Source: Cytophagales bacterium
GTDB taxonomy: Bacteria; Bacteroidota; Bacteroidia; Cytophagales; Cyclobacteriaceae
Length of the DNA: 64,000 nucleotides
Direction: 5' to 3'
NCBI GenBank assembly: GCA_017303805.1
Contig: JAFLBQ010000005.1
Coordinates: forward strand, 248,001-312,000
Part shown: positions 1 to 64,000 of the stretch, one piece after another
Layout of the letters: every line of letters starts with the position of its first letter
Position numbering within the stretch: the stretch's first letter is position 1
Made by a program: the position numbers and the translations under genes
The notes under the pieces: model-generated
Told to the model about the DNA's origin: nothing
Database searches by the model: none
What the model saw: only the letters and a program-made list of their open reading frames with translations

Positions 1-89
1 CCACAATGGGCTTTTAAAAAGCCTTGGCCACCCATTACCAGGCAGGCCATTGCTAAAACAATGCACACTAATTTTTTAAAAGTTAGCAT
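1..89 (-). CDS. N-terminal fragment of a secreted or membrane protein
   Basis: An ATG at 87-89 on the minus strand opens a frame that runs off the left edge of the window. The 29 visible residues start MLTFKKLVCIVLAMACLVMG: a short basic N-region followed by a long hydrophobic stretch, as in a signal peptide or first membrane helix. The tRNA gene lies 13 bases upstream. No function can be assigned from this fragment. A lipoprotein signal is possible (LAMAC), but the residues after that cysteine do not settle it. Confidence 0.5.
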   Translation of the reverse strand, partial: MLTFKKLVCIVLAMACLVMGGQGFLKAHC

Positions 90-102
90 GAGGGGGGGCT
101 TG

Positions 103-177
103 TCGAGATGAGAGGATTCGAACCTCCGGCCTCCACGTCCCTAACGTGATGCGCTAACCGGGCTGCGCTACATCTCG
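103..177 (-). tRNA. tRNA-Pro (anticodon AGG)
   Basis: The minus strand folds into a complete cloverleaf of 75 nt. The acceptor stem pairs CGAGATG with CATCTCG, with discriminator A. The D arm pairs GCGC with GCGC around a GG-containing loop. The anticodon arm pairs TCACG with CGTGG around the loop TTAGGGA, which gives U33, anticodon AGG and G37. The T arm is GGAGG-TTCGAAT-CCTCT. C1:G72, A73 and G35/G36 fit bacterial tRNA-Pro identity. CCA is not encoded; the gene is followed by CAAG. A34 is uncommon in bacterial tRNA-Pro (see findings). Confidence 0.93.
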
Positions 178-301
178 AAAAAAAGATTTTTGAGCTATTG
201 CCTAAAATCAGGGTGCAAGTATAATAAAAAGTGTTTATAAATAATTGGAAGCCTGGGGCATTGTAATATTTTTTGATAAAACCGGATGGGCTCTGGCTAC
301 C

Positions 302-631
302 TCAGGCAATGTATTTTATAACCACTTGCCGGATTTCGGCATGAATAAACTCTTCTATAATAGGAAGATGCGGCCAGGCGGTAGCTTCTTTTGCCTGGCG
401 GATGAGCATCGAATAATGCACCAGGTCTATAGGCGATTCGGAGAGTGTTTTCAGGTCGCGTTTCAAAAATTCAGACTTCACCTGGCTTACTTGTTGGCCA
501 TCGTACAGCTCGGCCAAATACGCATTCAGTTGCTGATCTTTAAGTAAATCCTGAATCATAATAACTCTTCGGTGCTGAATATCTTCAATAATCCGATCGG
601 TATTCCAGGTTGAAATCGAGGTGGCTTCCAT
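302..631 (-). CDS. Hypothetical protein (109 aa)
   Basis: This is an unrecognised small soluble protein starting MEATSISTWNTDRIIEDIQ. I chose the ATG at 629-631 because the frame farther upstream is a hydrophobic, low-quality extension (MVLFFLVFCTCFY) lying in the divergent intergenic region. The protein is mostly helical, with mixed charge and no signal peptide or membrane segment. The middle has a Lys/Asp-rich stretch (KSEFLKRDLKTLSES). It is divergently oriented from the exbD-like gene at 766. No domain is recognised, so no function is offered. Codon use looks like its neighbours. Confidence 0.6.
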   Translation of the reverse strand: MEATSISTWNTDRIIEDIQHRRVIMIQDLLKDQQLNAYLAELYDGQQVSQVKSEFLKRDLKTLSESPIDLVHYSMLIRQAKEATAWPHLPIIEEFIHAEIRQVVIKYIA

Positions 632-765
632 ATAAAAACAGGTACAAAATACTAAAAAGAACAAAACCACCGGAGCCGGTTTTGCATCTTATTGAAATTC
701 AAACGGATTATTTTTTGTGACGAATACGGCCGGCCGGTGTTACAGAGCTAACAAATCAAAAATTT

Positions 766-1323
766 ATGAGTTTGCTGCGTAAAACGGGCAGTGCCGAAGT
801 AAGCACGAGCTCTATGGCTGATATTGCCTTTCTGCTACTTACTTTTTTTCTGATGACCACCGTAATTAAAAATGAGAAGGGGCTGATGCTTATGTTGCCG
901 CAATGGAGCGAGGAACCCGTAAAATCTATTTTGAACGACCGAAATGTATTTACGATTCAGATCAACTCCGAAAATGAATTTTTGGTTGAGGGTGAGCTTA
1001 GAACTTCATTGGAAGACGTGATGCCCGAAATCAAAAAATTTATTCTCAACAACAATACCGATCCGTTGCTTTCGGAAAATCCGGAAATAGCGGTAGTGTC
1101 ATTAAAAACAGATCGGGGGACAACGCACCGTGCATTTATTGAGGCGCTGGATGTTGCCCAGGCTGCGTATTATGAAATTTATGCAGCCCGTGCCGGCCTG
1201 TCGCCCAAAGCATTTCGCGCCCTCGATTTAAATGAGAAAGCGCAAAAGCAAATTTATGATGCGGCCCGAAAAGGCATTCCCATGAATATTTCTATAGCGG
1301 AGCCCACCAAAGTTGGCAATTAA
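766..1323 (+). CDS. ExbD/TolR-family biopolymer transport protein
   Basis: ExbD/TolR proteins work with an ExbB/TolQ channel and use the proton gradient to energise outer-membrane transport through TonB or Tol. The family hallmark is visible near the N-terminus: a single transmembrane helix with a conserved aspartate (SMADIAFLLLTFFLMTTV, Asp about residue 19). It is followed by a periplasmic domain. At 185 aa it is longer than the usual 130-150 aa, with extra C-terminal sequence. No exbB, tonB or second exbD lies beside it, so it probably joins a motor encoded elsewhere. Its stop codon overlaps that of the convergent phosphatase gene by 4 bases. Confidence 0.85.
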   Translation: MSLLRKTGSAEVSTSSMADIAFLLLTFFLMTTVIKNEKGLMLMLPQWSEEPVKSILNDRNVFTIQINSENEFLVEGELRTSLEDVMPEIKKFILNNNTDPLLSENPEIAVVSLKTDRGTTHRAFIEALDVAQAAYYEIYAARAGLSPKAFRALDLNEKAQKQIYDAARKGIPMNISIAEPTKVGN

Positions 1324-1829
1324 GCATCCGCGCGTTTCGGAAAATCAAAAAACAACAATTTTCCACTACCAAAGGCAACCTCCTGCCAATGGTTAACAGG
1401 AAGTAAAGCAGCTACAATTCCACAGGTAGGAATATTGTCGATAGTTTGATTAACCAATAAATTGGCGAACGCTGTAAGGCCCGGGTTGTGTCCAAAAATA
1501 AATGCTACTTCTTCGCTGTCGCGAGGCGAATCTTTGAGGCCGCGAACTACCTCCAGAAGTTGATCTTCATCGGCATGGTACAATCGCTTATCGGTCTTTA
1601 TTTTTGTACTATCAAATTGAAGCACTGCGGCAATCGCCTTGCATGTGGCCAAGGCACGTTCGGCAGGACTGCTAAGCATGATATCGGGTGTTACATGTTT
1701 TTCTTTCAGGCGTTTGCCCATGCGGGGCGCATCTTTTATACCGCGCGTATTCAGCGGCCGGTCAAAGTCATCTAGCTCCGGTTCGTCCCAACTGGATTTG
1801 GCATGACGGACAATGTATAGCTTTTTCAT
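1320..1829 (-). CDS. sixA: SixA-like histidine phosphatase
   Basis: This 169-aa protein belongs to the histidine phosphatase (phosphoglycerate-mutase-like) superfamily. The N-terminal catalytic motif is LYIVRHAKSSW, with RH carrying the phospho-accepting histidine. A second conserved region, LSSPAERALATCKAIA, and a late histidine in FIFGHNPGLT complete the expected active site. The short length and the RHAKSSW signature match the SixA branch, which removes phosphate from histidine-phosphorylated proteins in E. coli. The substrate here is unknown. I use the ATG at 1827-1829; a TTG two codons upstream is possible. It converges on the ExbD-like gene. Confidence 0.82.
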   Translation of the reverse strand: MKKLYIVRHAKSSWDEPELDDFDRPLNTRGIKDAPRMGKRLKEKHVTPDIMLSSPAERALATCKAIAAVLQFDSTKIKTDKRLYHADEDQLLEVVRGLKDSPRDSEEVAFIFGHNPGLTAFANLLVNQTIDNIPTCGIVAALLPVNHWQEVAFGSGKLLFFDFPKRADA

Positions 1830-1873
1830 ATTCAAAGATCAGGTTCTAATTTAATTTATCTTTGCGTTGCTTT

Positions 1874-2794
1874 ATGACAAACCGGCCGCTAAAAAAACGA
1901 ATCAAGTACACTTCGCTCTACTACTTTATTCGATTTTTAATTTTTTTCTCTAATCTGATGCCTCGTAACCTCTGGCTGGCTTTCTGCGGCTGGCTGGGTA
2001 AACTGGCCTATTCCTTTTCTCCACAACCGCGTGCCCGCACCATCTATCATTTAGGGCTTGCGTATAGTAACACAAAATCAGCCCGCGAAATTTTGCAGTT
2101 AAGCAAAGATGTGTTTACCATGCTCGGTAAAAATGCAGGCGATATTCTCCGCTCTTTAACCGTAAAATCCCTGGCTGACCTGGAGAAGTTTTTGGTTACC
2201 GAAGGCCTTGAAAATTACGAACGCGCCCATGCCAAAGGCAAGGGGGTTATGTTTCTTACGCTGCACCTCGGTGCTTTTGATTTGCAGGTAACTAACATGG
2301 CTTTGCGTGGATTGAAACCTAATATTATTGGTACGGCACTTAAAGATGAACGCTTAAATGAGTTGCTGGTGGAATACCGCAATGCGTACGGGGCTATTGC
2401 CATTGAGCGTGGAAAAGAGAGCGTGCGGCTATTTAAGATTTTAAAATCCGGTGGGGCTATTGCCATTCTGATTGATCAGGATACCAAAGTGAAGAGCAGG
2501 TTTGTAGATTTTTTTGGAATGAAGGCCGCCACTCCTATTGGGGCTACGGTGCTTGCATTGCGCACGGGCTGTGCGGTGGTGCCCACCTATGTATATCTCG
2601 GTAAGGATGGAAAACAACACATGCACATATTACCTGAAATACCGCTGGTAATTACTGGCGATGAAGAAACGGATTTGGTGGTGAACACGCAAAATTTCAC
2701 CAACGTAATCGAGCAAATTGTGCGCGAACATCCAGAACAGTGGGTATGGATGCACGAGCGTTGGAAAACAAAGCCGGGGGCAGAGATACGATAA
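1874..2794 (+). CDS. Lipid A biosynthesis (LpxL/HtrB-like) acyltransferase
   Basis: This 306-aa membrane-associated acyltransferase is of the LpxL/LpxM family, which adds secondary acyl chains to lipid A on the inner face of the cytoplasmic membrane. An N-terminal hydrophobic segment (YYFIRFLIFFSNLMP) anchors it. The catalytic HX4D motif is visible as HLGAFD at about residue 132. The family's C-terminal signature is EQWVWMHERWKTKP. I chose the ATG at 1874 over a TTG at 1862 because the TTG lies inside a good -7 promoter element (TATCTTTG, 1857-1864) and would not be transcribed in full. The acyl donor and exact position of acylation cannot be read from sequence. Confidence 0.88.
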   Translation: MTNRPLKKRIKYTSLYYFIRFLIFFSNLMPRNLWLAFCGWLGKLAYSFSPQPRARTIYHLGLAYSNTKSAREILQLSKDVFTMLGKNAGDILRSLTVKSLADLEKFLVTEGLENYERAHAKGKGVMFLTLHLGAFDLQVTNMALRGLKPNIIGTALKDERLNELLVEYRNAYGAIAIERGKESVRLFKILKSGGAIAILIDQDTKVKSRFVDFFGMKAATPIGATVLALRTGCAVVPTYVYLGKDGKQHMHILPEIPLVITGDEETDLVVNTQNFTNVIEQIVREHPEQWVWMHERWKTKPGAEIR

Positions 2795-2795
2795 A

Positions 2796-2895
2796 CAGTC
2801 GGCAGTAAGCAGGTTGCAGTAGGCAGTTACAATTCAGTAGTTTCTTCTTCGGTGCTTGAATCTGGATTACTAGTAGCCAGTTACCAGTAACTGGC
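2796..2895. repeat. Intergenic CAGTCGGCAGT-type words and a 20-bp palindrome
   Basis: Between the acyltransferase and DUF486 genes the sequence consists of repeated short words: CAGTCGGCAGTAAGCAGG, TTGCAGTAGGCAG and similar. It ends in the near-perfect palindrome GCCAGTTACCAGTAACTGGC (2876-2895; 9-bp arms around CA). Related words recur in inverted sense on the other side of the DUF486 gene (3290-3352). It is noncoding. It could fold as a hairpin at the end of the two convergent transcripts, but there is no T-tract. Confidence 0.55.
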
Positions 2896-2907
2896 AATAT
2901 TTTCAGG

Positions 2908-3276
2908 TCATTTCTTAAACACAAAATATACAGCAAGAATCAAAAAGATAAAGCCAATCAGGTGGTTCCACCGAAAGGTTTCTGTTTTAAAAAAGACAAG
3001 CGAGAAAAGTACAAACACGACCAGTGTAATAACTTCCTGCATCACCTTCAGTTCCATTAAAGAAAACGGCCCACCATTCTCTTTAAAACCAATGCGGTTG
3101 GCTGGTACTTGTAAGATGTATTCAAATAACGCTATTCCCCAACTGATCAGAATGATAGCTACCAGCCCTAGGTTTTTGCTCCAACTCATCTGGCTAAACT
3201 TTAAATGTCCATACCACGCAAAAGTCATGAAGGTGTTGCTGAGTACAAGTAAGATGATGGTGTAGAATGCTTTCAT
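2908..3276 (-). CDS. DUF486 family (DMT-like) small membrane protein
   Basis: This is a 122-aa inner-membrane protein with four predicted helices, approximately residues 4-24, 37-57, 74-93 and 102-120. It matches the DUF486 family in length and pattern: the start MKAFYTIILLVLSNTFMTFAWYGHLK, the middle FEYILQVPANRIG, and the end AVYFVFKK. DUF486 proteins resemble half-size members of the drug/metabolite transporter superfamily, and their substrate is not established. The gene stands alone, bounded on both sides by repetitive noncoding words, and converges on the acyltransferase gene. Confidence 0.85.
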   Translation of the reverse strand: MKAFYTIILLVLSNTFMTFAWYGHLKFSQMSWSKNLGLVAIILISWGIALFEYILQVPANRIGFKENGGPFSLMELKVMQEVITLVVFVLFSLVFFKTETFRWNHLIGFIFLILAVYFVFKK

Positions 3277-3289
3277 TACTGAAGTGAGC

Positions 3290-3352
3290 AGAGGGCAGTC
3301 GGCAGGTAGATTAACGACACAGCCTACTGCTGTCTTCCTGCAGCCTACCTAA
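3290..3352. repeat. Intergenic GCAGTCGGCAGG / CCTGCAGCCTACC words
   Basis: The 78-base gap between the DUF486 start and the ettA stop contains GGGCAGTCGGCAGGTAG followed by CCTACTGCTGTCTTCCTGCAGCCTACCT. The two halves are partly complementary. They also resemble the words at 2796-2830. It is noncoding sequence of the same low-complexity type as elsewhere in this window. Confidence 0.5.
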
Positions 3353-3354
3353 TT

Positions 3355-5037
3355 TTATTTAACTAACTTTTTATACCTAATCCTATGCGGTTGATCATCG
3401 CCTACACGCTTCTTGCGGTTTTCTTCGTACTCGCTAAAGGTTCCTTCAAACCAAAACATTTGCGAGTCGCCTTCAAAAGCAAGTATGTGCGTACAAACGC
3501 GATCGAGGAACCAACGATCGTGAGAAATGATAACCGCACAGCCACCAAAATTTTCGAGTGCTTCTTCTAATGCACGCAGCGTGTTCACATCTAAATCGTT
3601 GGTAGGTTCATCCAACAACAACAAATTACCACCTTGCTTTAAGGCAATAGCTAAGTGTGCCCGGTTGCGCATCCCGCCCGAAAGTTCTTTTACTTTTTTC
3701 TGTTGATCGGTGCCGCTGAAGTTAAACTTGCTCACGTATGCGCGCGAATTAATTTCTTTGCCACCTACTAGCAGTAAATCCTGACCTCCGGTAATAGCCT
3801 GAAATACTGTGTCGTCCGGTTTCAGATCATCGTGCTCCTGATCTACGTAGGCAATCTTTACGGTTTCGCCTACTTCAAATGTGCCGGCATCGGGTTTCAG
3901 TTGGCCGGTAATCATTTTGAACATTGTAGTCTTACCGGCACCGTTGGGCCCAATAATGCCAACAATCCCGGCAGGTGGCAGCGAGAAAGTTAAGTTCTCG
4001 TATAGCAACTTATCGCCAAATGCTTTTGCTACTCCGTGCGCTTCAATTACTTTATTCCCTAAGCGTGGCCCCGGTGGAATAAACAACTCCAGTTTATCTT
4101 CTTTCTCGCGAGTTTCCTGGCTCATTAATTTATCGTACGCACTTAACCGTGCTTTTCCTTTTGCGTGGCGCCCTTTGGGGCTCATGCGCACCCATTCCAA
4201 CTCGCGCTCCAATGCTTTCTGGCGCTTTGATTCGGTTTTCTCTTCTTGTGCTAATCGCTTTTGTTTTTGATCGAGCCAACTCGAATAGTTTCCTTTCCAG
4301 GGAATGCCCTCTCCACGATCCAACTCCAAAATCCAACCGGCCACGTTATCCAAAAAGTAACGGTCGTGCGTTACCGCGATGATGGTACCTTTATATTGAC
4401 GTAAATGTTCTTCCAACCATTGAACCGACTCGGCATCCAGGTGGTTGGTAGGTTCATCCAGTAAAAGAACATCGGGCGTTTGTAAAAGCAACCGGCACAA
4501 AGCAACTCTGCGTTTCTCACCACCGGATAGATGCTCTACTTTGGCATCGGGTGGCGGACAGCGCAATGCATCCATGGCCCGCTCAAGTTTGTGATCCAAT
4601 TCCCACGCGTTTACAGCATCCAGTTTCTCCTGTACTTCACCCTGGCGGGTAATTAGTTTATCCATCTTGTCCGGATCTTCCAATACTTCCGGATCGGCAA
4701 ACTTTTCGTTGATGGCTTCAAACTCTTTCAGGAGTGCAACAACATCTTTCACACCCTCTTCTACAATTTCTTTTACCGTTTTGGTTTTATCCAATTGTGG
4801 CTCTTGTTCCAGGTAGCCAACAGAATACCCGAGGTCTGAAACAACTTCGCCCTGAAATTCTTTATCGATGCCGGCAATGATGCGTAGCAGAGAAGACTTA
4901 CCCGAGCCATTTAACCCCAGCACACCAATTTTGGCTCCGTAGAAAAAGGAGAGGTAAATATTTTTGAGAACTTGTTTTTGGGGCGGGTAAATCTTGTTTA
5001 CGCCCGTCATCGAGAAAATTATTTTTTCGTCTGCCAT
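3355..5037 (-). CDS. ettA: Energy-dependent translational throttle protein EttA (ABC-F ATPase)
   Basis: EttA is an ABC-F ATPase that binds the ribosomal E site and gates the first steps of elongation according to the ATP/ADP ratio. The 560-aa protein has two ABC domains and no membrane segments. Domain 1 shows Walker A GLNGSGKSS, signature LSGGEKRR and Walker B LLLLDEPTNHLD. Domain 2 shows GPNGAGKTT, LSGGMRNR and LLLLDEPTNDLD. Between them lies the charged P-site tRNA-interaction linker (about 245-315). Length, linker and the N-terminal MTGVNKIYPPQKQVL match EttA rather than Uup or other ABC-F members. It is divergent from the DUF2795 gene. Confidence 0.95.
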   Translation of the reverse strand: MADEKIIFSMTGVNKIYPPQKQVLKNIYLSFFYGAKIGVLGLNGSGKSSLLRIIAGIDKEFQGEVVSDLGYSVGYLEQEPQLDKTKTVKEIVEEGVKDVVALLKEFEAINEKFADPEVLEDPDKMDKLITRQGEVQEKLDAVNAWELDHKLERAMDALRCPPPDAKVEHLSGGEKRRVALCRLLLQTPDVLLLDEPTNHLDAESVQWLEEHLRQYKGTIIAVTHDRYFLDNVAGWILELDRGEGIPWKGNYSSWLDQKQKRLAQEEKTESKRQKALERELEWVRMSPKGRHAKGKARLSAYDKLMSQETREKEDKLELFIPPGPRLGNKVIEAHGVAKAFGDKLLYENLTFSLPPAGIVGIIGPNGAGKTTMFKMITGQLKPDAGTFEVGETVKIAYVDQEHDDLKPDDTVFQAITGGQDLLLVGGKEINSRAYVSKFNFSGTDQQKKVKELSGGMRNRAHLAIALKQGGNLLLLDEPTNDLDVNTLRALEEALENFGGCAVIISHDRWFLDRVCTHILAFEGDSQMFWFEGTFSEYEENRKKRVGDDQPHRIRYKKLVK

Positions 5038-5152
5038 GGGAGATGATTCGTTAAATGGGAACGCAAATATGGCGTTTTTGGCTTAATATCCACAGGTGCG
5101 GATGAAGGGCCGCATACCTGCACCCGGTTACTTTCGTAAATCCTTAACTATC

Positions 5153-5194
5153 GACCCGCGGGTCTTGACTATGGGTTATTTAATTTTATTTTTG
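5153..5194 (+). promoter_or_regulatory. Bacteroidetes-type promoter with adjoining 12-bp palindrome
   Basis: The -33 element TTG is at 5165-5167 and the -7 element TATTTTTG (TAnnTTTG) at 5187-5194, with a 19-base spacer, an excellent match to the Bacteroidetes sigma-A consensus. The perfect palindrome GACCCGCGGGTC (5153-5164) abuts the -33 element and is GC-rich against an AT-rich background. That position suits an operator or activator site. The regulator is unknown. The promoter drives the DUF2795 gene at 5224. Confidence 0.7.
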
Positions 5195-5223
5195 CGGGAA
5201 ATTTAAACAGGAGGACAACCACT

Positions 5224-5445
5224 ATGTATTGGACACTGGAATTAGCCTCGTACCTGGAAGACGCACCCTGGCCGGCAACAAAAGATGAGTTGATCGACTT
5301 CTCTATCCGCTCAGGTGCTCCGTTGGAAGTTGTAGAAAACTTGCAAGAACTGGAAGACGATGGCCAACCTTATGAAAGCATTGAAGAAATCTGGCCGGAT
5401 TATCCGACAAAAGAGGATTTCTTCTTTAATGAAGATGAGTATTAA
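5224..5445 (+). CDS. DUF2795 family small acidic protein
   Basis: This is a 73-aa, strongly acidic soluble protein starting MYWTLELASYLEDAPWPATK. The pattern of an N-terminal helix, WPATKDELIDFSIRSGAP and an acidic tail matches DUF2795, a small family common in Bacteroidetes with no established role. An unusually clear Shine-Dalgarno sequence (AGGAGG, about 5210-5215) sits 8 bases ahead of the ATG. Most genes here lack one, so with the near-consensus promoter this suggests strong expression. It is monocistronic: a bidirectional terminator follows at 5479. Confidence 0.85.
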   Translation: MYWTLELASYLEDAPWPATKDELIDFSIRSGAPLEVVENLQELEDDGQPYESIEEIWPDYPTKEDFFFNEDEY

Positions 5446-5478
5446 GGTTACAGAGAACGTATGTTGAAAAAAATTATA

Positions 5479-5510
5479 AGAGGGCCGGCAGGCCCTCTGT
5501 TGTTTTTGCT
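5479..5510. terminator. Bidirectional Rho-independent terminator
   Basis: AGAGGGCC (5479-5486) pairs with GGCCCTCT (5491-5498) around a GGCA loop. GTTGTTTTTG follows on the plus strand, and the complement of the A-run at 5467-5473 supplies a T-tract for the minus strand. It therefore ends both the DUF2795 and the convergent ispD transcripts. Confidence 0.88.
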
Positions 5511-5513
5511 AAG

Positions 5514-6188
5514 CTATGTGCTTTTTAGAAGCGCCTCCGCAACAATCAAATCTTCGGGTGTAGTAATCTTAATGTTTTCGTAACTGCCTTCAAACAAAGA
5601 GATCGTGTGCCCTAACCTTTCCACCACGCTGGCATCATCCGTCATAGTAGCATCTTCCTTCAATTGGTAGGCTTGTTTAATCAGATCGATTGAAAATGTT
5701 TGCGGGGTTTGAATAAGCCGGAAACGGGAACGATCCACGGCTTTGGTGTTATCCTGATCGGTGATGCGGATAGATTCTTTTAAGCGCACCGCTGCTACGG
5801 CCGATTGATGCACCGCAGCCAACCGGAACGAAGCTCCAATAATATCTTCGCTTACAAGCGGGCGCACACCATCGTGTATTGCTACCAGGCCCGGGCCCTC
5901 TATTTTGCTAAGCCCGTTTTTTACAGACTGAAACCGGGTTTCGCCACCACCTTGCAGAATAACCGGTTTTGTGAAGTTGTATTTTTTGCAGATGTCGGCC
6001 CACACGGCAAAGTCATCTTCGGGTAAAACCAATACCACCGTAATGCTATCGGAATACCGGTAAAATGTTTCGAGTGTATGCAGCAGCACCGGCTTGCCGT
6101 GCAATTCAAGAAATTGTTTGGGCACTTTACTTTTTATACGGGTGCCTTTGCCTCCGGCTACAATAAGCGCATATTCTTTAGAATGCAT
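5514..6188 (-). CDS. ispD: 2-C-methyl-D-erythritol 4-phosphate cytidylyltransferase (IspD)
   Basis: IspD joins CTP and MEP to give CDP-ME in the non-mevalonate isoprenoid pathway, in the cytoplasm. The 224-aa length is standard. The N-terminal nucleotide-binding motif is ALIVAGGKGTRIKSKVPKQF, the family signature with the pyrophosphate-binding loop. VAIHDGVRPLVS gives the conserved HDGVRP block. The C-terminal region has QTPQTF and TDDASVVE. No ispF or other pathway gene adjoins it. The start ATG (6186-6188) is the first in frame and aligns with the usual beginning of the protein. Confidence 0.95.
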   Translation of the reverse strand: MHSKEYALIVAGGKGTRIKSKVPKQFLELHGKPVLLHTLETFYRYSDSITVVLVLPEDDFAVWADICKKYNFTKPVILQGGGETRFQSVKNGLSKIEGPGLVAIHDGVRPLVSEDIIGASFRLAAVHQSAVAAVRLKESIRITDQDNTKAVDRSRFRLIQTPQTFSIDLIKQAYQLKEDATMTDDASVVERLGHTISLFEGSYENIKITTPEDLIVAEALLKST

Positions 6189-6214
6189 AGCTTTGTAAAA
6201 ATACTTCTTTTGAA

Positions 6215-6457
6215 ATGATTCTCATTCGGATGTTGCTTTTGGCTTTTAATGCTGCAGTAGTTACCTACCTGATCTATCGCATCCTGCAAATTCAAAAGAC
6301 TACCAATCCTAACAAAACCTGGATTATTCTGATTAGCATTTTGCTGCTCTTGTTGCCCACAACCATGTTGATGGGCTTTGTAAGGCCTACACCCGTTTAT
6401 CTTTTTCTTTACCCGGTAGCTATCTCGCTGCACTTGTACCTCATTCGCAATTCGTAA
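6215..6457 (+). CDS. Small hydrophobic membrane protein (80 aa), hypothetical
   Basis: An 80-aa frame starting MILIRMLLLAFNAAVVTYLI has three hydrophobic stretches (about 5-22, 33-55 and 60-76) separated by a short polar loop (QIQKTTNPNKTW). That is a plausible small inner-membrane protein. It starts 26 bases from the divergent ispD start and ends just before a terminator hairpin shared with queA, as a real transcription unit would. An overlapping frame on the minus strand (6158-6463) is polar, low in quality and rejected. No family is recognised. Confidence 0.6.
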   Translation: MILIRMLLLAFNAAVVTYLIYRILQIQKTTNPNKTWIILISILLLLLPTTMLMGFVRPTPVYLFLYPVAISLHLYLIRNS

Positions 6458-6465
6458 AAACAAAA

Positions 6466-6498
6466 TTGCCCGGCATAGCCAGGCAACTTTTATTTTAT
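6466..6498. terminator. Hairpin terminator between convergent genes
   Basis: TTGCC-C-GGC (6466-6474) pairs with GCC-A-GGCAA (6478-6486) around an ATA loop, with one mismatch. CTTTTATTTT follows on the plus strand. The complement of the A-rich stretch upstream serves queA on the minus strand. Confidence 0.75.
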
Positions 6499-6513
6499 TG
6501 TAATTGTCTGCAA

Positions 6514-7560
6514 TTAGATAATCAGCATGGCATCGCCATAGGTAAGAAACTTATATTTTTCTTTTTTGGCAAGTTCATACGCTTTCATTACCAAATCAAA
6601 ACCACCAAAGGCACAGGCCATCATTAACAAGGTTGACTCTGGCTGATGGAAGTTGGTTACCATAGCGCTGCAGATTTTAAAATCGTAGGGTGGAAAAATA
6701 AATTTATCGGTCCAGCCTTCGCGTTCTTTTAAGCGATTGGTAGCCGATACGGCAGTTTCCAGTGCGCGCATGGTGGTGGTTCCTATCGCGCAAACTTTCT
6801 TCTTATCATCCAACGCGCGGTTTACAATCTGCACAGCTTCTGATCCAACAATAAAATTTTCTGAATCCATTTTATGCTTGGTAAGATCTTCTACATCAAC
6901 CGCACGAAAGGTGCCTAAGCCGATATGAAGTGTAATGAAAGTCATGTCCACGCCTTTTATCTGAAGCCGTTTTACCAATTGCTTGGTAAAGTGCATCCCG
7001 GCAGTAGGGGCCGAAACAGCTCCTTTATTTTTTGCAAAAATGGTTTGAAACCTTTCTTTGTCGGCAGGCTCTACTTTACGCTTTATATATTTTGGAAGCG
7101 GGGTTTCGCCCAGGGTTTCTACTATTTTATCAAAGGCTGCAGAGTCGCCATCAAATAAAAACCGAATGGTTCTTCCGCGCGAGGTTGTGTTGTCTATTAC
7201 TTCGGCTACCAGGTCGCCATCGCCAAAATAAAGTTTATTACCTACCCGTATTTTGCGGGCCGGGTCAACCAACACATCCCACAAATGCATTTCAGCATTT
7301 AGTTCGCGCAACAGAAACACTTCAATCTTTGCCCCTGTTTTTTCTTTGCGGCCATACAAGCGAGCCGGAAACACCATGGTGTCGTTACCAACCATTACAT
7401 CGCCTTCCTCAAAGTAGGTAACAATGTCTTTAAAAACTTTATGTTCAATTTTTCCGGTAGCGCGGTTTACTACCATCATGCGGGCCTCATCGCGGTTTTC
7501 GGCAGGGTGCGATGCGATTAAACTGTTTGGGATGTCGAACTTGAATTCTGAAAGTTTCAT
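6514..7560 (-). CDS. queA: S-adenosylmethionine:tRNA ribosyltransferase-isomerase (QueA)
   Basis: QueA transfers the ribosyl part of AdoMet to preQ1 in tRNA, forming epoxyqueuosine at position 34. The 348-aa protein shows the family landmarks: N-terminal [61 protein letters not shown] and C-terminal [12 protein letters not shown]. Length is normal and no residue looks missing. No other queuosine gene adjoins it, and no preQ1 riboswitch is visible upstream. The start ATG lies at 7558-7560, followed by a 325-base gap to the divergent permease gene. Confidence 0.96.
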
Positions 7561-7885
7561 GCGTTAATTTTTAAAATTCATCAACTTAATGGCCGCATGA
7601 GATTACAAAGGCGAAGTGGCGATTGCCTGGCCATTCATAAGCTTACGGGCTTTAAATGTCTTGCCAAAAAAGCTTTCGTTTTTTAACAAGGTCGCAAAAA
7701 TAGGGTACGAGGTACCCGTTTTGGAAATTTCTGCTCAAAATTTTAGAAACAATTTGGGTTATCAGGCGTCTAAGCCTTTGTTCTCCGCAGCCAGCAAGTG
7801 CATTTTTATGTGGCCCATTGGCAGGAAATGCATGAAAAAGCCAGTTTATTGCAACCTCAACATAGATTTAACCCGTTAAACCCGC
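7561..7885. other. Noncoding gap between divergent queA and the permease gene
   Basis: These 325 bases hold no convincing gene. The open frame at 7616-7879 has no family-like features and begins with a poor start context. A small perfect hairpin (GGGTAC-GAG-GTACCC, 7703-7717) lies mid-gap. Read on the minus strand it is followed by TATTTTTG, which could be a weak terminator or the -7 element of a queA promoter, but I see no -33 partner at the right spacing. Confidence 0.5.
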
Positions 7886-9148
7886 ATGCTTGTTTTTCGC
7901 TTAATTTTTGAAAGTCTGGGCTTTGCCTGGCGTGCACTCAAATCAAATATCCTGCGTACGGTGCTCTCGTTGTTAGGAGTAACCATTGGTATTTTCTCTA
8001 TTATAGCCGTGCTCACGCTGGTCGATTCTTTAGAGAAAAACATCCGCGACAGCTTTAACTTTTTGGGAAGCGATGTGATTTACGTGGGCAAGTGGCCTTT
8101 TACCGGGGGCAATGGGCGGGATTGGTGGAAAGAATACCTCATGCGCCCCAACGTAAGTTATGCCGAATACAAATTTTTAAAGGCCAATATGAAAACGGCT
8201 CAAACCGTTTCCATTTTTGCCGATGTGGGCGGCATTACGGTAAAAGCCGGCAACAGTGGCTTAAGCCAGATTACTTTAAAAGGGGCCGATCTGGACTTCG
8301 ATAAAATTTTTGAAATCAACATAGAGCAAGGGCGCTACCTGACTAACGATGAAATAGAAGCCGGACGCAATGTTGTTATTATCGGGTACGAGGTAGCCAA
8401 AGCACTTTTTCCTAACCAAGACTCGCCTGTGGGGTTACCGGTAAAAATCAAAAACCTGAAGTTTACCGTGGTAGGCGTAACCAAGCGCGAAGGTGAAAGC
8501 TTTTTGGGAACTCCGAGTAACGACTACAGCGTAATTATTCCATACGATGCCTTTCGCAAACTTTACCAAACCGGCACCGGCCGCTGGAACGAGCTTGGAT
8601 CGGACATTGGCCTGAAGGGTTTTAGTACCGACATTGGGTTGGTAGAAATGGAAAACGATGCGCGTGGGCTGCTGCGGGTAAAGCGCGGACTTAAGCCCGC
8701 ACAGAAAGACAACTTTGCATTAAACCGGCCCGAAGCAGTAGCCAACATGATTAGTGGTGTATTTGATGTGCTTAGCATTGCCGGCTGGGTAATTGGGGGT
8801 TTCTCTATGCTGGTGGGCGGGTTTGGTATTGCCAATATTATGTTTGTGTCAGTAAAAGAACGCACCAGCATTATCGGGCTGCAAAAATCGTTGGGTGCTA
8901 AAAATTATTTCATCCTGTTTCAGTTCCTGTTCGAGTCCATCTTTCTTAGTTTGATTGGTGGGCTAACGGGTCTGTTGCTGGTGTGGCTGCTTACCTTCGC
9001 TCCGTTTGGCAGCTTGCAAGTGGTTTTGTCTATTAAAAATATTGTGCTGGGGTTGGGCGTGTCGTCTATTATCGGGCTTATTGCTGGTATTGTGCCGGCC
9101 GCCATGGCTGCCCGCCTCGATCCAGTAATTGCTATTCGGGCCGCGTAG
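7886..9148 (+). CDS. ABC transporter permease (MacB/FtsX family)
   Basis: This 420-aa inner-membrane protein has the MacB-type layout. One N-terminal helix (about 20-45, LRTVLSLLGVTIGIFSIIAVLT) is followed by a large periplasmic MacB-PCD domain (about 50-280), then three helices in a C-terminal FtsX domain. The signature GFGIANIMFVSVKERTSIIG lies near residue 315, and the protein ends PAAMAARLDPVIAIRAA. Such permeases work with a cytoplasmic ATPase as mechanotransmission exporters of lipoproteins, toxins or drugs. No ATPase or membrane-fusion gene adjoins it here, so its partners must be elsewhere. The substrate cannot be inferred. Confidence 0.88.
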   Translation: MLVFRLIFESLGFAWRALKSNILRTVLSLLGVTIGIFSIIAVLTLVDSLEKNIRDSFNFLGSDVIYVGKWPFTGGNGRDWWKEYLMRPNVSYAEYKFLKANMKTAQTVSIFADVGGITVKAGNSGLSQITLKGADLDFDKIFEINIEQGRYLTNDEIEAGRNVVIIGYEVAKALFPNQDSPVGLPVKIKNLKFTVVGVTKREGESFLGTPSNDYSVIIPYDAFRKLYQTGTGRWNELGSDIGLKGFSTDIGLVEMENDARGLLRVKRGLKPAQKDNFALNRPEAVANMISGVFDVLSIAGWVIGGFSMLVGGFGIANIMFVSVKERTSIIGLQKSLGAKNYFILFQFLFESIFLSLIGGLTGLLLVWLLTFAPFGSLQVVLSIKNIVLGLGVSSIIGLIAGIVPAAMAARLDPVIAIRAA

Positions 9149-9161
9149 ATTTTAGTATTGC

Positions 9162-9201
9162 AGATCAGGCATTCGAACCATACGGAAAGAATGCCTGATC
9201 T
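9162..9201. terminator. Long perfect inverted repeat between convergent genes
   Basis: AGATCAGGCATTC (9162-9174) is an exact inverted copy of GAATGCCTGATCT (9189-9201), giving a 13-bp stem with a 14-base loop. It lies between the ends of the permease and recA genes and may stop both transcripts. There is no T-tract on either strand, so intrinsic termination is uncertain and an RNA-stabilising hairpin is an alternative. Confidence 0.5.
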
Positions 9202-9217
9202 ATCAACACGCAATAAG

Positions 9218-10252
9218 TTATTCCACTTCTTCTTTTACCTCTGCTCCGCTGGAAATTTTCTCTTTGATTTTCTTTTCCAACTCTTCGCTTAACTCAGGGT
9301 TGTCTTCAATCAATTGCTTTACCGCATCGCGCCCCTGGCCCAATTTGTTGCCATTGTACGAAAACCACGAGCCCGATTTTTGAATCACATTCAACTCCAC
9401 ACCCAAATCCACAATCTCGCCCGATTTGGAAATCCCCCGGCCATACATAATATCAAACTCAACTACCTTAAAAGGTGGGGCTACTTTGTTCTTAACCACT
9501 TTCACTTTTACCCGGTTACCCGTAATGTCATCGGCCGACTCTTTTATCTGGCCAATTCTGCGAATGTCTAACCGCACCGAAGCATAAAACTTCAAGGCAT
9601 TTCCTCCCGTGGTAGTTTCAGGGTTGCCAAACATTACACCAATCTTTTCGCGCAACTGGTTAATAAAAATACAGGCACAACCTGTTTTACTTATGGTACC
9701 GGTAAGCTTGCGCAAGGCTTGCGACATTAACCGGGCTTGTAACCCCATTTTGCTTTCCCCCATTTCGCCCTCCAGTTCGCCCTTTGGCACAAGCGCAGCC
9801 ACCGAGTCAATTACAATTATATCAATAGCGCCCGATCGGATCAGGTGCTCGGCAATTTCAAGGGCTTGCTCGCCATTGTCGGGTTGCGAAATCAATAAGT
9901 TCTCGGTATCAATACCCAGCTTTTCTGCATAGCTTTTATCGAAAGCGTGTTCGGCATCGATAAAGGCCGCTAACCCACCTTTCTTTTGTGCCTCTGCAAT
10001 GGCATGCATGGTTAGTGTTGTTTTACCGGAAGATTCCGGGCCGTAAATCTCCGTAACCCGACCACGCGGAATGCCGCCAATACCTAAGGCAATGTCCAAT
10101 CCCAACGAACCAGTTGAAATGGCTGCCACATCCATTACTTTGGTATCATTTAGTTTCATTACCGTGCCCTTACCGTAGGTTTTCTCCAGCTTATCGATGG
10201 TTAGCTGTAGTGCCTTTAGTTTTTCTTTTGCATCACTCTTTATTTCGCTCAT
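9218..10252 (-). CDS. recA: Recombinase RecA
   Basis: RecA is the ATP-dependent strand-exchange protein of homologous recombination and the SOS co-protease. The 344-aa protein has Walker [11 protein letters not shown] (about residue 70), the N-terminal oligomerisation helix, Walker [14 protein letters not shown], the L1 region [50 protein letters not shown], and an acidic C-terminal tail ([10 protein letters not shown]...EVKEEVE). It has normal length and no intein. A 14-bp palindrome lies 47 bases upstream (10299-10312). It converges on the permease gene across a strong hairpin. Confidence 0.98.
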
Positions 10253-10298
10253 ATTTTTTAGATTTTATTTACAATTTTCGATTCTGAGGCCAAATTAC

Positions 10299-10312
10299 TA
10301 CTAAAAATAGTA
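10299..10312. promoter_or_regulatory. Palindrome upstream of recA
   Basis: TACTA (10299-10303) and TAGTA (10308-10312) form an inverted repeat around AAAA, in the AT-rich leader about 47-60 bases upstream of the recA start. The size and placement suit a small repressor operator. It does not match the E. coli or B. subtilis LexA box, and binding is only conjecture. Confidence 0.35.
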
Positions 10313-10422
10313 CCAATACAAGCGTTTAGCTAATATTTTTAGTATAACGCGAATCTTTCTATTTAGAAATAAAGTAAAGGTTTTACGGTGGCTTAGCCGT
10401 TAAATTGCGGGCTCAAAATTTT

Positions 10423-11439
10423 ATGGTTAAGAAGTTTTTTTTGGGGCTGCTTATTGTGCTGTTGGTTTTGGTGGTGGCAAACTGGCAACTGGTGGTGTAC
10501 GGGGTGCGGCAGGGCTATGGTCAGTTGCATATCGTTTGGAATGCCCGCCCCATTGAAGAGTTTTTGACCAATGCCAGCTTTCCGGATTCATTAAAGGAAA
10601 AGCTGCTGCTGATTCAGGAAATCCGAAGGTATGCTATTGACTCGCTGGGTTTGAAAGACACTGAAAACTACAAAACCCTTTACGACCAGCGCGGGGAAGA
10701 GCTAATGTGGGTAGTACAAGCCTGTGAACCTTTTAAGTTGCAGGCTAAAACCTGGCATTTTCCCGTGGTGGGCACCGTACCTTACAAAGGCTTTTTCAAT
10801 AAAGATAAAGCGTTTGCCGAACGGGCCCGGTTAGAAGCCGAAGGGTATGACGTAAGCATACGCAACCCGGGCGGGTGGTCCACCCTGGGTTGGTTTACCG
10901 ATCCGATTCTTAGCGGCATGTTAAAGCGCAACGAAGGCGACCTGGCCAGCCTAATCATTCATGAAATGGTGCACGCCACCGTCTTTATCAAAGACAATGT
11001 AGCGTTTAATGAAAACCTCGCTTCATTTGTGGGCGATACGGCCGCCTACTATTTTCTGGCCGCCAAATACGGGCGCCCATCAACCGAGTACAACCAATAC
11101 TGGCACGAAGACCAGGACTATCGCAAATACAGCCAGCATATTTTAAGGGGCACGCGCATGCTCGATAGCCTCTACAACAACTTTAACGATACCGCTTCGG
11201 TAGCAACAAAAAGGCGCGCCAAGGAAAACCTCATTCGGCAAATCATGTCTTCGGTTGATACGTTGCAGTTATTTACCCCGCGTAAACCTTCTGCGCGCCT
11301 GCCCAACAACACTTATTTTATGTCCTATCATCTTTACCAGGCAAAACAAGATACGTTCAATATAGAATTGGATTCGCGCTTTCGCGGAGATCTGAAAGCG
11401 TACCTGGCTTACCTCGCGCAGAAGCATCCCTTCTTGTAA
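10423..11439 (+). CDS. Putative zinc aminopeptidase (Pfam Aminopep family)
   Basis: This 338-aa protein has one N-terminal membrane anchor (KKFFLGLLIVLLVLVVANW) and a large domain facing the periplasm. The zinc-binding motif HEMVHATVF lies at His180-Glu181-His184, with a downstream FNENLASFVGDTAA supplying the likely third ligand. The pattern, including GGWSTLGWFTDPIL ahead of the motif, matches the 'putative aminopeptidase' family PF10023. The substrate is unknown. I chose the ATG at 10423; a TTG at 10405 would add six residues without a better ribosome site. It stands alone, divergent from recA. Confidence 0.82.
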   Translation: MVKKFFLGLLIVLLVLVVANWQLVVYGVRQGYGQLHIVWNARPIEEFLTNASFPDSLKEKLLLIQEIRRYAIDSLGLKDTENYKTLYDQRGEELMWVVQACEPFKLQAKTWHFPVVGTVPYKGFFNKDKAFAERARLEAEGYDVSIRNPGGWSTLGWFTDPILSGMLKRNEGDLASLIIHEMVHATVFIKDNVAFNENLASFVGDTAAYYFLAAKYGRPSTEYNQYWHEDQDYRKYSQHILRGTRMLDSLYNNFNDTASVATKRRAKENLIRQIMSSVDTLQLFTPRKPSARLPNNTYFMSYHLYQAKQDTFNIELDSRFRGDLKAYLAYLAQKHPFL

Positions 11440-11544
11440 TATAACCCCAATCTAAATCAGCCATTAAGGAATTGTTAAGTGCTTCATACTGGTTTTTAAT
11501 TGGCTTAATTTGTATCTACTTTTAGCGCGAAATAAGTAGCAACT

Positions 11545-12234
11545 ATGGGTAACAAATCAACGCAAAAAGTGCTGGTAGTAGATGATGAAGAACCCATTCT
11601 GGAGTTGCTCAAATACAATCTCGAAAAGCAAGGGTACGATGTGCGCACCGCGGCCGATGGCCAGCAAGCCGTAGAGCAGGCAAAAAAATTTCATCCCGAT
11701 CTGGTTCTGCTCGACATTATGATGCCCAAAATGGATGGGGTGGAAGCTTGTCGCCAAATCCGAGCCATTCCTGAGCTAATCAATACCTACATTGTGTTTC
11801 TTACTGCCAGAGCCGAAGAGTATTCGGAAGTGGCTGCTTTTGATGTGGGGGCCGATGATTATATTCTGAAGCCTATTAAGCCCCGGGCGTTGATGAGTCG
11901 CATCAGTGCCCTCTTTCGCAGAGATTCCAAAAAGAAAAATACCTCCAGCCAGATAAAAATAGGAGAACTGATTATTGATCGCACCAGCTATACGGTGCAG
12001 GTAAAGGGCCGCGAAATATCGTTGCCAAAAAAAGAATTTGAATTGTTGTTCTTTCTGGCGCAAAATCCCAATAAAGTGTTTAGCCGCGATGACTTATTGC
12101 AAAACATTTGGGGTTCGGATGTATATGTGTTGGCCCGCACGGTTGATGTTCACATCCGTAAAGTGCGCGAAAAGATCGGAGATGACTATATTACTACCGT
12201 GAAAGGTGTTGGATATAAGTTCAATCTGGGGTAG
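11545..12234 (+). CDS. PhoB/OmpR-family response regulator
   Basis: This 229-aa two-domain regulator has a receiver domain (about 8-125) with the acidic pair in VVDDEEP, the phospho-acceptor aspartate in LVLLDIMMPKMDG (about Asp57), threonine in FLTAR and lysine in ILKPI. A winged-helix DNA-binding domain occupies about 140-228 (GRNEISLPKKEFELLFFLA-like start, ending TVKGVGYKF). It lies 3 bases ahead of a histidine kinase gene, so the two form an operon and a cognate pair. The layout resembles the PhoB-PhoR phosphate pair, but the signal is not proven from sequence. Confidence 0.93.
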   Translation: MGNKSTQKVLVVDDEEPILELLKYNLEKQGYDVRTAADGQQAVEQAKKFHPDLVLLDIMMPKMDGVEACRQIRAIPELINTYIVFLTARAEEYSEVAAFDVGADDYILKPIKPRALMSRISALFRRDSKKKNTSSQIKIGELIIDRTSYTVQVKGREISLPKKEFELLFFLAQNPNKVFSRDDLLQNIWGSDVYVLARTVDVHIRKVREKIGDDYITTVKGVGYKFNLG

Positions 12235-12237
12235 TAC

Positions 12238-13296
12238 ATGGTTTACAGTGCCCGCGCGTTAGCCCTCCTGCTGGCTTCTTCGGTAGCTGTTGTTACATCA
12301 TTATTTCTCTCGCTGGTAGAAAGTGTTAACCGCGATGCCTTGTTGGTGGCAGCCGCCATTAGTTTTTCGGCATCGTACCTGCTCATTTTTGTGGTGCTTG
12401 AGTTTCTGGTGTTTCGCGAGGTAAACAAGATTCATAAAATCATGGAGAAACTTCGTAAGAAAGAATTATCCAATATTGCCAAGCAGAAATCGGGGGCGCT
12501 CAATCCGTTTCAAAAGATCAACGAAGAGATTCACAACTTTGCCACCCTCAAGCAAAAAGAGATTGACGAATTGAAAAAACTGGAGGCCTTTCGCAAAGAG
12601 TTTATTGCAGATGTTTCGCACGAGTTGAAAACGCCCATTTTTGCCGCTCAGGGTTTTGTACATACGTTGTTGGACGGGGCTGTTAACGACAAGAACGTGC
12701 GCACCAAGTTTTTAAAAAAGGCCGCCAAAAGTTTAGATGGCCTCGACATTCTGGTGCAAGACCTACTTACCCTTTCGCAGATAGAAACCGGTGACATAAA
12801 GATGAAGTTTGAACATATCGATTTGTTTAAACTCTGTGCCGAAGTAGTGGAGCAACTGGAAGAGAAAGCCGAAAAGAAAGACATCAAGCTGCACCTGCTG
12901 GCCGATCGCAACAAGGTGCATGTGTTTGCCGACTGGCAGCGCATATCGCAGGTTGTAACCAATCTGGTTTCCAATGCCATCAACTACACTCCCGATGGGG
13001 GCGAAGTAACCATCACCTTCGAGGTAAGCAAAAAACATGTAACCACTTTTGTTTCCGATACGGGCGAGGGCATTCCTTCGCAACACCTTACCCGCATTTT
13101 TGAACGTTTTTACCGCGTTGATAAAAGCCGCAGCCGCGAAAAAGGAGGCACCGGACTGGGGTTGGCTATCGTAAAGCATATTTTGGAAGGCCACAACAGC
13201 AAGGCCGAAGTACAAAGCGAAGTGGCAAAAGGTTCAGTGTTCAGCTTCAAACTTCCCCGATCGCGCAACGATGCAGCAGATTCGGATGAGGCATAG
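12238..13296 (+). CDS. PhoR-like membrane sensor histidine kinase
   Basis: This 352-aa kinase has two membrane helices (about 3-24 and 35-58), almost no periplasmic loop and no PAS domain. The membrane or a partner protein, not an external ligand pocket, is therefore the likely input. The phospho-accepting histidine is in FIADVSHELKTP (about 130). The N box is NLVSNAINYTPDGG, G1 DTGEGIP and G2 GGTGLGLAIVKH. It pairs with the response regulator 3 bases upstream. Phosphate sensing is a reasonable guess by analogy with PhoR, but no phosphate-transport genes are nearby. Confidence 0.92.
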   Translation: MVYSARALALLLASSVAVVTSLFLSLVESVNRDALLVAAAISFSASYLLIFVVLEFLVFREVNKIHKIMEKLRKKELSNIAKQKSGALNPFQKINEEIHNFATLKQKEIDELKKLEAFRKEFIADVSHELKTPIFAAQGFVHTLLDGAVNDKNVRTKFLKKAAKSLDGLDILVQDLLTLSQIETGDIKMKFEHIDLFKLCAEVVEQLEEKAEKKDIKLHLLADRNKVHVFADWQRISQVVTNLVSNAINYTPDGGEVTITFEVSKKHVTTFVSDTGEGIPSQHLTRIFERFYRVDKSRSREKGGTGLGLAIVKHILEGHNSKAEVQSEVAKGSVFSFKLPRSRNDAADSDEA

Positions 13297-13307
13297 TAAC
13301 TTGCCGC

Positions 13308-14027
13308 GTGAAATTTTTGAAATTCAGGTTTTCGGAAGCCATTCTTTACGAGGATGCCGACTTCATACTTATCAACAAACCCCCCTTTATCGCTACGCTG
13401 GAAGACCGGCAAGACCCTACCAATATTCTTGCACTGGCCCGCCAGTACGAACCCCAGGCACAGGTTTGCCATCGGTTAGATAAAGATACATCGGGGGTGT
13501 TAGCCATTGCCCGCAACCCCGAAGCCTACAGGCACCTGAGCATGCAGTTTGAAAACAGGCAGGTGGTAAAAATTTATCATGCGGTGGTAGATGGTGTGCA
13601 TAATTTTTCGGAACAGGAAGTGGATGCGCCCATACTGAAACAAAATGATGGAACCGTAAAAATTGCCCGCTTCGGAAAAGAAGCGCAGACAATTTTTACC
13701 ACCCTGCAGGTATTCAAAGCGCATACCTTGGTGGAGTGCCGCCCAATAACCGGTAGAATGCACCAGATTCGCATTCACCTGGCCCGGTTAGGAGCACCCA
13801 TTACCGGAGACATGCTTTATGGAGGCAAACCTTTTTTCGTTTCTTCGGTAAAACGCGGGTTTAACCTCAAAAAATTAACCGAAGAAGAGCCCTTGGTAAA
13901 ACGCATGGCGTTACATGCCTTTTCGTTAAAATTTGCCTTAATGGACGGGGCTATTCATACCGTACAGGCACCTTACCCCAAAGATTTTCAGGCCCTTACC
14001 AGTCAATTGGGTGGCCATTTGCGATAA
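13308..14027 (+). CDS. RluA-family RNA pseudouridine synthase
   Basis: This 239-aa enzyme of the RluA/RluC/RluD family isomerises specific uridines in rRNA or tRNA. The catalytic block is CHRLDKDTSGVLAIAR, with the nucleophilic aspartate in the RLDKDTSG motif. INKPPF and the C-terminal GRMHQIRIHLARLGAPITGDMLYG are the other family signatures. No N-terminal S4 domain is visible, so it resembles short members such as RluA/TruC. It starts with GTG at 13308, 11 bases after the kinase stop, and may be read with that operon. The target base cannot be told from sequence. Confidence 0.9.
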   Translation: MKFLKFRFSEAILYEDADFILINKPPFIATLEDRQDPTNILALARQYEPQAQVCHRLDKDTSGVLAIARNPEAYRHLSMQFENRQVVKIYHAVVDGVHNFSEQEVDAPILKQNDGTVKIARFGKEAQTIFTTLQVFKAHTLVECRPITGRMHQIRIHLARLGAPITGDMLYGGKPFFVSSVKRGFNLKKLTEEEPLVKRMALHAFSLKFALMDGAIHTVQAPYPKDFQALTSQLGGHLR

Positions 14028-14078
14028 AATGAGGGTTTTTATTGCCGGCAAGTATCTCCGCTAAATCTTTGGCCTTGC

Positions 14079-14109
14079 TTGCATATTCAGTTTCTTGAAT
14101 CTACTTTTG
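14079..14109 (+). promoter_or_regulatory. Promoter of the rplM-rpsI-rpsB unit
   Basis: TTG (14079-14081), a 20-base spacer and TACTTTTG (14102-14109) match the Bacteroidetes -33/-7 consensus. Transcription should start near 14116, giving a leader of about 45 bases. The leader contains a small CCCTTTTTGAAGGGG hairpin (about 14113-14127), a possible site of ribosomal-protein feedback. Confidence 0.7.
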
Positions 14110-14161
14110 TGTCCCTTTTTGAAGGGGTAATGTCATTTCGTGAGATTTTAAAGTAAAAAAA

Positions 14162-14608
14162 GTGGATCATAACAGCTATAAAACGGCCAACCCTACTACC
14201 AAGACCATTGAAAAAGGTTGGGTATTGGTTGATGCAAAAGACCAGGTTTTGGGCCGTGTTGCCAGCCGGGTAGCACACGTACTTCGCGGCAAACACAAAC
14301 CAAGCTATACCCCCAACCTGGATACAGGTGACCATGTGGTGGTTATTAATGCCGATAAAATCCGTATGACCGGTAAAAAGTGGACCGACCGGGTTTACTT
14401 CAGTTATTCAGGGTACCCAGGTGGCCAACGGGTTTTAACGCCTAAAATGATTGGTAATAGCAAACACCCTGAGCGTTTGGTGGAGCACTCTGTAAGAGGC
14501 ATGCTTCCTAAAAACAGCTTAGGCCGCGAGTTATTCCGCAGTTTACATGTGTATGCCGGTGCCGAGCATCCGCATGCCGCACAACAACCAAAAGAAATAA
14601 AGTTCTGA
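14162..14608 (+). CDS. rplM: 50S ribosomal protein L13
   Basis: L13 is an early-assembling protein of the large subunit. The 148-aa product has the family motifs WVLVDAKDQVLGRVASRVAHVLRGKHK near the start, NADKIRMTGKKW in the middle and RGMLPKNSLGRELFRSLHVYAG towards the end. It starts with GTG at 14162. The reading frame upstream is closed, and this GTG places the conserved start correctly. It is followed 2 bases later by rpsI, the normal L13-S9 pairing. Confidence 0.97.
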   Translation: MDHNSYKTANPTTKTIEKGWVLVDAKDQVLGRVASRVAHVLRGKHKPSYTPNLDTGDHVVVINADKIRMTGKKWTDRVYFSYSGYPGGQRVLTPKMIGNSKHPERLVEHSVRGMLPKNSLGRELFRSLHVYAGAEHPHAAQQPKEIKF

Positions 14609-14610
14609 TA

Positions 14611-14997
14611 ATGGAGATTATTAACACCATCGGTAGAAGAAAGACCTCGATTGCCCGGGTTTATGTAAAACCAGGCAAAGGTGAAATTACAGTAAACGAC
14701 CGCAGCCTCAACGATTATTTTAAGTCAGAGATTCTCCAAACTACAGTGAAGCAAGCCATTGCGTTGGTGAAAGCCGATGGTCAATACGATGTTACTGTAA
14801 ATGTAGAAGGTGGCGGCTCCAAAGGTCAGGCAGAAGCAATTCGCCTTGGCATTGCGCGTGCCCTGGTAAATATCAATACCGAAAACCGGCCTCCATTAAA
14901 AAAGGAAGGTTTGTTAACCCGCGACTCGCGCATGGTAGAAAGAAAGAAGCCGGGCCGCAGAAAGGCAAGAAGAAGATTCCAGTTCAGCAAGCGTTAA
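14611..14997 (+). CDS. rpsI: 30S ribosomal protein S9
   Basis: S9 is a small-subunit head protein whose C-terminal tail reaches the P-site tRNA. The 128-aa protein begins MEIINTIGRRKTSIARVYVKPG. It contains the GGGSKGQAEAIRLGIARALV block and ends in the basic tail KKPGRRKARRRFQFSKR, all standard. It lies between rplM (2 bases upstream) and rpsB (13 bases downstream) in one operon. Confidence 0.98.
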   Translation: MEIINTIGRRKTSIARVYVKPGKGEITVNDRSLNDYFKSEILQTTVKQAIALVKADGQYDVTVNVEGGGSKGQAEAIRLGIARALVNINTENRPPLKKEGLLTRDSRMVERKKPGRRKARRRFQFSKR

Positions 14998-15010
14998 TAG
15001 AGATAACAGC

Positions 15011-15778
15011 ATGGCAGAGAAATTAACAACCGAAGTATTAATGGATGCAGGTGTTCACTTTGGGCACCTTACCCGCAAGTGGAACCCCCGGATGGCTGAG
15101 TACATCTTTATGGAGAACAACGGGATCCATATTATAGATTTGAACAAAACACTGAAGTGCCTCGATGAGGCCACCTATGCGCTGAAGAACATCGTACGCT
15201 CAGGTAGAAAAATCATGTTTGTTGCTACTAAAAAGCAGGCAAAAGACATTATTACTACAGAAGCTACCCGGCTTAATATGCCTTATGTTACAGAGCGTTG
15301 GCTTGGTGGAATGCTCACTAACTTCGCTACCATTCGCAAGTCGCTTAAAAAGCTTGCGCAGATAGAGAAGTTGATGAAAGACGAGTCCTTCAACAACCTG
15401 GCTAAACGCGAGCGGTTAATGATTACCCGCGAAAAGGCCAAGTTAGAGAAGTTGTTAGGTGGTATTACCGATCTTAACCGCTTGCCGGCAGCACTTTTTG
15501 TAATTGATGTAAAACGCGAGCACATTGCCGTTGCCGAAGCGCAGAAACTGAACATCCCGGTGTTTGCCATGGTAGATACCAATTCCGATCCTTCGGATAT
15601 TGATTTCCCTATTCCGGCCAACGATGATGCGTTTAAATCAATCTCTTTAATTACAGGCCATGTAGCCAAAGCAATTGAAGAAGCTTTAATGGAACGGAAA
15701 AAAGATAAAGAGGAAGCCGGCCATAAGAAAGACGAAGAGGAGAAGCGCAAAGTTGACGAAGCGGTAGAACAGGAATAA
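15011..15778 (+). CDS. rpsB: 30S ribosomal protein S2
   Basis: S2 binds the small-subunit platform with S1. The 255-aa protein has the signatures LMDAGVHFGHLTRKWNPRMAEYIF, TNFATIRKSLKKL and the late VDTNSDPSDIDFPIPANDDAFKSI. The C-terminal 25 residues form a Lys/Glu-rich extension (ERKKDKEEAGHKKDEEEKRK), typical of Bacteroidetes S2 and probably disordered. tsf normally follows directly. Here a 157-base gap with repeats and a terminator intervenes, so S2 and EF-Ts may be partly uncoupled. Confidence 0.97.
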   Translation: MAEKLTTEVLMDAGVHFGHLTRKWNPRMAEYIFMENNGIHIIDLNKTLKCLDEATYALKNIVRSGRKIMFVATKKQAKDIITTEATRLNMPYVTERWLGGMLTNFATIRKSLKKLAQIEKLMKDESFNNLAKRERLMITREKAKLEKLLGGITDLNRLPAALFVIDVKREHIAVAEAQKLNIPVFAMVDTNSDPSDIDFPIPANDDAFKSISLITGHVAKAIEEALMERKKDKEEAGHKKDEEEKRKVDEAVEQE

Positions 15779-15780
15779 GT

Positions 15781-15845
15781 CAATTGACAAGCCCGATGCT
15801 TTCGGGACAATTGACAATACCTTGTCAACTGCTCATTGTCAATTG
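15781..15845. repeat. Nested CAATTGACAA repeats around a CCCGA hairpin
   Basis: Three CAATTGACAA-like words occur: 15781-15790, GACAATTGACAAT at 15806-15818, and an inverted ATTGTCAATTG at 15835-15845. A hairpin CCCGA-TGCTT-TCGGG (about 15792-15806) sits inside. Together they can fold into one larger stem. This is noncoding sequence of the same wordy type as at 2796 and 18419, inserted between rpsB and tsf. Confidence 0.55.
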
Positions 15846-15864
15846 CCGATTCAATAAATCATAA

Positions 15865-15899
15865 AAAACATCGGCCCAAAAACCGATGTTTTGTTTTTT
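15865..15899 (+). terminator. Rho-independent terminator after rpsB
   Basis: AAAACATCGG (15865-15874) pairs with CCGATGTTTT (15883-15892) around CCCAAAAA, followed by GTTTTTTA. It is a canonical terminator separating the L13-S9-S2 unit from tsf. Confidence 0.88.
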
Positions 15900-15935
15900 A
15901 TACTCACACATTGAAATTTTAAACTTTAAGGAGAT

Positions 15936-16769
15936 ATGTCAGCAATTAGTGCACAAGATGTAAATAAGCTGCGCACCATGACCGGTGCCGGTATGATGGA
16001 CTGTAAGAAAGCGCTTACTGAAGCCGAAGGCGATTTTGAAAAGGCCATTGAAATTTTAAGAAAGAAAGGTCAAAAAGTTTCAGCCAGCCGTTCGGACAAG
16101 GATGCCAAAGAAGGATCGGTGTTTGTAAAAGTTTCGAATGATAAGACCGAGGCTGTTTTAATTGCTTTGAACTGTGAAACAGATTTCGTTGCCAAAAACG
16201 ATGAGTTCCAAAGCCTGGGTAAGTTGATTGTAGAAACAGCGTTTACCAAAAAACCGGCAGCTCAGGAAGCGTTGCTTGCCGAAGTAGTAGATGGCCTTTC
16301 GATTAATGACCGAATAACTGAGTTGGTGGGAAAAATTGGCGAGAAGCTGGAGATAACTGCGTTTGTAACCATGAAAGGCGAGGCGGTTGTTCCGTACATC
16401 CATGCCGGCAGTAAGTTAGGCGTGTTGGTTTCGTTAAAAGGTGTTAATGGAAAAGACGTTACCGAAGCAGGCAAAGATGTAGGCATGCAGATTGCCGCCA
16501 TGAATCCGGTTGCCGTAGATGAAAAAGGTGTGGATAAGACCTTAATTGAAAAGGAACTGGAAATAGCCAAAGCTCAGATTCTGGCCGAAGGCAAACCAGA
16601 AAATATGGTAGAGAAAATTGCGCAAGGTAAACTCAATCGGTTCTTTAAAGACAACACCTTGTTACCGCAGGTTTTCGTAAAGGATAGCTCAAAAACTGTA
16701 GCCCAGTACTTAGACGGTGTTTCCAAGGGCTTAACAGTAGCAGAATTTAAGCGAATTGCAATCGGCTAA
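15936..16769 (+). CDS. tsf: Elongation factor Ts
   Basis: EF-Ts exchanges GDP for GTP on EF-Tu. The 277-aa protein begins with an N-terminal UBA-like domain (VNKLRTMTGAGMMDCKKALTEAEGDFEKAIEILRKKG), the clearest family signature. The dimerisation core follows, with ALNCETDFVAKNDEF and VPYIHAGSKLGVLVSL, and the protein ends in a C-terminal helix region. A good Shine-Dalgarno (AAGGAG at 15928-15933) precedes the ATG, which is unusual in this genome and suggests high expression. A terminator upstream implies its own promoter, but I cannot identify one with confidence. Confidence 0.97.
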   Translation: MSAISAQDVNKLRTMTGAGMMDCKKALTEAEGDFEKAIEILRKKGQKVSASRSDKDAKEGSVFVKVSNDKTEAVLIALNCETDFVAKNDEFQSLGKLIVETAFTKKPAAQEALLAEVVDGLSINDRITELVGKIGEKLEITAFVTMKGEAVVPYIHAGSKLGVLVSLKGVNGKDVTEAGKDVGMQIAAMNPVAVDEKGVDKTLIEKELEIAKAQILAEGKPENMVEKIAQGKLNRFFKDNTLLPQVFVKDSSKTVAQYLDGVSKGLTVAEFKRIAIG

Positions 16770-16793
16770 TAGGGATTGAGTAAAAATTATTAT

Positions 16794-16816
16794 AAGGGAA
16801 CCTCGGGTTCCCTTTT
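16794..16816 (+). terminator. Terminator after tsf
   Basis: AAGGGAACC (16794-16802) pairs with GGTTCCCTT (16806-16814) around TCG, followed by a short TT. The stem is strong but the T-tract is weak. Confidence 0.75.
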
Positions 16817-16866
16817 ATGTTTCTGGCTTTTGATAGATATTTGTTGAACACACTAATAGCACGAAC

Positions 16867-16988
16867 TATGAAGCTTGTATTTTAAATTCAACCACCACAC
16901 TGATTTCATACCGAAATCTGGTTGAATTGCCGGTTGGGTACCGCAGCGTAACCCACAAGTCTAGTTAAATACAAGATTACACTTCATA
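16867..16988 (+). ncRNA. Candidate three-way-junction RNA structure in the MATE leader
   Basis: Four nested or adjacent stems can form at once. TATGAAG (16867-16873) pairs with CTTCATA (16982-16988). CTTGTATTT-t-AA (16874-16885) pairs with TTAAATACAAG (16965-16975). ATTCAACCA (16886-16894) pairs with TGGTTGAAT (16919-16927) and encloses GATTTC/GAAATC (16902-16907 / 16913-16918). TGGGTAC (16935-16941) pairs with GTAACCCA (16948-16955) with one bulge. The closed structure ends 15 bases before the MATE start codon, so it could act as a leader riboregulator. It could equally be a small palindromic mobile element. No known riboswitch class is recognised. Confidence 0.5.
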
Positions 16989-17003
16989 CTTTATTCATTC
17001 TTC

Positions 17004-18413
17004 ATGAAAAATCTTTTTTCGAGAGCAGGTTCGGTGTTCAAACTTATAAAAGAAGCCATACTGGGTGTTGAGCAAGACTTTACGAGTTTAAGTCTCAATA
17101 AGGCCATTTTTCTGCTGGCCATACCTATGGTGGTAGAAATGGGTATGGAATCCATTTTTGCGGTAGTGGATATTTATTTTGTTAGCCAATTAAACGATAG
17201 CAATGCGGTAGCAGCCGTGGGTTATACCGAGTCGATACTCAGCATTTTGTATTCGCTGGCTATGGGTTTGGGCATGGGCGCCACTGCCATTGTAGCCCGC
17301 AGAGTTGGTGAAAACGACAGGGCCGGGGCCAGTGTGGCTGCCGTGCAAGCTATTTACCTGGCTATAGGCGTTGCCTTTGTAATCAGCACCATAGGTATAT
17401 TCTACTACAAAGAAGTATTGTTGCTTATGGGCGCATCGCAGGCTGTGGTAGATTCCAGTGGTGGCTATGCGTTTTGGATGTTTGCCGGTAATTACACCGT
17501 TACGTTTTTGTTTTTAAACAATGCCGTGTTCCGCGGTGCCGGTAATGCTGCCATAGCCATGAAGGCTTTGTTGTTAGCCAACGGATTAAATATGATACTT
17601 GATCCGCTCTTCATATTTGGCTTTAAGTTTATACCGGCTATGGGTGTAGAAGGCGCTGCGATAGCTACCAACATGGGCCGGGGGGTAGGCGTATTATTTC
17701 AATTGTATTATCTGCTGCGGGGTAAAAGTTTAATTCAGATTAACTGGAATAATCTTGCTGTGCGGGCCAACATTATTCTTAATGTTATTAAGGTTTCCGG
17801 TGGAAGTATCCTTCAATTTATTATCGGCTCAGCAAGCTGGATTTTTCTAATGCGGGTAATGTCCACCTTTGGCGATAATGCAGTGGCCGGTTATACCATT
17901 GCCATCCGGGTATTTATTTTCACATTATTGCCCTCGTGGGGGCTTGCCAATGCTGCGGCTACATTGGTTGGGCAAAACCTGGGCGCCAGGCACCCCGAGC
18001 GGGCCGAAGCCGCAGTGTGGCGATCGGCTTACTACAATGCATTTTTTATGGGATTTGTGATGATTATTTTTCTGGTGTTTGCACCGGATATCATCACCAT
18101 TTTTAGTCAGCAACCCGAAGTGTTGCAATATGGAACCCAGGCTTTGCGCTACGTTAGTTTAGGCTACATTTTTTATGGGTACGGAATGGTAGTGGCTCAG
18201 GGCCTGAATGGCGCAGGCGATACCTACACGCCTACCATATTAAACGTTTTTGGTTTTTGGGTATTTCAGATCCCGTTTGCCTACCTGGCTGCCATCCATT
18301 TTGGATTGGGTGCCAGGGGCGTTTTTCTTGCCATTGTGTTGGCAGAAACCTTAATGGCGATTGCTGCAATTATTATCTTTAAAAGAGGTAAGTGGAAAGA
18401 GGTTAAGATTTAG
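17004..18413 (+). CDS. MATE family efflux transporter
   Basis: This 469-aa inner-membrane exporter of the MATE (NorM/DinF) family moves cationic drugs or metabolites out in exchange for Na+ or H+. Twelve hydrophobic helices can be placed in two halves. Each half begins with the family pattern (LAIPMVVEMGMESIFAVVDIYFVSQL in the first; VSGGSILQFIIGSASWIFLMRVM in the second). GAGNAAIAMKALLLANGLNMILDPLFIFG and ALRYVSLGYIFYGYGMVVAQGLNGAGDTYTPT are further signatures. The substrate is unknown. It is preceded by a foldable leader and followed by tandem repeats. Confidence 0.93.
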   Translation: MKNLFSRAGSVFKLIKEAILGVEQDFTSLSLNKAIFLLAIPMVVEMGMESIFAVVDIYFVSQLNDSNAVAAVGYTESILSILYSLAMGLGMGATAIVARRVGENDRAGASVAAVQAIYLAIGVAFVISTIGIFYYKEVLLLMGASQAVVDSSGGYAFWMFAGNYTVTFLFLNNAVFRGAGNAAIAMKALLLANGLNMILDPLFIFGFKFIPAMGVEGAAIATNMGRGVGVLFQLYYLLRGKSLIQINWNNLAVRANIILNVIKVSGGSILQFIIGSASWIFLMRVMSTFGDNAVAGYTIAIRVFIFTLLPSWGLANAAATLVGQNLGARHPERAEAAVWRSAYYNAFFMGFVMIIFLVFAPDIITIFSQQPEVLQYGTQALRYVSLGYIFYGYGMVVAQGLNGAGDTYTPTILNVFGFWVFQIPFAYLAAIHFGLGARGVFLAIVLAETLMAIAAIIIFKRGKWKEVKI

Positions 18414-18418
18414 TTCTT

Positions 18419-18522
18419 AGTCCATAGTCTTGAGTCTATAGTCCATAGTCTTGAGTCTATAGTCCATAGCTAAGTGTGACATTAATCTATGGCAATTTAC
18501 TTTAGACTCAGGACTCAAGACT
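18419..18522. repeat. Tandem 21-bp repeat with inverted partner
   Basis: A 21-bp unit beginning AGTCCATAGTC is repeated exactly at 18419-18439 and 18440-18460, with a partial third copy to 18469. Its core AGTCTTGAGTC (for example 18447-18457) is complementary to GACTCAAGACT at 18512-18522, which is followed by TTTTAA. The folded form can therefore end the MATE transcript. The right arm runs into the stop codon of the convergent small gene. Confidence 0.75.
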
Positions 18523-18781
18523 TTTTAAATGCCGCCTTTACAGCATTGTTTAATTCTTCACCGGCTTTTTTCAAGGCCGTTTCTACCTCCTTCCAACGCT
18601 CTTTGTTTTTGGCCTCCTGCTTAAATCGCTCGGCAGCCACTTTCAATTCTTCATATTTCTGCTGCATATCAGCCTCTGCGCGGGTGCTGGCATCTTTTAC
18701 TTCAACCAGAAACCGATCCATTTTTTTGCCAAATTCACGGAAGAATTTTTCTGCGGAACCTTCATTTTTAGTTGCTGCCAT
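18515..18781 (-). CDS. Small charged helical protein (88 aa), hypothetical
   Basis: This 88-aa protein, MAATKNEGSAEKFFREFGKK onward, is highly charged and predicted to be helical almost throughout, with heptad-like spacing in RAEADMQQKYEELKVAAERFKQEAK. It resembles histone-H1-like or coiled-coil small proteins of Bacteroidetes, but no domain can be named confidently. I start it at the ATG at 18779-18781; an upstream in-frame extension is noncoding in character. There is no signal peptide. It converges on the MATE gene, and its stop codon lies within the repeat hairpin. Confidence 0.65.
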   Translation of the reverse strand: MAATKNEGSAEKFFREFGKKMDRFLVEVKDASTRAEADMQQKYEELKVAAERFKQEAKNKERWKEVETALKKAGEELNNAVKAAFKKS

Positions 18782-18906
18782 GTGAATACTGTTTAATGTT
18801 TCGAAGCTAACTACTTTAGGGCTGTATGGCAATCAAAAGCGATCGGCTTAATTTTAGCGGCACCACGTGCACATTAACCACCGCCATCAACTTTATATCA
18901 AAAGTG

Positions 18907-18938
18907 TTTGGGGCAGGCCGCTGGTCGGTTTATTTTTG
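18907..18938 (+). promoter_or_regulatory. Promoter for the small lipoprotein-cmk unit
   Basis: TTTG (18907-18910), a 20-base spacer and TATTTTTG (18931-18938) match the Bacteroidetes consensus very closely. Transcription would begin near 18945, about 14 bases before the GTG start of the 44-aa lipoprotein. That supports the small frame being expressed. Confidence 0.7.
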
Positions 18939-18958
18939 AGGTAATTGAAATTGAATAA

Positions 18959-19093
18959 GTGAGAACAAAATTCTTAATACTAGTGATGCTACTGGGTGCG
19001 GCTTGTGCCAGCCAAAAAACAACGGGCTATAAGCCCAAGTATAAAAAACCTGATCACAGCAAGCCCCTTCCTTGTCCGCTTAAAGATTGCTGA
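18959..19093 (+). CDS. Tiny lipoprotein (44 aa) translationally coupled to cmk
   Basis: A GTG start gives MRTKFLILVMLLGAACASQK, a signal peptide with a clear lipobox (LGAAC, lipidated Cys16). A 28-residue basic tail rich in Lys and Pro follows and ends in two further cysteines (LPCPLKDC). The stop overlaps the cmk start as TGATG, so ribosomes would re-initiate directly on cmk. A near-consensus promoter lies just upstream. The function is unknown, and the cysteines may form a disulfide in the periplasm. Confidence rests on the lipobox, the coupling and the promoter together. Confidence 0.6.
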   Translation: MRTKFLILVMLLGAACASQKTTGYKPKYKKPDHSKPLPCPLKDC

Positions 19094-19788
19094 TGAAGAA
19101 GTTAATAATTGCAATAGATGGCTACTCGGCCTGTGGCAAAAGCACTACCGCCCGCGAAGTAGCCCGCGAGTTGGGCTACCGCTATATCGATACGGGTGCT
19201 ATGTACCGCGCGGTTACGCTTTATTTTATAGACCATCATATTGCCCTTACCAATCCAAAAGAAATAGAGCGCGCCTTAAGTCAAATTAAAGTTTCGTTTG
19301 TGGTTAATTCCAAGGGTATTTCCGAAACGTTTCTGAACGGAGTTAATGTAGAAAGAGAAATAAGAACCATGCGGGTTTCGGAAAATGTAAGCCGGGTAAG
19401 CGCCCTAAAAGCGGTACGTATGGCTATGGTGGAGCAACAACGAAGAATGGGTAAAGAAAAAGCCGTGGTGATGGACGGTCGGGATATTGGTACAGTGGTA
19501 TTTCCACAAGCCGATTTGAAAGTGTTTCTGGTAGCCGAAATGCTGGTACGGGCATTTCGCAGGCAAAAGGAATTATTGGAACATGATGACCTGGTGGATA
19601 TCGATTCGATAATCGAAAATCTGAGACAACGCGACTCAATCGATAGTACCCGGGCCGAAAGCCCGTTGCGGAAAGCCGATGATGCCCTCGAAATAGACAC
19701 CACCCATATTACCATCGAAGAGCAGGTGGACGAGGTACTACGCCTTGCGCTGACCAAGATGATTCGGCATCAAAACCAGCAGCCTTAA
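19093..19788 (+). CDS. cmk: Cytidylate kinase
   Basis: Cmk phosphorylates CMP and dCMP with ATP in pyrimidine nucleotide salvage and supply. The 231-aa protein has P-loop IDGYSACGKSTTA, the substrate motif YIDTGAMYRAVT, VVMDGRDIGTVVFPQADLKVFL, and a LID region RQRDSIDSTRAESPLRKADDA, all as in the family. The ATG at 19093 overlaps the stop of the small lipoprotein frame; a TTG at 19087 is less likely. The nqr promoter follows. Confidence 0.96.
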   Translation: MKKLIIAIDGYSACGKSTTAREVARELGYRYIDTGAMYRAVTLYFIDHHIALTNPKEIERALSQIKVSFVVNSKGISETFLNGVNVEREIRTMRVSENVSRVSALKAVRMAMVEQQRRMGKEKAVVMDGRDIGTVVFPQADLKVFLVAEMLVRAFRRQKELLEHDDLVDIDSIIENLRQRDSIDSTRAESPLRKADDALEIDTTHITIEEQVDEVLRLALTKMIRHQNQQP

Positions 19789-19839
19789 ACAGATTATTTA
19801 AGGCACCGGTTTCTAATAAATTCTTTGCTTCTGTTAGCC

Positions 19840-19869
19840 TTTGCGGGTAGCATATAATTGCTAATTTTG
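19840..19869 (+). promoter_or_regulatory. Promoter of the nqr operon
   Basis: TTTG (19840-19843), an 18-base spacer and TAATTTTG (19862-19869) fit the Bacteroidetes consensus. The predicted start near 19876 leaves a short leader of about 27 bases before nqrA. Confidence 0.65.
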
Positions 19870-19902
19870 CCCGGTCTAAAACTAAATTATTGCCAATTAC
19901 AC

Positions 19903-21267
19903 ATGGGCAAATTTATCCGATTAAAGAAGGGCTTCACTATCAATCTGCAAGGCAAAGCAAGCCCTAAAGTTGTTGAAGCCGAACAGCCTGAAACATTTGT
20001 AATTAAGCCTACCGATTTTCACGGTATTTACATGCCCAAACCGGTGGTGGAGGTGGGCGATAACGTAAAAGCTGGTAGCCCCTTATTCCACGACAAGAAA
20101 AACGAGCGCATCGTGTTTACCGCACCCGTTAGTGGCGAGGTAGTAGAAGTAAAGCGTGGCGAAAAGCGCAAGCTGCTCGAAATAAAAATCCTTGCCGACA
20201 AGGCCGTAGAATTCGTAGCGTTCAAAAAGCATTCTGTATCAGACATTCAAAATCTGAATGCCACCGAAATAAAGGAGCAGTTATTACAATCAGGAGTTTG
20301 GACCACGCTGGTGCAACGTCCGTTTGGTGTAGTAGCCGATCCGGCAGCCACTCCAAAGGCTATTCACATCTCCGCATTTGATACCCACCCGCTTGCCCCC
20401 GATTACAACATCTTGTTCAAAGGGCAAGATCATTACTTTCAGGTTGGTGTAGATATTCTTAAAAAGTTAACCAGCGGCAGTGTGCATGTAAATACCCATG
20501 CCACCAGCGAAATCTCAACTGTATTTTCGCAGGTTAAAGGTGCCGAAGTAAATAAATTTAGCGGGGTACATCCTGCAGGTTGTGTGGGAGTGCAAATTCA
20601 TCACATCGACCCGATTAATAAAGGCGATGTAGTTTGGACGATTAGCCCTCTAGGGGTAATTCAGATTGGCAAGCTCTTTTTAAATGGTGTGTACGATACT
20701 TCGCGCATTGTTGCCTTGGTGGGTTCTGAAGTTAAGAATGCCCAATATTACAAGACCTATACAGGGGCATCGGTAAAGAAGTTTATTGAAGGAAACCTGA
20801 ACCAGGAACACGTGCGGGTAATCTCCGGAAACCCCTTAACCGGCACAGCCATTGGTAAAGACGGCCACCTTGGTTTTTACGATCATCAACTTACAGTATT
20901 GCCAGAGGGCGATCAGTATGAGTTTTTAGGATGGATTACTCCCACTACAAAAAAGATTAGTTTTCATCGGGCCCTGGGTCTGCTTTCGTTTCTGGCGCCC
21001 GGTAAAGAACGTGTGGCATCTACCAACACCCATGGAGAGCCGCGGGCATTTGTGCAAACCGGAGTGTTTGAACAAGTAACGCCAATGGACATTCTGCCAA
21101 CACACTTATTGAAAAGTATTCTGGCAGAAGACATAGACGAAATGGAAGCCCTTGGTATTTACGAAGTAATTGAAGAAGACCTCGCGCTGTGCGAATTTGT
21201 AGATGTATCCAAACACAAAGTGCAGGAGATTTTGCGCGAAGGCCTTGAGTTAGTTCAAAACAGTTAA
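19903..21267 (+). CDS. nqrA: Na+-translocating NADH:quinone reductase subunit A
   Basis: NqrA is the cytoplasmic subunit of the Na+-pumping NADH:quinone oxidoreductase, which oxidises NADH, reduces quinone and exports Na+. The 454-aa protein starts MGKFIRLKKGFTINLQGKA. It contains HPAGCVGVQIHHIDPINKGDVVW, ISGNPLTGTAIGK and the C-terminal region PMDILPTHLLKSILAEDIDEMEALGIYE, all family hallmarks. I place the start at the ATG at 19903; upstream codons are noncoding leader and promoter. It is the first gene of nqrABCDE, 10 bases ahead of nqrB. Confidence 0.96.
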   Translation: MGKFIRLKKGFTINLQGKASPKVVEAEQPETFVIKPTDFHGIYMPKPVVEVGDNVKAGSPLFHDKKNERIVFTAPVSGEVVEVKRGEKRKLLEIKILADKAVEFVAFKKHSVSDIQNLNATEIKEQLLQSGVWTTLVQRPFGVVADPAATPKAIHISAFDTHPLAPDYNILFKGQDHYFQVGVDILKKLTSGSVHVNTHATSEISTVFSQVKGAEVNKFSGVHPAGCVGVQIHHIDPINKGDVVWTISPLGVIQIGKLFLNGVYDTSRIVALVGSEVKNAQYYKTYTGASVKKFIEGNLNQEHVRVISGNPLTGTAIGKDGHLGFYDHQLTVLPEGDQYEFLGWITPTTKKISFHRALGLLSFLAPGKERVASTNTHGEPRAFVQTGVFEQVTPMDILPTHLLKSILAEDIDEMEALGIYEVIEEDLALCEFVDVSKHKVQEILREGLELVQNS

Positions 21268-21277
21268 TTCGGTTGCA

Positions 21278-22477
21278 ATGAAGTTTTTGAGAAACCAACT
21301 AGATAAAGTAAAGCACAGCTTTGAGAAAGGCGGCAAGCTTGAAAAGTATTATTACGCCTTCGAAGCTATTGATACGTTTTTGTTTGCACCCAACACGACC
21401 AACGACAGTAAAGGTTCGCAGATACGCGATGCGGTTGACTTGAAACGGTTAATGATGACGGTAATTATTGCCATGGTGCCCTGCCTGCTATTTGGTATCT
21501 ATAATGTAGGTCATCAACACTTTTTGGCGATTGGCCAACCCGGTGCTGCCTTGGGTGAAAAGATTGGGATTGGATTGTGGCAAGTGCTACCGATTGTAGT
21601 AGTCTCTTATGGCGTGGGCCTCGGAATTGAATTTGTGTTTTCCATTCTGCGCAAGCACCCGGTAAACGAGGGCTTCTTAGTAACTGGTATGTTAATACCC
21701 TTGGTAATGCCTCCGGATATTCCGCTCTGGCAAGTAGGCGTAGCTACCGCCTTTGCCGTAGTAATTGGTAAAGAAGCATTTGGCGGCACCGGCATGAATG
21801 TAGTGAACGTGGCATTAACTGCCCGCGCCTTCCTCTACTTTGCTTATCCAACTGATATTTCGGGTGGTGTGTGGACTTACCTTGGCGATAGCCAAGCTGT
21901 AGCCGGATATTCAGGAGCTACACCATTGGCGGTTGCTGCCGAAGCAGTAAAAGGCCAGCAAGTTGTGGCGGCACTCAATACGTTTGGCAGCGGTTGGAAT
22001 GAAGGTGTGTTTACACTTCAAAATCTGTTTATCGGACTAAGGCCCGGCTCTATTGGCGAAACCTCTACACTGATGTGCCTGGTAGGCGCATTTATTTTAA
22101 TAGTTACCGGAACAGGCAGTTGGAAAATTATTGTTAGTGTTTTTGGAGGTGCGTATGCTATGGCGTTGTTATTAAACCTGATTGGAGGTTCGCCTTTTAT
22201 GGAATTGCCGGCCCACTACCATTTGGTAATAGGTGGTCTTGCCTTTGGGGCAGTGTTTATGGCCACCGATCCGGTAACGGCAGCCCAAACCGAAAGCGGC
22301 AAATGGGTATATGGAATTTTAATTGGCGTGCTTACAGTGCTCATCCGCGTATTTAACCCGGCTTACCCCGAAGGCATTATGTTGGCAATACTGTTAATGA
22401 ATGTATTTGCTCCCCTTATTGATTATTTTGTAGTAAGTGCAAACAAAAAAAGAAGAATACAACGTGCGACAATCTAA
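21278..22477 (+). CDS. nqrB: Na+-translocating NADH:quinone reductase subunit B
   Basis: NqrB is a membrane subunit carrying covalent FMN and riboflavin and forming part of the Na+ path. The 399-aa protein has about ten hydrophobic helices. The FMN is attached through a phosphoester to the threonine of an SGAT motif, visible as AGYSGATPLAV at about residue 215. LLNLIGGSPFMELPAHYHLVIGGLAFGAVFMATDPVTAAQTESGKW is the strongly conserved late block. Its 3' end overlaps the start of nqrC. Confidence 0.96.
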   Translation: MKFLRNQLDKVKHSFEKGGKLEKYYYAFEAIDTFLFAPNTTNDSKGSQIRDAVDLKRLMMTVIIAMVPCLLFGIYNVGHQHFLAIGQPGAALGEKIGIGLWQVLPIVVVSYGVGLGIEFVFSILRKHPVNEGFLVTGMLIPLVMPPDIPLWQVGVATAFAVVIGKEAFGGTGMNVVNVALTARAFLYFAYPTDISGGVWTYLGDSQAVAGYSGATPLAVAAEAVKGQQVVAALNTFGSGWNEGVFTLQNLFIGLRPGSIGETSTLMCLVGAFILIVTGTGSWKIIVSVFGGAYAMALLLNLIGGSPFMELPAHYHLVIGGLAFGAVFMATDPVTAAQTESGKWVYGILIGVLTVLIRVFNPAYPEGIMLAILLMNVFAPLIDYFVVSANKKRRIQRATI

Positions 22478-23183
22478 TATCTATATTATTTTTTATGCGG
22501 TAATAATTACCATTGTAAGTGGTGGGTTGCTGGCATTTGCATCGCAGGCGCTAAAGCCTCTGCAAGATGCCAACGTAGAATTGGAGCGTAAAAAAAATAT
22601 TCTCTCAACCGTAATGTCTCTTAAGGAAGGAGATAACATTAACGAGATTTATGCCAGCCGCGTAAAAGAACTGGTAATTGATTTTAACGGCAACGTGAAA
22701 GACGGACAAAAAGCTTCTGAGATTGATGTAGCGAAAGAATATAAAAAAGCTCCGCAAGAACGGTTGTTGCCTGTTTACGAATTTCGCGATTCTGAAAAGC
22801 TGAACAACGTGGTGTTGCCGGTTTACGGATTTGGCTTGTGGAACGACATCTGGGGCTTTGTGGCCCTGCAGCAAGATCTTAACACTATACAGGGAGTTTC
22901 GTTTCAGCACAAGGGCGAAACGCCTGGGTTAGGCGCGCGCATTGTAAGCGATGAAATTCAGGATCGCTTTAAAGGGAAATCAATTTTTGATAACGATGTA
23001 TTGCAATCGGTTTTCATGCAAAAGGGCGAAGGCTTTGACTACTCCAACGAACCACACAAAGTAGATGGTATGTCAGGAGCAACCCTCACCGCTAAGGGTG
23101 TAAATAACATGTTACAAGATTACTTCAATTGCTATTTGAATTATCTCAAAAAGAATCAACAAAATTTAAGTTCAACCTTATGA
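22464..23183 (+). CDS. nqrC: Na+-translocating NADH:quinone reductase subunit C
   Basis: NqrC has one N-terminal membrane helix ([21 protein letters not shown]) and a periplasmic FMN-binding domain. The flavin-linking motif is [10 protein letters not shown] near the C-terminus (DGMSGATLT). [18 protein letters not shown] is also conserved. The start is uncertain: GTG at 22464 (after an AGAAGAA ribosome-site-like stretch) gives the usual short N-terminus of 239 aa in total, while GTG at 22437 would add nine residues. Either overlaps nqrB. Its stop overlaps the nqrD ATG as ATGA. Confidence 0.93.
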
Positions 23184-23842
23184 GTGTAGCCGTAGCCGAA
23201 GTTGTTGAAAAGAAATCAGAGCCGCTCTTTTCCAAGAAGAACCGGAAACTTATTTCCAATCCGTTGGATATTGATAACCCGATTACCGTGCAGGTGTTGG
23301 GTATTTGTTCTGCCCTGGCGGTTACTACGCAAATGAAACCTGCGTTGGTAATGGCCATAGCCCTTACTGTGGTTACGGCCAGTTCGAATGTGATTATTTC
23401 GTTTATGCGCAACACGATCCCCAGCCGCATTCGCATTATTGTGCAGTTGGCTGTGGTGGCCACGTGGGTTATTTTGGTAGATCAGCTTTTGAAAGCCTAT
23501 GTGTACGATGTGTGGAAGCAACTATCGGTTTTTGTAGGCTTGATTATTACCAACTGTATTGTAATGGGGCGCCTGGAAGCTTTTGCAATGGGTAATAAAC
23601 CCGGGCCTTCGTTACTCGATGGCATTGGCAACGGAATGGGCTATGGTTTGATCTTATTGATTGTAGGTTTTTTCCGTGAGTTGTTAGGAGGCGGAGCCAT
23701 TTTCGGGTTTAAAGTTTTTGAAGCGATGGGCCTGCACTACAAAGGCAATGGCCTGATGTTGTTGCCAGCTGGTGCCTGCGTAATTGTGGGGCTGGTAATT
23801 TGGGTACAACGTTCAATTAACGGACATAGAGAAACGCATTAA
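23180..23842 (+). CDS. nqrD: Na+-translocating NADH:quinone reductase subunit D
   Basis: NqrD is one of two homologous membrane subunits (with NqrE) that form inverted repeats around a shared iron centre and the Na+ path. The 220-aa protein has six helices. Conserved stretches include [42 protein letters not shown] and [19 protein letters not shown]. The cysteines in LGICSALAV and ITNCIVMG correspond to the iron ligands. The ATG at 23180 overlaps the nqrC stop by 4 bases. The N-terminal 25 residues are an extra charged, cytoplasmic segment. Confidence 0.95.
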
Positions 23843-23854
23843 CAGGAAATTGAT

Positions 23855-24469
23855 ATGGAGAATCTGGTAAGCATTGGAGTAAGATCGATATTTGTTGATA
23901 ATATGATCTTTGCCTACTTCTTAGGCATGTGTTCGTACCTGGCTGTTTCCAAAAAAGTTAAAACAGCTTTTGGCCTCGGCCTGGCCGTAGTGTTTGTATT
24001 GGGTGTAACCATTCCCATAAACTGGTTAATTCAAAATTATATTTTAAACCAGGGTGCACTAAGCTGGGTAAGTGCAGACTTTGCCAGTATCGATTTATCC
24101 TTCCTGCAGTTCATCGTTTTTATTGCAGTAATTGCCGCCATGGTACAATTAACTGAAATGGCTGTTGAAAAATTTTCACCCGCTCTTTATGGTTCGCTGG
24201 GTATTTTCTTGCCGTTGATTGCTGTTAACTGTGCAATTCTCGGGGGCTCGCTCTTTATGGTTGGCCGCCCTTATAACCTGGGCGAAGCCACCGTGTATGG
24301 TCTGGGATCTGGCATTGGTTGGTTGCTGGCCATTGTGGCGCTGGCGGGTGTGCGCGAGAAAATGAAATATTCCAATGTGCCGGGGCCGCTAAGAGGTTTG
24401 GGGATTACGTTTATCCTGGTGGGGCTTATGTCGCTTGGCTTTTTGAGTTTTTTAGGATTTGCCATTTAA
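23855..24469 (+). CDS. nqrE: Na+-translocating NADH:quinone reductase subunit E
   Basis: NqrE is the partner of NqrD. The 204-aa protein has six helices, with [41 protein letters not shown] at the start and [15 protein letters not shown] in the middle; the cysteines in LGMCSYL and AVNCAILG match the iron-ligand positions. It is the last nqr gene here. nqrF, encoding the NADH-oxidising FAD/2Fe-2S subunit, normally follows but is absent. A strong terminator comes 22 bases after the stop instead. Confidence 0.95.
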
Positions 24470-24491
24470 AATTTAACCAAAAAGAAATTGC

Positions 24492-24529
24492 AAGGCCTCC
24501 GAACCAAACCGGGGGCCTTTTTATTTTTA
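24492..24529 (+). terminator. Terminator after nqrE
   Basis: AAGGCCTCCG (24492-24501) pairs with CGGGGGCCTT (24510-24519) with one T-G wobble, followed by TTTATTTTT. This is a strong intrinsic terminator and closes the nqr operon at nqrE. Confidence 0.88.
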
Positions 24530-24533
24530 AGGT

Positions 24534-25097
24534 ATGAAGAACCACTTACGAAGAATTGCCCGCTACTTTTTTAGCGGAATGGTTTTTATAGTGCCGCTGC
24601 TAGCCACCGGCTATTTTGTGTTTTGGGCGTTTGCTCAATTAGATGGGCTGTTGCAGTTGCCTTATCCGGGCCTCGGGTTCGTAATAATTTTTGCGGCCAT
24701 TACCTTGTTTGGGTACTTTACTTCTTCATTTGCTGTAAACACCTTTACCGATTGGCTCGATCATATCATCAGCAAGATTCCGTTTATAAAGCTTATTTAT
24801 TCATCGGTAAAAGATTTGATTGGCGCCTTTGTAGGTGAAAAGCGCAAGTTCGATAAACCAGTGCTGGTTACCATCAACAAAGAGAATACGTTGCATCAAA
24901 TCGGCTTTGTAACACAAGAAGACCTTTCGGAGTTGGGGTTAAAAGATATGGTAGCGGTTTACTTTCCACACTCCTATGCTTTTTCTGGTAATCATTTTCT
25001 GGTGTCAAAAGAAAGCATCAAGCCCCTCGATATTTCGGGGCCGGTGGCGATGAAATTTATAGTCTCTGGTGGAATCTCAGGGTTTAAAGAACCGTAA
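24534..25097 (+). CDS. DUF502 family membrane protein
   Basis: This 187-aa protein has two membrane helices (about 11-32, FFSGMVFIVPLLATGYFVFWAF, and 46-68, LGFVIIFAAITLFGYFTSSF) and a C-terminal soluble domain. IPFIKLIYSSVKDLIGAF and YFPHSYAFSGNHFLVSKESIKPLDIS fit DUF502. The family is widespread in bacteria and plants, and its role is not established. The start ATG at 24534 sits immediately after the nqr terminator, so its promoter would overlap the end of the nqr operon. Its stop directly abuts the stop of the convergent mnmA gene. Confidence 0.85.
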   Translation: MKNHLRRIARYFFSGMVFIVPLLATGYFVFWAFAQLDGLLQLPYPGLGFVIIFAAITLFGYFTSSFAVNTFTDWLDHIISKIPFIKLIYSSVKDLIGAFVGEKRKFDKPVLVTINKENTLHQIGFVTQEDLSELGLKDMVAVYFPHSYAFSGNHFLVSKESIKPLDISGPVAMKFIVSGGISGFKEP

Positions 25098-26273
25098 TCA
25101 ATTAATCACACCCGATCCTATCAGCTCTTCGTTTTCGTACCAGGCCACAAACTGACCGGGAGTAACTCCGCGTTGGGGTTTTTCGAAAATAATGTAAAGG
25201 CCATCTTCTTTTCTATAAAGCGTGCAGGGCTCCAAGGGTTGTCGATAGCGAATGCGGGCCACGTAATTTTTAGATTCGCCCACATTTAATTTTAAATCTT
25301 CCCGAATCCAATGTGCATCTGCATTGGGAACAAAGAGCCCTTTTCGATAAAGGCCGGGGTGATCATCGCCACTGCCGGTGTAAATCAGGTTCCTGGTGGT
25401 ATCGGTGCCAATTACAAACAAGGGTTTTTCATATCCGCCAATGTTCAAACCTCTGCGTTGGCCAATGGTATAAAAGTGGGCTCCATTGTGCTCACCCACA
25501 ACTGCTCCCGCTTCCGGATAGAACTCATACGGTTTTGTGATATTTTTCAGATCGCTACTATCAAAACCATTTTTAAACAAGGCCGAATGGAACGGCACCT
25601 CAATTACGGTACCTTTTTTCGGTTCAAGGCGTTGTTGCAGAAAATCGGGTAAGTGTACTTTGCCTACAAAGCATAACCCTTGCGAGTCTTTTTTATCGGC
25701 TGTAGCCAGGTTTGCTTTTTTTGCGATTGCCCGCACCTCTGGTTTTAATAACTCACCAATAGGAAATAATGCTTTTGAAAGTTGTGCTTGCGTAAGCTGA
25801 CAAAGAAAATAGCTTTGATCTTTATTCGGATCTTTACCAGCCAGCAATTGGTAATAGGTGTTTCCATTCTTTTGTACTTCCCCTTTGCGGCAATAGTGTC
25901 CGGTAGCTACATAATCTGCGCCAAGCTTCAATGCGGCATTGAGAAAAACATCAAATTTAATTTCGCGATTGCATAGTACATCGGGGTTAGGTGTGCGGCC
26001 GGCCTGGTACTCGGCAAACATATAATCAACAATCCGCGCTTTGTATTCTTTACTTAAATCAATTGCCTGAAAGGGAATGCCCAGGTGTTGAGCCACAATC
26101 ATGGCATCGTTACTATCATCCAGCCAGGGGCACTCGTTGCTGATGGTTACGGAATCGTCATGCCAGTTTTTCATAAACATGCCAATTACTTCATAGCCTT
26201 GTTCTTTTAACAAGTATGCGGCTACACTGGAATCAACACCTCCGGAAAGACCAACTACAACTTTTTTGTTCAT
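25098..26273 (-). CDS. mnmA: tRNA-specific 2-thiouridylase MnmA
   Basis: MnmA thiolates U34 of Lys, Glu and Gln tRNAs, using ATP to activate the base. The 391-aa protein has the PP-loop [25 protein letters not shown] at the N-terminus and the catalytic cysteine in [13 protein letters not shown]. The second cysteine sits in [13 protein letters not shown]-terminal beta-barrel region includes [10 protein letters not shown] and [25 protein letters not shown]. Length and both cysteines are intact. The ATG is at 26271-26273, 38 bases downstream of the TlpA-like lipoprotein stop, so the two may be co-transcribed. Confidence 0.97.
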
Positions 26274-26311
26274 ACTTTTTTGACTTCAGGCAACAGGCTC
26301 TTGCCATGTTA

Positions 26312-27541
26312 CTACAGCGAATTTTTTTCGTTTAAAAGTTCATTTACAATCTGATTAAACCGCTCCTTAAATTGCTCGTAATACACACCGGTGCCCGGCC
26401 CATCAAATCCGGTGTGAATGTGTTTTACCTTACCATCTTTTCCTATAAAAATAGTGGTAGGAAAAGCCACTACCTTGTTTAACATGGGCAGCGTTTCAGC
26501 AGCTTTGGCGTTATCGTTTACACCGGCAATCAGGTATTCGTAGTTCACATTAAATTTTGCTTTCATTTTTTTAACGCGTTCGCTGGCATAATCAAAATCA
26601 GGTTTGCGTTCGTACGCTAACCCGATAATTTCAACTCCGCGGGCTTTGTTGGCATCGTACCACGGAGCGAGAAATTTGGTTTCGTCCATGCAGTTGGGGC
26701 ACCACGTACCCGATAATTGTAAAATCACAACCTTGTTATTAAACCGTTTATCGGTTAAACTTGTCGCGTGGCCATTTACATCCGGAAAACTAAATTCGAT
26801 TTTATCGTAGCCTTCCTTCAGAAAGGTTAATGATTCGGCATCGGGTAGTTTGGCATTTTCATTTTTCTTACCGGCCCATTTTCTAAATCGGGCTTTGCCT
26901 AACCAATGCCCACCGGCTAAGGTCGAATCATTAGGTTGCGCAACTTCAAATAAGTAAGCATGGTTGCCGTCAAAGGCACTAAGGTGCAACGTATCATTAA
27001 TAACCGAACCCTCCAGGTACCGGTAGTCGCCCGTAGAGGTAAGAAACGATCCCGTTGCCTTTACACCCTGCTGATTAATAAGCGCAATAGCGCGCGAGGT
27101 ATCTTTCGCATTGAAAAACTGAACTTGATATTTACCGCTAAAATTTTTGGTAACCCGATTTTGATCGGGTACTATAAACCGGAAGTCTTGTCCATACTTT
27201 GCTTTGAATGGAACCTTGTAGGTAGGATCATAATTCAGATTGAACAACCCAACCAGGCTATCGCCTTTCACACGGGCGCGCAGGTATGCATCAAACACAT
27301 GTAAAACAATAGTTACTGAATCGCCCATGTATGAAATTTCGTCCAGCACCAATCGCTCGTCTGCATTATGCAGAATCAGATTTTGAGGGCCGGCAGCATT
27401 CGTTTTTACTTCGAAGTTAAAGGGGAGTTGTTTGCCTTGAATTTCCAGCACACCCCGCCAAATACCGGGTTTAAGTTCGGTTGGTTTAGGGCTACAGGAA
27501 ATGGCGATCAGTAAAACGAATAAAAAGGTTAATTTTTGCAT
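26312..27541 (-). CDS. TlpA-like thioredoxin-fold lipoprotein
   Basis: This 409-aa lipoprotein is made up of a signal peptide with lipobox (LLIAISC, Cys16), a beta-rich N-terminal domain (about 20-235) of unknown fold, and a C-terminal thioredoxin/TlpA-AhpC domain. The active site is GTWCPNCMDE (about Cys280/Cys283). Such proteins reduce or oxidise periplasmic disulfides, often in cytochrome c maturation or envelope repair. The substrate cannot be told from sequence. I chose the ATG at 27539-27541, which gives a proper signal peptide; a longer start would not. It reads toward mnmA. Confidence 0.82.
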   Translation of the reverse strand: MQKLTFLFVLLIAISCSPKPTELKPGIWRGVLEIQGKQLPFNFEVKTNAAGPQNLILHNADERLVLDEISYMGDSVTIVLHVFDAYLRARVKGDSLVGLFNLNYDPTYKVPFKAKYGQDFRFIVPDQNRVTKNFSGKYQVQFFNAKDTSRAIALINQQGVKATGSFLTSTGDYRYLEGSVINDTLHLSAFDGNHAYLFEVAQPNDSTLAGGHWLGKARFRKWAGKKNENAKLPDAESLTFLKEGYDKIEFSFPDVNGHATSLTDKRFNNKVVILQLSGTWCPNCMDETKFLAPWYDANKARGVEIIGLAYERKPDFDYASERVKKMKAKFNVNYEYLIAGVNDNAKAAETLPMLNKVVAFPTTIFIGKDGKVKHIHTGFDGPGTGVYYEQFKERFNQIVNELLNEKNSL

Positions 27542-27622
27542 GAATTTTTTCGGTATTGAATTCAAACACAAAAATGCGATAAATGATTCTATTTTCGCTT
27601 AAGTTTTATTTCTCCAACAAGC

Positions 27623-28732
27623 ATGCTACAAGAATTAAAAGTACTTGAATTAGCTTCGGTGCTGGCCGGCCCCAGTGTAGGGCAATTTTTTGCCGAATTA
27701 GGTGCAGCGGTTATCAAGGTAGAGAACCTGAAGACCGGTGGCGACATAACCCGCACATGGAAAGGCCGCGATGAACAAACCGATGATCGTTCGGCCTATT
27801 TCTGTTCGGTAAACTGGGGTAAGAAATCGGTAGCGCTTGACTTAACTTCTTCGTATGGTTTACGGGCCATTCAAAAACTGGCGGCACAAAGCGATGTGGT
27901 AATTGCAAGTTACAAGCCGGGCGATGCTGAAAAACTGGGTGTGTCGTATCAACAACTTACAGTACTTAACAAGCAACTTGTTTATGGACAAATAACAGGT
28001 TATGGTTCGGAAAATGATCGGGTAGGATATGATGCAGTGATTCAAGCCGAAAGTGGTTTTATGGAATTAAATGGCTGGCCCGATGGCCCGCCAACCAAAA
28101 TGCCGGTAGCATTGATTGACGTGCTGGCTGCACATCATTTAAAAGAAGGGTTGTTGCTGGCCTTGCTTAAGAAAGCAAAAACAGGCGCAGGTAGTTTGGT
28201 GGAGGTGTCGCTGATTCAGGCAGCTATTTCATCTTTGGCAAACCAGGCCAGCAATTGGTTGGTGGCGCATACGTTGCCCACACGCCAGGGTTCGGCACAT
28301 CCTAACATTGCGCCTTACGGTGAATCGTTTCTTACCCGCGATGGCAAACGGGTTTTACTTGCCATTGGCAGCGACAGGCAGTTTGCGGACTTAACAGAAA
28401 TACTGGATATGAAAATTGCCAACGACAAACGGTTTGTTACCAACCAGAGCAGAGTTTTGAATCGGGTTGCGTTAAATGAATTGGTTGGCGATGCTATGCT
28501 ACATGTTGACGCGGAAGTTTTAATGCAGCAAATCCATCGCAAGAAAATTCCGGCCGGTATCATTCAACCTATTGATCGGGTTTTTGAAATGGAAGCAGCA
28601 AAACAAATTTTAGTGGAAGCAGACCACCTGCGCGGTGTGCGAAGTTTTGTAGCAACACATCAGCTCCGGCAACTTTTACCACCGCCTCATTTTGGCGAAC
28701 ATACTGAAGCGGTATTGCAAGGGTTGGAGTAG
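27623..28732 (+). CDS. Class III CoA-transferase (CaiB/BaiF family)
   Basis: CaiB/BaiF enzymes move CoA between carboxylic acids through an aspartyl-CoA intermediate. The 369-aa protein begins LQELKVLELASVLAGPSVGQFFAELGAAVIKVENLKTGGDI, the family's CoA-binding N-terminus. GYDAVIQAESGFM and PVALIDVLAAHHLKEGLLLAL follow, with the probable catalytic aspartate in the LIDV segment. QAAISSLANQASNWL precedes a small domain. Length is at the short end of the family. No acyl-CoA or racemase gene adjoins it, so the acids used are unknown. Confidence 0.85.
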   Translation: MLQELKVLELASVLAGPSVGQFFAELGAAVIKVENLKTGGDITRTWKGRDEQTDDRSAYFCSVNWGKKSVALDLTSSYGLRAIQKLAAQSDVVIASYKPGDAEKLGVSYQQLTVLNKQLVYGQITGYGSENDRVGYDAVIQAESGFMELNGWPDGPPTKMPVALIDVLAAHHLKEGLLLALLKKAKTGAGSLVEVSLIQAAISSLANQASNWLVAHTLPTRQGSAHPNIAPYGESFLTRDGKRVLLAIGSDRQFADLTEILDMKIANDKRFVTNQSRVLNRVALNELVGDAMLHVDAEVLMQQIHRKKIPAGIIQPIDRVFEMEAAKQILVEADHLRGVRSFVATHQLRQLLPPPHFGEHTEAVLQGLE

Positions 28733-28846
28733 GTTATTGAATACCAATTAGCCTCCCATAAAACTATTTTGCCCCTACTGCTATTCCGCGGTAGCAATTG
28801 TAATAAAATCCGGTATTTTTCAACCCTTGAAAACTCCTTACATATT

Positions 28847-30424
28847 ATGAAAAGAATTATACCTGCTATGTTGGTCATGCTGCTGTTTGCAAGCCTAGCC
28901 AACGCACAACCTCCTTTTGGCCCACCACCGCAAGCACCCAAAGATGCCATTGTAGATGCCATCATTAAGGAAGCAACCGAAAACTCGCAACTTGAAAGAT
29001 TAGGGCACGAGTTAATGGATGGCATTGGACCACGCCTGGTAGGCTCGCCCAAAATGCAACAAGCTCACGATTGGGCTGTGGCTAAATATACCGGTTGGGG
29101 AATTACCGCCCGCAATGAAAAATGGGGTGAGTGGCGCGGCTGGGAGCGTGGTATTACCCACATTGACATGGTTGCACCGTGGACAAAGTCCTTAGCGGGG
29201 CAACAGCTTGCCTGGAGCCCGAGCACAAAAGGTAAAACCTTTACCGGTGAGGTTGTGATCTTACCTGATTTGGCAGATTCAATAGCTTTTCAGAAATGGT
29301 TGCCTACGGTAAAAGGAAAGTTTGTTCTTATTTCGATGAATCAACCAACCGGAAGAGCCGATGATAATTGGGATAAATACGGTAAAAAAGAGTCGGTTGA
29401 AAAAATGAAGAAAGAACGCACGGCTCAAACCGATGCCTGGAACGAGCGTATCCGCAAGACGGGTAAAACAAATGCCAACTTACCAGTAGTATTAGAGAAT
29501 GCCGGAGCAGCCGGTATTGTAATGAGTTATTGGTCGCGGTGGTCGGGTGCCAACAAAATTTTTAGCGCCCGAACTAAAAAGGTACCTACCATTGATTTGA
29601 TGTTAGAAGATTATGGCTTATTGTATCGGCTTGCAGAAACAGGCCCCGCACCTAAACTAAGTGTGCGTGCCGACTCTAAGGAAACCGGAGTGGTGCCTAC
29701 TTTTAATACCGTGGCTGAAATCAAAGGCTCGGAAAAACCAAATGAGTATGTCATGCTTTCTGCCCATTTCGACTCGTGGGACGGGGGCACAGGCGCAACG
29801 GATAATGGAACCGGTACTTTGGTGATGATGGAAGCTATGCGCATCTTGAAAAAAGTTTATCCAAACCCCAAGCGCACGATAGTGGTTGGCCATTGGGGCA
29901 GCGAAGAGCAGGGTTTGAATGGGTCGCGTGCATTTGTTGAAGATCATCCGGAGATTGTTGCCAACCTGCAGGCATTATTCAATCAAGATAATGGTACCGG
30001 GCGCGTAACGAATATCTCTGGCCAGGGCTACCTGCATGCTTATGAATTTATTACCCGCTGGCTTTATAAAGTGCCGCGCGAGTACAAAGAAGGATTAGAG
30101 ACCAACTTCCCCGGCAGCCCGGGAGGTGGCGGTTCGGACTTTGCTTCATTTGTAGCTGCAGGTGCACCCGGCTTTTCGTTAAGCTCTTTAAGTTGGGACT
30201 ACGGAACCTATACCTGGCATACTAATCTGGATACCTACGATAAAATTGTGTTTGACGATGTACGCAACAATGCAATCCTTACAGCAATCTTAGTTTATCA
30301 GGCTTGCGAAGACCCCAACAAAACTTCGCGTGAGAAAATTATTTTGCCAATCAATCCGCGCACAGGCGAACCCGGCCAATGGCCAGAATTGAGAAAGGCC
30401 ACACGCAAAGGAGGTTTAGATTAG
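28847..30424 (+). CDS. M28 family zinc metallopeptidase (carboxypeptidase Q-like)
   Basis: This 525-aa exported peptidase has a signal peptide (MKRIIPAMLVMLLFASLANAQ) and the M28 fold with an inserted PA-like region (about 120-270). Zinc and catalytic residues are visible in SAHFDSWDGGTGATDNGTGT, GHWGSEEQGLNGS, LFNQDNGTG and the late TWHTNLDTYDKI. The layout resembles plasma glutamate/carboxypeptidase Q, which removes amino acids from peptides outside the cytoplasm. The ATG at 28847 gives a clean signal peptide; frames farther upstream do not. Two terminators follow. Confidence 0.88.
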   Translation: MKRIIPAMLVMLLFASLANAQPPFGPPPQAPKDAIVDAIIKEATENSQLERLGHELMDGIGPRLVGSPKMQQAHDWAVAKYTGWGITARNEKWGEWRGWERGITHIDMVAPWTKSLAGQQLAWSPSTKGKTFTGEVVILPDLADSIAFQKWLPTVKGKFVLISMNQPTGRADDNWDKYGKKESVEKMKKERTAQTDAWNERIRKTGKTNANLPVVLENAGAAGIVMSYWSRWSGANKIFSARTKKVPTIDLMLEDYGLLYRLAETGPAPKLSVRADSKETGVVPTFNTVAEIKGSEKPNEYVMLSAHFDSWDGGTGATDNGTGTLVMMEAMRILKKVYPNPKRTIVVGHWGSEEQGLNGSRAFVEDHPEIVANLQALFNQDNGTGRVTNISGQGYLHAYEFITRWLYKVPREYKEGLETNFPGSPGGGGSDFASFVAAGAPGFSLSSLSWDYGTYTWHTNLDTYDKIVFDDVRNNAILTAILVYQACEDPNKTSREKIILPINPRTGEPGQWPELRKATRKGGLD

Positions 30425-30448
30425 GAATTTTATAAGATGAAACTAAAG

Positions 30449-30482
30449 AGGCTGACTCAAGAGTAGAGTCAGCCTTTTTTTT
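30449..30482 (+). terminator. First of two tandem terminators after the peptidase gene
   Basis: AGGCTGACTC (30449-30458) pairs perfectly with GAGTCAGCCT (30466-30475) around AAGAGTA, followed by seven or more T. Canonical and strong. Confidence 0.92.
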
Positions 30483-30496
30483 GCCTCGCCAAAATC

Positions 30497-30529
30497 AAAA
30501 GAGGCCGCTCTTTTAGTCGGCCTCTTTTT
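30497..30529 (+). terminator. Second tandem terminator
   Basis: AAAAGAGGCCG (30497-30507) pairs with CGGCCTCTTTT (30518-30528) around CTCTTTTAGT, followed by a short T run. It is only 15 bases beyond the first hairpin's T-tract. Together they insulate the dcw promoter from upstream transcription. Confidence 0.88.
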
Positions 30530-30730
30530 CATTCGCTGTCATCGCTGGTTTTCTAAATCGAAATTTTTTTGCTGCGAGCGCTATGATTGGTACCCAACTC
30601 AATCTCTGCATCCATCCAGTTAGCCTCAAAATCAAGGAATAATGTAAATACCTGAATATCAGTATATTAATTATTTAGCTTCTTTTCAGAGGCCAATTTT
30701 GAGGTCAAAAAGCTCAAAAAATGTAAAAAA
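30530..30730. other. Noncoding stretch upstream of the dcw promoter
   Basis: About 200 AT-rich bases with no gene. One distant inverted repeat is visible: CCTCAAAAT (30624-30632) against ATTTTGAGG (30696-30704). The spacing of 63 bases makes a functional hairpin uncertain. No second promoter is convincing. Confidence 0.4.
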
Positions 30731-30774
30731 GTGGGATAAAGTGGTTGAAAGTGGTTGAAAGTTACTTATGTTTG
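30731..30774 (+). promoter_or_regulatory. dcw promoter overlapped by MraZ-type direct repeats
   Basis: Three direct repeats with a 10-bp period, GTGGGATAAA (30731), GTGGTTGAAA (30741) and GTGGTTGAAA (30751), run into a degenerate fourth (GTTACTTATG). They match the repeated GTGG-type boxes bound by MraZ in other bacteria. The second repeat supplies the -33 TTG (30745-30747) and a 19-base spacer leads to the -7 element TATGTTTG (30767-30774). MraZ bound here would cover the -33 element and repress its own operon. Confidence 0.75.
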
Positions 30775-30805
30775 CTTAGGAGAAATAGACAACCACTACA
30801 AAGTC

Positions 30806-31255
30806 ATGACTTTCTTCACCAGTGAATATGAGTGTAAGCTTGATGCCAAGGGCAGGATTGTTCTGCCTGCGCGGATCAAAGCTCAATTGCCCGAGCCGGA
30901 AGGTGCGGTGCAAGAGCTTGTGATCAGGCGTGGCTTCGAGCAATGCCTCATCATTTACCCCATGGTGGAGTTCAAAAAGGTCTTCTCAAAAATTTCCGGA
31001 CTCAGCGAGTTTAACAAGGAGTATCGCGATTTGCAGCGCAGCTTTTTGTCGGGGGTAGTAACAATAGAACTGGATAGCAATGGCCGGTTTCTAATCCCCA
31101 AAAGCATGCTGGCCTATGCCCAGGTAGAAAAGGATGTGTTGCTGGTAGGCACAGGTAGCAAAGTTGAAGTCTGGAACCCCACCGTGTATGAGAAGAACCT
31201 GATTAAAGACCCAAGTGAATTGTCGAAACTGGCCGAGAAGTACCTGAATGAGTAA
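30806..31255 (+). CDS. mraZ: Transcriptional regulator MraZ
   Basis: MraZ is the first gene of most dcw clusters and represses its own promoter. The 149-aa protein has two AbrB/SpoVT-like DNA-binding half-domains, each with the DXXXR core: EYECKLDAKGRIVLPARIKA near the start and TIELDSNGRFLIPKSML in the second half. The ATG at 30806 begins MTFFTSEYECKLD, the standard N-terminus. A frame opening at 30755 would lie within the operator and promoter and is rejected. MraZ-like boxes at 30731-30770 sit directly upstream. Confidence 0.93.
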   Translation: MTFFTSEYECKLDAKGRIVLPARIKAQLPEPEGAVQELVIRRGFEQCLIIYPMVEFKKVFSKISGLSEFNKEYRDLQRSFLSGVVTIELDSNGRFLIPKSMLAYAQVEKDVLLVGTGSKVEVWNPTVYEKNLIKDPSELSKLAEKYLNE

Positions 31256-31289
31256 GCGGTTGAGGAAGTAAAGATACTGGAACAGAGAT

Positions 31290-32228
31290 ATGAGTAAGAC
31301 ATCCAGCATCCGACCACCAGCAACCAGTAACTATCACAGGCCAGTGATGTTGACCGAATGCATTGAAGCACTACAGTTGAAACCAACGGGAGTGTACGTA
31401 GATGTAACATTCGGTGGTGGTGGGCACAGTTTAAAAATTTTAGAAAATCTGAGAGAAGGCAGATTGATAGCTTTTGATCAGGATGATGACGCAAAGCGAC
31501 AAGCAGAAAATATTCAAAGTCGTTCTTTTACATTTTGTCAGGCAAACTTTAGGTACATGAAGCAGTACCTGAAATTGAACGGGGTAACTCAGACAGATGG
31601 CATTTTGGCCGACCTTGGAATTTCATCGCACCAGATCGATTCTCCGGAGCGAGGTTTTTCCACCCGGTTTGAAGGGCCGCTGGATATGCGCATGGATCGC
31701 ACCAACAAACAAACTGCCGCGGTAATTTTGAACACCTACAGTGAGGAGGCTTTGCACCGCATTTTTGGCATGTATGGCGAATTAAAAAATGCACGCACGG
31801 CAGCGAATGCAGTAGTTGTTGCCCGGGCACACCAACCCTTAACTACCACCCTCGAACTAAAGAACGCACTACAAAGTATTGCTCCGCGCGGAAAGGAGCA
31901 CAAGTATTTCGCCCAGGTGTTTCAGGCGCTACGCATCGAAGTAAACGAAGAGATGAAGGCGCTTGAAGACTTTTTGCACCAATGTGGCGAAGTAATAAAG
32001 CCGGGCGGCAGGTTAGTGGTTATGAGTTATCACTCGCTGGAAGACAGAATGGTAAAGAACTACATCAACACCGGAAAGGTGTTCGGAGTGCTTGAAAAAG
32101 ATTTTTATGGCAATCCGATTAAACCTTTTGCGGCAATAACCCGAAAGCCAATCGAGGCATCGGAAAAAGAAGTAGAGGAAAATAAGCGCGCCCGAAGTGC
32201 CAAACTGCGGGTAGCGGAAAGGATATAA
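31290..32228 (+). CDS. rsmH: 16S rRNA (cytosine1402-N4)-methyltransferase RsmH
   Basis: RsmH methylates N4 of C1402 in the decoding centre of 16S rRNA with AdoMet. The 312-aa protein has NYHRPVMLTECIEALQLKPTGVYVDVTFGGGGHS at the AdoMet-binding N-terminus. ADLGISSHQIDSPERGFSTRFEGPLDMRMD, FQALRIEVNEEM and the late YHSLEDRMVKNYI are also present, all RsmH signatures. It sits in second place of the dcw cluster, as usual. The N-terminal dozen residues (MSKTSSIRPPATS) are encoded by the repetitive CCAGCAACCAGTAAC-like wording seen in intergenic gaps. Confidence 0.96.
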   Translation: MSKTSSIRPPATSNYHRPVMLTECIEALQLKPTGVYVDVTFGGGGHSLKILENLREGRLIAFDQDDDAKRQAENIQSRSFTFCQANFRYMKQYLKLNGVTQTDGILADLGISSHQIDSPERGFSTRFEGPLDMRMDRTNKQTAAVILNTYSEEALHRIFGMYGELKNARTAANAVVVARAHQPLTTTLELKNALQSIAPRGKEHKYFAQVFQALRIEVNEEMKALEDFLHQCGEVIKPGGRLVVMSYHSLEDRMVKNYINTGKVFGVLEKDFYGNPIKPFAAITRKPIEASEKEVEENKRARSAKLRVAERI

Positions 32229-32240
32229 CAGCAAGGAAGT

Positions 32241-32651
32241 ATGAGTGAGAACAAATTTAGAATAGCAGAGCCAGGCAAGGGTAACGAAAGCCGGGTAAAA
32301 GAAAAACCTGCAGGCGGAGGTCCCAGCATTTTTTCGGGGTTGGAGAAGCGCATGAAGTTGGAATCTTATTTTGAAACAGGTTTTCCGTTGCAACACCTGC
32401 CTAAAATATTGTTTGTAGTGTTATTAAGCCTGCTCTACATAGGCAACACCCATTATGCACAAAAAACGGTTCGTAAAATTGATCGCCTGCAATCGGAGGT
32501 AGAAGATCTGCGTGCAGATTACACAACGCTGAAAGCCGACATTATGTATGCCAGCAAGCAAAGCGAAGTGGCGCGCAGAGTAAAAGAATTAGGATTAAGA
32601 GAAAGTTTAACTCCGCCTTTTAAAGTAGTAGTTGACGCAAGTGAATATTAA
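32241..32651 (+). CDS. ftsL: FtsL-like division protein
   Basis: FtsL is a bitopic membrane protein of the divisome that, with FtsB and FtsQ, activates FtsWI. The 136-aa protein has a charged cytoplasmic N-terminus (about 1-53), one helix (HLPKILFVVLLSLLYIGNTHYA, about 54-75) and a periplasmic coiled coil (KTVRKIDRLQSEVEDLRADYTTLKADIMYASKQSEVARRVKELGL). Sequence identity in FtsL is always low, so the call rests on topology, the coiled coil and its place between rsmH and ftsI. Its end overlaps the start of ftsI by 11 bases. Confidence 0.85.
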   Translation: MSENKFRIAEPGKGNESRVKEKPAGGGPSIFSGLEKRMKLESYFETGFPLQHLPKILFVVLLSLLYIGNTHYAQKTVRKIDRLQSEVEDLRADYTTLKADIMYASKQSEVARRVKELGLRESLTPPFKVVVDASEY

Positions 32652-34731
32652 GAAGTCCATATTAATCAGAGTACGCGTAGCCTTTTTAGGGGTGCTTGTT
32701 TTTGCCTTGTGCGTAGCGGCAAAAGTGGGGCACATTCAGATGGTAGATGGCGAAAAGTGGGAAAAGCTTAGTGATGAAATGCACTTTGACTATAAAAAGA
32801 TTAAGGCTACCCGGGGCAACATTTATTCCGACAATGGCAGTTTGCTGGCAACCAGCTTGCCGTATTATAAGGTAGCGTTAGATCCAACCCTGGCCAGCAA
32901 AGAATTGTTTGCGGCCGGTATTGATACGCTTAGCATGAAGCTGGCTCACTATTACAAAGATCGTTCGGCAGCGGAATACAAACAATTGGTAAAAGATGCG
33001 CGGGCCAAGGGCAAGAAATACCTGGTGGTAAATCGCAAACAGATAAACTACCAAACAAAAAAAGAAATGATGACCTGGCCCATCTTCCGCGATGGAAGAT
33101 ACCGGGGTGGTGTGATTTTCGAAAAAATTGATGTGCGCTATCGCCCATTCTCTAATCTGAGTCGCAGAACGATTGGTTATGTAAACGAAGATGGCCAGGG
33201 AGCTGGATTGGAATTTAGTTTTGACGAAGCGCTGGGTGGGCAAGATGGTGAAGCCTTGTTTCAAAAAATTGCCGGAGGCTCGTGGATGCCGGTGTACGAT
33301 GGCAAAAATGTAAAGGCGGTAGATGGATTGGACATTCACACCACATTGGATATTAACCTGCAGGATGTTGCAGAAACATCTTTGTACCGAGCCATGGAGC
33401 GCCACAATGCCGATGAAGGTACGGTGGTAGTAATGGAAGTAAAAACCGGGCACATTAAAGCGATCTCAAACCTGAGTAGCGATGGTATGGGCGGCTATAC
33501 CGAGAAGTTTAATCATGCCGTGGGCGGATCGATGGAACCGGGCTCTACCTTTAAGTTGGTTACGATGATTGCATTGTTGGAAGATACTAACCTGAATCTT
33601 TCCGATACGATTAATACTGGCAATGGAGAATATTTATTCTATAACCGCAAGGTGCGCGATCACCACGAGGGTGGCTATGGAAAAATCAATGTAAAGAAGT
33701 CGTTCGAGGTTTCGTCTAATGTTGCAATGGCGCGCCTTACCGATAAATATTTTGGTACACGCCCATCTAAATTTTTAGAGCACGTAGATCGGCTCAAACT
33801 TTCAAAACCCTTGGGCCTGCAGGTAGCAGGCGAAGCGTATCCTAAAATACCACGGCCTACGGGCAAAGATTGGAGTGGTATTTCGTTACCGTGGATGGCC
33901 TACGGATATGGATTGGAAATTACCCCACTGCACACACTTGCGCTCTATAATGCCGTGGCCAACAACGGCAAAATGATTAAGCCGGTGTTTGTTACCGCCA
34001 TCAGCAAAGCCGATAAAACAAAGCAGGATTTTGAAACAGAAGTGTTAGTGAACAAAATCTGCTCTAACAAAACGTTGGATCAACTTAAACTCTTGCTGGA
34101 AGGGGTGGTGGATAATGGTACTGCCAACAATTTGAAAAATTCGCACTACCGCATTGCCGGTAAAACCGGTACCGCGCAAATTCTTCAAAATGGAAAATAC
34201 GAGAAACGGTACATCACTTCTTTTGTAGGATATTTTCCGGCACACGCACCCAAGTATTCAGCCATTGTGCTCATTAAAAACCCGCGCGGGTATTATCAAT
34301 ATGGTAGCAACGTGGCGGGCCCCGTGTTCAAAGACATAGCCGATAATATTTATGCACGCGACATCAATCTGCATACGGCTATGCAAAAACAAGAAGTGCT
34401 GGAAGCCGGTGTTTTTCCGGTAATCAAATCGGGTAAACAGGAAGAGTTGGTGATGCTTGCCAATGCGTTGGGGGTTTCGAATCACTCCACAACCGAAGAG
34501 GAGTGGGTTAAGTCATCAAAAAGCGGAAGTGCACTGATGTGGAAGCAAAACGCAATGGTGAAAGACCAGGTGCCCGATGTGGTTGGTATGACCTACCGCG
34601 ATGCGATTTATGTGCTGGAAAAGGTTGGGCTGCACGTGGTGTACGAGGGCAAAGGGCGCGTTACCGAACAATCGCTTACACCCGGTACAAAAATTTCGAA
34701 GGGTTATAAAATTTATTTACGCTTAGGATAA
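32641..34731 (+). CDS. ftsI: Penicillin-binding protein FtsI (PBP3, septal transpeptidase)
   Basis: FtsI crosslinks septal peptidoglycan together with FtsW. The 696-aa protein has one N-terminal helix (VRVAFLGVLVFALCVAAK), a dimerisation/pedestal domain, and the transpeptidase domain with active-site serine in EPGSTFKLV (Ser302), SSN in FEVSSNVAM and KTGTA. A C-terminal PASTA domain (PDVVGMTYRDAIYVLEKVGLHV, about 645-696) is an addition common in Bacteroidetes FtsI. I use the GTG at 32641, overlapping ftsL by 11 bases; a TTG at 32632 is less likely. Confidence 0.94.
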   Translation: MNIKKSILIRVRVAFLGVLVFALCVAAKVGHIQMVDGEKWEKLSDEMHFDYKKIKATRGNIYSDNGSLLATSLPYYKVALDPTLASKELFAAGIDTLSMKLAHYYKDRSAAEYKQLVKDARAKGKKYLVVNRKQINYQTKKEMMTWPIFRDGRYRGGVIFEKIDVRYRPFSNLSRRTIGYVNEDGQGAGLEFSFDEALGGQDGEALFQKIAGGSWMPVYDGKNVKAVDGLDIHTTLDINLQDVAETSLYRAMERHNADEGTVVVMEVKTGHIKAISNLSSDGMGGYTEKFNHAVGGSMEPGSTFKLVTMIALLEDTNLNLSDTINTGNGEYLFYNRKVRDHHEGGYGKINVKKSFEVSSNVAMARLTDKYFGTRPSKFLEHVDRLKLSKPLGLQVAGEAYPKIPRPTGKDWSGISLPWMAYGYGLEITPLHTLALYNAVANNGKMIKPVFVTAISKADKTKQDFETEVLVNKICSNKTLDQLKLLLEGVVDNGTANNLKNSHYRIAGKTGTAQILQNGKYEKRYITSFVGYFPAHAPKYSAIVLIKNPRGYYQYGSNVAGPVFKDIADNIYARDINLHTAMQKQEVLEAGVFPVIKSGKQEELVMLANALGVSNHSTTEEEWVKSSKSGSALMWKQNAMVKDQVPDVVGMTYRDAIYVLEKVGLHVVYEGKGRVTEQSLTPGTKISKGYKIYLRLG

Positions 34732-36195
34732 ATGGCCGAATTGAAAGACATATTATATAAAGTTCACATTACGGCTACATCTGGCGATATGAATGTGCAG
34801 GCAACAGGTGTTGCCTTCGATTCGCGTAAAGTGGAGCCGGGCTTTTTATTTATTGCTGTAAAAGGTACCCAGTCAGACGGGCATGCGTTTATTGAGAAGG
34901 CGGTAGCAAGCGGAGCAAGCGCTATTGTGTGTGAAAAATTACCCGATGCCATAGCCGTTCATGTTACCTATGTTACGGTTAAAGATAGTGCCAAGGCATT
35001 AGGAATTATTTCAGGTAATTTTTATGGGAACCCGGCTTCGAAATTAAAATTGGTTGGGGTAACCGGCACGAATGGAAAAACCACGGTGGCCACTTTGCTA
35101 TTTAAGTTGTTTTCATCGTTGGGTTATCGTTGCGGAATGTTATCCACAGTTGTGAATAAAATTGTGGACAAAGAAATACCGGCAACGCATACCACACCCG
35201 ATCCGATTCAGATTAACGAATTGTTAACCCAAATGCTGGCGGCAAACTGTACCCACTGTTTTATGGAAGTGAGTTCGCATGCCGTGGCACAGGGTCGCAT
35301 AGAAGGCTTACATTTTGTGGGTGCATTGTTTACCAACATCACACACGACCATCTCGATTACCACCGGACGTTTGAAAGTTATATCCGTGCCAAGAAGGGA
35401 TTTTTTGACGGACTTTCGTCTGAAGCCTTTGCGTTAGTTAACGTAGATGACAAACGCGGCATGGTAATGTTGCAGAATACCAAAGCAAAGAAATTGACCT
35501 ACGGCCTGAAAAAGATGGCCGACTTCAAAGGAAAAATTATTACCAACTCGATTGAGGGCCTTGAGGTTGAAATTGCCGAACGCAGTGTTTGGTTTAAGCT
35601 GATTGGCGATTTCAATGCATATAATTTATTGGCTGTGTACGGAGCGGCCACCCTGTTAGGCGAAGACCCGGAAATGGTATTGATGAAACTTTCTGCGCTA
35701 ACAGGCGCATCTGGAAGATTTGAATTGGTAATGCCCGGTACCAAGTTTACGGCTATTGTAGATTATGCGCACACACCCGATGCGCTGAAGAATGTGTTAG
35801 AAACGATCGAGCACTTTCGGTCTGGGACCGAACAGGTGATTTCGGTAGTAGGCTGTGGTGGCGATAGAGATAAAACGAAACGACCGCTTATGGCGGCCAT
35901 CGCATGCAAGTATTCCAGCAAGGTGATTTTAACTTCGGATAACCCGCGCAGTGAGGACCCCATGGAAATTATTCGCGAAATGCAAAAGGGCGTGGGGCCA
36001 ACGGAGGCAAAGAAAACCCTTGTGTTGGTAGATAGGGAAGAGGCGATTAAAACAGCGTGCATGCTGGCTAAGGAAAAAGATATTGTGCTGGTAGCAGGCA
36101 AGGGCCATGAAAACTACCAGGAGATTAAAGGGGTGAAGCACCCGTTTGATGATAAAGAAGTACTTACAAGAATGATTAAACTTTTTACTAATTAA
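34732..36195 (+). CDS. murE: UDP-MurNAc-L-Ala-D-Glu:meso-diaminopimelate ligase MurE
   Basis: MurE adds the third amino acid to the peptidoglycan stem peptide in the cytoplasm. The 487-aa Mur ligase has the ATP-binding loop [24 protein letters not shown], and the substrate-discriminating motif DNPR ([10 protein letters not shown]). DNPR indicates meso-diaminopimelate rather than lysine. GASGRFELV and [12 protein letters not shown] are further signatures. Its stop and the mraY start share one base (TAATG), and ftsI ends immediately before its ATG, so translation is tightly coupled. Confidence 0.97.
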
Positions 36196-37421
36196 TGCTC
36201 TACTATTTTTTCGACTATATCGAAAAAACGTTTGACTTTCCGGGCGCGGGATTATTTCAATACATCTCGTTTCGTGCTGGTGCTGCTGCTGTATTGTCGT
36301 TAATGATTACAATTACCTTTGGTAAGAACCTCATTCACTATTTACGCAAAAAGCAAGTGGGCGAGAGCATTCGCGACCTCGGGTTGGAAGGTCAGATGCA
36401 AAAGAAAGGTACACCTACCATGGGTGGTCTTATTATTATTGCGGCCATCCTTATTCCAACTTTATTAATGGCCCGGTTGGACAATGTGTACATTATTTTA
36501 TTAATCACCACCACCGTTTGGTTAGGGCTAATCGGTTTTCTGGATGACTATATAAAAGTGTTCAAGAAAAATAAAGAAGGCCTTGCAGGAAGATTTAAAA
36601 TTATTGGGCAGGTAACCATCGGCCTGATTGTAGGTTTAACCTTATACTTTAACAATAGCGTTGTAGTGCGTGAAGTACGGCCTGCTACTACGGCCAGTAT
36701 TCAAATCATTCAGCCAACGGAAGGAATTAAACTGGAGTATCGCGATGTGAAATCCACCACAACCACGCTCCCCTTTGTAAAGAATAACGAATTTGATTAC
36801 AGCAGTATCCTTCCATTTCTCGATAAGAACTACACCTGGATTGTGTTTACTCTTATTGTGATTCTTATTATTACGGCAGTCTCCAATGGTGCCAACATTA
36901 CCGATGGGATTGATGGACTGGCAGCCGGTACCTCGGCTATTATTGGACTTACTATTGCCATCTTTGCCTATCTCTCCGGCCGGGTGGACTTTAGTTCTTA
37001 CCTGAATATAATGTACATACCCAATTTGGGTGAGCTTGTAATTTTTTGTACTGCATTTGTGGGTGCCTGTTTAGGGTTTCTCTGGTACAACGCTTATCCG
37101 GCCCAGGTGTTTATGGGCGATACCGGCAGTTTGTCATTAGGTGGCATTATTGCCGTGCTGGCATTAGCGGTGCGCAAAGAATTAATGATACCCTTGTTGT
37201 GCGGAATTTTCCTGATTGAGAATCTTTCGGTGATAGTGCAGGTAGCTTATTTTAAATATACCCGCAAGAAATACGGGGAAGGCCGCAGAATCTTTTTAAT
37301 GTCTCCGCTGCATCACCACTATCAGAAAAAAAATATTCATGAAGCTAAAATCGTAACGCGGTTTTGGATTGTAGGAATTCTATTGGCAATACTTTCACTG
37401 GCTATGTTAAAACTGCGATGA
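36195..37421 (+). CDS. mraY: Phospho-MurNAc-pentapeptide-transferase MraY
   Basis: MraY transfers phospho-MurNAc-pentapeptide to undecaprenyl phosphate, making lipid I at the membrane. The 408-aa protein has about ten helices. [29 protein letters not shown] (the catalytic DD pair), [15 protein letters not shown] and the late [10 protein letters not shown] are all present. A loop insert of about 50 residues ([15 protein letters not shown]...NNEFDYSS) between helices is larger than in E. coli and typical of Bacteroidetes. It overlaps murE by 1 base and murD by 4 bases. Confidence 0.97.
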
Positions 37422-38773
37422 GTAAGAAGATTGTCATATTAGGTGCTGGCGAAAGCGGAACGGGAGCAGCCTTGCTTGCCAAAGCGAAAGGCTTTGAGGT
37501 TTTTGTTTCTGACCAGGGAACTATAAAAGAGAATTACAAACGTGAGCTTGAAGTGTTGAAAATTCCTTTCGAAGAAGGAGTGCACACCGCTGATAGAATT
37601 CTTGCTGCCGATTTGATCATTAAGAGCCCGGGAATTCCCGATAAGGCGGAAGTAATCCGACAGGCCAAAGCAAAATCGATTGAAGTAATTGATGAATTGG
37701 AATTTGGATTCCGGCACCTCACCGGTAAGGTAATTGCCATTACCGGAACAAACGGCAAGACCACCACCACCCTGTTAACTTTTCATTTGTTGAAAGCGGC
37801 CGGGTTTAATGTGGCGTTAGCCGGTAATGTAGGCGAGAGCCTGGCTCGTAAGGTGGCCACTGCCGCGCACGACTGGTATGTAATAGAGATTAGCAGTTTT
37901 CAATTAGATGGTACTACAACCTTCCGGCCTGAGATTGGTATTCTCACCAACATTACTCCCGATCACCTCGATCGCTACGAGTATAAATTGGAGAACTACG
38001 TTAACTCCAAGTTCAGGCTGGTAAGCAGCATGACCGCACAAAATAAATTTATCTATTATAAAGATGATGCTATAGTAGGTGCGGAAATAAGTAAACGTAC
38101 TGTAGCGCCAATAAAAGTTCCGGTATCGTTAACCGATTATACCTGCCCCATACACTTTGATGGTACTAAAATGGTGTTTCAGTTTGGTGCCGATGTGTTC
38201 ATGTTATCGCAGGCGGAAACAACTCTTAAAGGGCCTCACAATCTTATCAACACCATGGCCGCAGTGTCGGCTGTTTACCTTGCAGGTGCATCGGTAAGCT
38301 CCATTAAGGCGGGTCTCTCAACTTTCAAAAATGCACCCCACCGATTGGAAACCATAGCCATTATTGATGGGGTAGAGTTTGTAAACGATTCTAAAGCAAC
38401 CAATGTAGATTCTGTGGTATATGCGCTGGGAAGCTACACACAACCTTTAATATGGATTGCCGGTGGCATTGATAAGGGCAATGACTACTCGCTGATAAAG
38501 CAAGACGTTCAGCAAAAAGTTAAAACCTTAATCTGTTTGGGAAAAGACAATCAAAAGCTAAAAACTTTTTTTGAGCATGTAGTACCGGAGATAAAGGAAA
38601 CCCAAACTGTAAAGGAATTGGTGCGCTTAGCGATGGAGTCGGCCCGCAAGGGGGATGTGGTTTTACTTTCACCGGCCTGCGCCAGCTTTGATCTATTTAA
38701 AAATTACGAAGACCGGGGCAACCAGTTTAGAGATGCAGTGCTGGAGTTAAAAAAAGAATTAGAGACTACCTAA
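37418..38773 (+). CDS. murD: UDP-MurNAc-L-alanine:D-glutamate ligase MurD
   Basis: MurD adds D-glutamate to UDP-MurNAc-L-Ala. The 451-aa protein begins [25 protein letters not shown] (nucleotide-binding N-terminal domain). ATP loop [14 protein letters not shown] and [15 protein letters not shown] follow. The C-terminal domain has [30 protein letters not shown] and [22 protein letters not shown]. The ATG at 37418 overlaps the mraY stop as ATGA; a frame start farther upstream would lie inside mraY. Confidence 0.97.
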
Positions 38774-38783
38774 AGCAGTGGTT

Positions 38784-39974
38784 ATGGAAAAAATTAAAAC
38801 ATGGGTAGACAGAAATTTGCAGGGCGACCGGGTAATATGGGCGGTGGTGTTTGCGCTTTCGGTTATCAGCATTTTGGTAGTTTATAGTTCCATAGGCACA
38901 CTCGCCTATAAAAAGGCAAACTCGCCAGAGTTTTACCTGGTTAAGCACACGTTTATGGTAGCATTAGGCCTGGCGGCTATGTGGTTTGCACATAAGATCG
39001 ACTATCGGTACTATTCCAAACTTTCGCGGCTGGCTTTATGGGTTAGTGTGCCGCTGTTAATTTATACGTTCACCAATGGGGTAAACCTTAATGGCGCTAA
39101 CCGCTGGATTATGATTCCGATAATCGGCTCATTTCAACCATCGGACTTCGCCAGCCTGGCGCTTATCATCAACCTGGCCAGCATGCTTTCTAAAAAGCAG
39201 CAGAATATTGAAGACATTAAAGAGTCTCTGATTCCTATTTTGATTTGGTGTGGCGTAATCTGTGGTTTGATAGCGCTTACGAATCTTTCTACGGCAGTAT
39301 TGGTTTTTGCAACCTGCATGCTCATCATGTTTATTGGTCGGGTACCGGTTCGCTATCTCGCCATGCTGGTGTTAATCGGGTTGTTGTTTGGCTCGGCCGG
39401 TCTCTACTTTGGGCAACGATTGGATACGGCTATTAATCGTGTAAAAGATTTTTACGGCTATGTCGTAGAAGGAAAAGACTTACCCTTTCAGGCACAACAT
39501 GGTATGATTGCCGTGGCAACCGGGGGTATAGTAGGAAAGGGCCCAGGCAACAGTGAGCAACGCAACATTCTGCCACACCCGTACTCCGATTTTGTGTATG
39601 CGATTGTAATTGAAGAGTACGGATTGATTGGTGGCGTGGTGGTACTGGTGCTTTATCTCATTCTGTTGCATCGAGGTATGAAGGCAGCCTATAACAGCGA
39701 GCGAGCCTTCGGTGGATTACTCTCGGCCGGCCTCGCTTTCGATATTGTGGGGCAGGCCATGGTAAACATGGGTGTAGTGGTAGGCTTGGGGCCAATTACA
39801 GGACAACCGTTACCACTCATCAGCATGGGTGGCACCGCACTGGTATTTACCGGGCTTTCGGTAGGAATTATTTTAAGTGTGAGCAGAGGCGAACAAGAGC
39901 AGCATTGGGGACAGCTGAAACCCGAAGGCGATGAGCGGATTAAAGAAAAAGATGTAAGTGCAAAAGCAGCATAA
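38784..39974 (+). CDS. ftsW: FtsW septal peptidoglycan polymerase
   Basis: FtsW, a SEDS-family membrane glycosyltransferase, polymerises lipid II at the septum with FtsI. The 396-aa protein has ten helices. Signatures are VVYSSIGTLAYKK near the start, LNGANRWI, FQPSDFASLALI, the large loop with VEGKDLPFQAQHGMIAVATGGIVGKGPGNSEQRN, and the late GQPLPLISMGGTALVFTGLSVGIILSVSR. The ATG at 38784 is favoured over the GTG at 38778. It lies between murD and murG, as in most Bacteroidetes clusters. Confidence 0.95.
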   Translation: MEKIKTWVDRNLQGDRVIWAVVFALSVISILVVYSSIGTLAYKKANSPEFYLVKHTFMVALGLAAMWFAHKIDYRYYSKLSRLALWVSVPLLIYTFTNGVNLNGANRWIMIPIIGSFQPSDFASLALIINLASMLSKKQQNIEDIKESLIPILIWCGVICGLIALTNLSTAVLVFATCMLIMFIGRVPVRYLAMLVLIGLLFGSAGLYFGQRLDTAINRVKDFYGYVVEGKDLPFQAQHGMIAVATGGIVGKGPGNSEQRNILPHPYSDFVYAIVIEEYGLIGGVVVLVLYLILLHRGMKAAYNSERAFGGLLSAGLAFDIVGQAMVNMGVVVGLGPITGQPLPLISMGGTALVFTGLSVGIILSVSRGEQEQHWGQLKPEGDERIKEKDVSAKAA

Positions 39975-39998
39975 AATGTTAAAGCCCGAATAGTTTTA

Positions 39999-41111
39999 AT
40001 GGGAGCAACCAAACCATATCGCCTAATAATAACCGGTGGCGGCACAGGTGGCCACATCTTTCCGGCATTGGCTATTGCCAATGAATTTAAGAGCCGCCAT
40101 GCCGATTCTGAGATTCTTTTTGTGGGTGCTGAAGGTAGAATGGAAATGACACGCGTGCCTGAAGCCGGCTATAAGATTATTGGTTTGTGGATTAGTGGAT
40201 TGCAACGCAGGCTTACGCTATCTAATTTATTGTTCCCTCTTAAATTAGTTACCAGCTATTTTAAAGCGAAGTCTATCATAAAAGATTTTAAACCCCATGC
40301 GGTAATTGGTACGGGTGGCTACGCCAGTGGTCCCATCTTGCTGGCGGCAACTAAAACCAAAGTGCCAGCATTAATTCAAGAACAAAATTCGTATGCGGGC
40401 CTTACCAATAAGCAAGTAGCCGATAAGGTACAACGCGTATGTGTAGCGTACACCGGCATGGAACGGTATTTCCCAAAGGAAAAAATTGTACTTACCGGCA
40501 ACCCCGTGCGCAAAGATATTATTGAAGTAGAAAGCAAGCGCGAGCGTGCCAATAACCATTTTGGATTTACGGATAAAGAACGCACGCTTTTGATTTTAGG
40601 TGGTAGCCTGGGAGCGCGAACCATTAACGAGAGTGTGTTGGGCGGATTAGATAAACTGATTGATGCGCAGGTGCAGGTAATTTGGCAAACCGGTAAAACA
40701 CATTACGAAAGTATTAAATCGCAAGTACAGAATAAGGATTTACGAAGAGTGCGCATTTATGATTTTTTAAAGCAGATGGATTTGGCCTATGCTGCGGCTG
40801 ATGTAGTTATTTCAAGGGCCGGAGCGCTTGCAATTTCAGAATTGTGCCTGGCCGGGTGCCCCAGTATTCTGGTGCCCTCACCGAACGTAGCAGAAGATCA
40901 TCAAACAAAAAATGCACTTACCCTGGTGCTGGCTGATGCTGCCCGCATGGTGAAAGACAGCGATGCCAAAACACAGCTTGTAAATGAAGCACTCAAATTG
41001 ATTTACGATAACCAGCAATGTCAATTGTTGCGCGAAAACATTATAAGGCTGGGTAAGCCGAGGGCTACCGAGGAAATAGTAACTGAAATTGAAAAACTGA
41101 TTGTAACCTAA
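39999..41111 (+). CDS. murG: UDP-GlcNAc:lipid I GlcNAc-transferase MurG
   Basis: MurG adds GlcNAc to lipid I to form lipid II on the inner face of the membrane. The 370-aa GT-B enzyme begins with the glycine-rich loop ITGGGTGGHIFPALAIANEFK. VIGTGGYASGPILLAA, LIQEQNSYAGLTNK, the second Rossmann half GGSLGARTIN, and the donor site SRAGALAISELCLAGCPSILVPSPNVAEDHQTKNA are all standard. It starts 24 bases after ftsW and ends 2 bases before murC. Confidence 0.97.
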   Translation: MGATKPYRLIITGGGTGGHIFPALAIANEFKSRHADSEILFVGAEGRMEMTRVPEAGYKIIGLWISGLQRRLTLSNLLFPLKLVTSYFKAKSIIKDFKPHAVIGTGGYASGPILLAATKTKVPALIQEQNSYAGLTNKQVADKVQRVCVAYTGMERYFPKEKIVLTGNPVRKDIIEVESKRERANNHFGFTDKERTLLILGGSLGARTINESVLGGLDKLIDAQVQVIWQTGKTHYESIKSQVQNKDLRRVRIYDFLKQMDLAYAAADVVISRAGALAISELCLAGCPSILVPSPNVAEDHQTKNALTLVLADAARMVKDSDAKTQLVNEALKLIYDNQQCQLLRENIIRLGKPRATEEIVTEIEKLIVT

Positions 41112-41113
41112 AC

Positions 41114-42499
41114 GTGAAACTGGAACAATACGATAGCGTTTATTTTTTAGGCATTGGTGGCATTGGCATGAGCGCCCTGGCACGATGGTTTAAACGGAAG
41201 GGGTTGCGTGTGGCTGGCTACGATCGCACGCCCACTCCACTTACACACGAACTTATCGAAGAGGGAATGGAGATTCATTTTGAAGATAACATAGCTTGTA
41301 TTCCGGGTTATCTTTCAAAAGGCAAAACGCTGGTGGTATTTACTCCGGCAATTCCTAAAAACCACGAAGAACACAATTACTTAAAAACCCAGGGCTTTAC
41401 TATTCTGAAGCGTTCGGAAGTGCTGGGTTTGCTTACCAGAAATTATAAGACCATAGCCGTGGCCGGTACACACGGTAAAACAACAACCTCATCGCTCATT
41501 GCGCATATTCTGAAAGAAGCGGGCAAAGATATGGTTGCTTTTCTGGGTGGCATTACCGCTAACTACGAGAGCAACCTGGTGATGCACGGGCAGGTAAATT
41601 CCAACACGATTGTGGTGGCTGAAGCCGATGAGTTTGATCGCTCCTTTTTGCGGTTGTTTCCGCATACAGCGGTGGTTACTTCAGCTGATGCAGATCACCT
41701 TGATATTTATGGCGATCATTTACAAATGCTGAGTTCGTACAAAGAGTTTATGAACCAGATTGTGCGCAAAGGAAATCTCATTTTACATGAATCGATAGCT
41801 GTATTGGCCAACGAGATACAGCATGTTGCAAAAGAAACCTATGGTATGAGCCGGGGACAATTTTTTGCCGGCAACATTGTTCCGATTAGTCGGGATGGAT
41901 TTTTTGAATTCGACCTTTTGGGAGTAAGCCAAAAGTTCGAGAAGGTAAAGCTCGGTGTCCCCGGTTTTCATAACATGGAAAATGCGATTGCAGCAATACT
42001 GGTTGCGCGCAAATTTGGTGTGAATGATAAAACCATTCGTGCCGCCCTGGAGTCCTTTCGTGGTGTTAAGCGCAGGTTTGAATTTATTATTCGTAAACCC
42101 GATTTGGTGTACATCGATGACTATGCCCACCATCCAACGGAAATAGAAGCGTTTCTAACTTCTCTTAAAGAAATGTACAAGGGCCGGAAGATAACAGTGA
42201 TTTTTCAACCTCACTTGTTTACGCGCACGCGCGATTTTGCCGAAGGTTTTTCGAAGAGCCTGAGCATTGCCGATGAAGTGTGGCTGATGGATATTTACCC
42301 GGCACGCGAAGAACCAATCCCCGGTGTTACTTCCGATATGCTCTATAATGATATTACCAGCCCGGTTAAAGTGCGTTGTACTAAATCAGATGTGCTTCAA
42401 AAATTGGCCGGGCATCCGCTTGAGGTGCTGGCTACCGTTGGGGCAGGCGACATTGATACGTTGGTAAAGCCAATTAAACAAATGCTTACAAAGGAATGA
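41114..42499 (+). CDS. murC: UDP-MurNAc:L-alanine ligase MurC
   Basis: MurC adds L-alanine to UDP-MurNAc, the first peptide step. The 461-aa protein begins with VYFLGIGGIGMSALARWFKRKGLRVAGYD, with ATP loop AVAGTHGKTTTSSLIAHIL. ADHLDIYGDH, VKRRFE and YIDDYAHHPTEI complete the signature, and the C-terminal half has IFQPHLFTRTRDFAEGF. It starts with GTG at 41114. Its stop overlaps the ftsQ ATG by 4 bases. Confidence 0.97.
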   Translation: MKLEQYDSVYFLGIGGIGMSALARWFKRKGLRVAGYDRTPTPLTHELIEEGMEIHFEDNIACIPGYLSKGKTLVVFTPAIPKNHEEHNYLKTQGFTILKRSEVLGLLTRNYKTIAVAGTHGKTTTSSLIAHILKEAGKDMVAFLGGITANYESNLVMHGQVNSNTIVVAEADEFDRSFLRLFPHTAVVTSADADHLDIYGDHLQMLSSYKEFMNQIVRKGNLILHESIAVLANEIQHVAKETYGMSRGQFFAGNIVPISRDGFFEFDLLGVSQKFEKVKLGVPGFHNMENAIAAILVARKFGVNDKTIRAALESFRGVKRRFEFIIRKPDLVYIDDYAHHPTEIEAFLTSLKEMYKGRKITVIFQPHLFTRTRDFAEGFSKSLSIADEVWLMDIYPAREEPIPGVTSDMLYNDITSPVKVRCTKSDVLQKLAGHPLEVLATVGAGDIDTLVKPIKQMLTKE

Positions 42500-43257
42500 A
42501 ATGGAAGTTGAACATACGGAGAGAAGTTACTGTGGTGGCCGTAGTGCTGGGGGTTTCTTTTTTGATTGCCTTTAGCGAGCGCAAGCAAGATGGGCTGATC
42601 TGTAAAGACATTATAATAGAATTAGATAACATACACGAAAATCATTTTCTGGACGAGGCGGATGTGTTGCGCATGTTAGAGGGTACACAATCTGTAAAGG
42701 GTATGGCGTTCGATCGGATGAATCTTCGAACAATCGAAAGCAAATTGAAGCAAGACCGGCACATAAGCGATGCAGAGCTGTACAGCGACCTGAAAGGAAA
42801 TCTGGTAGTCAATATTGAGTTGCGCAGGCCTGTGGCCCGCATCATTCAGCCCGATGCACCCGATGCCTACATTGCGGAAGATGGTGTAGTCATGCCCGTG
42901 TCAGATAAATATACCTCGCGGGTTGTTCTAATTAGCGGGCCTTACAGCAAGCGCCTTGTGGAGATGGGTGATTTGCGAAAGCACCCCGAAGGCGAGAAGC
43001 TTCTTACTATGATTCGGTTTATTAACAAAAATAAATTCTGGCGGGCGCAGGTAGCACAATTAGATATTAACAGTTTGGGTAAAGTTACCTTGTTGCCGCA
43101 GGTAACGGGCCAACGGGTAGAGTTTGGTAAGGCTGAAGACATCGAACACAAGTTTAGCAAACTCATGATTTTTTATAAAGAAATTCTTCCGCAACGGGGT
43201 TGGACACGCTACGACCGTGTTAACCTGGAGTACGAAGATCAGATAATAGCAGAATAA
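42496..43257 (+). CDS. ftsQ: FtsQ-like division protein
   Basis: FtsQ is a single-pass membrane protein that recruits the FtsL/B complex to the septum. The 253-aa protein has a short cytoplasmic N-terminus, one helix (VTVVAVVLGVSFLIAFS), then a periplasmic region. That region starts with a POTRA-like domain (NHFLDEADVLRMLEG...RTIESKLKQDRHISDAELYSDLKGNLVVNIELRRPVARII) and ends with a beta domain. FtsQ proteins are poorly conserved, so placement between murC and ftsA and the POTRA-like pattern carry the call. Confidence 0.88.
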   Translation: MKWKLNIRREVTVVAVVLGVSFLIAFSERKQDGLICKDIIIELDNIHENHFLDEADVLRMLEGTQSVKGMAFDRMNLRTIESKLKQDRHISDAELYSDLKGNLVVNIELRRPVARIIQPDAPDAYIAEDGVVMPVSDKYTSRVVLISGPYSKRLVEMGDLRKHPEGEKLLTMIRFINKNKFWRAQVAQLDINSLGKVTLLPQVTGQRVEFGKAEDIEHKFSKLMIFYKEILPQRGWTRYDRVNLEYEDQIIAE

Positions 43258-43309
43258 ATTTTTTTAAACTAATACCAAACACATAACAACCACTAACAAA
43301 AAGTAAATC

Positions 43310-44620
43310 ATGGAAAAGGAAAAAATAGTAGTAGGCCTGGATATTGGTACAACCAAGATCTGCGCTATTGTTGGCCGTAAAAACGAATTTGGCAAACTCG
43401 AAGTACTGGGTATGGGTAAAGCCGAGTCAGAAGGCGTAATAAAAGGCATTGTAACCAACATCGACAAGACGGTATTCGCAATTGAAAAGGCAATTAAAGA
43501 AGCCAGCGATATGTCGGGTATTGATATTGGAGTAGTAAATGTGGGGATAGCGGGCCAGCACATCCGTAGTTCCATTCACCATGGCGGCATTACGCGCACC
43601 TCTAACGATGACGAGGTGAGCATTGAAGACGTAAATCGCCTGACGGAAGATATGTACCGCATTGTGATTCCACCCGGTAGCGAGATCATTCACGTAATGC
43701 CACAAGACTACATTGTAGATTATGAAGAAGGGATTAAAGACCCTGTAGGCATGAGCGGTGTAAAACTCGAAGCAGACTTTCACATTATAACAGCACAGAC
43801 CAGCGCCATTAATAATATTAATAAATGTGTACGCAGAGCTGGTTTACAAATTGATGATTTAATTCTGGAGCCACTAGCGTCCAGCCTGGCCGTGCTGAGC
43901 GAAGAAGAGAAAGAAGCGGGTGTTTGTTTGATTGATATTGGTGGCGGCACAACCGACATTGCCGTATTTCATGATAGCATTATTCGCCACACCGCGGTAA
44001 TTCCATTTGGCGGTAACATTCTTACCAACGATATACAACAAGGGTTGATGGTGATGGCACGCCAAGCGGAGCAATTGAAGACTCGGTTCGGCAAAGCGAT
44101 TTCAGAAGAAGCGAGCCCCAACGAAATTGTTTCTATTCCGGGCATCCGCAACAGAACGGCAAAGGAAATTTCAGTAAAAAATCTTTCCAATATTATTCAG
44201 GCCCGCATGGAAGAGATTATAGAAATGGCGCACACCGAAATCATCAACTCAGGTTATGAAAACCGGTTGGCCGGTGGTATTGTAATTACGGGTGGTGGTT
44301 CTCAGCTCAGTTGTCTAAAGCAATTGGTTGAGTACATGACGGGTATGGATGCGCGCATCGGCTATCCCAACGAGCACCTCGGAAAAAGTAAACTGGAAGC
44401 AGTGAAGAGCCCCATGTATGCCACGGCTGTAGGGCTGGTGCTTTCGGGTTTCCGTTCTTTAGACGAACGCGAGGATCGGTACCGCGACAAGGTGCAGCAC
44501 AAGCAACCGGTTAAAACCAAAAAGGAAAAGTCCAACCCGGCATCAGATTTTTTCAGCAACATCTTAAATAAAACGAAAGGGTTGCTGATTGATGACCTGG
44601 ATGGAAAAAATGAATATTAA
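43310..44620 (+). CDS. ftsA: Cell division protein FtsA
   Basis: FtsA is the actin-like ATPase that anchors FtsZ to the membrane. The 436-aa protein has the phosphate-1 motif VVGLDIGTTKICAIVG, the SHS2/1C region, phosphate-2 LIDIGGGTTDIAVF and GGIVITGGGSQL (adenosine motif). A variable linker (about 385-420) precedes the membrane-binding amphipathic end, here NILNKTKGLLIDDLDGKNEY. It lies 52 bases after ftsQ and 33 bases before ftsZ. The leader is A/C-rich. Confidence 0.96.
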   Translation: MEKEKIVVGLDIGTTKICAIVGRKNEFGKLEVLGMGKAESEGVIKGIVTNIDKTVFAIEKAIKEASDMSGIDIGVVNVGIAGQHIRSSIHHGGITRTSNDDEVSIEDVNRLTEDMYRIVIPPGSEIIHVMPQDYIVDYEEGIKDPVGMSGVKLEADFHIITAQTSAINNINKCVRRAGLQIDDLILEPLASSLAVLSEEEKEAGVCLIDIGGGTTDIAVFHDSIIRHTAVIPFGGNILTNDIQQGLMVMARQAEQLKTRFGKAISEEASPNEIVSIPGIRNRTAKEISVKNLSNIIQARMEEIIEMAHTEIINSGYENRLAGGIVITGGGSQLSCLKQLVEYMTGMDARIGYPNEHLGKSKLEAVKSPMYATAVGLVLSGFRSLDEREDRYRDKVQHKQPVKTKKEKSNPASDFFSNILNKTKGLLIDDLDGKNEY

Positions 44621-44653
44621 AAAAGATTAATCAACCACTAAAACAAAATAGTC

Positions 44654-46240
44654 ATGTTTGAACCAGCAACAGGATACAAATTTGACCTCCCCAAGCATCA
44701 CAAATCAATTATTAAAGTAATTGGTGTGGGTGGTGGAGGCAGCAACGCGGTTAACCACATGTACCGGCAAGGAATTAAAGATGTGGAGTTTGTAGTAGCC
44801 AACACCGACTTGCAGGCACTTAGCAGCAGTCCTGTACCCAACAAACTACAGCTCGGTGTAAACCTAACCGAAGGATTGGGCTGTGGCGCAAATCCCGAAG
44901 TAGGTCGTGCGGCTGCGATCGAAAGCAAAGAACAGATTCGCGAAATGCTAATGGGCACCAAGATGGTGTTTGTAACAGCCGGTATGGGTGGAGGCACCGG
45001 CACGGGTGCTGCTCCGGTAATTGCAAAAATTGCCAAGGATATGGACATCCTTACAGTCGGAATTGTAACGGTACCATTTTCATTTGAAGGCAAAAAGAAA
45101 ATGGCCCAGGCAGAGCAAGGCATTGAGGCTTTTCGCTCCAGTTGCGATACCGTGTTGGTAATTCTAAACGATAAGTTGCGTGAAATTTATGGCAACCTGG
45201 CGGTGGGGCAGGCCTTTGCCGAAGCGGATAGTGTGCTTACTACTGCTGCAAAAGGTATTGCCGAAATAATTACACTGGCCGGGTATGTTAATGTGGACTT
45301 TCAGGACGTGCGCACGGTTATGTGGAATGCGGGTGCAGCCGTAATGGGTTCTGCAGAAACCCGTGGCGACAACCGCGCGATGAAAGCAGCCGAGCAAGCG
45401 TTGGCTTCGCCCTTATTGGATAATAAAGATATTATGGGTGCCAAAAAAATCCTGCTCTCCATAATTTCAGGTGAGGCAGCCGAGTTGCAAATGGATGAGC
45501 TAACAACAATTACGGAATACATTCAGGAGCAAGCTGGCGATGAGGCTGAGGTAATCTTTGGTCATGGTGTGGATGCAGCTTTGGAAGATCGCATTCGGGT
45601 AACAGTTATTGCAACGGGTTTTAATTCGGAAGGTAAAGTCCGTAAAAAATCGGATGAAAAGAAAGTGCATGAGTTAGACAAAGCTCAGATCTCGTTATTC
45701 GGTTCGGTTGATAACTCTGTGAATCAGTTAAATTCAGAATTGCAATTAAAGACCCGTCAAGATGGCGATAAGCCAATATTAGAGTCCGAGCCCTCGAAGA
45801 CAATAGAGCCTGAGCCAAAGCAGACTCCGCAGGAAGAATCGCTGGAGGAACGTTCGTACACCTTTGTGATGGGCAAAGCAGAATTACCGGAAGAGGAGGG
45901 TGAAGAAAGTTTATTTGTCGATGACGAAGAGTTTGAAGTGGGCAAGGAAATTTCAGCCGACCAGGTAATCAACGAAGAGGGAATGATGGAGGTGCGTCAC
46001 ACCCGGGCCCGGCTGGAGCAACAGGCCAAAGAGCGCAGAGAAAAACTGAAAGCCGGCAAAAAGCAAGTGATGACAAAAGAAGACTTTACAGATAAGTGGA
46101 CATTGCCGGCCTACTTGCGCAGAGGAGTTAAGATGGACAACGTGCCACACTCTTCGGAGTCGTTCATTTCGCGTTACAATTTAAATGACGATAACAATCT
46201 GTTGGGCAATAATAAATTTTTGCACGACAATGTAGATTAA
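44654..46240 (+). CDS. ftsZ: Cell division protein FtsZ (long C-terminal linker)
   Basis: FtsZ is the tubulin-like GTPase that builds the Z-ring. The GTPase core (about 15-330) has the G-box FVTAGMGGGTGTGAAPVI, the N-terminal IKVIGVGGGGSNAVNHM and NADFQDV-like VNVDFQDVRTVM. The protein is 528 aa, some 140 residues longer than E. coli FtsZ. The extra sequence is an acidic, disordered linker (EEESLEERSYTF...EEEGEESLFVDDEEFEVG), a basic segment (RARLEQQAKERREKLKAGKKQ) and a conserved-tail-like motif, TLPAYLRRGVKM. A further 30 residues follow the tail. This is a Bacteroidetes feature. It ends the dcw cluster. Confidence 0.96.
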   Translation: MFEPATGYKFDLPKHHKSIIKVIGVGGGGSNAVNHMYRQGIKDVEFVVANTDLQALSSSPVPNKLQLGVNLTEGLGCGANPEVGRAAAIESKEQIREMLMGTKMVFVTAGMGGGTGTGAAPVIAKIAKDMDILTVGIVTVPFSFEGKKKMAQAEQGIEAFRSSCDTVLVILNDKLREIYGNLAVGQAFAEADSVLTTAAKGIAEIITLAGYVNVDFQDVRTVMWNAGAAVMGSAETRGDNRAMKAAEQALASPLLDNKDIMGAKKILLSIISGEAAELQMDELTTITEYIQEQAGDEAEVIFGHGVDAALEDRIRVTVIATGFNSEGKVRKKSDEKKVHELDKAQISLFGSVDNSVNQLNSELQLKTRQDGDKPILESEPSKTIEPEPKQTPQEESLEERSYTFVMGKAELPEEEGEESLFVDDEEFEVGKEISADQVINEEGMMEVRHTRARLEQQAKERREKLKAGKKQVMTKEDFTDKWTLPAYLRRGVKMDNVPHSSESFISRYNLNDDNNLLGNNKFLHDNVD

Positions 46241-46563
46241 AAAAGACAGGGAGCCGGCAGTGGTTCGTGGTTGGCCACTTGCCGTGCCTCGCTGTTCAAA
46301 GAAATGGCACATCCGGCACGACTGGTTTTACTCCATTCGTAGTGGTTGTTGGTAGTAAAGATTTTTTGCCGGTGCCGGAGTGCCTTATTTTTTAAACTGT
46401 GTTAACCCCATTTTTTTAGACTCAACGCCCCGACTTGTCGGGGCGTTGCTTTTTATAACAACCTGTAATTCACGCAGCAGCAAGGATGTGGCATAACTAC
46501 CAACAACCTGATTAAAGGTTTGGCGCATCCCTTGCAATACACCGTGCAAATAAGTTATCAACC
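46241..46563. other. Noncoding gap after ftsZ
   Basis: These 323 bases have no gene. The first half carries several GC-rich inverted words (GCCGGCAGTGG, CCACTTGCCG, GCCGGTGCCGG). The strong terminator at 46423-46453 lies in the second half. The last 100 bases form the leader of the lipoprotein gene at 46564; no promoter is convincing there. Confidence 0.55.
46423..46453 (+). terminator. Terminator of the dcw operon
   Basis: CAACGCCCCGAC (46423-46434) pairs perfectly with GTCGGGGCGTTG (46437-46448) around TT, followed by CTTTTT. It is a very stable 12-bp stem about 180 bases after the ftsZ stop, the first clear terminator after ftsZ. Confidence 0.92.
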
Positions 46564-46974
46564 ATGAAAACCACATGCCTCATTTTTATTGGATTAACAC
46601 TCGTACTCACGGCTTGCGAAATTACAGTTGTTGAACCCCGGTATGATGCCCGCGACAAGGTGGTGGGTTCCTATCAACTGGAAGAATACAGCCAAACGTA
46701 CCGGAGCTATACCCGTTATTCGGTGTACATACGAAAAAGCGGTTTTGGCTATGGCGCGAATGAGGTTGCTATTGAAAATTTTTACGGTACCGGTATAGAT
46801 GTGTATGCTACCGTAGTAGCCGACAGGTTAACTATACCGTTACAAATTGTAAACGGATATGAGGTAGAGGGTGCCGGAACTATTTATTTCGATGAGCTCA
46901 GACTTACATACCGTGTGCGCGATACCTACACCCGTTCCAGCCCAGACTATTGCGAAGCGCGTGCCTGGTGGTAA
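46564..46974 (+). CDS. Hypothetical lipoprotein (136 aa)
   Basis: This 136-aa lipoprotein has a signal peptide and lipobox (LVLTAC, Cys18), followed by about 118 residues rich in Tyr, Thr and Val. These are predicted to form beta strands (VVGSYQLEEYSQTYRSYTRYSVYIRKSG). Aromatic and alternating residues suggest a small beta-barrel or sandwich of the lipocalin-like kind seen in Bacteroidetes lipoproteins; no family can be named. It ends in AWW. It stands alone between terminators at 46423 and 47011. Confidence 0.75.
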   Translation: MKTTCLIFIGLTLVLTACEITVVEPRYDARDKVVGSYQLEEYSQTYRSYTRYSVYIRKSGFGYGANEVAIENFYGTGIDVYATVVADRLTIPLQIVNGYEVEGAGTIYFDELRLTYRVRDTYTRSSPDYCEARAWW

Positions 46975-47010
46975 GGTAGCTGATATGGGAAAAAGAATCG
47001 TTCCTCATCT

Positions 47011-47054
47011 TATGCGCTGGTAAAACCTGCCGGTCTTATCAGCGCATAGATTTT
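47011..47054 (+). terminator. Hairpin terminator after the lipoprotein gene
   Basis: TATGCGCTG (47011-47019) pairs with CAGCGCATA (47040-47048) around a 20-base loop, followed by GATTTTTA. It is positioned about 40 bases after the lipoprotein stop. Confidence 0.75.
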
Positions 47055-47231
47055 TAGATGTTCATCTTTAACCCGCATGAAGTTCAGGGATGCGATTCAC
47101 TTAACAGGTTAAAGAGCTAAATTCAAACAGCCAGCCGATGTGTATTGAGTTTTTTTTGCAGCATCAGTTGTTCAATAGGCGCATCGAAAATGAATTATAA
47201 AAGAATCTTTCAGACATTTGGAGGGATAATA

Positions 47232-47690
47232 TTAATTCTCTTCAAAGAGATACTCCGGCTTAAAATCAATTTCACAGCGTTTTAAGAGCTCTATGTACTC
47301 CTCTCTGAAGGTTTTTGTTGTATGGTGTTGCTCCTGGTTTTTAATATAGGAAACCACTACATCCAGTTGCAAATGACCTACCGTAAAAGCACCAAACCCA
47401 GTTTGCCATTCAAATTTTCCGGGCACCCATTTTTGTTCATTGATAAATCGGGATGAGTTGGCCTTGATGTCGCGCACAAGATCAGATAAGTTGTTATCCG
47501 GTTTCATACCGATTAGTAGATGCACGTGGTCGGGCATACAGTTGATGATAATCAATTTTTGATTTTTATTGCTGATAATTCCTGTAATGTATTTGAATAG
47601 CTGTTCGCGCCATTTTGATGCGAGTAGGTTGGCACGACCCTTTACGGCAAAAACCACGTGAAAATATAATTGTGTGTAGGTGTTAGCCAT
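47232..47690 (-). CDS. IS200/REP-associated Y1 (HUH) transposase
   Basis: This 152-aa single-domain transposase of the Y1 HUH family (TnpA/RAYT, Pfam Y1_Tnp) begins MANTYTQLYFHVVFAVKGRA. The HUH metal motif is PDHVHLLIG, and the catalytic tyrosine lies in VVVSYIKNQEQHH. Such enzymes cut and join single-stranded DNA at hairpins. The frame is intact. There is no tnpB and no obvious insertion-sequence ends. Instead, paired palindromes crowd the 800 bases upstream of its start, an arrangement expected of a REP-associated tyrosine transposase, probably domesticated or acting on those repeats. Confidence 0.88.
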   Translation of the reverse strand: MANTYTQLYFHVVFAVKGRANLLASKWREQLFKYITGIISNKNQKLIIINCMPDHVHLLIGMKPDNNLSDLVRDIKANSSRFINEQKWVPGKFEWQTGFGAFTVGHLQLDVVVSYIKNQEQHHTTKTFREEYIELLKRCEIDFKPEYLFEEN

Positions 47691-47741
47691 AGCGTTTGTA
47701 TTGTGGAATGGGTAAGGATGATAAGAAAAAGTTTGATTTGG

Positions 47742-48450
47742 TGGGCCTGTAAGATGCCGGATGTTTTAGGTTGAACTGTGAAAAGTAATGTATTGTTGTG
47801 TTAGTATGGCCTGGAAGGGCGGAATGTCAATAGAAACGGCTCGGTATCAGATAATAAGCTCCGTAGGAGCGTACAAATCAATATTACGCTCCTCCGGAGC
47901 TCTGTGGTAATCTGGTTTGCTGGTTATACACATGTGGCTGCGCTGCATCCATTCACACTTAATCGCTTGTTATGTGTTACAAGTAGTCACCTAATAAATA
48001 ATCCTATACCGGTTAGCCCTGTAAGGGCGGTATGTGTATAGAACCAAAATTAATTGGTAAACAAGCTCCGTAGGAGCGATACAATTTCGTAATCAGTTTC
48101 GCAATTAGAGATGATTCCAGCATCCAATAGTTCGTGTCGCTCCTCCGGAGCTCTGGTGGTAATCTGGTTTGCTAGTTATACACATTTGGCTGCGCTGCAG
48201 CCATCCATTCGTAATCAGTTTCCAGGTGTACTAAAATTTCATCTAATAAATAATCCGTTCTGTTAGCCCTGTAAGGGCGGTATGTGTATAGAACCAAAAT
48301 TAATTGGTAAACAAGCTCCGTAGGAGCGATACAATTTCGTAATCAGTTTTCGCAATTAGAGATGATTCCAGCATCCAATAGTTCGTGTCGCTCCTCCGGA
48401 GCTTTGTGGTAATCTGGTTTGCGGTTTATACACATCTGGCTGCGGTCAAA
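47742..48450. repeat. REP-like palindrome array beside the transposase gene
   Basis: Three modules each contain a palindrome of the type GCCCT-GTA-AGGGC (48016, 48266; degenerate at 47808). Each also has AGCTCCGTAGGAGCG (47857, 48064, 48314) and its inverted partner CGCTCCTCCGGAGCT (47887, 48138, 48389). The second and third modules are near-identical direct repeats starting at 48012 and 48262, a 250-bp period. The first is diverged and has a shorter gap between the paired palindromes (15 against about 60 bases). A fourth remnant is at 47742-47760. Nothing here looks protein-coding. Confidence 0.88.
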
Positions 48451-48465
48451 CACCCATCAATATTT

Positions 48466-48499
48466 AAAAAAAAAGAGATTGGAATAACCCAATCTCTTT
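48466..48499 (-). terminator. Terminator after trxA (minus strand)
   Basis: On the minus strand, AAAGAGATTGG (48489-48499 side) pairs with CCAATCTCTTT (48472-48482 side). The stem runs into a T-tract made by the A-run at 48466-48474. It ends the dnaE-trxA transcript and separates it from the repeat array. Confidence 0.88.
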
Positions 48500-48521
48500 G
48501 CCTACAAAAACATTAAAAATC

Positions 48522-48845
48522 TTAAACCACCTGCGCCTGTAACTTTTGTGCTAGCACCGACTTCGGAACGGCTCCCACCTGTTTATCCACCACTTGCCCG
48601 TTTTTAAACACAAGCAAGGTAGGAATGGAGCGCACCCCAAAGCGTGCGGTTACCTGTGGATTTTCATCCACATTCAGTTTTGCAACCACTGCTTTGCCGT
48701 CATAGTCGCTGGCCAGTTCTTCTACAACCGGACCTATCATTTTGCACGGACCGCACCACTCGGCCCAAAAATCAACTAAAACCGGCTTTTCTGAATTGAT
48801 CGTTTGATCGAAAGTTGCATCGGTGAGTTCTAGCGTTTTACCCAT
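48522..48845 (-). CDS. trxA: Thioredoxin
   Basis: This is the general cytoplasmic disulfide reductant, reduced by thioredoxin reductase. The 107-aa protein has the active site [13 protein letters not shown] (Cys31 and Cys34) after LVDFWAEW, the cis-proline in [15 protein letters not shown] and a normal thioredoxin length. There is no signal peptide. It starts 19 bases after the dnaE stop on the same strand, so the two are likely co-transcribed. A terminator follows at 48466. Confidence 0.97.
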
Positions 48846-48864
48846 AAAAATTTATTGTTAATGT

Positions 48865-51800
48865 TTAGTTTATTTCCTGATCTACTGGTTCCAACATAAA
48901 GGTAGGTGAAAATGTTCCAAGTTCCGGTTTTTCGGTAGATAAAGGTTTTGGTTGTGAATCGGTAAGCCATCGCGTTTCGGCTTTGTCGGTAATTATTCCC
49001 ACCTCCGAAAATTTCTTCAGGTCGCGCACCAGTTGGTTACTTATTTTTATACGTTGGCTGCGCGCCAGCAACTCGGTTTGTAAGCCTTCCGCTGCATCGC
49101 GGATAATTATTTTCAGGCTACTGTTGCCCGCATTTTTTTTGACGAGCTTTTCCAACGATTCGATGAATTCGTTCGAAATGGTATCTACTCCACACCGCAA
49201 GGCCAACCCTTGTACGCGTTTGGAGGCCAGTTCGTTCAGGATTTCAATGTTGCGGATTTTGAACTCAAGCTCTTGATCGCCCCACGTTTTGCGGGCCACG
49301 TTCCCCTCCACAAACAAAAACATGCCTGGCGACATGTACGCTTTAAATTTGATGTAGTCTTCGCTCCATAGCATAAACTCAAATTTACCGCTGTAGTCTT
49401 CCATTACCAGTTTGCCAAATGGGCGCCCGGTTTTAGTCATGCGGTGCTCAACGCCCGAAACGATACCACCTACTTTGCACTCTTTCCCTTCCAGCGAGCT
49501 GAGGTCGGTAAGACTGCTTAGGGTAGTGGTGCAGAATGAGTCCATCTCCAGCTTAAAATTATCTAATGGATGCCCTGAGATGTACACGCCTACAACTTCC
49601 TTTTCAAAGTGGAGCTTTTCGATTTCACTAAACGGGTCGATTGACTCAACTTTGGGTGGAGGCATTTTGGTGCCGGATGCTTCTCCAAACAAACTTGCCT
49701 GCGCACTCTGTGCTTCCTGCTGTAGCTTGCTGGCATATCGAATTACTTTCTCAGTTAAAGATAGGTCGCCTTCTTTACCGGATATGTAATGCTTGCGGTG
49801 GTACTCCGGAAAGCAATCAAATGCACCGGAAAGAGCAAGGCACTCAAATGTTTTTTTGTTTACCGAGCGGTTGCTGAGCCGTTGGGCAAAATCAAAAATA
49901 TCTTTGTAGGGTCCGTGGGCATCTCGCTCACTAATAATTGCCTCTACAGCCGCTTCGCCCGAGCCCTTTATCGCACCAAGGCCAAACCGGATTTGCCCTT
50001 GCGCGTTTACTTCAAAATTTACTCCCGACTCGTTGATGTGCGGGCCGAGCACTTCAATACCTTGTTTGCGACAGTCTTCAATAAAGTAGGTAACATTGTC
50101 TAAGTTGCTTTGCGCGTGCGTAAGAATTGCCGCCATGTATTCGGCTGGGTAGTTAGCTTTAAGGTAGGCGGTATGATATGCCACCAGCGAGTAACACGTA
50201 GAGTGGGATTTATTGAAAGCATATTCAGCAAACGACTCCCAGTCTTTCCACACTTTTTCGGCAATCTCAGAATTATGTCCATTGGTCTTGCAGCCTGCAA
50301 TGAATTTATCCTTCATCTTATCGAGTACCTCCCGCTGTTTCTTCCCCATTGCTTTTCGCAGTACATCCGCATCGCCTTTCGAAAAATTGGCAAGCTTCTG
50401 AGAAAGCAGCATCACCTGTTCCTGGTACACGGTAATTCCATAGGTATCTTTCAGGTACTCTTCCATTTCTGGTAAGTCGTACTTAATGGCTTCGCGGCCA
50501 TGTTTGCGGGCAATAAAAGCCGGAATGTATTCCATGGGCCCCGGCCGGTACAAGGCGTTCATGGCAATCAGGTCTTCAAACTTATCAGGCTTTAGGCTGC
50601 GCAGGTAGTTCTGCATGCCGTCCGATTCAAATTGAAAGGTGCCCGTGGTATCTCCCCGCTGGTACAAGTGATACGTTTTAGTATCGTCCAACGGCACGCG
50701 GTCTATATCTATTTCAATGCCCTTTGTTTTCTTTATGGTGCGAATGGCCGTTTTAATTATCGATAGGGTGGTTAACCCAAGAAAGTCCATCTTTAATAAG
50801 CCGGCACTTTCTACAACGCTGTTATCAAACTGGGTAACCAGCATGTCCGAATCTTTGGCTGTAGATACCGGCACAAAACGAGTTAGCTCATCGGGTGTAA
50901 TAATTACTCCACAGGCATGCGTGCCGGTGTTACGCAGCGATCCCTCCAATACAATAGCTTGTTTAAGTACCTGGGCTTTCAGGTCGGTACCCTTCTTAAT
51001 TTCGTTCAGCTCCTTTACTTCTTCAAACGCTTTTTGAAGTGAGGTACCCGGGCGCTCGGGTACCATTTTGGCCAGCCCGTTAGCTTCTGCCAATGGTAAT
51101 TCCATTACGCGGGCGCAATCGCGTATAGATGATTTGGCGGCCATGGTTCCATAGGTAATAATTTGTGCTACCTGTGCATGGCCGTATTTTTCAATTACAT
51201 ACCTTAATACCTTGTCACGCCCTTCATCATCAAAGTCAATATCAATATCGGGTAGCGATACCCGGTCGGGATTCAAAAAGCGTTCGAACAGTAAATCGTA
51301 GGCAATGGGATCTACATTTGTGATGCCGATGCAGAAGGCTACTGCCGATCCGGCCGCTGAGCCGCGACCCGGGCCCACGCTTACACCCAACTCGCGTGCT
51401 TTTGAAGTAAAATCCTGTACAATCAAAAAATATCCCGGGTAACCAGTTTTCTTAATTGTTTCCAATTCAAAGTCTAAGCGTTCTTTTATTTCGTTGGTTA
51501 ATTCCGGATATCTTCTTTTTGCTCCTTCGTAGGTAAGATGGCGCAGGTAGTCGTCTTCACTGGCAAACTCTTTTGGAATTTGGAATTTTGGCAGCAGTAC
51601 CGAACGCTTTAATTCATACGTTTCTATTTTATCAACTATTTCTTGCAGTGTGTCAAACGCTTCGGGTAAATCGCGAAAGAGTGTTTTCATTTCTTCCTGC
51701 GATTTAAAATAGTAGTGGTTGTTGGGCAGCCCAAAGCGGGTACCACGCCCCGCACCAATGGGTGTGGACTGAAACTCACCTTCCTTTATACATAGGAGAA

Positions 51801-53166
51801 CATCGTGGGCGTTGGCTTCTTCTTTGGTAAGATAAAAACATTCGTTGGACGCAAAGTATTTTACCTGGTGCTTGCGGGCAAACTTGAGTAACGTTTCGTT
51901 TACCCGATCTTCTTCGCGGGTATCGTGCCGATTCAATTCTACATAAAAATCATCACCAAATAAGTTATGCCACCACACAAATGCATCTTCTGCTTGTTTC
52001 TCGCCCACGTTTAAAATCAGGTACGGGATTTCGCTGGTTAAACTGCCGGTAGTTGCAATTAACCCTTCGCGGTAGGTGGCTACTAATGCTTTGTCAATCC
52101 TTGGGTAAATTCCGTAAAGCCCCTCGGTAAAGCCGAGCGAACTGAGTTGAGCCAGGTTATGATACCCAGTTTTATTTTTGGCTAACAGAACCTGGTTATA
52201 GCGTTTATCCGGATTGTCTTTAGTGAATTTTGTTTTTTTTCGTTCATCGGCAAGATATAGTTCGCAACCTACAATGGGTTTAATGCCGTGCTTCTGGGCT
52301 TCGCTCACAAATTTAAAAGCACCATACATGTTACCGAAATCGGTAAGTGCTACAGCCGGCATTTTTAGTTCTTGAGCGCGGGTTATTATTTCCTGCACGT
52401 TGGGTACCGCTTGCAGTACCGAAAATTGCGAATGCACGTGCAGGTGGTAAAAAAGTTTGTCGGTTAGATCAACCTGGCTGTGCAAGGTGTAATCCACGCC
52501 TTTTGCTTTTTCTCGCTTGCCCGAATTACCCGCTTCCAGGTCAGGCTCCTCATATATAATAGAGTCAACCGGGGTAGTGTCGATGGGTTGAACTACCTTT
52601 TTTTGCAAGAGGCCGAAAAAGCAACGAGCCGTGGCGGCCACATCGTAGCTGGCATCGTGCGCATCTTCAAACGGTTTACCAAAAAGTTTTTCATGCAGTT
52701 CTACCAGGCGGGGCATTTTCAGCTTGCCACCTATACCGCCACTTAGTTGGCAAAATTCAATGCTACTAATGCCGGTGTCAAGTTTAGGCAGTGCCAGAAA
52801 ACTTTCGGTGGGCAAAGTGCACCGAATAAACTCTGCACCGATAATATTAATATCAAACTCGATGTTATGGCCAACCAGCAGTTGTGTTTGTCGCAAATCA
52901 GCCATAAACTCAGCCAGCACCTCGTTCAGGTTGTGCCCTTCTTCTAAAGCCCGTTGGGTAGAAATGCCGTGCACCTGCTCGGCTTTAAAGGGAATATCAA
53001 ACCCATCGGGTTTTATAATGGAGTTCTTGCGTGAAATTAATTTTCCGGAATTATCGTGCAGTTGCCAGGCTAACTGCACTAGCCGTGGCCAGTTATCAAG
53101 GTCGGTAAGGGGTGCAGTTTTATTATGCGGAATACCAGTGGTTTCCGTATCAAAAATCAAGTACAT
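48865..53166 (-). CDS. dnaE: DNA polymerase III alpha subunit with fused DnaQ-like exonuclease domain
   Basis: This 1433-aa replicative polymerase has an N-terminal DEDDh 3'-5' exonuclease (about 1-195), a linker to about 235, then a full DnaE. The exonuclease motifs are FDTETTG (Asp/Glu), GHNIEFDINII and HDASYDVAAT. DnaE follows with a PHP domain (YHLHVHSQFSVL, about 240), the polymerase core with catalytic aspartates in PDIDIDFDDEG (about 642), a helix-hairpin region (PGPMEYIPAF, about 875) and an OB fold (about 1235). Exonuclease and polymerase in one chain give built-in proofreading, replacing a separate epsilon subunit. In the PolC type the exonuclease is instead inserted inside the PHP domain. 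The start ATG is at 53164-53166. Confidence 0.95.
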   Translation of the reverse strand: MYLIFDTETTGIPHNKTAPLTDLDNWPRLVQLAWQLHDNSGKLISRKNSIIKPDGFDIPFKAEQVHGISTQRALEEGHNLNEVLAEFMADLRQTQLLVGHNIEFDINIIGAEFIRCTLPTESFLALPKLDTGISSIEFCQLSGGIGGKLKMPRLVELHEKLFGKPFEDAHDASYDVAATARCFFGLLQKKVVQPIDTTPVDSIIYEEPDLEAGNSGKREKAKGVDYTLHSQVDLTDKLFYHLHVHSQFSVLQAVPNVQEIITRAQELKMPAVALTDFGNMYGAFKFVSEAQKHGIKPIVGCELYLADERKKTKFTKDNPDKRYNQVLLAKNKTGYHNLAQLSSLGFTEGLYGIYPRIDKALVATYREGLIATTGSLTSEIPYLILNVGEKQAEDAFVWWHNLFGDDFYVELNRHDTREEDRVNETLLKFARKHQVKYFASNECFYLTKEEANAHDVLLCIKEGEFQSTPIGAGRGTRFGLPNNHYYFKSQEEMKTLFRDLPEAFDTLQEIVDKIETYELKRSVLLPKFQIPKEFASEDDYLRHLTYEGAKRRYPELTNEIKERLDFELETIKKTGYPGYFLIVQDFTSKARELGVSVGPGRGSAAGSAVAFCIGITNVDPIAYDLLFERFLNPDRVSLPDIDIDFDDEGRDKVLRYVIEKYGHAQVAQIITYGTMAAKSSIRDCARVMELPLAEANGLAKMVPERPGTSLQKAFEEVKELNEIKKGTDLKAQVLKQAIVLEGSLRNTGTHACGVIITPDELTRFVPVSTAKDSDMLVTQFDNSVVESAGLLKMDFLGLTTLSIIKTAIRTIKKTKGIEIDIDRVPLDDTKTYHLYQRGDTTGTFQFESDGMQNYLRSLKPDKFEDLIAMNALYRPGPMEYIPAFIARKHGREAIKYDLPEMEEYLKDTYGITVYQEQVMLLSQKLANFSKGDADVLRKAMGKKQREVLDKMKDKFIAGCKTNGHNSEIAEKVWKDWESFAEYAFNKSHSTCYSLVAYHTAYLKANYPAEYMAAILTHAQSNLDNVTYFIEDCRKQGIEVLGPHINESGVNFEVNAQGQIRFGLGAIKGSGEAAVEAIISERDAHGPYKDIFDFAQRLSNRSVNKKTFECLALSGAFDCFPEYHRKHYISGKEGDLSLTEKVIRYASKLQQEAQSAQASLFGEASGTKMPPPKVESIDPFSEIEKLHFEKEVVGVYISGHPLDNFKLEMDSFCTTTLSSLTDLSSLEGKECKVGGIVSGVEHRMTKTGRPFGKLVMEDYSGKFEFMLWSEDYIKFKAYMSPGMFLFVEGNVARKTWGDQELEFKIRNIEILNELASKRVQGLALRCGVDTISNEFIESLEKLVKKNAGNSSLKIIIRDAAEGLQTELLARSQRIKISNQLVRDLKKFSEVGIITDKAETRWLTDSQPKPLSTEKPELGTFSPTFMLEPVDQEIN

Positions 53167-53360
53167 CTAAAAAATTAAGTAGTGGTTGTACGGGTAAAAA
53201 TAGTGGGAAGAGTACCGTGTTTCCAAGTAATCCCACGGTGGGATGGGCCATCGCAAAATGGGTCGTTTAGGGCGCAAAAATTACTCGAAATCATTGCTTT
53301 TCAGGGTTTTAAATCCTGCGGGGATTTTTGCCATAGCTCCGGCAAAAAAAATTATCAGCC
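53167..53360. other. Divergent leader region between dnaE and the small ORF
   Basis: 194 bases with no gene I accept. GTGGTTGTACGGGTA lies just upstream of dnaE on the minus side. No promoter pair of -33 and -7 elements is clear on either strand. An open plus-strand frame covering this region (53182-53364) lacks any protein-like character. Confidence 0.4.
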
Positions 53361-53474
53361 ATGAAAAGGTTATTGGAACAATCGAGGCAGGTGGTGTGCA
53401 GGGAGTGGTTCCTTATGTTTATGATCGGGATTATTTCTATTGTGCTTTACTTGTTCAATAATTGGCTGTGGTAA
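53361..53474 (+). CDS. Candidate 37-residue single-pass membrane peptide
   Basis: The frame ATG 53361 to TAA 53472-53474 encodes MKRLLEQSRQVVCREWFLMF and a further 17 residues: a basic N-terminus, one membrane helix (WFLMFMIGIISIVLYLFNNW) and a short end. The positive-inside pattern and single helix fit small membrane peptides that attach to respiratory complexes. It lies about 200 bases upstream of sdhC, with a TAGCTTTG -7-like element between (53544-53551). No homolog can be checked here, so this is a candidate only. Confidence 0.4.
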   Translation: MKRLLEQSRQVVCREWFLMFMIGIISIVLYLFNNWLW

Positions 53475-53677
53475 CTGTGCGCTGCCAGGTCGCATCAGGC
53501 TTTATTTAGAACTCATCAAAATTCTCCTATCGATTGTTTGGTATAGCTTTGCGAAGTAATTTTGATTCGTTTCAAAAAAAACTAAAGTTAAACCTCACAA
53601 CCAATGATCAACACCATAAACCATCCTAAACAAGGGTGCCATGTGGTTGGTTATTTGTGTGATAAAAAGCTACCCGC
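53475..53677. other. Leader of the sdhCAB operon
   Basis: This is about 200 noncoding bases. TAGCTTTG (53544-53551) fits the -7 consensus TAnnTTTG, but no TTG occurs 19-21 bases upstream, so it is only half a promoter. The rest is AT-rich leader with ACAACCAATG-type wording and no stable hairpin. Confidence 0.4.
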
Positions 53678-54361
53678 ATGAAATGGTTCTTAGATCTCTT
53701 TTCCAGTTCGCTGGGAAGAAAAGTACTCATGGCCCTAACCGGAATTTTTCTCATTCTCTTTTTGGCGGTACACCTGGCCGGCAACCTGCAGTTACTGAAA
53801 AACGATGGTGGTAAGGCATTTAATATTTATGCCGATTTTATGGGCCACAACCCACTCATTCAACTTGTATCAAAAGGCAACTTTGCGTTTATTCTGCTGC
53901 ATGCCATCTGGGGCATACTGCTTACCATCAAAAACAGAAAAGCACGGGGCCCGGTTGGCTATGCAAATCCCAACAAAAGTTCTATTTGGGCCTCGCGCAA
54001 CATGGGTGTGTTGGGCACCTTGATATTAATTTTTCTGGTTGTGCACCTGAAGGATTTTTATGCACAGGCGCATTTCGGAAGTCTGAGTACCCAGGTTTAT
54101 GATGGGAAAGCCGTGACCGATCTTTACGGCCAGGTTGCTTACTGGTTTAAAGTAGAATGGTATGTTGCGCTTTATGTGGTGTGCATGGCTGCGCTTGGGT
54201 TTCACCTGTGGCATGGCTTTACAAGTGCGTTTCAAACACTGGGCTTAAACCATATGAAGTACAATCCTGTTATAAACTTTGTAGGAAAGGCCTTTGCAAT
54301 TATAGTACCCATTGCATTTGCCATTATTCCAATCTTCATGTACCTCGGTATAACGTTTTAA
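53678..54361 (+). CDS. sdhC: Succinate dehydrogenase cytochrome b subunit (SdhC)
   Basis: This is the membrane anchor of succinate:quinone oxidoreductase, carrying two b hemes. The 227-aa protein has five helices, with histidines in LFLAVHLAGNLQLL, LLHAIWGILL, LVVHLKDFYA and FHLWHGFTSAFQTLGL that match the di-heme ligands of the B-type (Bacillus/Wolinella-like) family. There is no separate SdhD, as expected for this type. It is the first gene of sdhCAB, 32 bases before sdhA. Confidence 0.93.
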   Translation: MKWFLDLFSSSLGRKVLMALTGIFLILFLAVHLAGNLQLLKNDGGKAFNIYADFMGHNPLIQLVSKGNFAFILLHAIWGILLTIKNRKARGPVGYANPNKSSIWASRNMGVLGTLILIFLVVHLKDFYAQAHFGSLSTQVYDGKAVTDLYGQVAYWFKVEWYVALYVVCMAALGFHLWHGFTSAFQTLGLNHMKYNPVINFVGKAFAIIVPIAFAIIPIFMYLGITF

Positions 54362-54393
54362 TCTCTGTTTTCAATAATCCTTAAACATACACC

Positions 54394-56316
54394 ATGAAGC
54401 TAGAATCTAAAATTCCGGAAGGACCCTTAGCCGAAAAGTGGACGAAACATAAATTCAACCTTAAGCTGGTTAACCCGGCTAACAAAAGAAAGTACGATGT
54501 AATAGTGGTGGGTACTGGTCTTGCCGGAGCCTCTGCCGCAGCCTCGCTTGGCGAGTTAGGGTACAACGTAAAAGCTTTCTGCTTTCAAGATAGCCCCCGC
54601 AGGGCGCATAGCATAGCCGCGCAAGGCGGTATTAATGCTGCCAAAAATTATCAAAACGATGGCGATAGTATTTTTCGCCTTTTCTACGACACTATTAAAG
54701 GTGGCGACTACCGTGCCCGCGAAGGGAATGTTTACCGGCTGGCAGAAGTGAGCGTAAATATTATAGATCAATGTGTAGCGCAAGGTGTACCCTTTGCGCG
54801 CGAATATGGTGGCCTGCTCGCTAACCGATCGTTTGGCGGGGCGCAGGTATCGCGCACGTTTTATGCCCGCGGACAAACCGGGCAACAATTATTGCTGGGT
54901 GCCTATGGTGCATTAAACCGGCAGATAGCCAACGGCAAAGTAAAAATGTACAACCGCACCGAAATGCTGGATGTGGTAGTCGTAGATGGCAAAGCCCGCG
55001 GTATTATAATACGCGATTTAATTACCGGCAAGATCGAGGCGCACAGTGCCCATGCCGTGCTGTTGTGTACCGGTGGCTATGGCAATGTATTTTATCTATC
55101 CACCAATGCAAAAGGATCGAACGTTACGGCTGCCTGGCGTGCACATAAAAAGGGTGCCTTCTTTGGTAATCCGTGCTTCACTCAAATACACCCTACGTGC
55201 ATTCCGGTATCGGGCACACACCAATCCAAGCTTACGCTGATGTCAGAGTCGCTACGCAATGATGGCCGCGTGTGGGTTCCTAAAAAAGCTATGCCTGGCT
55301 TGAAGTCGAAAGATGCCATGAACTTGCCGGAATCTGAACGCGACTATTTCCTGGAAAGAAAATATCCTTCGTTTGGTAACCTCGTGCCTCGCGATGTAGC
55401 CTCGCGCAATGCCAAGCAGGTTTGCGATGAAGGCCGTGGGGTAGGGTCGGGGTTGGCAGTGTTTTTAGATTTTACAGATGCAATCAAACGCGATGGCGAA
55501 GATGTAATCCGCGCCAAGTATGGAAACCTGTTCGACATGTATGCACAAATAACAGGCGAAAATCCTTACAAAGGCCCCATGATGATCTATCCGGCCGTGC
55601 ACTACACCATGGGCGGCTTATGGGTTGACTATAACTTGATGACAACTGTACCGGGCCTCTATGCGTTAGGCGAAGCAAATTTCTCCGATCACGGAGCCAA
55701 CCGGTTAGGCGCCAGTGCCCTGATGCAAGGGTTAGCTGATGGCTATTTTGTTATTCCTTATACCCTTGGCGATTACCTGGCTACCATTGGGTGGAACGAT
55801 AAAGTAAGTACCGACCATGCTGCCTTTAAAGAAGCCTTAGACAGCGTGAACGAGCGCACCAACAAGCTGTTAAGCATTAAAGGAAAGAAAACGGTGGACG
55901 AGTTTCACCGACAACTTGGGCTTACCATGTGGGAATATTGTGGCATGTCGCGTAGCGAAGCAGGGTTAAAGAAAGCCAAAAAAATTATTCAGGATTTAAA
56001 AGCGGAATTTTGGAGTAATGTAAATGTGTTGGGTGGTGCGCAGGAGCTTAACCAGGAATTGGAAAAAGCTGGGCGCGTAGCCGACTTTATCGAGCTGGGT
56101 GAATTAATGGTGGACGATGCCCTCAACCGCTCAGAGTCGTGTGGCGGCCACTTCCGCGAAGAGTCGCAAACACCCGAAGGCGAAGCCATGCGCAAAGACG
56201 ATGAGTTTACTTACGCGGCCGCATGGGAATATAAAGGCGACAACCAGCCGGAAGTGCTTCACAAGGAAGAATTGAAATTTGAAAATGTAAAACTTACTCA
56301 ACGTAGCTATAAATAA
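54394..56316 (+). CDS. sdhA: Succinate dehydrogenase/fumarate reductase flavoprotein subunit
   Basis: SdhA oxidises succinate to fumarate with covalent FAD. The 640-aa protein has the dinucleotide fold [21 protein letters not shown], the covalent FAD histidine in [11 protein letters not shown] (His72), and the active-site region [30 protein letters not shown] and a C-terminal [18 protein letters not shown]. It has standard length and runs directly into sdhB (2-base gap). The di-heme SdhC suggests the enzyme works with menaquinone; direction of reaction depends on growth conditions. Confidence 0.96.
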
Positions 56317-56318
56317 TT

Positions 56319-57089
56319 ATGAAGATTACGTTAAAAGTCTGGAGGCAGAAAGACAACAAAAGCAAAGGCGAATTCAAAACCTACGAGCATACCCATGTAT
56401 CGCCCGATATGTCTTTTCTTGAAATGATTGATGTGTTGAATGAAGAGCTCACGCTTAAAGGAGAAGAACCCATAGCGTTCGATCATGACTGCCGCGAAGG
56501 TATTTGTGGTATGTGCAGCTTGTACATCAACGGCCACCCGCATGGGCCTTTGCAAACCACCACCTGCCAGCTGCACATGCGCTCGTTTACCGATGGCCAA
56601 ACCATTACTGTTGAACCGTGGCGGGCAAGTGCATTTCCGGTAGTTAAGGATTTGGTAGTAGATCGCTCGGCATTCGATCGCATTCAACAAGCCGGTGGGT
56701 ATGTAAATGTAAATACCGGTGGTGTGCCCGATGCCAATGAAATACCTATTCCGAAAAAAGTAGCCGATGAAGCATTCGATGCCGCTACCTGCATAGGATG
56801 CGGGGCCTGTGTGGCAGCCTGTAAAAATGCTTCGGCTATGTTGTTTGTAAGCGCCAAAGTTTCGCAGTTTGCTTTATTGCCACAGGGCCAGGTAGAGCGA
56901 AAAGAGCGGGCGGAAAAAATGGTAGCCCAGATGGATGCCGAAGGCTTTGGCTCGTGTACAAACACGTATGCGTGCGAGGCCGAGTGCCCAAAAGGAATAA
57001 AGATAACCAACATTGCGCGTATGAACCGCGAGTATTTTACGGCTATGCTCAGCTCTTACCAGATTGAATCGGGTGGCGGTGGCGAATAG
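56319..57089 (+). CDS. sdhB: Succinate dehydrogenase/fumarate reductase iron-sulfur subunit
   Basis: SdhB passes electrons from FAD to the quinone site through three iron-sulfur clusters. The 256-aa protein has the 2Fe-2S motif CREGICGMC...TTTC (Cys58, 63, 66, 83) and a 4Fe-4S motif [17 protein letters not shown]. The third cluster is held by the later cysteines in [17 protein letters not shown]. All three sets are present. Length is normal for the B-type enzyme. It is the last gene of sdhCAB, followed by a terminator 22 bases on. Confidence 0.96.
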
Positions 57090-57111
57090 AAAATTTTTGA
57101 ATAAACAAAAG

Positions 57112-57136
57112 CCCGGCTATGCCGGGTTTTTGTTTT
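57112..57136 (+). terminator. Terminator after sdhB
   Basis: CCCGGC (57112-57117) pairs with GCCGGG (57121-57126) around TAT, followed by TTTTTGTTTT. A canonical short terminator ending sdhCAB. Confidence 0.88.
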
Positions 57137-57192
57137 GCGTAGGTAGAGAAATCTTGGGGCGATGAGTTAGGTTTCTTTCCCAGTCTTTCCCA

Positions 57193-57220
57193 GCAGCGTC
57201 TCCCGCATCGGGGACGCTGC
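57193..57220. other. Very stable 12-bp hairpin in noncoding gap
   Basis: GCAGCGTC (57193-57200) pairs with GACGCTGC (57213-57220), with CCCG/CGGG (57202-57205 / 57209-57212) inside and a CAT loop; one T is bulged. It lies in the gap between sdhB and the convergent lipoprotein gene. The T-tract is short, so it is more a structured element than a clear terminator. Confidence 0.55.
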
Positions 57221-57374
57221 GTTTCTGAGGGCATGGGATCAATCCTTAACGATTAGTACTCCAGGTTCATTGGTGAAAGGTAGTAGGCAGCAGGAGAATC
57301 AGAGCGAAGGATCTCATCTGCATTCAATCCTTCGCTGCACCAGCTCAGATTCAGGGTAGTGAGGGTGCATTCGC

Positions 57375-57881
57375 TCACTCACTTTTGCAAACTCCAATAG
57401 CGGTGCGGCCGCTGGCAATAGATTTGTTAAACGACTCGCCAATATTACCGGCTGCCAACACCACATCGCGCCCCGGACCGGTATCGGCCAGGTGTATTTT
57501 AATACACGCTTCAAGTTGTAAAAGCCCGGCATAGGTTACCTCCGTTTCGTTCGCTAATCGCGTAAGCCATGTTTCGCTTTTACCAGTGCGGGCATCTACC
57601 GGGTTAAGCAACACGGCAACTTCTACATCAGCCTGGCTTACATCACCCAAGTGCACGTGCACCGGCAACCTATCGGAGCCGTCCGTACCCGTAAGGTTAA
57701 CTACAATTGTGGTGGTGCCGTCTCTGCGCTCTTTAAACACAACCGTTCCGGAAATTTCATATTCAGAGCCGGGTCTGAGGGCATAAGTCATTTCGTTGCC
57801 GGTAAAATCAGAAGTGTTTTCGCTTTCCTGGCAGGCCAGAGTTATCAAACCCATCCAAACTATCCACATAACTCGTTTCAT
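57375..57881 (-). CDS. Hypothetical lipoprotein with CHRD-like beta domain
   Basis: This 168-aa lipoprotein has a signal peptide with lipobox (LITLAC, Cys17) and one beta-sandwich-like domain. GTVVFKERRDGTTTIVVNLTGTDGSDRLPVHVHLGDVSQADVEVAVLLNPVDA, with alternating strands and the HVH pair, resembles CHRD or Cu/Zn-SOD-like folds, but metal ligands are not complete enough to claim an enzyme. The C-terminus has a possible disulfide pair (LEACIKIHL and IGVCKSE). Its function is unknown. It converges on sdhB across the hairpin region. Confidence 0.7.
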   Translation of the reverse strand: MKRVMWIVWMGLITLACQESENTSDFTGNEMTYALRPGSEYEISGTVVFKERRDGTTTIVVNLTGTDGSDRLPVHVHLGDVSQADVEVAVLLNPVDARTGKSETWLTRLANETEVTYAGLLQLEACIKIHLADTGPGRDVVLAAGNIGESFNKSIASGRTAIGVCKSE

Positions 57882-58025
57882 TGCACTTCGGTTTAGATCA
57901 CTAAAATTAGAAATTTTTGCAAAAAATCCCGTTTCTTGCCGGCCCTAATCATGCCTACTGGGTAATTCCGGCCAATTGGCATAGATATGGTATATTCGCT
58001 AACGAAATAAACTGGCTATTAATCT

Positions 58026-59399
58026 GTGAAACGTTTACTAATTCTTTTCCTTCTTCTGGCCGGTTGCAGCCCTTCGGTTAACACGAATTTAAAGACGAAC
58101 CTTCAAAACCCGAAGCCCGAGTGGCTTTCGGCCAAGCCGGAGCTTTCGGCATACTACACGGGGGTTGGGCACAGTGCCAAAAATGGCAATAACAATTACA
58201 TACAGGCAGCCAAAAAGAGTGCATTAGACGACCTGGTGTCGCAAATAAAGGTTAATGTTTCTTCCACCTCTTTGCTTACGCAGATCGATGTAAACAAGGA
58301 ATTTCAGGAGAAGTATGAGCAGATCATTCAAACCACGGCCGCTGACGAGATTCAGGAGTTTGAAATGGTTGGCGCGTGGGAAGATGACTTAAACTATTGG
58401 GTGTATTACCGGTTAAGCAAACAGCGCTATAAAGAAATTAAAGATCAGCAAAAGCGAAATGCAGTGGCGCTGGGGCTTGATTTTTTTACCAAGGCAAAGG
58501 AGGCCGAACGCAAAGCCGAGCCGGTTGTAGCGCTTGGATTTTATTACCAGGGGTTTAGGGCTATCGAAAAGTACCTGGACGAGCCCATCCGGCTTGAGTT
58601 TGAAGGCAAAGAAATTTTGCTTACCAACGAAATTGTAGCCAGCATGCAATTGTTGATGGACAAGATTGCCATTGCGGTTGACCCCAAAGAACTGTTACTA
58701 AACCGGAGGCTGGCCGACAACAACCTTACTGTGCTTGCCCGGGCAGTTGAGAAGAGCAATGGCAAACCCATTGCCGATTTACCTTTAACAGCGGCCTTTG
58801 AAAAAGGAGCCGGTGATGTTTTTCGCACGTATAAAACCGACCCGAACGGTCAGGCCAAAATTCTGCTTACCAAAATAACCTCGCGCGACATGGAGCAGAC
58901 GGTGGGCGTGAAGTTGGATGCGATGAGTTTTGCCGGCCATGCTCAAGACGAAATTTACTCGCTCATAACTCAAAAAATGGTAGTACCTCACGCAGTAGTA
59001 TTGCTAAAGGTGCAACGCCCCCTGGTGTATGTAACTGCTTCTGAAAAAAGCCTCGGTAAGGAAAAACAAAACCAGCAGCTAACCAACCGTATAAAAAATT
59101 ACCTGTCCAATGCCGGTTTTGAGTTTACCGAAGATCGTGGCAAGGCCGAATTGTGGCTGGATGTAAACGCCAACTCCGAGCAGGGATCAGCCACCGGTAG
59201 CATTTATATTACTTTTGTAACGGCAGTAATCCGGGTTTCTACAGCCAAAGAAAACCGCGAGATCTATGCTACTACTTTAGACCGGGTAAAGGGCTTTAGC
59301 CTGGACTATGAACGCTCCAGCCAGGAGGCCTACAACAAATCGCTTGAAGCGCTTAACAACGAAAAGTTGCCCGAGTTGCTGAACGCGATTTTGCAATAA
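58026..59399 (+). CDS. LPP20-family lipoprotein
   Basis: This 457-aa lipoprotein has a GTG start, a short signal peptide and lipobox (LLLAGC, Cys14). The N-terminal half has the LPP20-like segment YYTGVGHSAKNGNNNYIQAAKKSALDDLVSQIKVNVSS, typical of outer-membrane-attached lipoproteins whose role is unknown. A helical middle and a C-terminal beta region (LWLDVNANSEQGSATGSIYITFVTAVIRV) follow. It lies 104 bases ahead of a second, shorter LPP20-like lipoprotein, and the two probably form one operon and act together. Confidence 0.8.
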   Translation: MKRLLILFLLLAGCSPSVNTNLKTNLQNPKPEWLSAKPELSAYYTGVGHSAKNGNNNYIQAAKKSALDDLVSQIKVNVSSTSLLTQIDVNKEFQEKYEQIIQTTAADEIQEFEMVGAWEDDLNYWVYYRLSKQRYKEIKDQQKRNAVALGLDFFTKAKEAERKAEPVVALGFYYQGFRAIEKYLDEPIRLEFEGKEILLTNEIVASMQLLMDKIAIAVDPKELLLNRRLADNNLTVLARAVEKSNGKPIADLPLTAAFEKGAGDVFRTYKTDPNGQAKILLTKITSRDMEQTVGVKLDAMSFAGHAQDEIYSLITQKMVVPHAVVLLKVQRPLVYVTASEKSLGKEKQNQQLTNRIKNYLSNAGFEFTEDRGKAELWLDVNANSEQGSATGSIYITFVTAVIRVSTAKENREIYATTLDRVKGFSLDYERSSQEAYNKSLEALNNEKLPELLNAILQ

Positions 59400-59503
59400 A
59401 AACCAAGATTTTAAGGCAAGCGAAGCCCAAAATGAAAATGAAAAGTACTGTGGCCTGTTAATTGCATTATTGTAAATTGCATAACCAAATTCCAAAATAG
59501 ATT

Positions 59504-60067
59504 ATGAAAAAGTTAAACTACATTTCGATTGCTGTGTTACTGACAGCCGTTATTATGGCCGGCTGTAAAGGCAAAGAGAAAATTCCTGCTGGCGAAAAAG
59601 AAGTGGTTGTTCCTTGTTCGGGTTCTGACTACTTCACCACTAACAAATTCTTTAGAGCGAACTCCATTGGCGAAAGCCAGGATCAGGTGACTTCTAAAAA
59701 GAAAGCCCTTACCAACGCCCGCAACGAATTAGCCCAGGCCATTAATACTACGGTAAAAACGGTTACCGACAACTACGTAAACTCGCGCGAGTTCAATAAC
59801 AAAGAAGAAGTGGAAGAACGCTTTGAAAGTTTAAACCGCGAGGTGGTAGATCAAACCTTATCGGGAATACGCACCCTTTGCGAAAAATTGGTACGCACCG
59901 AGCAAGGCACCTACAAAACCTATGTAGCAATTGAGCTTTCGGCCGATGAACTGGTTTCTAAATACAACGAGCGGCTTACAAAAGATGAGCGTTTGAAAAT
60001 TGACTACGACTACGAGAAGTTCAAAGAGACTTTCGAAAAGGAAATGGCCAAGATGGGAAACAAATAA
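59504..60067 (+). CDS. Second LPP20-like lipoprotein (187 aa)
   Basis: This 187-aa lipoprotein has lipobox VIMAGC (Cys21) and one domain: RANSIGESQDQVTSKKKALTNARNELAQAINTTVKTVTDNYV, the same alanine- and serine-rich helix-then-strand pattern as the N-terminal domain of the upstream gene. It ends in a charged helix (DYEKFKETFEKEMAKMGNK). It is probably a short relative of its neighbour. The export signal is clear; the function is unknown. A strong terminator follows 18 bases on. Confidence 0.8.
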   Translation: MKKLNYISIAVLLTAVIMAGCKGKEKIPAGEKEVVVPCSGSDYFTTNKFFRANSIGESQDQVTSKKKALTNARNELAQAINTTVKTVTDNYVNSREFNNKEEVEERFESLNREVVDQTLSGIRTLCEKLVRTEQGTYKTYVAIELSADELVSKYNERLTKDERLKIDYDYEKFKETFEKEMAKMGNK

Positions 60068-60084
60068 CCCTCCGACTAAATCGT

Positions 60085-60110
60085 AAAATCCCGGGCAGCC
60101 GGGATTTTTT
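60085..60110 (+). terminator. Terminator after the LPP20-like pair
   Basis: AAAATCCCGG (60085-60094) pairs with CCGGGATTTT (60099-60108) around GCAG, followed by TTATTTC. Strong. Confidence 0.9.
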
Positions 60111-60127
60111 ATTTCTTCCCACTCAGC

Positions 60128-60535
60128 ATGGCTGGTTATTCTACTACATCGTTGCAAAAAAAGTTGGGCCTCAAAACGGGGATGGCCCTTTATTGCAAAG
60201 GCGAGCCCGCGGCTTACTGGGATTGGCTTGCACCCTTACCACAATCTGTAAAATTGGTAAAGCGACCCACCACCCAATCGCTTGATTTCATTCACATTTT
60301 TGTGCTTTCCCGGCTTGAGTTTGAATCGGCATTTAAAAAACTGAAGCCCGCCCTGAATAAGCAAGGTTTGTTGTGGGTGTCCTGGCCTAAGAAAAGCTCG
60401 GGTGTTAAAACCGATCTGGATGAAAACATCATTCGGGCTTTTGGATTAGCCACCGGCCTGGTGGATGTAAAGGTGTGTGCCGTTGACGAAACGTGGTCGG
60501 GATTGAAGTTTGTTTATAGGTTGCAGGATCGTTAA
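60128..60535 (+). CDS. DUF3052 family protein
   Basis: This 135-aa soluble protein starts MAGYSTTSLQKKLGLKTGMALYCKGEP. The pattern GYSTTSLQKKLGLK...DFIHIFVLSRLEFESAFKKLKPALNKQGLLWVSWPKKSSGVKTDLDENIIR is the DUF3052 signature. The family has no established role. There is no signal peptide or membrane helix. It stands alone after a terminator; its stop overlaps the stop of the convergent CAP-domain gene by 4 bases. Confidence 0.88.
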   Translation: MAGYSTTSLQKKLGLKTGMALYCKGEPAAYWDWLAPLPQSVKLVKRPTTQSLDFIHIFVLSRLEFESAFKKLKPALNKQGLLWVSWPKKSSGVKTDLDENIIRAFGLATGLVDVKVCAVDETWSGLKFVYRLQDR

Positions 60536-61104
60536 AGACGTTCAGCGAAATCCATCACGCAATTGGTGCGATACGTTTTGTGGGGTTCGATGGCGATTCC
60601 TACCCATTTGTAGGTTGGCTCCAGAATGTTCTTGCGGTGCCCCAGCGATTCAATACCATCATCAATTAAAAGTTGCATTACAAATTCAAGTGCCGAGGTT
60701 TGGCCATACGCACAATTTTCTGCAATTCTGCCTTGGGCATTTGCCTGCGAGCGTACACGCACATTGAACGGTGTGCCATCAGAACTTTCATGTCCTGCCT
60801 TTCCACTTGTGCCCATATCGTTAGCGTGCGCACGCGCCACGGTTGTTAAGGCGGGTGCCTCCACCAATGCGGCCATGGCTTTGGTCTGCTTCAAATCCTG
60901 TAAAAGCGATTTAGCAAATTTGTTGGTGGTAAGATTTTGTTGCCGGATATACGGCAAAGCCCGTGTTTCTATAAATTTTTTTGGATTGGTGCGAACTTCG
61001 TTTAAAAGAATCAGTACTTCCTGCTCCTGATTTTGGGCTATGCTATATGCACTAACCAACCAGGCAGCAAGAAGCAAAGCACTTTTTACAATTGCCTTAA
61101 TCAT
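60532..61104 (-). CDS. Secreted CAP-domain (SCP/PR-1) protein
   Basis: This 190-aa exported protein has a signal peptide (MIKAIVKSALLLAAWLVSAYSIAQ). The CAP domain of about 150 residues follows, with conserved ARAHANDMGTSGKAGHESSDGTPFNVRV (first histidine motif), AENCAYG and the late LGHRKNILEPTYKWVGIAI. CAP proteins are found in many secreted roles; their activity in bacteria is unsettled. I chose the ATG at 61102-61104; a longer start would lie inside the neighbouring transporter gene's end (61115). It converges on the DUF3052 gene. Confidence 0.88.
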   Translation of the reverse strand: MIKAIVKSALLLAAWLVSAYSIAQNQEQEVLILLNEVRTNPKKFIETRALPYIRQQNLTTNKFAKSLLQDLKQTKAMAALVEAPALTTVARAHANDMGTSGKAGHESSDGTPFNVRVRSQANAQGRIAENCAYGQTSALEFVMQLLIDDGIESLGHRKNILEPTYKWVGIAIEPHKTYRTNCVMDFAERL

Positions 61105-61114
61105 TATTTTCCAA

Positions 61115-62470
61115 TTAAGAGATTCCCAGGCGTTTTTGTATTTCTTCCAACGATACACCTTTGGTTTCAGGAAAACGTGTTACTACCCAGATTAACTGCA
61201 GGGTCATCATGCAGGCAAAAAAGACAAAGATGATCCATGGGTCGTCTTTCAGCAGCCCTTCTTTTGCATCCAGAAACACAGGCATAACCAATGTGATAGT
61301 AGCCGCAAAAACCCAATGAATGCTGGCTCCGAAAGACTGCCCCAGGGCCCGCGATTGATTAGGAAAAATTTCGGCTATAAAAACCCAGATAACTGCGCCT
61401 TGCCCCACTGCGTGGGCAGCAATAAATAGCAGCAGAAAGCTCATTAAAAACAATTCGCCTGTGTGGAAATAGAATGCATAGGCCACCATGGAAAGGCTGA
61501 GCATATACCCCAGCGAGCCCACTAACATCAGATTTTTTCTGCCGGTTCGATCGATGAGGTACAACCCAACAAAAGTGAAAACCAGGTTGATGCCACCAAT
61601 GGCAATAGAATTAAACAGCGAATCTTTGGCGGCAAGCCCCGCGCGCTCCAGAATTTCAGGTGCGTAGTACAAAATAAAATTAATGCCCGATAGCTGATTG
61701 AAAAATGCTATAAAGAATGCGAGGGTAATCGGTTTGCTTAGCTTTTTGGCAAAAAACTCTTTCACTGAAAGCGAGCCGGAAGCTGTTGCGTTCGACTCGG
61801 TAATTTCCCGCACAGCAGATTCGGTATCGGTAGTGCCCAGATCAGCAAGAATTTTTTTGGCTGCTGCTAAATCGTTTTTGCGCGTAATTAACCAGCGCGG
61901 ACTTTCCGGAATGCGCACCACCAAAAGTGTATAAGCGAGGGCTGGAATTGCTTCCACTCCCAGCATCCACCGCCAGTCGTTCTGCCCATCAAAGCCAATT
62001 AAAAAGTAGTTTGATAAGAATGCGATGAGAATACCAAATACAATATTGAATTGGTACATGGCTACCAGCCTTCCACGAATGTTGGCCGTAGAAATTTCTG
62101 CAATGTAGGTAGGCGCAGCTACTGACGATACCCCAACACCCAGGCCACCAATAAACCGAAAGAAGGAAAAAGTATAAGGATCGGTAGCCAATGCAGAGCC
62201 AATCGCGCTGATACTATAAAGGGCACCTATCCACAGCAGAATTTTTTTACGACCGTATTTTTCGGTAGGCGCTCCGCCAAACAGTGCCCCTAACACTGTT
62301 CCCCACAGGGCCATAGACATAATAAAAAAGCCATGAAACAAGGGTGATGTTTGCCATAAAAGTTTGATGGGCTGGTTAGCACCGGAGATCACCACGGTAT
62401 CAAATCCAAAAAGAAAGCCGGCCATGGCCGCTACAACCGAATTAAGTAAAGTGTATTGACGGGCATTCAT
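61115..62470 (-). CDS. MFS sugar porter (XylE/Glut-like)
   Basis: This 451-aa inner-membrane transporter of the major facilitator sugar-porter family imports a sugar with H+ or by facilitated diffusion. It has twelve helices. Signatures are the N-terminal GFDTVVISG, the loop 2-3 motif GGAPTEKYGRKKIL, RFIGGLGVGVSSVAAPTYIAEIS, PESPRWL after helix 6, QLSGINFILYYAPEI in helix 7, and the C-terminal PETKGVSLEEIQ. The sugar cannot be told. No sugar-kinase gene adjoins it. It is read in the same direction as pyrE and the CAP gene. Confidence 0.93.
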   Translation of the reverse strand: MNARQYTLLNSVVAAMAGFLFGFDTVVISGANQPIKLLWQTSPLFHGFFIMSMALWGTVLGALFGGAPTEKYGRKKILLWIGALYSISAIGSALATDPYTFSFFRFIGGLGVGVSSVAAPTYIAEISTANIRGRLVAMYQFNIVFGILIAFLSNYFLIGFDGQNDWRWMLGVEAIPALAYTLLVVRIPESPRWLITRKNDLAAAKKILADLGTTDTESAVREITESNATASGSLSVKEFFAKKLSKPITLAFFIAFFNQLSGINFILYYAPEILERAGLAAKDSLFNSIAIGGINLVFTFVGLYLIDRTGRKNLMLVGSLGYMLSLSMVAYAFYFHTGELFLMSFLLLFIAAHAVGQGAVIWVFIAEIFPNQSRALGQSFGASIHWVFAATITLVMPVFLDAKEGLLKDDPWIIFVFFACMMTLQLIWVVTRFPETKGVSLEEIQKRLGIS

Positions 62471-62489
62471 AGTTGTAAGGCGGGTTTGG

Positions 62490-63131
62490 TTATTTCCAGT
62501 TGGCGGGGTCTAATCGCCACGACTTAACATAGATTAACTGATCTTCGTCCAGGTAGCGGTTACGAACCGCTTCGGTAAGTAAGTGATTAAAATCGCTGAG
62601 GCATACCAGCGGTATTTTCGCTTCGGTAAAATTTTTTGTGGCAGTATCAAAACCGTAGGTAAAAATGGCAGCCATGCCTTCTACCCGGCCGCCAGCTTGC
62701 TGCACGGCCTGAGCCGCCTTAAGCGAACTGCCACCGGTAGAAATTAAATCTTCAACTAAAACCACGCGGGTTCCTTTATCAAGCTTGCCCTCAATCTGGT
62801 TGCCCATGCCATGTTCTTTTGGCTTTGGTCGAACATAAATAAAAGGTAGCCCGAGTAAGTCGGCTACCAATGCCCCCTGCGGAATGCCTGCAGTGGCAAC
62901 TCCGGCAATGCACTCGGTGCCATTAAAATGCAAGGCTATAGTTTCTGCCAGCCGGTCTTTAATATAGGTGCGGATGTGAGGGAATGATAAAGCCAGTCGG
63001 TTGTCGCAATAAATGGGCGATTTCCAGCCCGAACTCCAGGTGAAGGGTTGCTTGTAATTAATTTTTATGGCCCCTATTTCAAGAAGTTTAGCGGCAACCG
63101 GGCCTGCGGTTATTGTATCGATTGTTACCAT
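62490..63131 (-). CDS. pyrE: Orotate phosphoribosyltransferase
   Basis: PyrE makes OMP from orotate and PRPP in pyrimidine synthesis. The 213-aa protein has FTWSSGWKSPIYCDNR, the loop GIPQGALVADLLGLPFIYVRPKPKEHGMGNQIEG and the PRPP-binding motif VVLVEDLISTGGSSLKAA. I place the start at the ATG at 63129-63131 (MVTIDTITAGPVA...). A longer upstream frame would cover the divergent Nudix gene's leader and has no family similarity. It lies in line with the sugar porter (19-base gap). No pyr attenuator is visible. Confidence 0.95.
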   Translation of the reverse strand: MVTIDTITAGPVAAKLLEIGAIKINYKQPFTWSSGWKSPIYCDNRLALSFPHIRTYIKDRLAETIALHFNGTECIAGVATAGIPQGALVADLLGLPFIYVRPKPKEHGMGNQIEGKLDKGTRVVLVEDLISTGGSSLKAAQAVQQAGGRVEGMAAIFTYGFDTATKNFTEAKIPLVCLSDFNHLLTEAVRNRYLDEDQLIYVKSWRLDPANWK

Positions 63132-63231
63132 AAGATGCAAGGTATTGATAATGCTACGATTTTGCCTAAGAGGGTTGATTGATTGCAAATAATTTATGTT
63201 TTTGCAGACAGGAACCGGTCTTAACGGTTGT

Positions 63232-63912
63232 ATGAATTTATTTGTAAACGACATTCCCATCCGCATTTTAAAGCCTGGCCAGGAGCCACCGGCCGGCCAT
63301 ATTAACTTTGAAATTGATGCGGCAGCAGAAGCGCTTACCAAAGCCAAGCTTTTTCACCACGTATGGCTTAAAAATTTAAGCATTGAAGATTTTAACCAGG
63401 TACTGGATCTTATTACCACCAAAGTACCAACTAACCTTTTTTCAGTTTATGTTTCGGTTGCCGATTACGGTGCCTTAAAACAAGCGCTGCGCAACAAGTA
63501 TAAAATAGTGAAGGCAGCCGGGGGCCTGGTGCGCAAGAAAGATAAGGTGTTAATGATTTACCGGATGAAGAAATGGGATTTGCCCAAAGGTAAAAAGGAA
63601 TCGGGCGAGCGGTACCGGCAAACGGCTGTGCGCGAAGTGGAGGAAGAATGTAACATGACGGTGAAAATTGGCAAACGGATTTGTACCACATGGCATACCT
63701 ACACCATGAATAAAAACAGCATGCTGAAAAAAACGCGGTGGTTTGTAATGGATGTAGTAGATGACTCGCGCAGCAAGCCCAGCCTGGAAGAAGATATTGA
63801 AGAATTGCGCTGGATGACTCAAAAGGAAGTGTACCACGCGTTGGAAAACTCTTACAAATCCATCCGGTTTGTGTTTGAAGAATACTATCGCAAAACGGAG
63901 AAAGTTTCTTAA
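63232..63912 (+). CDS. Nudix hydrolase
   Basis: This 226-aa protein has a C-terminal Nudix domain (about 95-226) and a 90-residue N-terminal part of unknown role. The Nudix box is visible as GKKESGERYRQTAVREVEEECNM, matching GX5EX7REUXEE with Cys in place of the final Gly. Such enzymes hydrolyse nucleoside diphosphates linked to another group; the substrate is unknown. I chose the ATG at 63232 (MNLFVNDIPIRIL); an in-frame ATG at 63196 lies in the upstream promoter-like sequence. Its stop is 5 bases from the stop of the convergent coaD fragment. Confidence 0.85.
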   Translation: MNLFVNDIPIRILKPGQEPPAGHINFEIDAAAEALTKAKLFHHVWLKNLSIEDFNQVLDLITTKVPTNLFSVYVSVADYGALKQALRNKYKIVKAAGGLVRKKDKVLMIYRMKKWDLPKGKKESGERYRQTAVREVEEECNMTVKIGKRICTTWHTYTMNKNSMLKKTRWFVMDVVDDSRSKPSLEEDIEELRWMTQKEVYHALENSYKSIRFVFEEYYRKTEKVS

Positions 63913-63917
63913 CCCCC

Positions 63918-64000
63918 TTAGATTTGGTAAGGTAACAGCGAAGAAACATCGCCCTTGTAGCGGTGTACTTCGCGTATAATACTTGAGCTGATAGCGGCAA
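63918..64000 (-). CDS. coaD: Pantetheine-phosphate adenylyltransferase, C-terminal fragment
   Basis: The last 26 codons of a minus-strand gene enter the window from the right. They read ISSSIIREVHRYKGDVSSLL and then PYQI before TAA (63918-63920). This matches the conserved C-terminus of CoaD (SSSIVREV...GDVS), the enzyme joining ATP and phosphopantetheine in coenzyme A synthesis. The rest of the gene lies outside the window. The short length limits certainty, but the motif is distinctive. Confidence 0.8.
   Translation of the reverse strand, partial: AAISSSIIREVHRYKGDVSSLLPYQI

Follow-up and report, generated by a model that had tools for sequence, protein, structure and literature searches.

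The window (the whole 64,000-nucleotide stretch analysed here) carries, on its forward strand, tsf (EF-Ts, PF00889 match) followed by a gene for a MATE family efflux transporter, with a structured element between the two (Table 1). The downstream gene had been called a MATE efflux gene in the original prediction, and its profile matches bear this out. At the 5′ edge of the element lies a five-codon leader ORF (MKLVF*), which that prediction missed. Because a terminator-like hairpin follows tsf, the MATE gene is probably transcribed from a promoter of its own. The -7 promoter consensus is TAnnTTTG, and motifs resembling it score 5 or 6 of 6 upstream of the leader in 52 of 71 related loci (37.7 expected), standing 18–25 nt from the leader ATG in 30 of those 52. 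Two minor features concern the neighbouring genes. In one relative (L007), the EF-Ts encoded by tsf has LPAGQAG inserted in frame, which may be a GC-rich palindromic repeat that is translated. At window positions 19858–22477, a pair of ORFs looks, on reading, like the beginning of an operon for a Na+-translocating NADH:quinone reductase.

Table 1. Features between tsf and the end of the MATE gene, in window coordinates.
Feature	Position	Strand	Basis
Likely tsf terminator, hairpin GGGAACC..GGTTCCC then TTTT; parts tsf from the MATE transcript	16791..16817	+	inverted repeat I1; terminator role inferred from T-run
Putative -7 promoter element GATATTTG, differs from TAnnTTTG at one base	16836..16843	+	sequence
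Outer stem 5′ strand TATGAAG, contains leader start codon; window-specific	16867..16873	+	pairs with 16982–16988; not kept in alignment of relatives
Leader ORF ATG AAG CTT GTA TTT TAA (MKLVF*)	16868..16885	+	conserved ORF; synonymous changes in relatives
P1 5′ strand (leader ORF codons 3–5)	16874..16882	+	pairs with 16967–16975; compensatory UA to GC and GC to UA in relatives
P2 (16885–16894/16919–16928) with inner P2a (16902–16907/16913–16918)	16885..16928	+	folding; pairing in relatives
Homologue of conserved P3 (CGGT/ACCG), loop unlike the relatives' common GGTTAYGCACC	16931..16943	+	covariance-model alignment
Stretch matching the pseudoknot strand and P4 of relatives; in the window both are degenerate	16944..16966	+	alignment
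P1 3′ strand AAATACAAG, ends 28 nt before MATE start codon	16967..16975	+	folding; inverted repeats; alignment
Outer stem 3′ strand CTTCATA, 15 nt from MATE start codon	16982..16988	+	folding; inverted repeats
MATE family efflux transporter, presumed regulated gene	17004..18413	+	TIGR00797 240.4 bits (cut-off 147.4); PF01554

When positions 16860–16995 were folded, the forward strand reached -33.4 kcal/mol versus -20.1 kcal/mol for shuffled sequences (z -4.4, with 0 of 200 as good) and the reverse strand gave z -2.5. The stems named in the original prediction were all present. P1, 9 bp in the window, is the core of what had been described as a stem of 11 bp with one bulge, and the third hairpin, of 7 bp, falls within 16932–16953 and is not the homologous P3. 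The element occurs once in its own genome, the next best match being 17 nt long (E 0.145).

The junction among relatives

Across 96 relatives, BLASTN matched 17 genomes at E ≤ 0.1, the window's genome included. The 5′ arm (window 16860–16897) was 89–94% identical in six genomes of the same genus (E < 1e-5), each time between tsf and MATE; ten more matches were weak (E 0.012–0.092), and the three of these that were inspected (L008–L010) lie in unrelated places. A covariance model built from seven sequences was searched in 62 genomes of the genus and found the element in 14, once in each and in every case directly before the MATE orthologue, as expected of the structured cis-acting leader that had been proposed for this gene. 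The gene on its 5′ side was tsf itself in 8 of the 14, tsf with an intervening ORF in 1 (L044) and a histidine-kinase/LytTR-type regulator pair, annotated by reading ORFs, in 5. Since the upstream genes differ, the element travels with MATE and not with tsf. At L043, L045, L046, L047 and L048, MATE follows an apparent histidine-kinase/LytTR-type response-regulator pair, not tsf.

The conserved core comprises P1 (8 modelled pairs), P2 with P2a, P3, P4 and a pseudoknot of four pairs, in which GGAC or AGAC in the P2 internal loop pairs with GTCC or GTCT downstream of P3. Most relatives are accordingly modelled as a four-way junction with a pseudoknot, so the three-way junction of the original prediction stands for the stems present in the window and not for the conserved form. 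In an alignment of 14 sequences that was itself fitted to the covariance model, the 31 pairs were standard in 92.5% of cells versus 74.9% after shuffling, and in 24–48% once one strand was slid. Changes on both sides of a pair filled 70 cells versus 22 in shuffled alignments, some of those in P2 arising because two subgroups are offset by one base in register. Compensatory changes in homologous leaders, which the original prediction had named as support for a riboregulator, are present. In P1, 6 sequences have GC or GU in place of UA and 2 have UA in place of GC; P2 and P2a were paired in 99% and 93.5% of cells, and the P3 loop GGTTAYGCACC was exact in 6 of 14 sequences with near-matches in most others. 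The same loop, with one change, also occurs in another genus (L136). The pseudoknot was paired in 91.8% of cells with a covariation of 0.301 versus 0.211 shuffled (0 of 500), and both-side changes occurred in only two of its pairs, a count reached in 48 of 500 shuffles. From the P1 3′ strand to the MATE start, the distance was 27–32 nt in all 14 rows, with that of L037 taken from the upstream region of a near-twin. The window's own copy is the odd one out: it keeps 8 of 8 P1 pairs, 1 of 4 in the pseudoknot and 0 of 3 in P4, and has lost the latter two. The junction is nonetheless real, and in a subgroup it is under selection.

The spread of this fold was assessed with a junction model (R2). 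In 390 genomes of the order, searched with strict filters and 9 candidates scored per genome, it gave two matches, both within the genus, and with filters on it matched 8 of 27 named loci with MATE relatives. With filters off, 17 weak matches were obtained in the 35 genus loci outside the 14, the best at L099 (30.5 bits, E 0.0009); L094, L123 and L116 matched near E 0.01 under the same setting. Some of these weak matches may reflect the leader ORF instead of the junction. The best of 21 family loci, also with filters off, was L136 (26.2 bits, E 0.008), and 10 further loci gave nothing better than E 1.3. No known class had been recognised in the original prediction, and likewise no Rfam family covers the element: the only sub-threshold hit there was CrcZ (8.1 bits, E 5.7), and the sole match of one Rfam scan was a tRNA away from it. 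A search of the open-access literature found neither the leader nor the junction.

The leader ORF and its pairing

In the other 13 junction copies, the leader reads MKLVF, MKFVF, MILVF, MILVY or MILLF with TAA at codon 6. The ORF outlasts the junction among MATE relatives, as MKLTF, MKLMF, MKLLF, MIVLF, MIFVF, MFLIF and others, and in longer forms such as MKSFILFILA. To count these, MATE upstream regions were taken from the genus genomes (58 of 62 had a match) and from other genera of the family; of the 86 loci (L076–L161), 6 were set aside (no in-frame ATG was found in five, and one lay too near a contig end) and 1 duplicated another upstream region, leaving 79. Among the 62 distinct loci with at least 55% local identity (identities for L106–L133 cover short N-terminal stretches), an ORF of 3–26 codons was found at -85 to -160 in 60 (27.3 expected) and one of exactly five codons in 40 (2.3 expected, with a maximum of 8 in 200 shuffles); the loci are related, so these counts are not independent. 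The 17 loci at 50–55% identity gave one five-codon ORF versus 0.96 expected and any such ORF in 14 versus 9.3. For MATE relatives outside the family, taken from a class search, the five-codon ORF was found in 0 of 24 loci (1.26 expected) and any ORF in 15 versus 12.0 expected, three further loci having been dropped because no start codon was found. Short ORFs were seen by eye in a few of the outside-family loci (L163, L165, L186).

The ORF is conserved as a coding sequence. When distinct five-codon ORFs were joined in a minimum spanning tree, its edges held 55 changed codons, of which 26 were synonymous, versus 0.20 on average under random substitution (0 of 2000 trials); the other two frames gave 12 of 51 and 10 of 54. 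A short upstream ORF under coding selection, the mark of a leader-peptide attenuator, is thus found here. For the analyses that follow, 71 leaders were picked by hand, none being accepted in L127, L129, L130, L131, L132, L140, L146 and L155, of which L129–L132 are paralogues at 48–49% identity. Their stops were TAA in 55, TGA in 10 and TAG in 6.

Across the 71 loci, the segment from -8 to +22 of the leader ATG pairs with the 45 bases preceding the MATE start better than it does with their dinucleotide-shuffled versions (z -8.2, 0 of 100), and with the last 30 bases z was -7.8. The excess was seen at every level of MATE identity (at least 70%, z -3.2, 22 loci; 55–70%, z -5.9, 37 loci; below 55%, z -2.7, 12 loci), and the same leaders against their own upstream 45-mer gave z 0.5. 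Pairing was significant at single loci in 16 of 71 for the region -45 to -1 and 24 of 71 for -30 to -1, with only 2 of the 22 loci of at least 70% identity at p ≤ 0.05. A partner-swap control, in which 11 of 71 fell in the best 5% versus 3.6 expected, was modest and is confounded by shared leader sequence. In raw energies, far-upstream 45-mers bind the leaders as strongly as the start region does (-10.31 versus -10.22); we read this as a composition effect, and composition-keeping shuffles were therefore used. Striking pairings between leader and start region occur in L137 (CATGAAGTTA/TAACTTCATG, ending beside the start codon), L156, L115 and L142. These results point to a pairing of leader and start region that is selected across the family, and it is weakest in the window's group. 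The short ORF with its pairing is more widespread than the junction.

We used an energy model to estimate the cost of opening the MATE start when the end of the leader is blocked. The mean cost fell from 8.14 to 6.96 kcal/mol (p 2e-4, 71 loci), a larger effect than when the block was moved to another site (p 0.002, 49 loci); it dropped by at least 2 kcal/mol in 20 of 71 loci and rose by at least 1 kcal/mol in 6 of 71. In the 14 loci of the window's structural group, the cost rose in 8, stayed the same in 1 and fell in 5, with drops of at least 1 kcal/mol only in the window (7.6 to 6.3 kcal/mol) and L091 (6.4 to 5.4 kcal/mol). Sequestration of the start region was considered for this group and is not supported by the energy model. 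The end of the P1 3′ strand keeps a constant spacing, yet lies upstream of the usual ribosome footprint. Given this spacing and a leader block that, in the window's group, does not ease opening, any effect of P1 on expression is presumed.

Probable control of the MATE gene

Coding and pairing are both conserved, and the element is linked to MATE. Since conservation of the leader ORF extends to its codons and reaches further than the junction does, we read the element as an attenuator that controls MATE by sensing ribosomes, with a probability of about two in three; the pump is probably controlled through the ribosome's reading of a tiny leader gene. Under this model, a presumed promoter after the tsf terminator would yield a transcript that starts shortly before MKLVF*. 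The leader codons would form the 5′ strand of P1, whose 3′ strand lies some 30 nt ahead of the MATE start codon, and in many relatives the leader would pair instead with the bases right before that start. A ribosome at codon 5 would cover P1 and the foot of P2, so one held at the leader's end would melt both and change MATE expression, the stalling and the direction of the effect being presumed. The most likely holding agent would be a drug, or some other condition, under which short hydrophobic peptides of the M-x-L-x-F-stop kind are poorly synthesised or terminated, as happens with MsrDL.

Control could also depend on the leader without freeing the MATE start, through attenuation of transcription (intrinsic or by Rho), through mRNA stability, or through re-initiation, for which the junction would place the leader stop close to the MATE start. 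We consider this a weaker candidate, with a modest chance of being right. It would explain why the start becomes no easier to open in the window's group when the leader is blocked and why P1 ends about 30 nt short of it, and hairpins resembling terminators, with T-runs, can be seen by eye between leader and MATE in L089, L092 and L099. By eye, however, the window's group shows no T-run hairpin between P1 and MATE, and the pairing of leader and start region is selected across the family, both of which tell against this route.

The original prediction had leaned towards a riboswitch, efflux genes being frequent riboswitch targets, but this is not supported as the likeliest class. Were it one, the four-way junction with its pseudoknot would be the aptamer for a metabolite, and the leader ORF would be incidental or a second layer. 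The conserved pseudoknotted fold is indeed more elaborate than an attenuator needs, and the P3 loop recurs, once outside the genus as noted above. However, the junction stands before the MATE genes of one genus, with one weak match elsewhere, whereas other MATE orthologues keep the ORF where the junction model is weak or absent; the window itself retains the ORF and P1 with the pseudoknot and P4 lost, and Rfam gives no match. With a codon-conserved ORF that is wider spread than the junction favouring an attenuator, we regard a riboswitch as unlikely, although the junction may yet act as a small-molecule aptamer; a covarying junction before an efflux gene need not be one. A mobile palindromic repeat, the main alternative raised in the original prediction, would suit an imperfect palindrome of this length, which folds on either strand, but is highly improbable and was rejected, since the element has a single copy in its own genome, the genus matches are one per genome and all 14 take the same position ahead of MATE, not unrelated loci, and the leader ORF is conserved at the codon level.

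Comparison with other leader peptides

The peptides encoded by the putative attenuator share a motif. Among 40 hand-picked pentapeptides, position 3 is L or I in 33 and position 5 is F in 32, with both in 28 and TAA in 30; among the 23 distinct ones, the two positions are so occupied in 16 and 15. The window's MKLVF-TAA has the features that define an MsrDL-type sequence (short, hydrophobic, L/I at 3, F at 5, UAA). MsrDL (MYLIFM, UAA) is described as stalling with erythromycin through a block of termination, L3 adjoining the cladinose and F5 hindering release factors (PMC10314930). The same source gives Leu or Ile at position 3 as a requirement of erythromycin-resistance pentapeptides, and such peptides are reported to need a length of four to six residues (PMC2928234). 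By analogy, a macrolide-like drug or another that acts on the peptidyl transferase or tunnel could hold the ribosome at codon 5. We know of no tie between this MATE gene family and macrolides.

The leader resembles msrDL of msrD in being very short and hydrophobic, in its UAA, L3 and F5, and in preceding an antibiotic-resistance gene (PMC10314930). It differs in having five codons, no sixth residue and no Tyr2, and the M-x-L/I-x-F likeness is one of resemblance, not kinship. Further, msrDL is described as controlling a streptococcal ABC-F gene by transcription attenuation with an intrinsic terminator (PMC10314930), whereas the present gene encodes a MATE pump in Cyclobacteriaceae and no terminator was seen in the window's group. 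Erythromycin-resistance pentapeptides are alike in their four to six residues and L/I at position 3, and are described as library-selected and acting by ejection of the drug from the ribosome (PMC2928234, PMC10314930); in contrast, the peptide here is the conserved genomic leader of a pump gene. As described for the translation attenuators of ermC and tetQ, the latter from Bacteroides and so of the same phylum, the translation state of a leader sets an RNA fold that controls the start of a resistance gene (PMC5418344), which is what we propose here. Unlike these, the gene is a pump gene, and the window's group has a pseudoknotted four-way junction and an occlusion of the start that the energy model does not support. 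Another pump gene leader, bmrB, is a larger leader gene. It is described as acting by transcription attenuation on the BmrCD multidrug ABC pump of Bacillus, a transporter of a different class (PMC4191407).

Tentatively, and as a possibility short of likely, we suggest that the family runs an ancestral MATE pump with natural leaders resembling resistance pentapeptides (M-x-L/I-x-F-stop), in which termination and not elongation would be the drug-sensing step, and that the intervening RNA was rebuilt between lineages, once into the pseudoknotted four-way junction. If so, these leaders would be nature's equivalent of the macrolide-resistance pentapeptides selected in the laboratory. If the attenuator reading itself is right, leader-peptide attenuation would extend to a MATE pump and to Cyclobacteriaceae, and the 23 distinct natural pentapeptides could be used to learn which short nascent chains sense which drugs. 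It would also be an attenuator whose coding leader persists while its RNA architecture differs by lineage.

Longer leaders were also noted. A second class, of ten codons (MKSFILFILA and variants), precedes the same MATE gene in L087, L089, L090, L092, L103, L104, L106 and L133; these loci have different hairpins, some terminator-like, and the ten-codon leaders showed no excess of synonymous changes (4 of 15, 538 of 2000 trials). In L100, L101 and L111, leader ORFs of 12–23 codons contain GC-rich hairpin-like sequence (e.g., CACCGGC..GCCGGT), and from this they look as if they were sites of a palindromic insert. Among more distant family members (L148, L149, L157, L158, L159), the leaders have 13–16 codons and end in Cys-stop (e.g., MKLIAVISRTRFC*).
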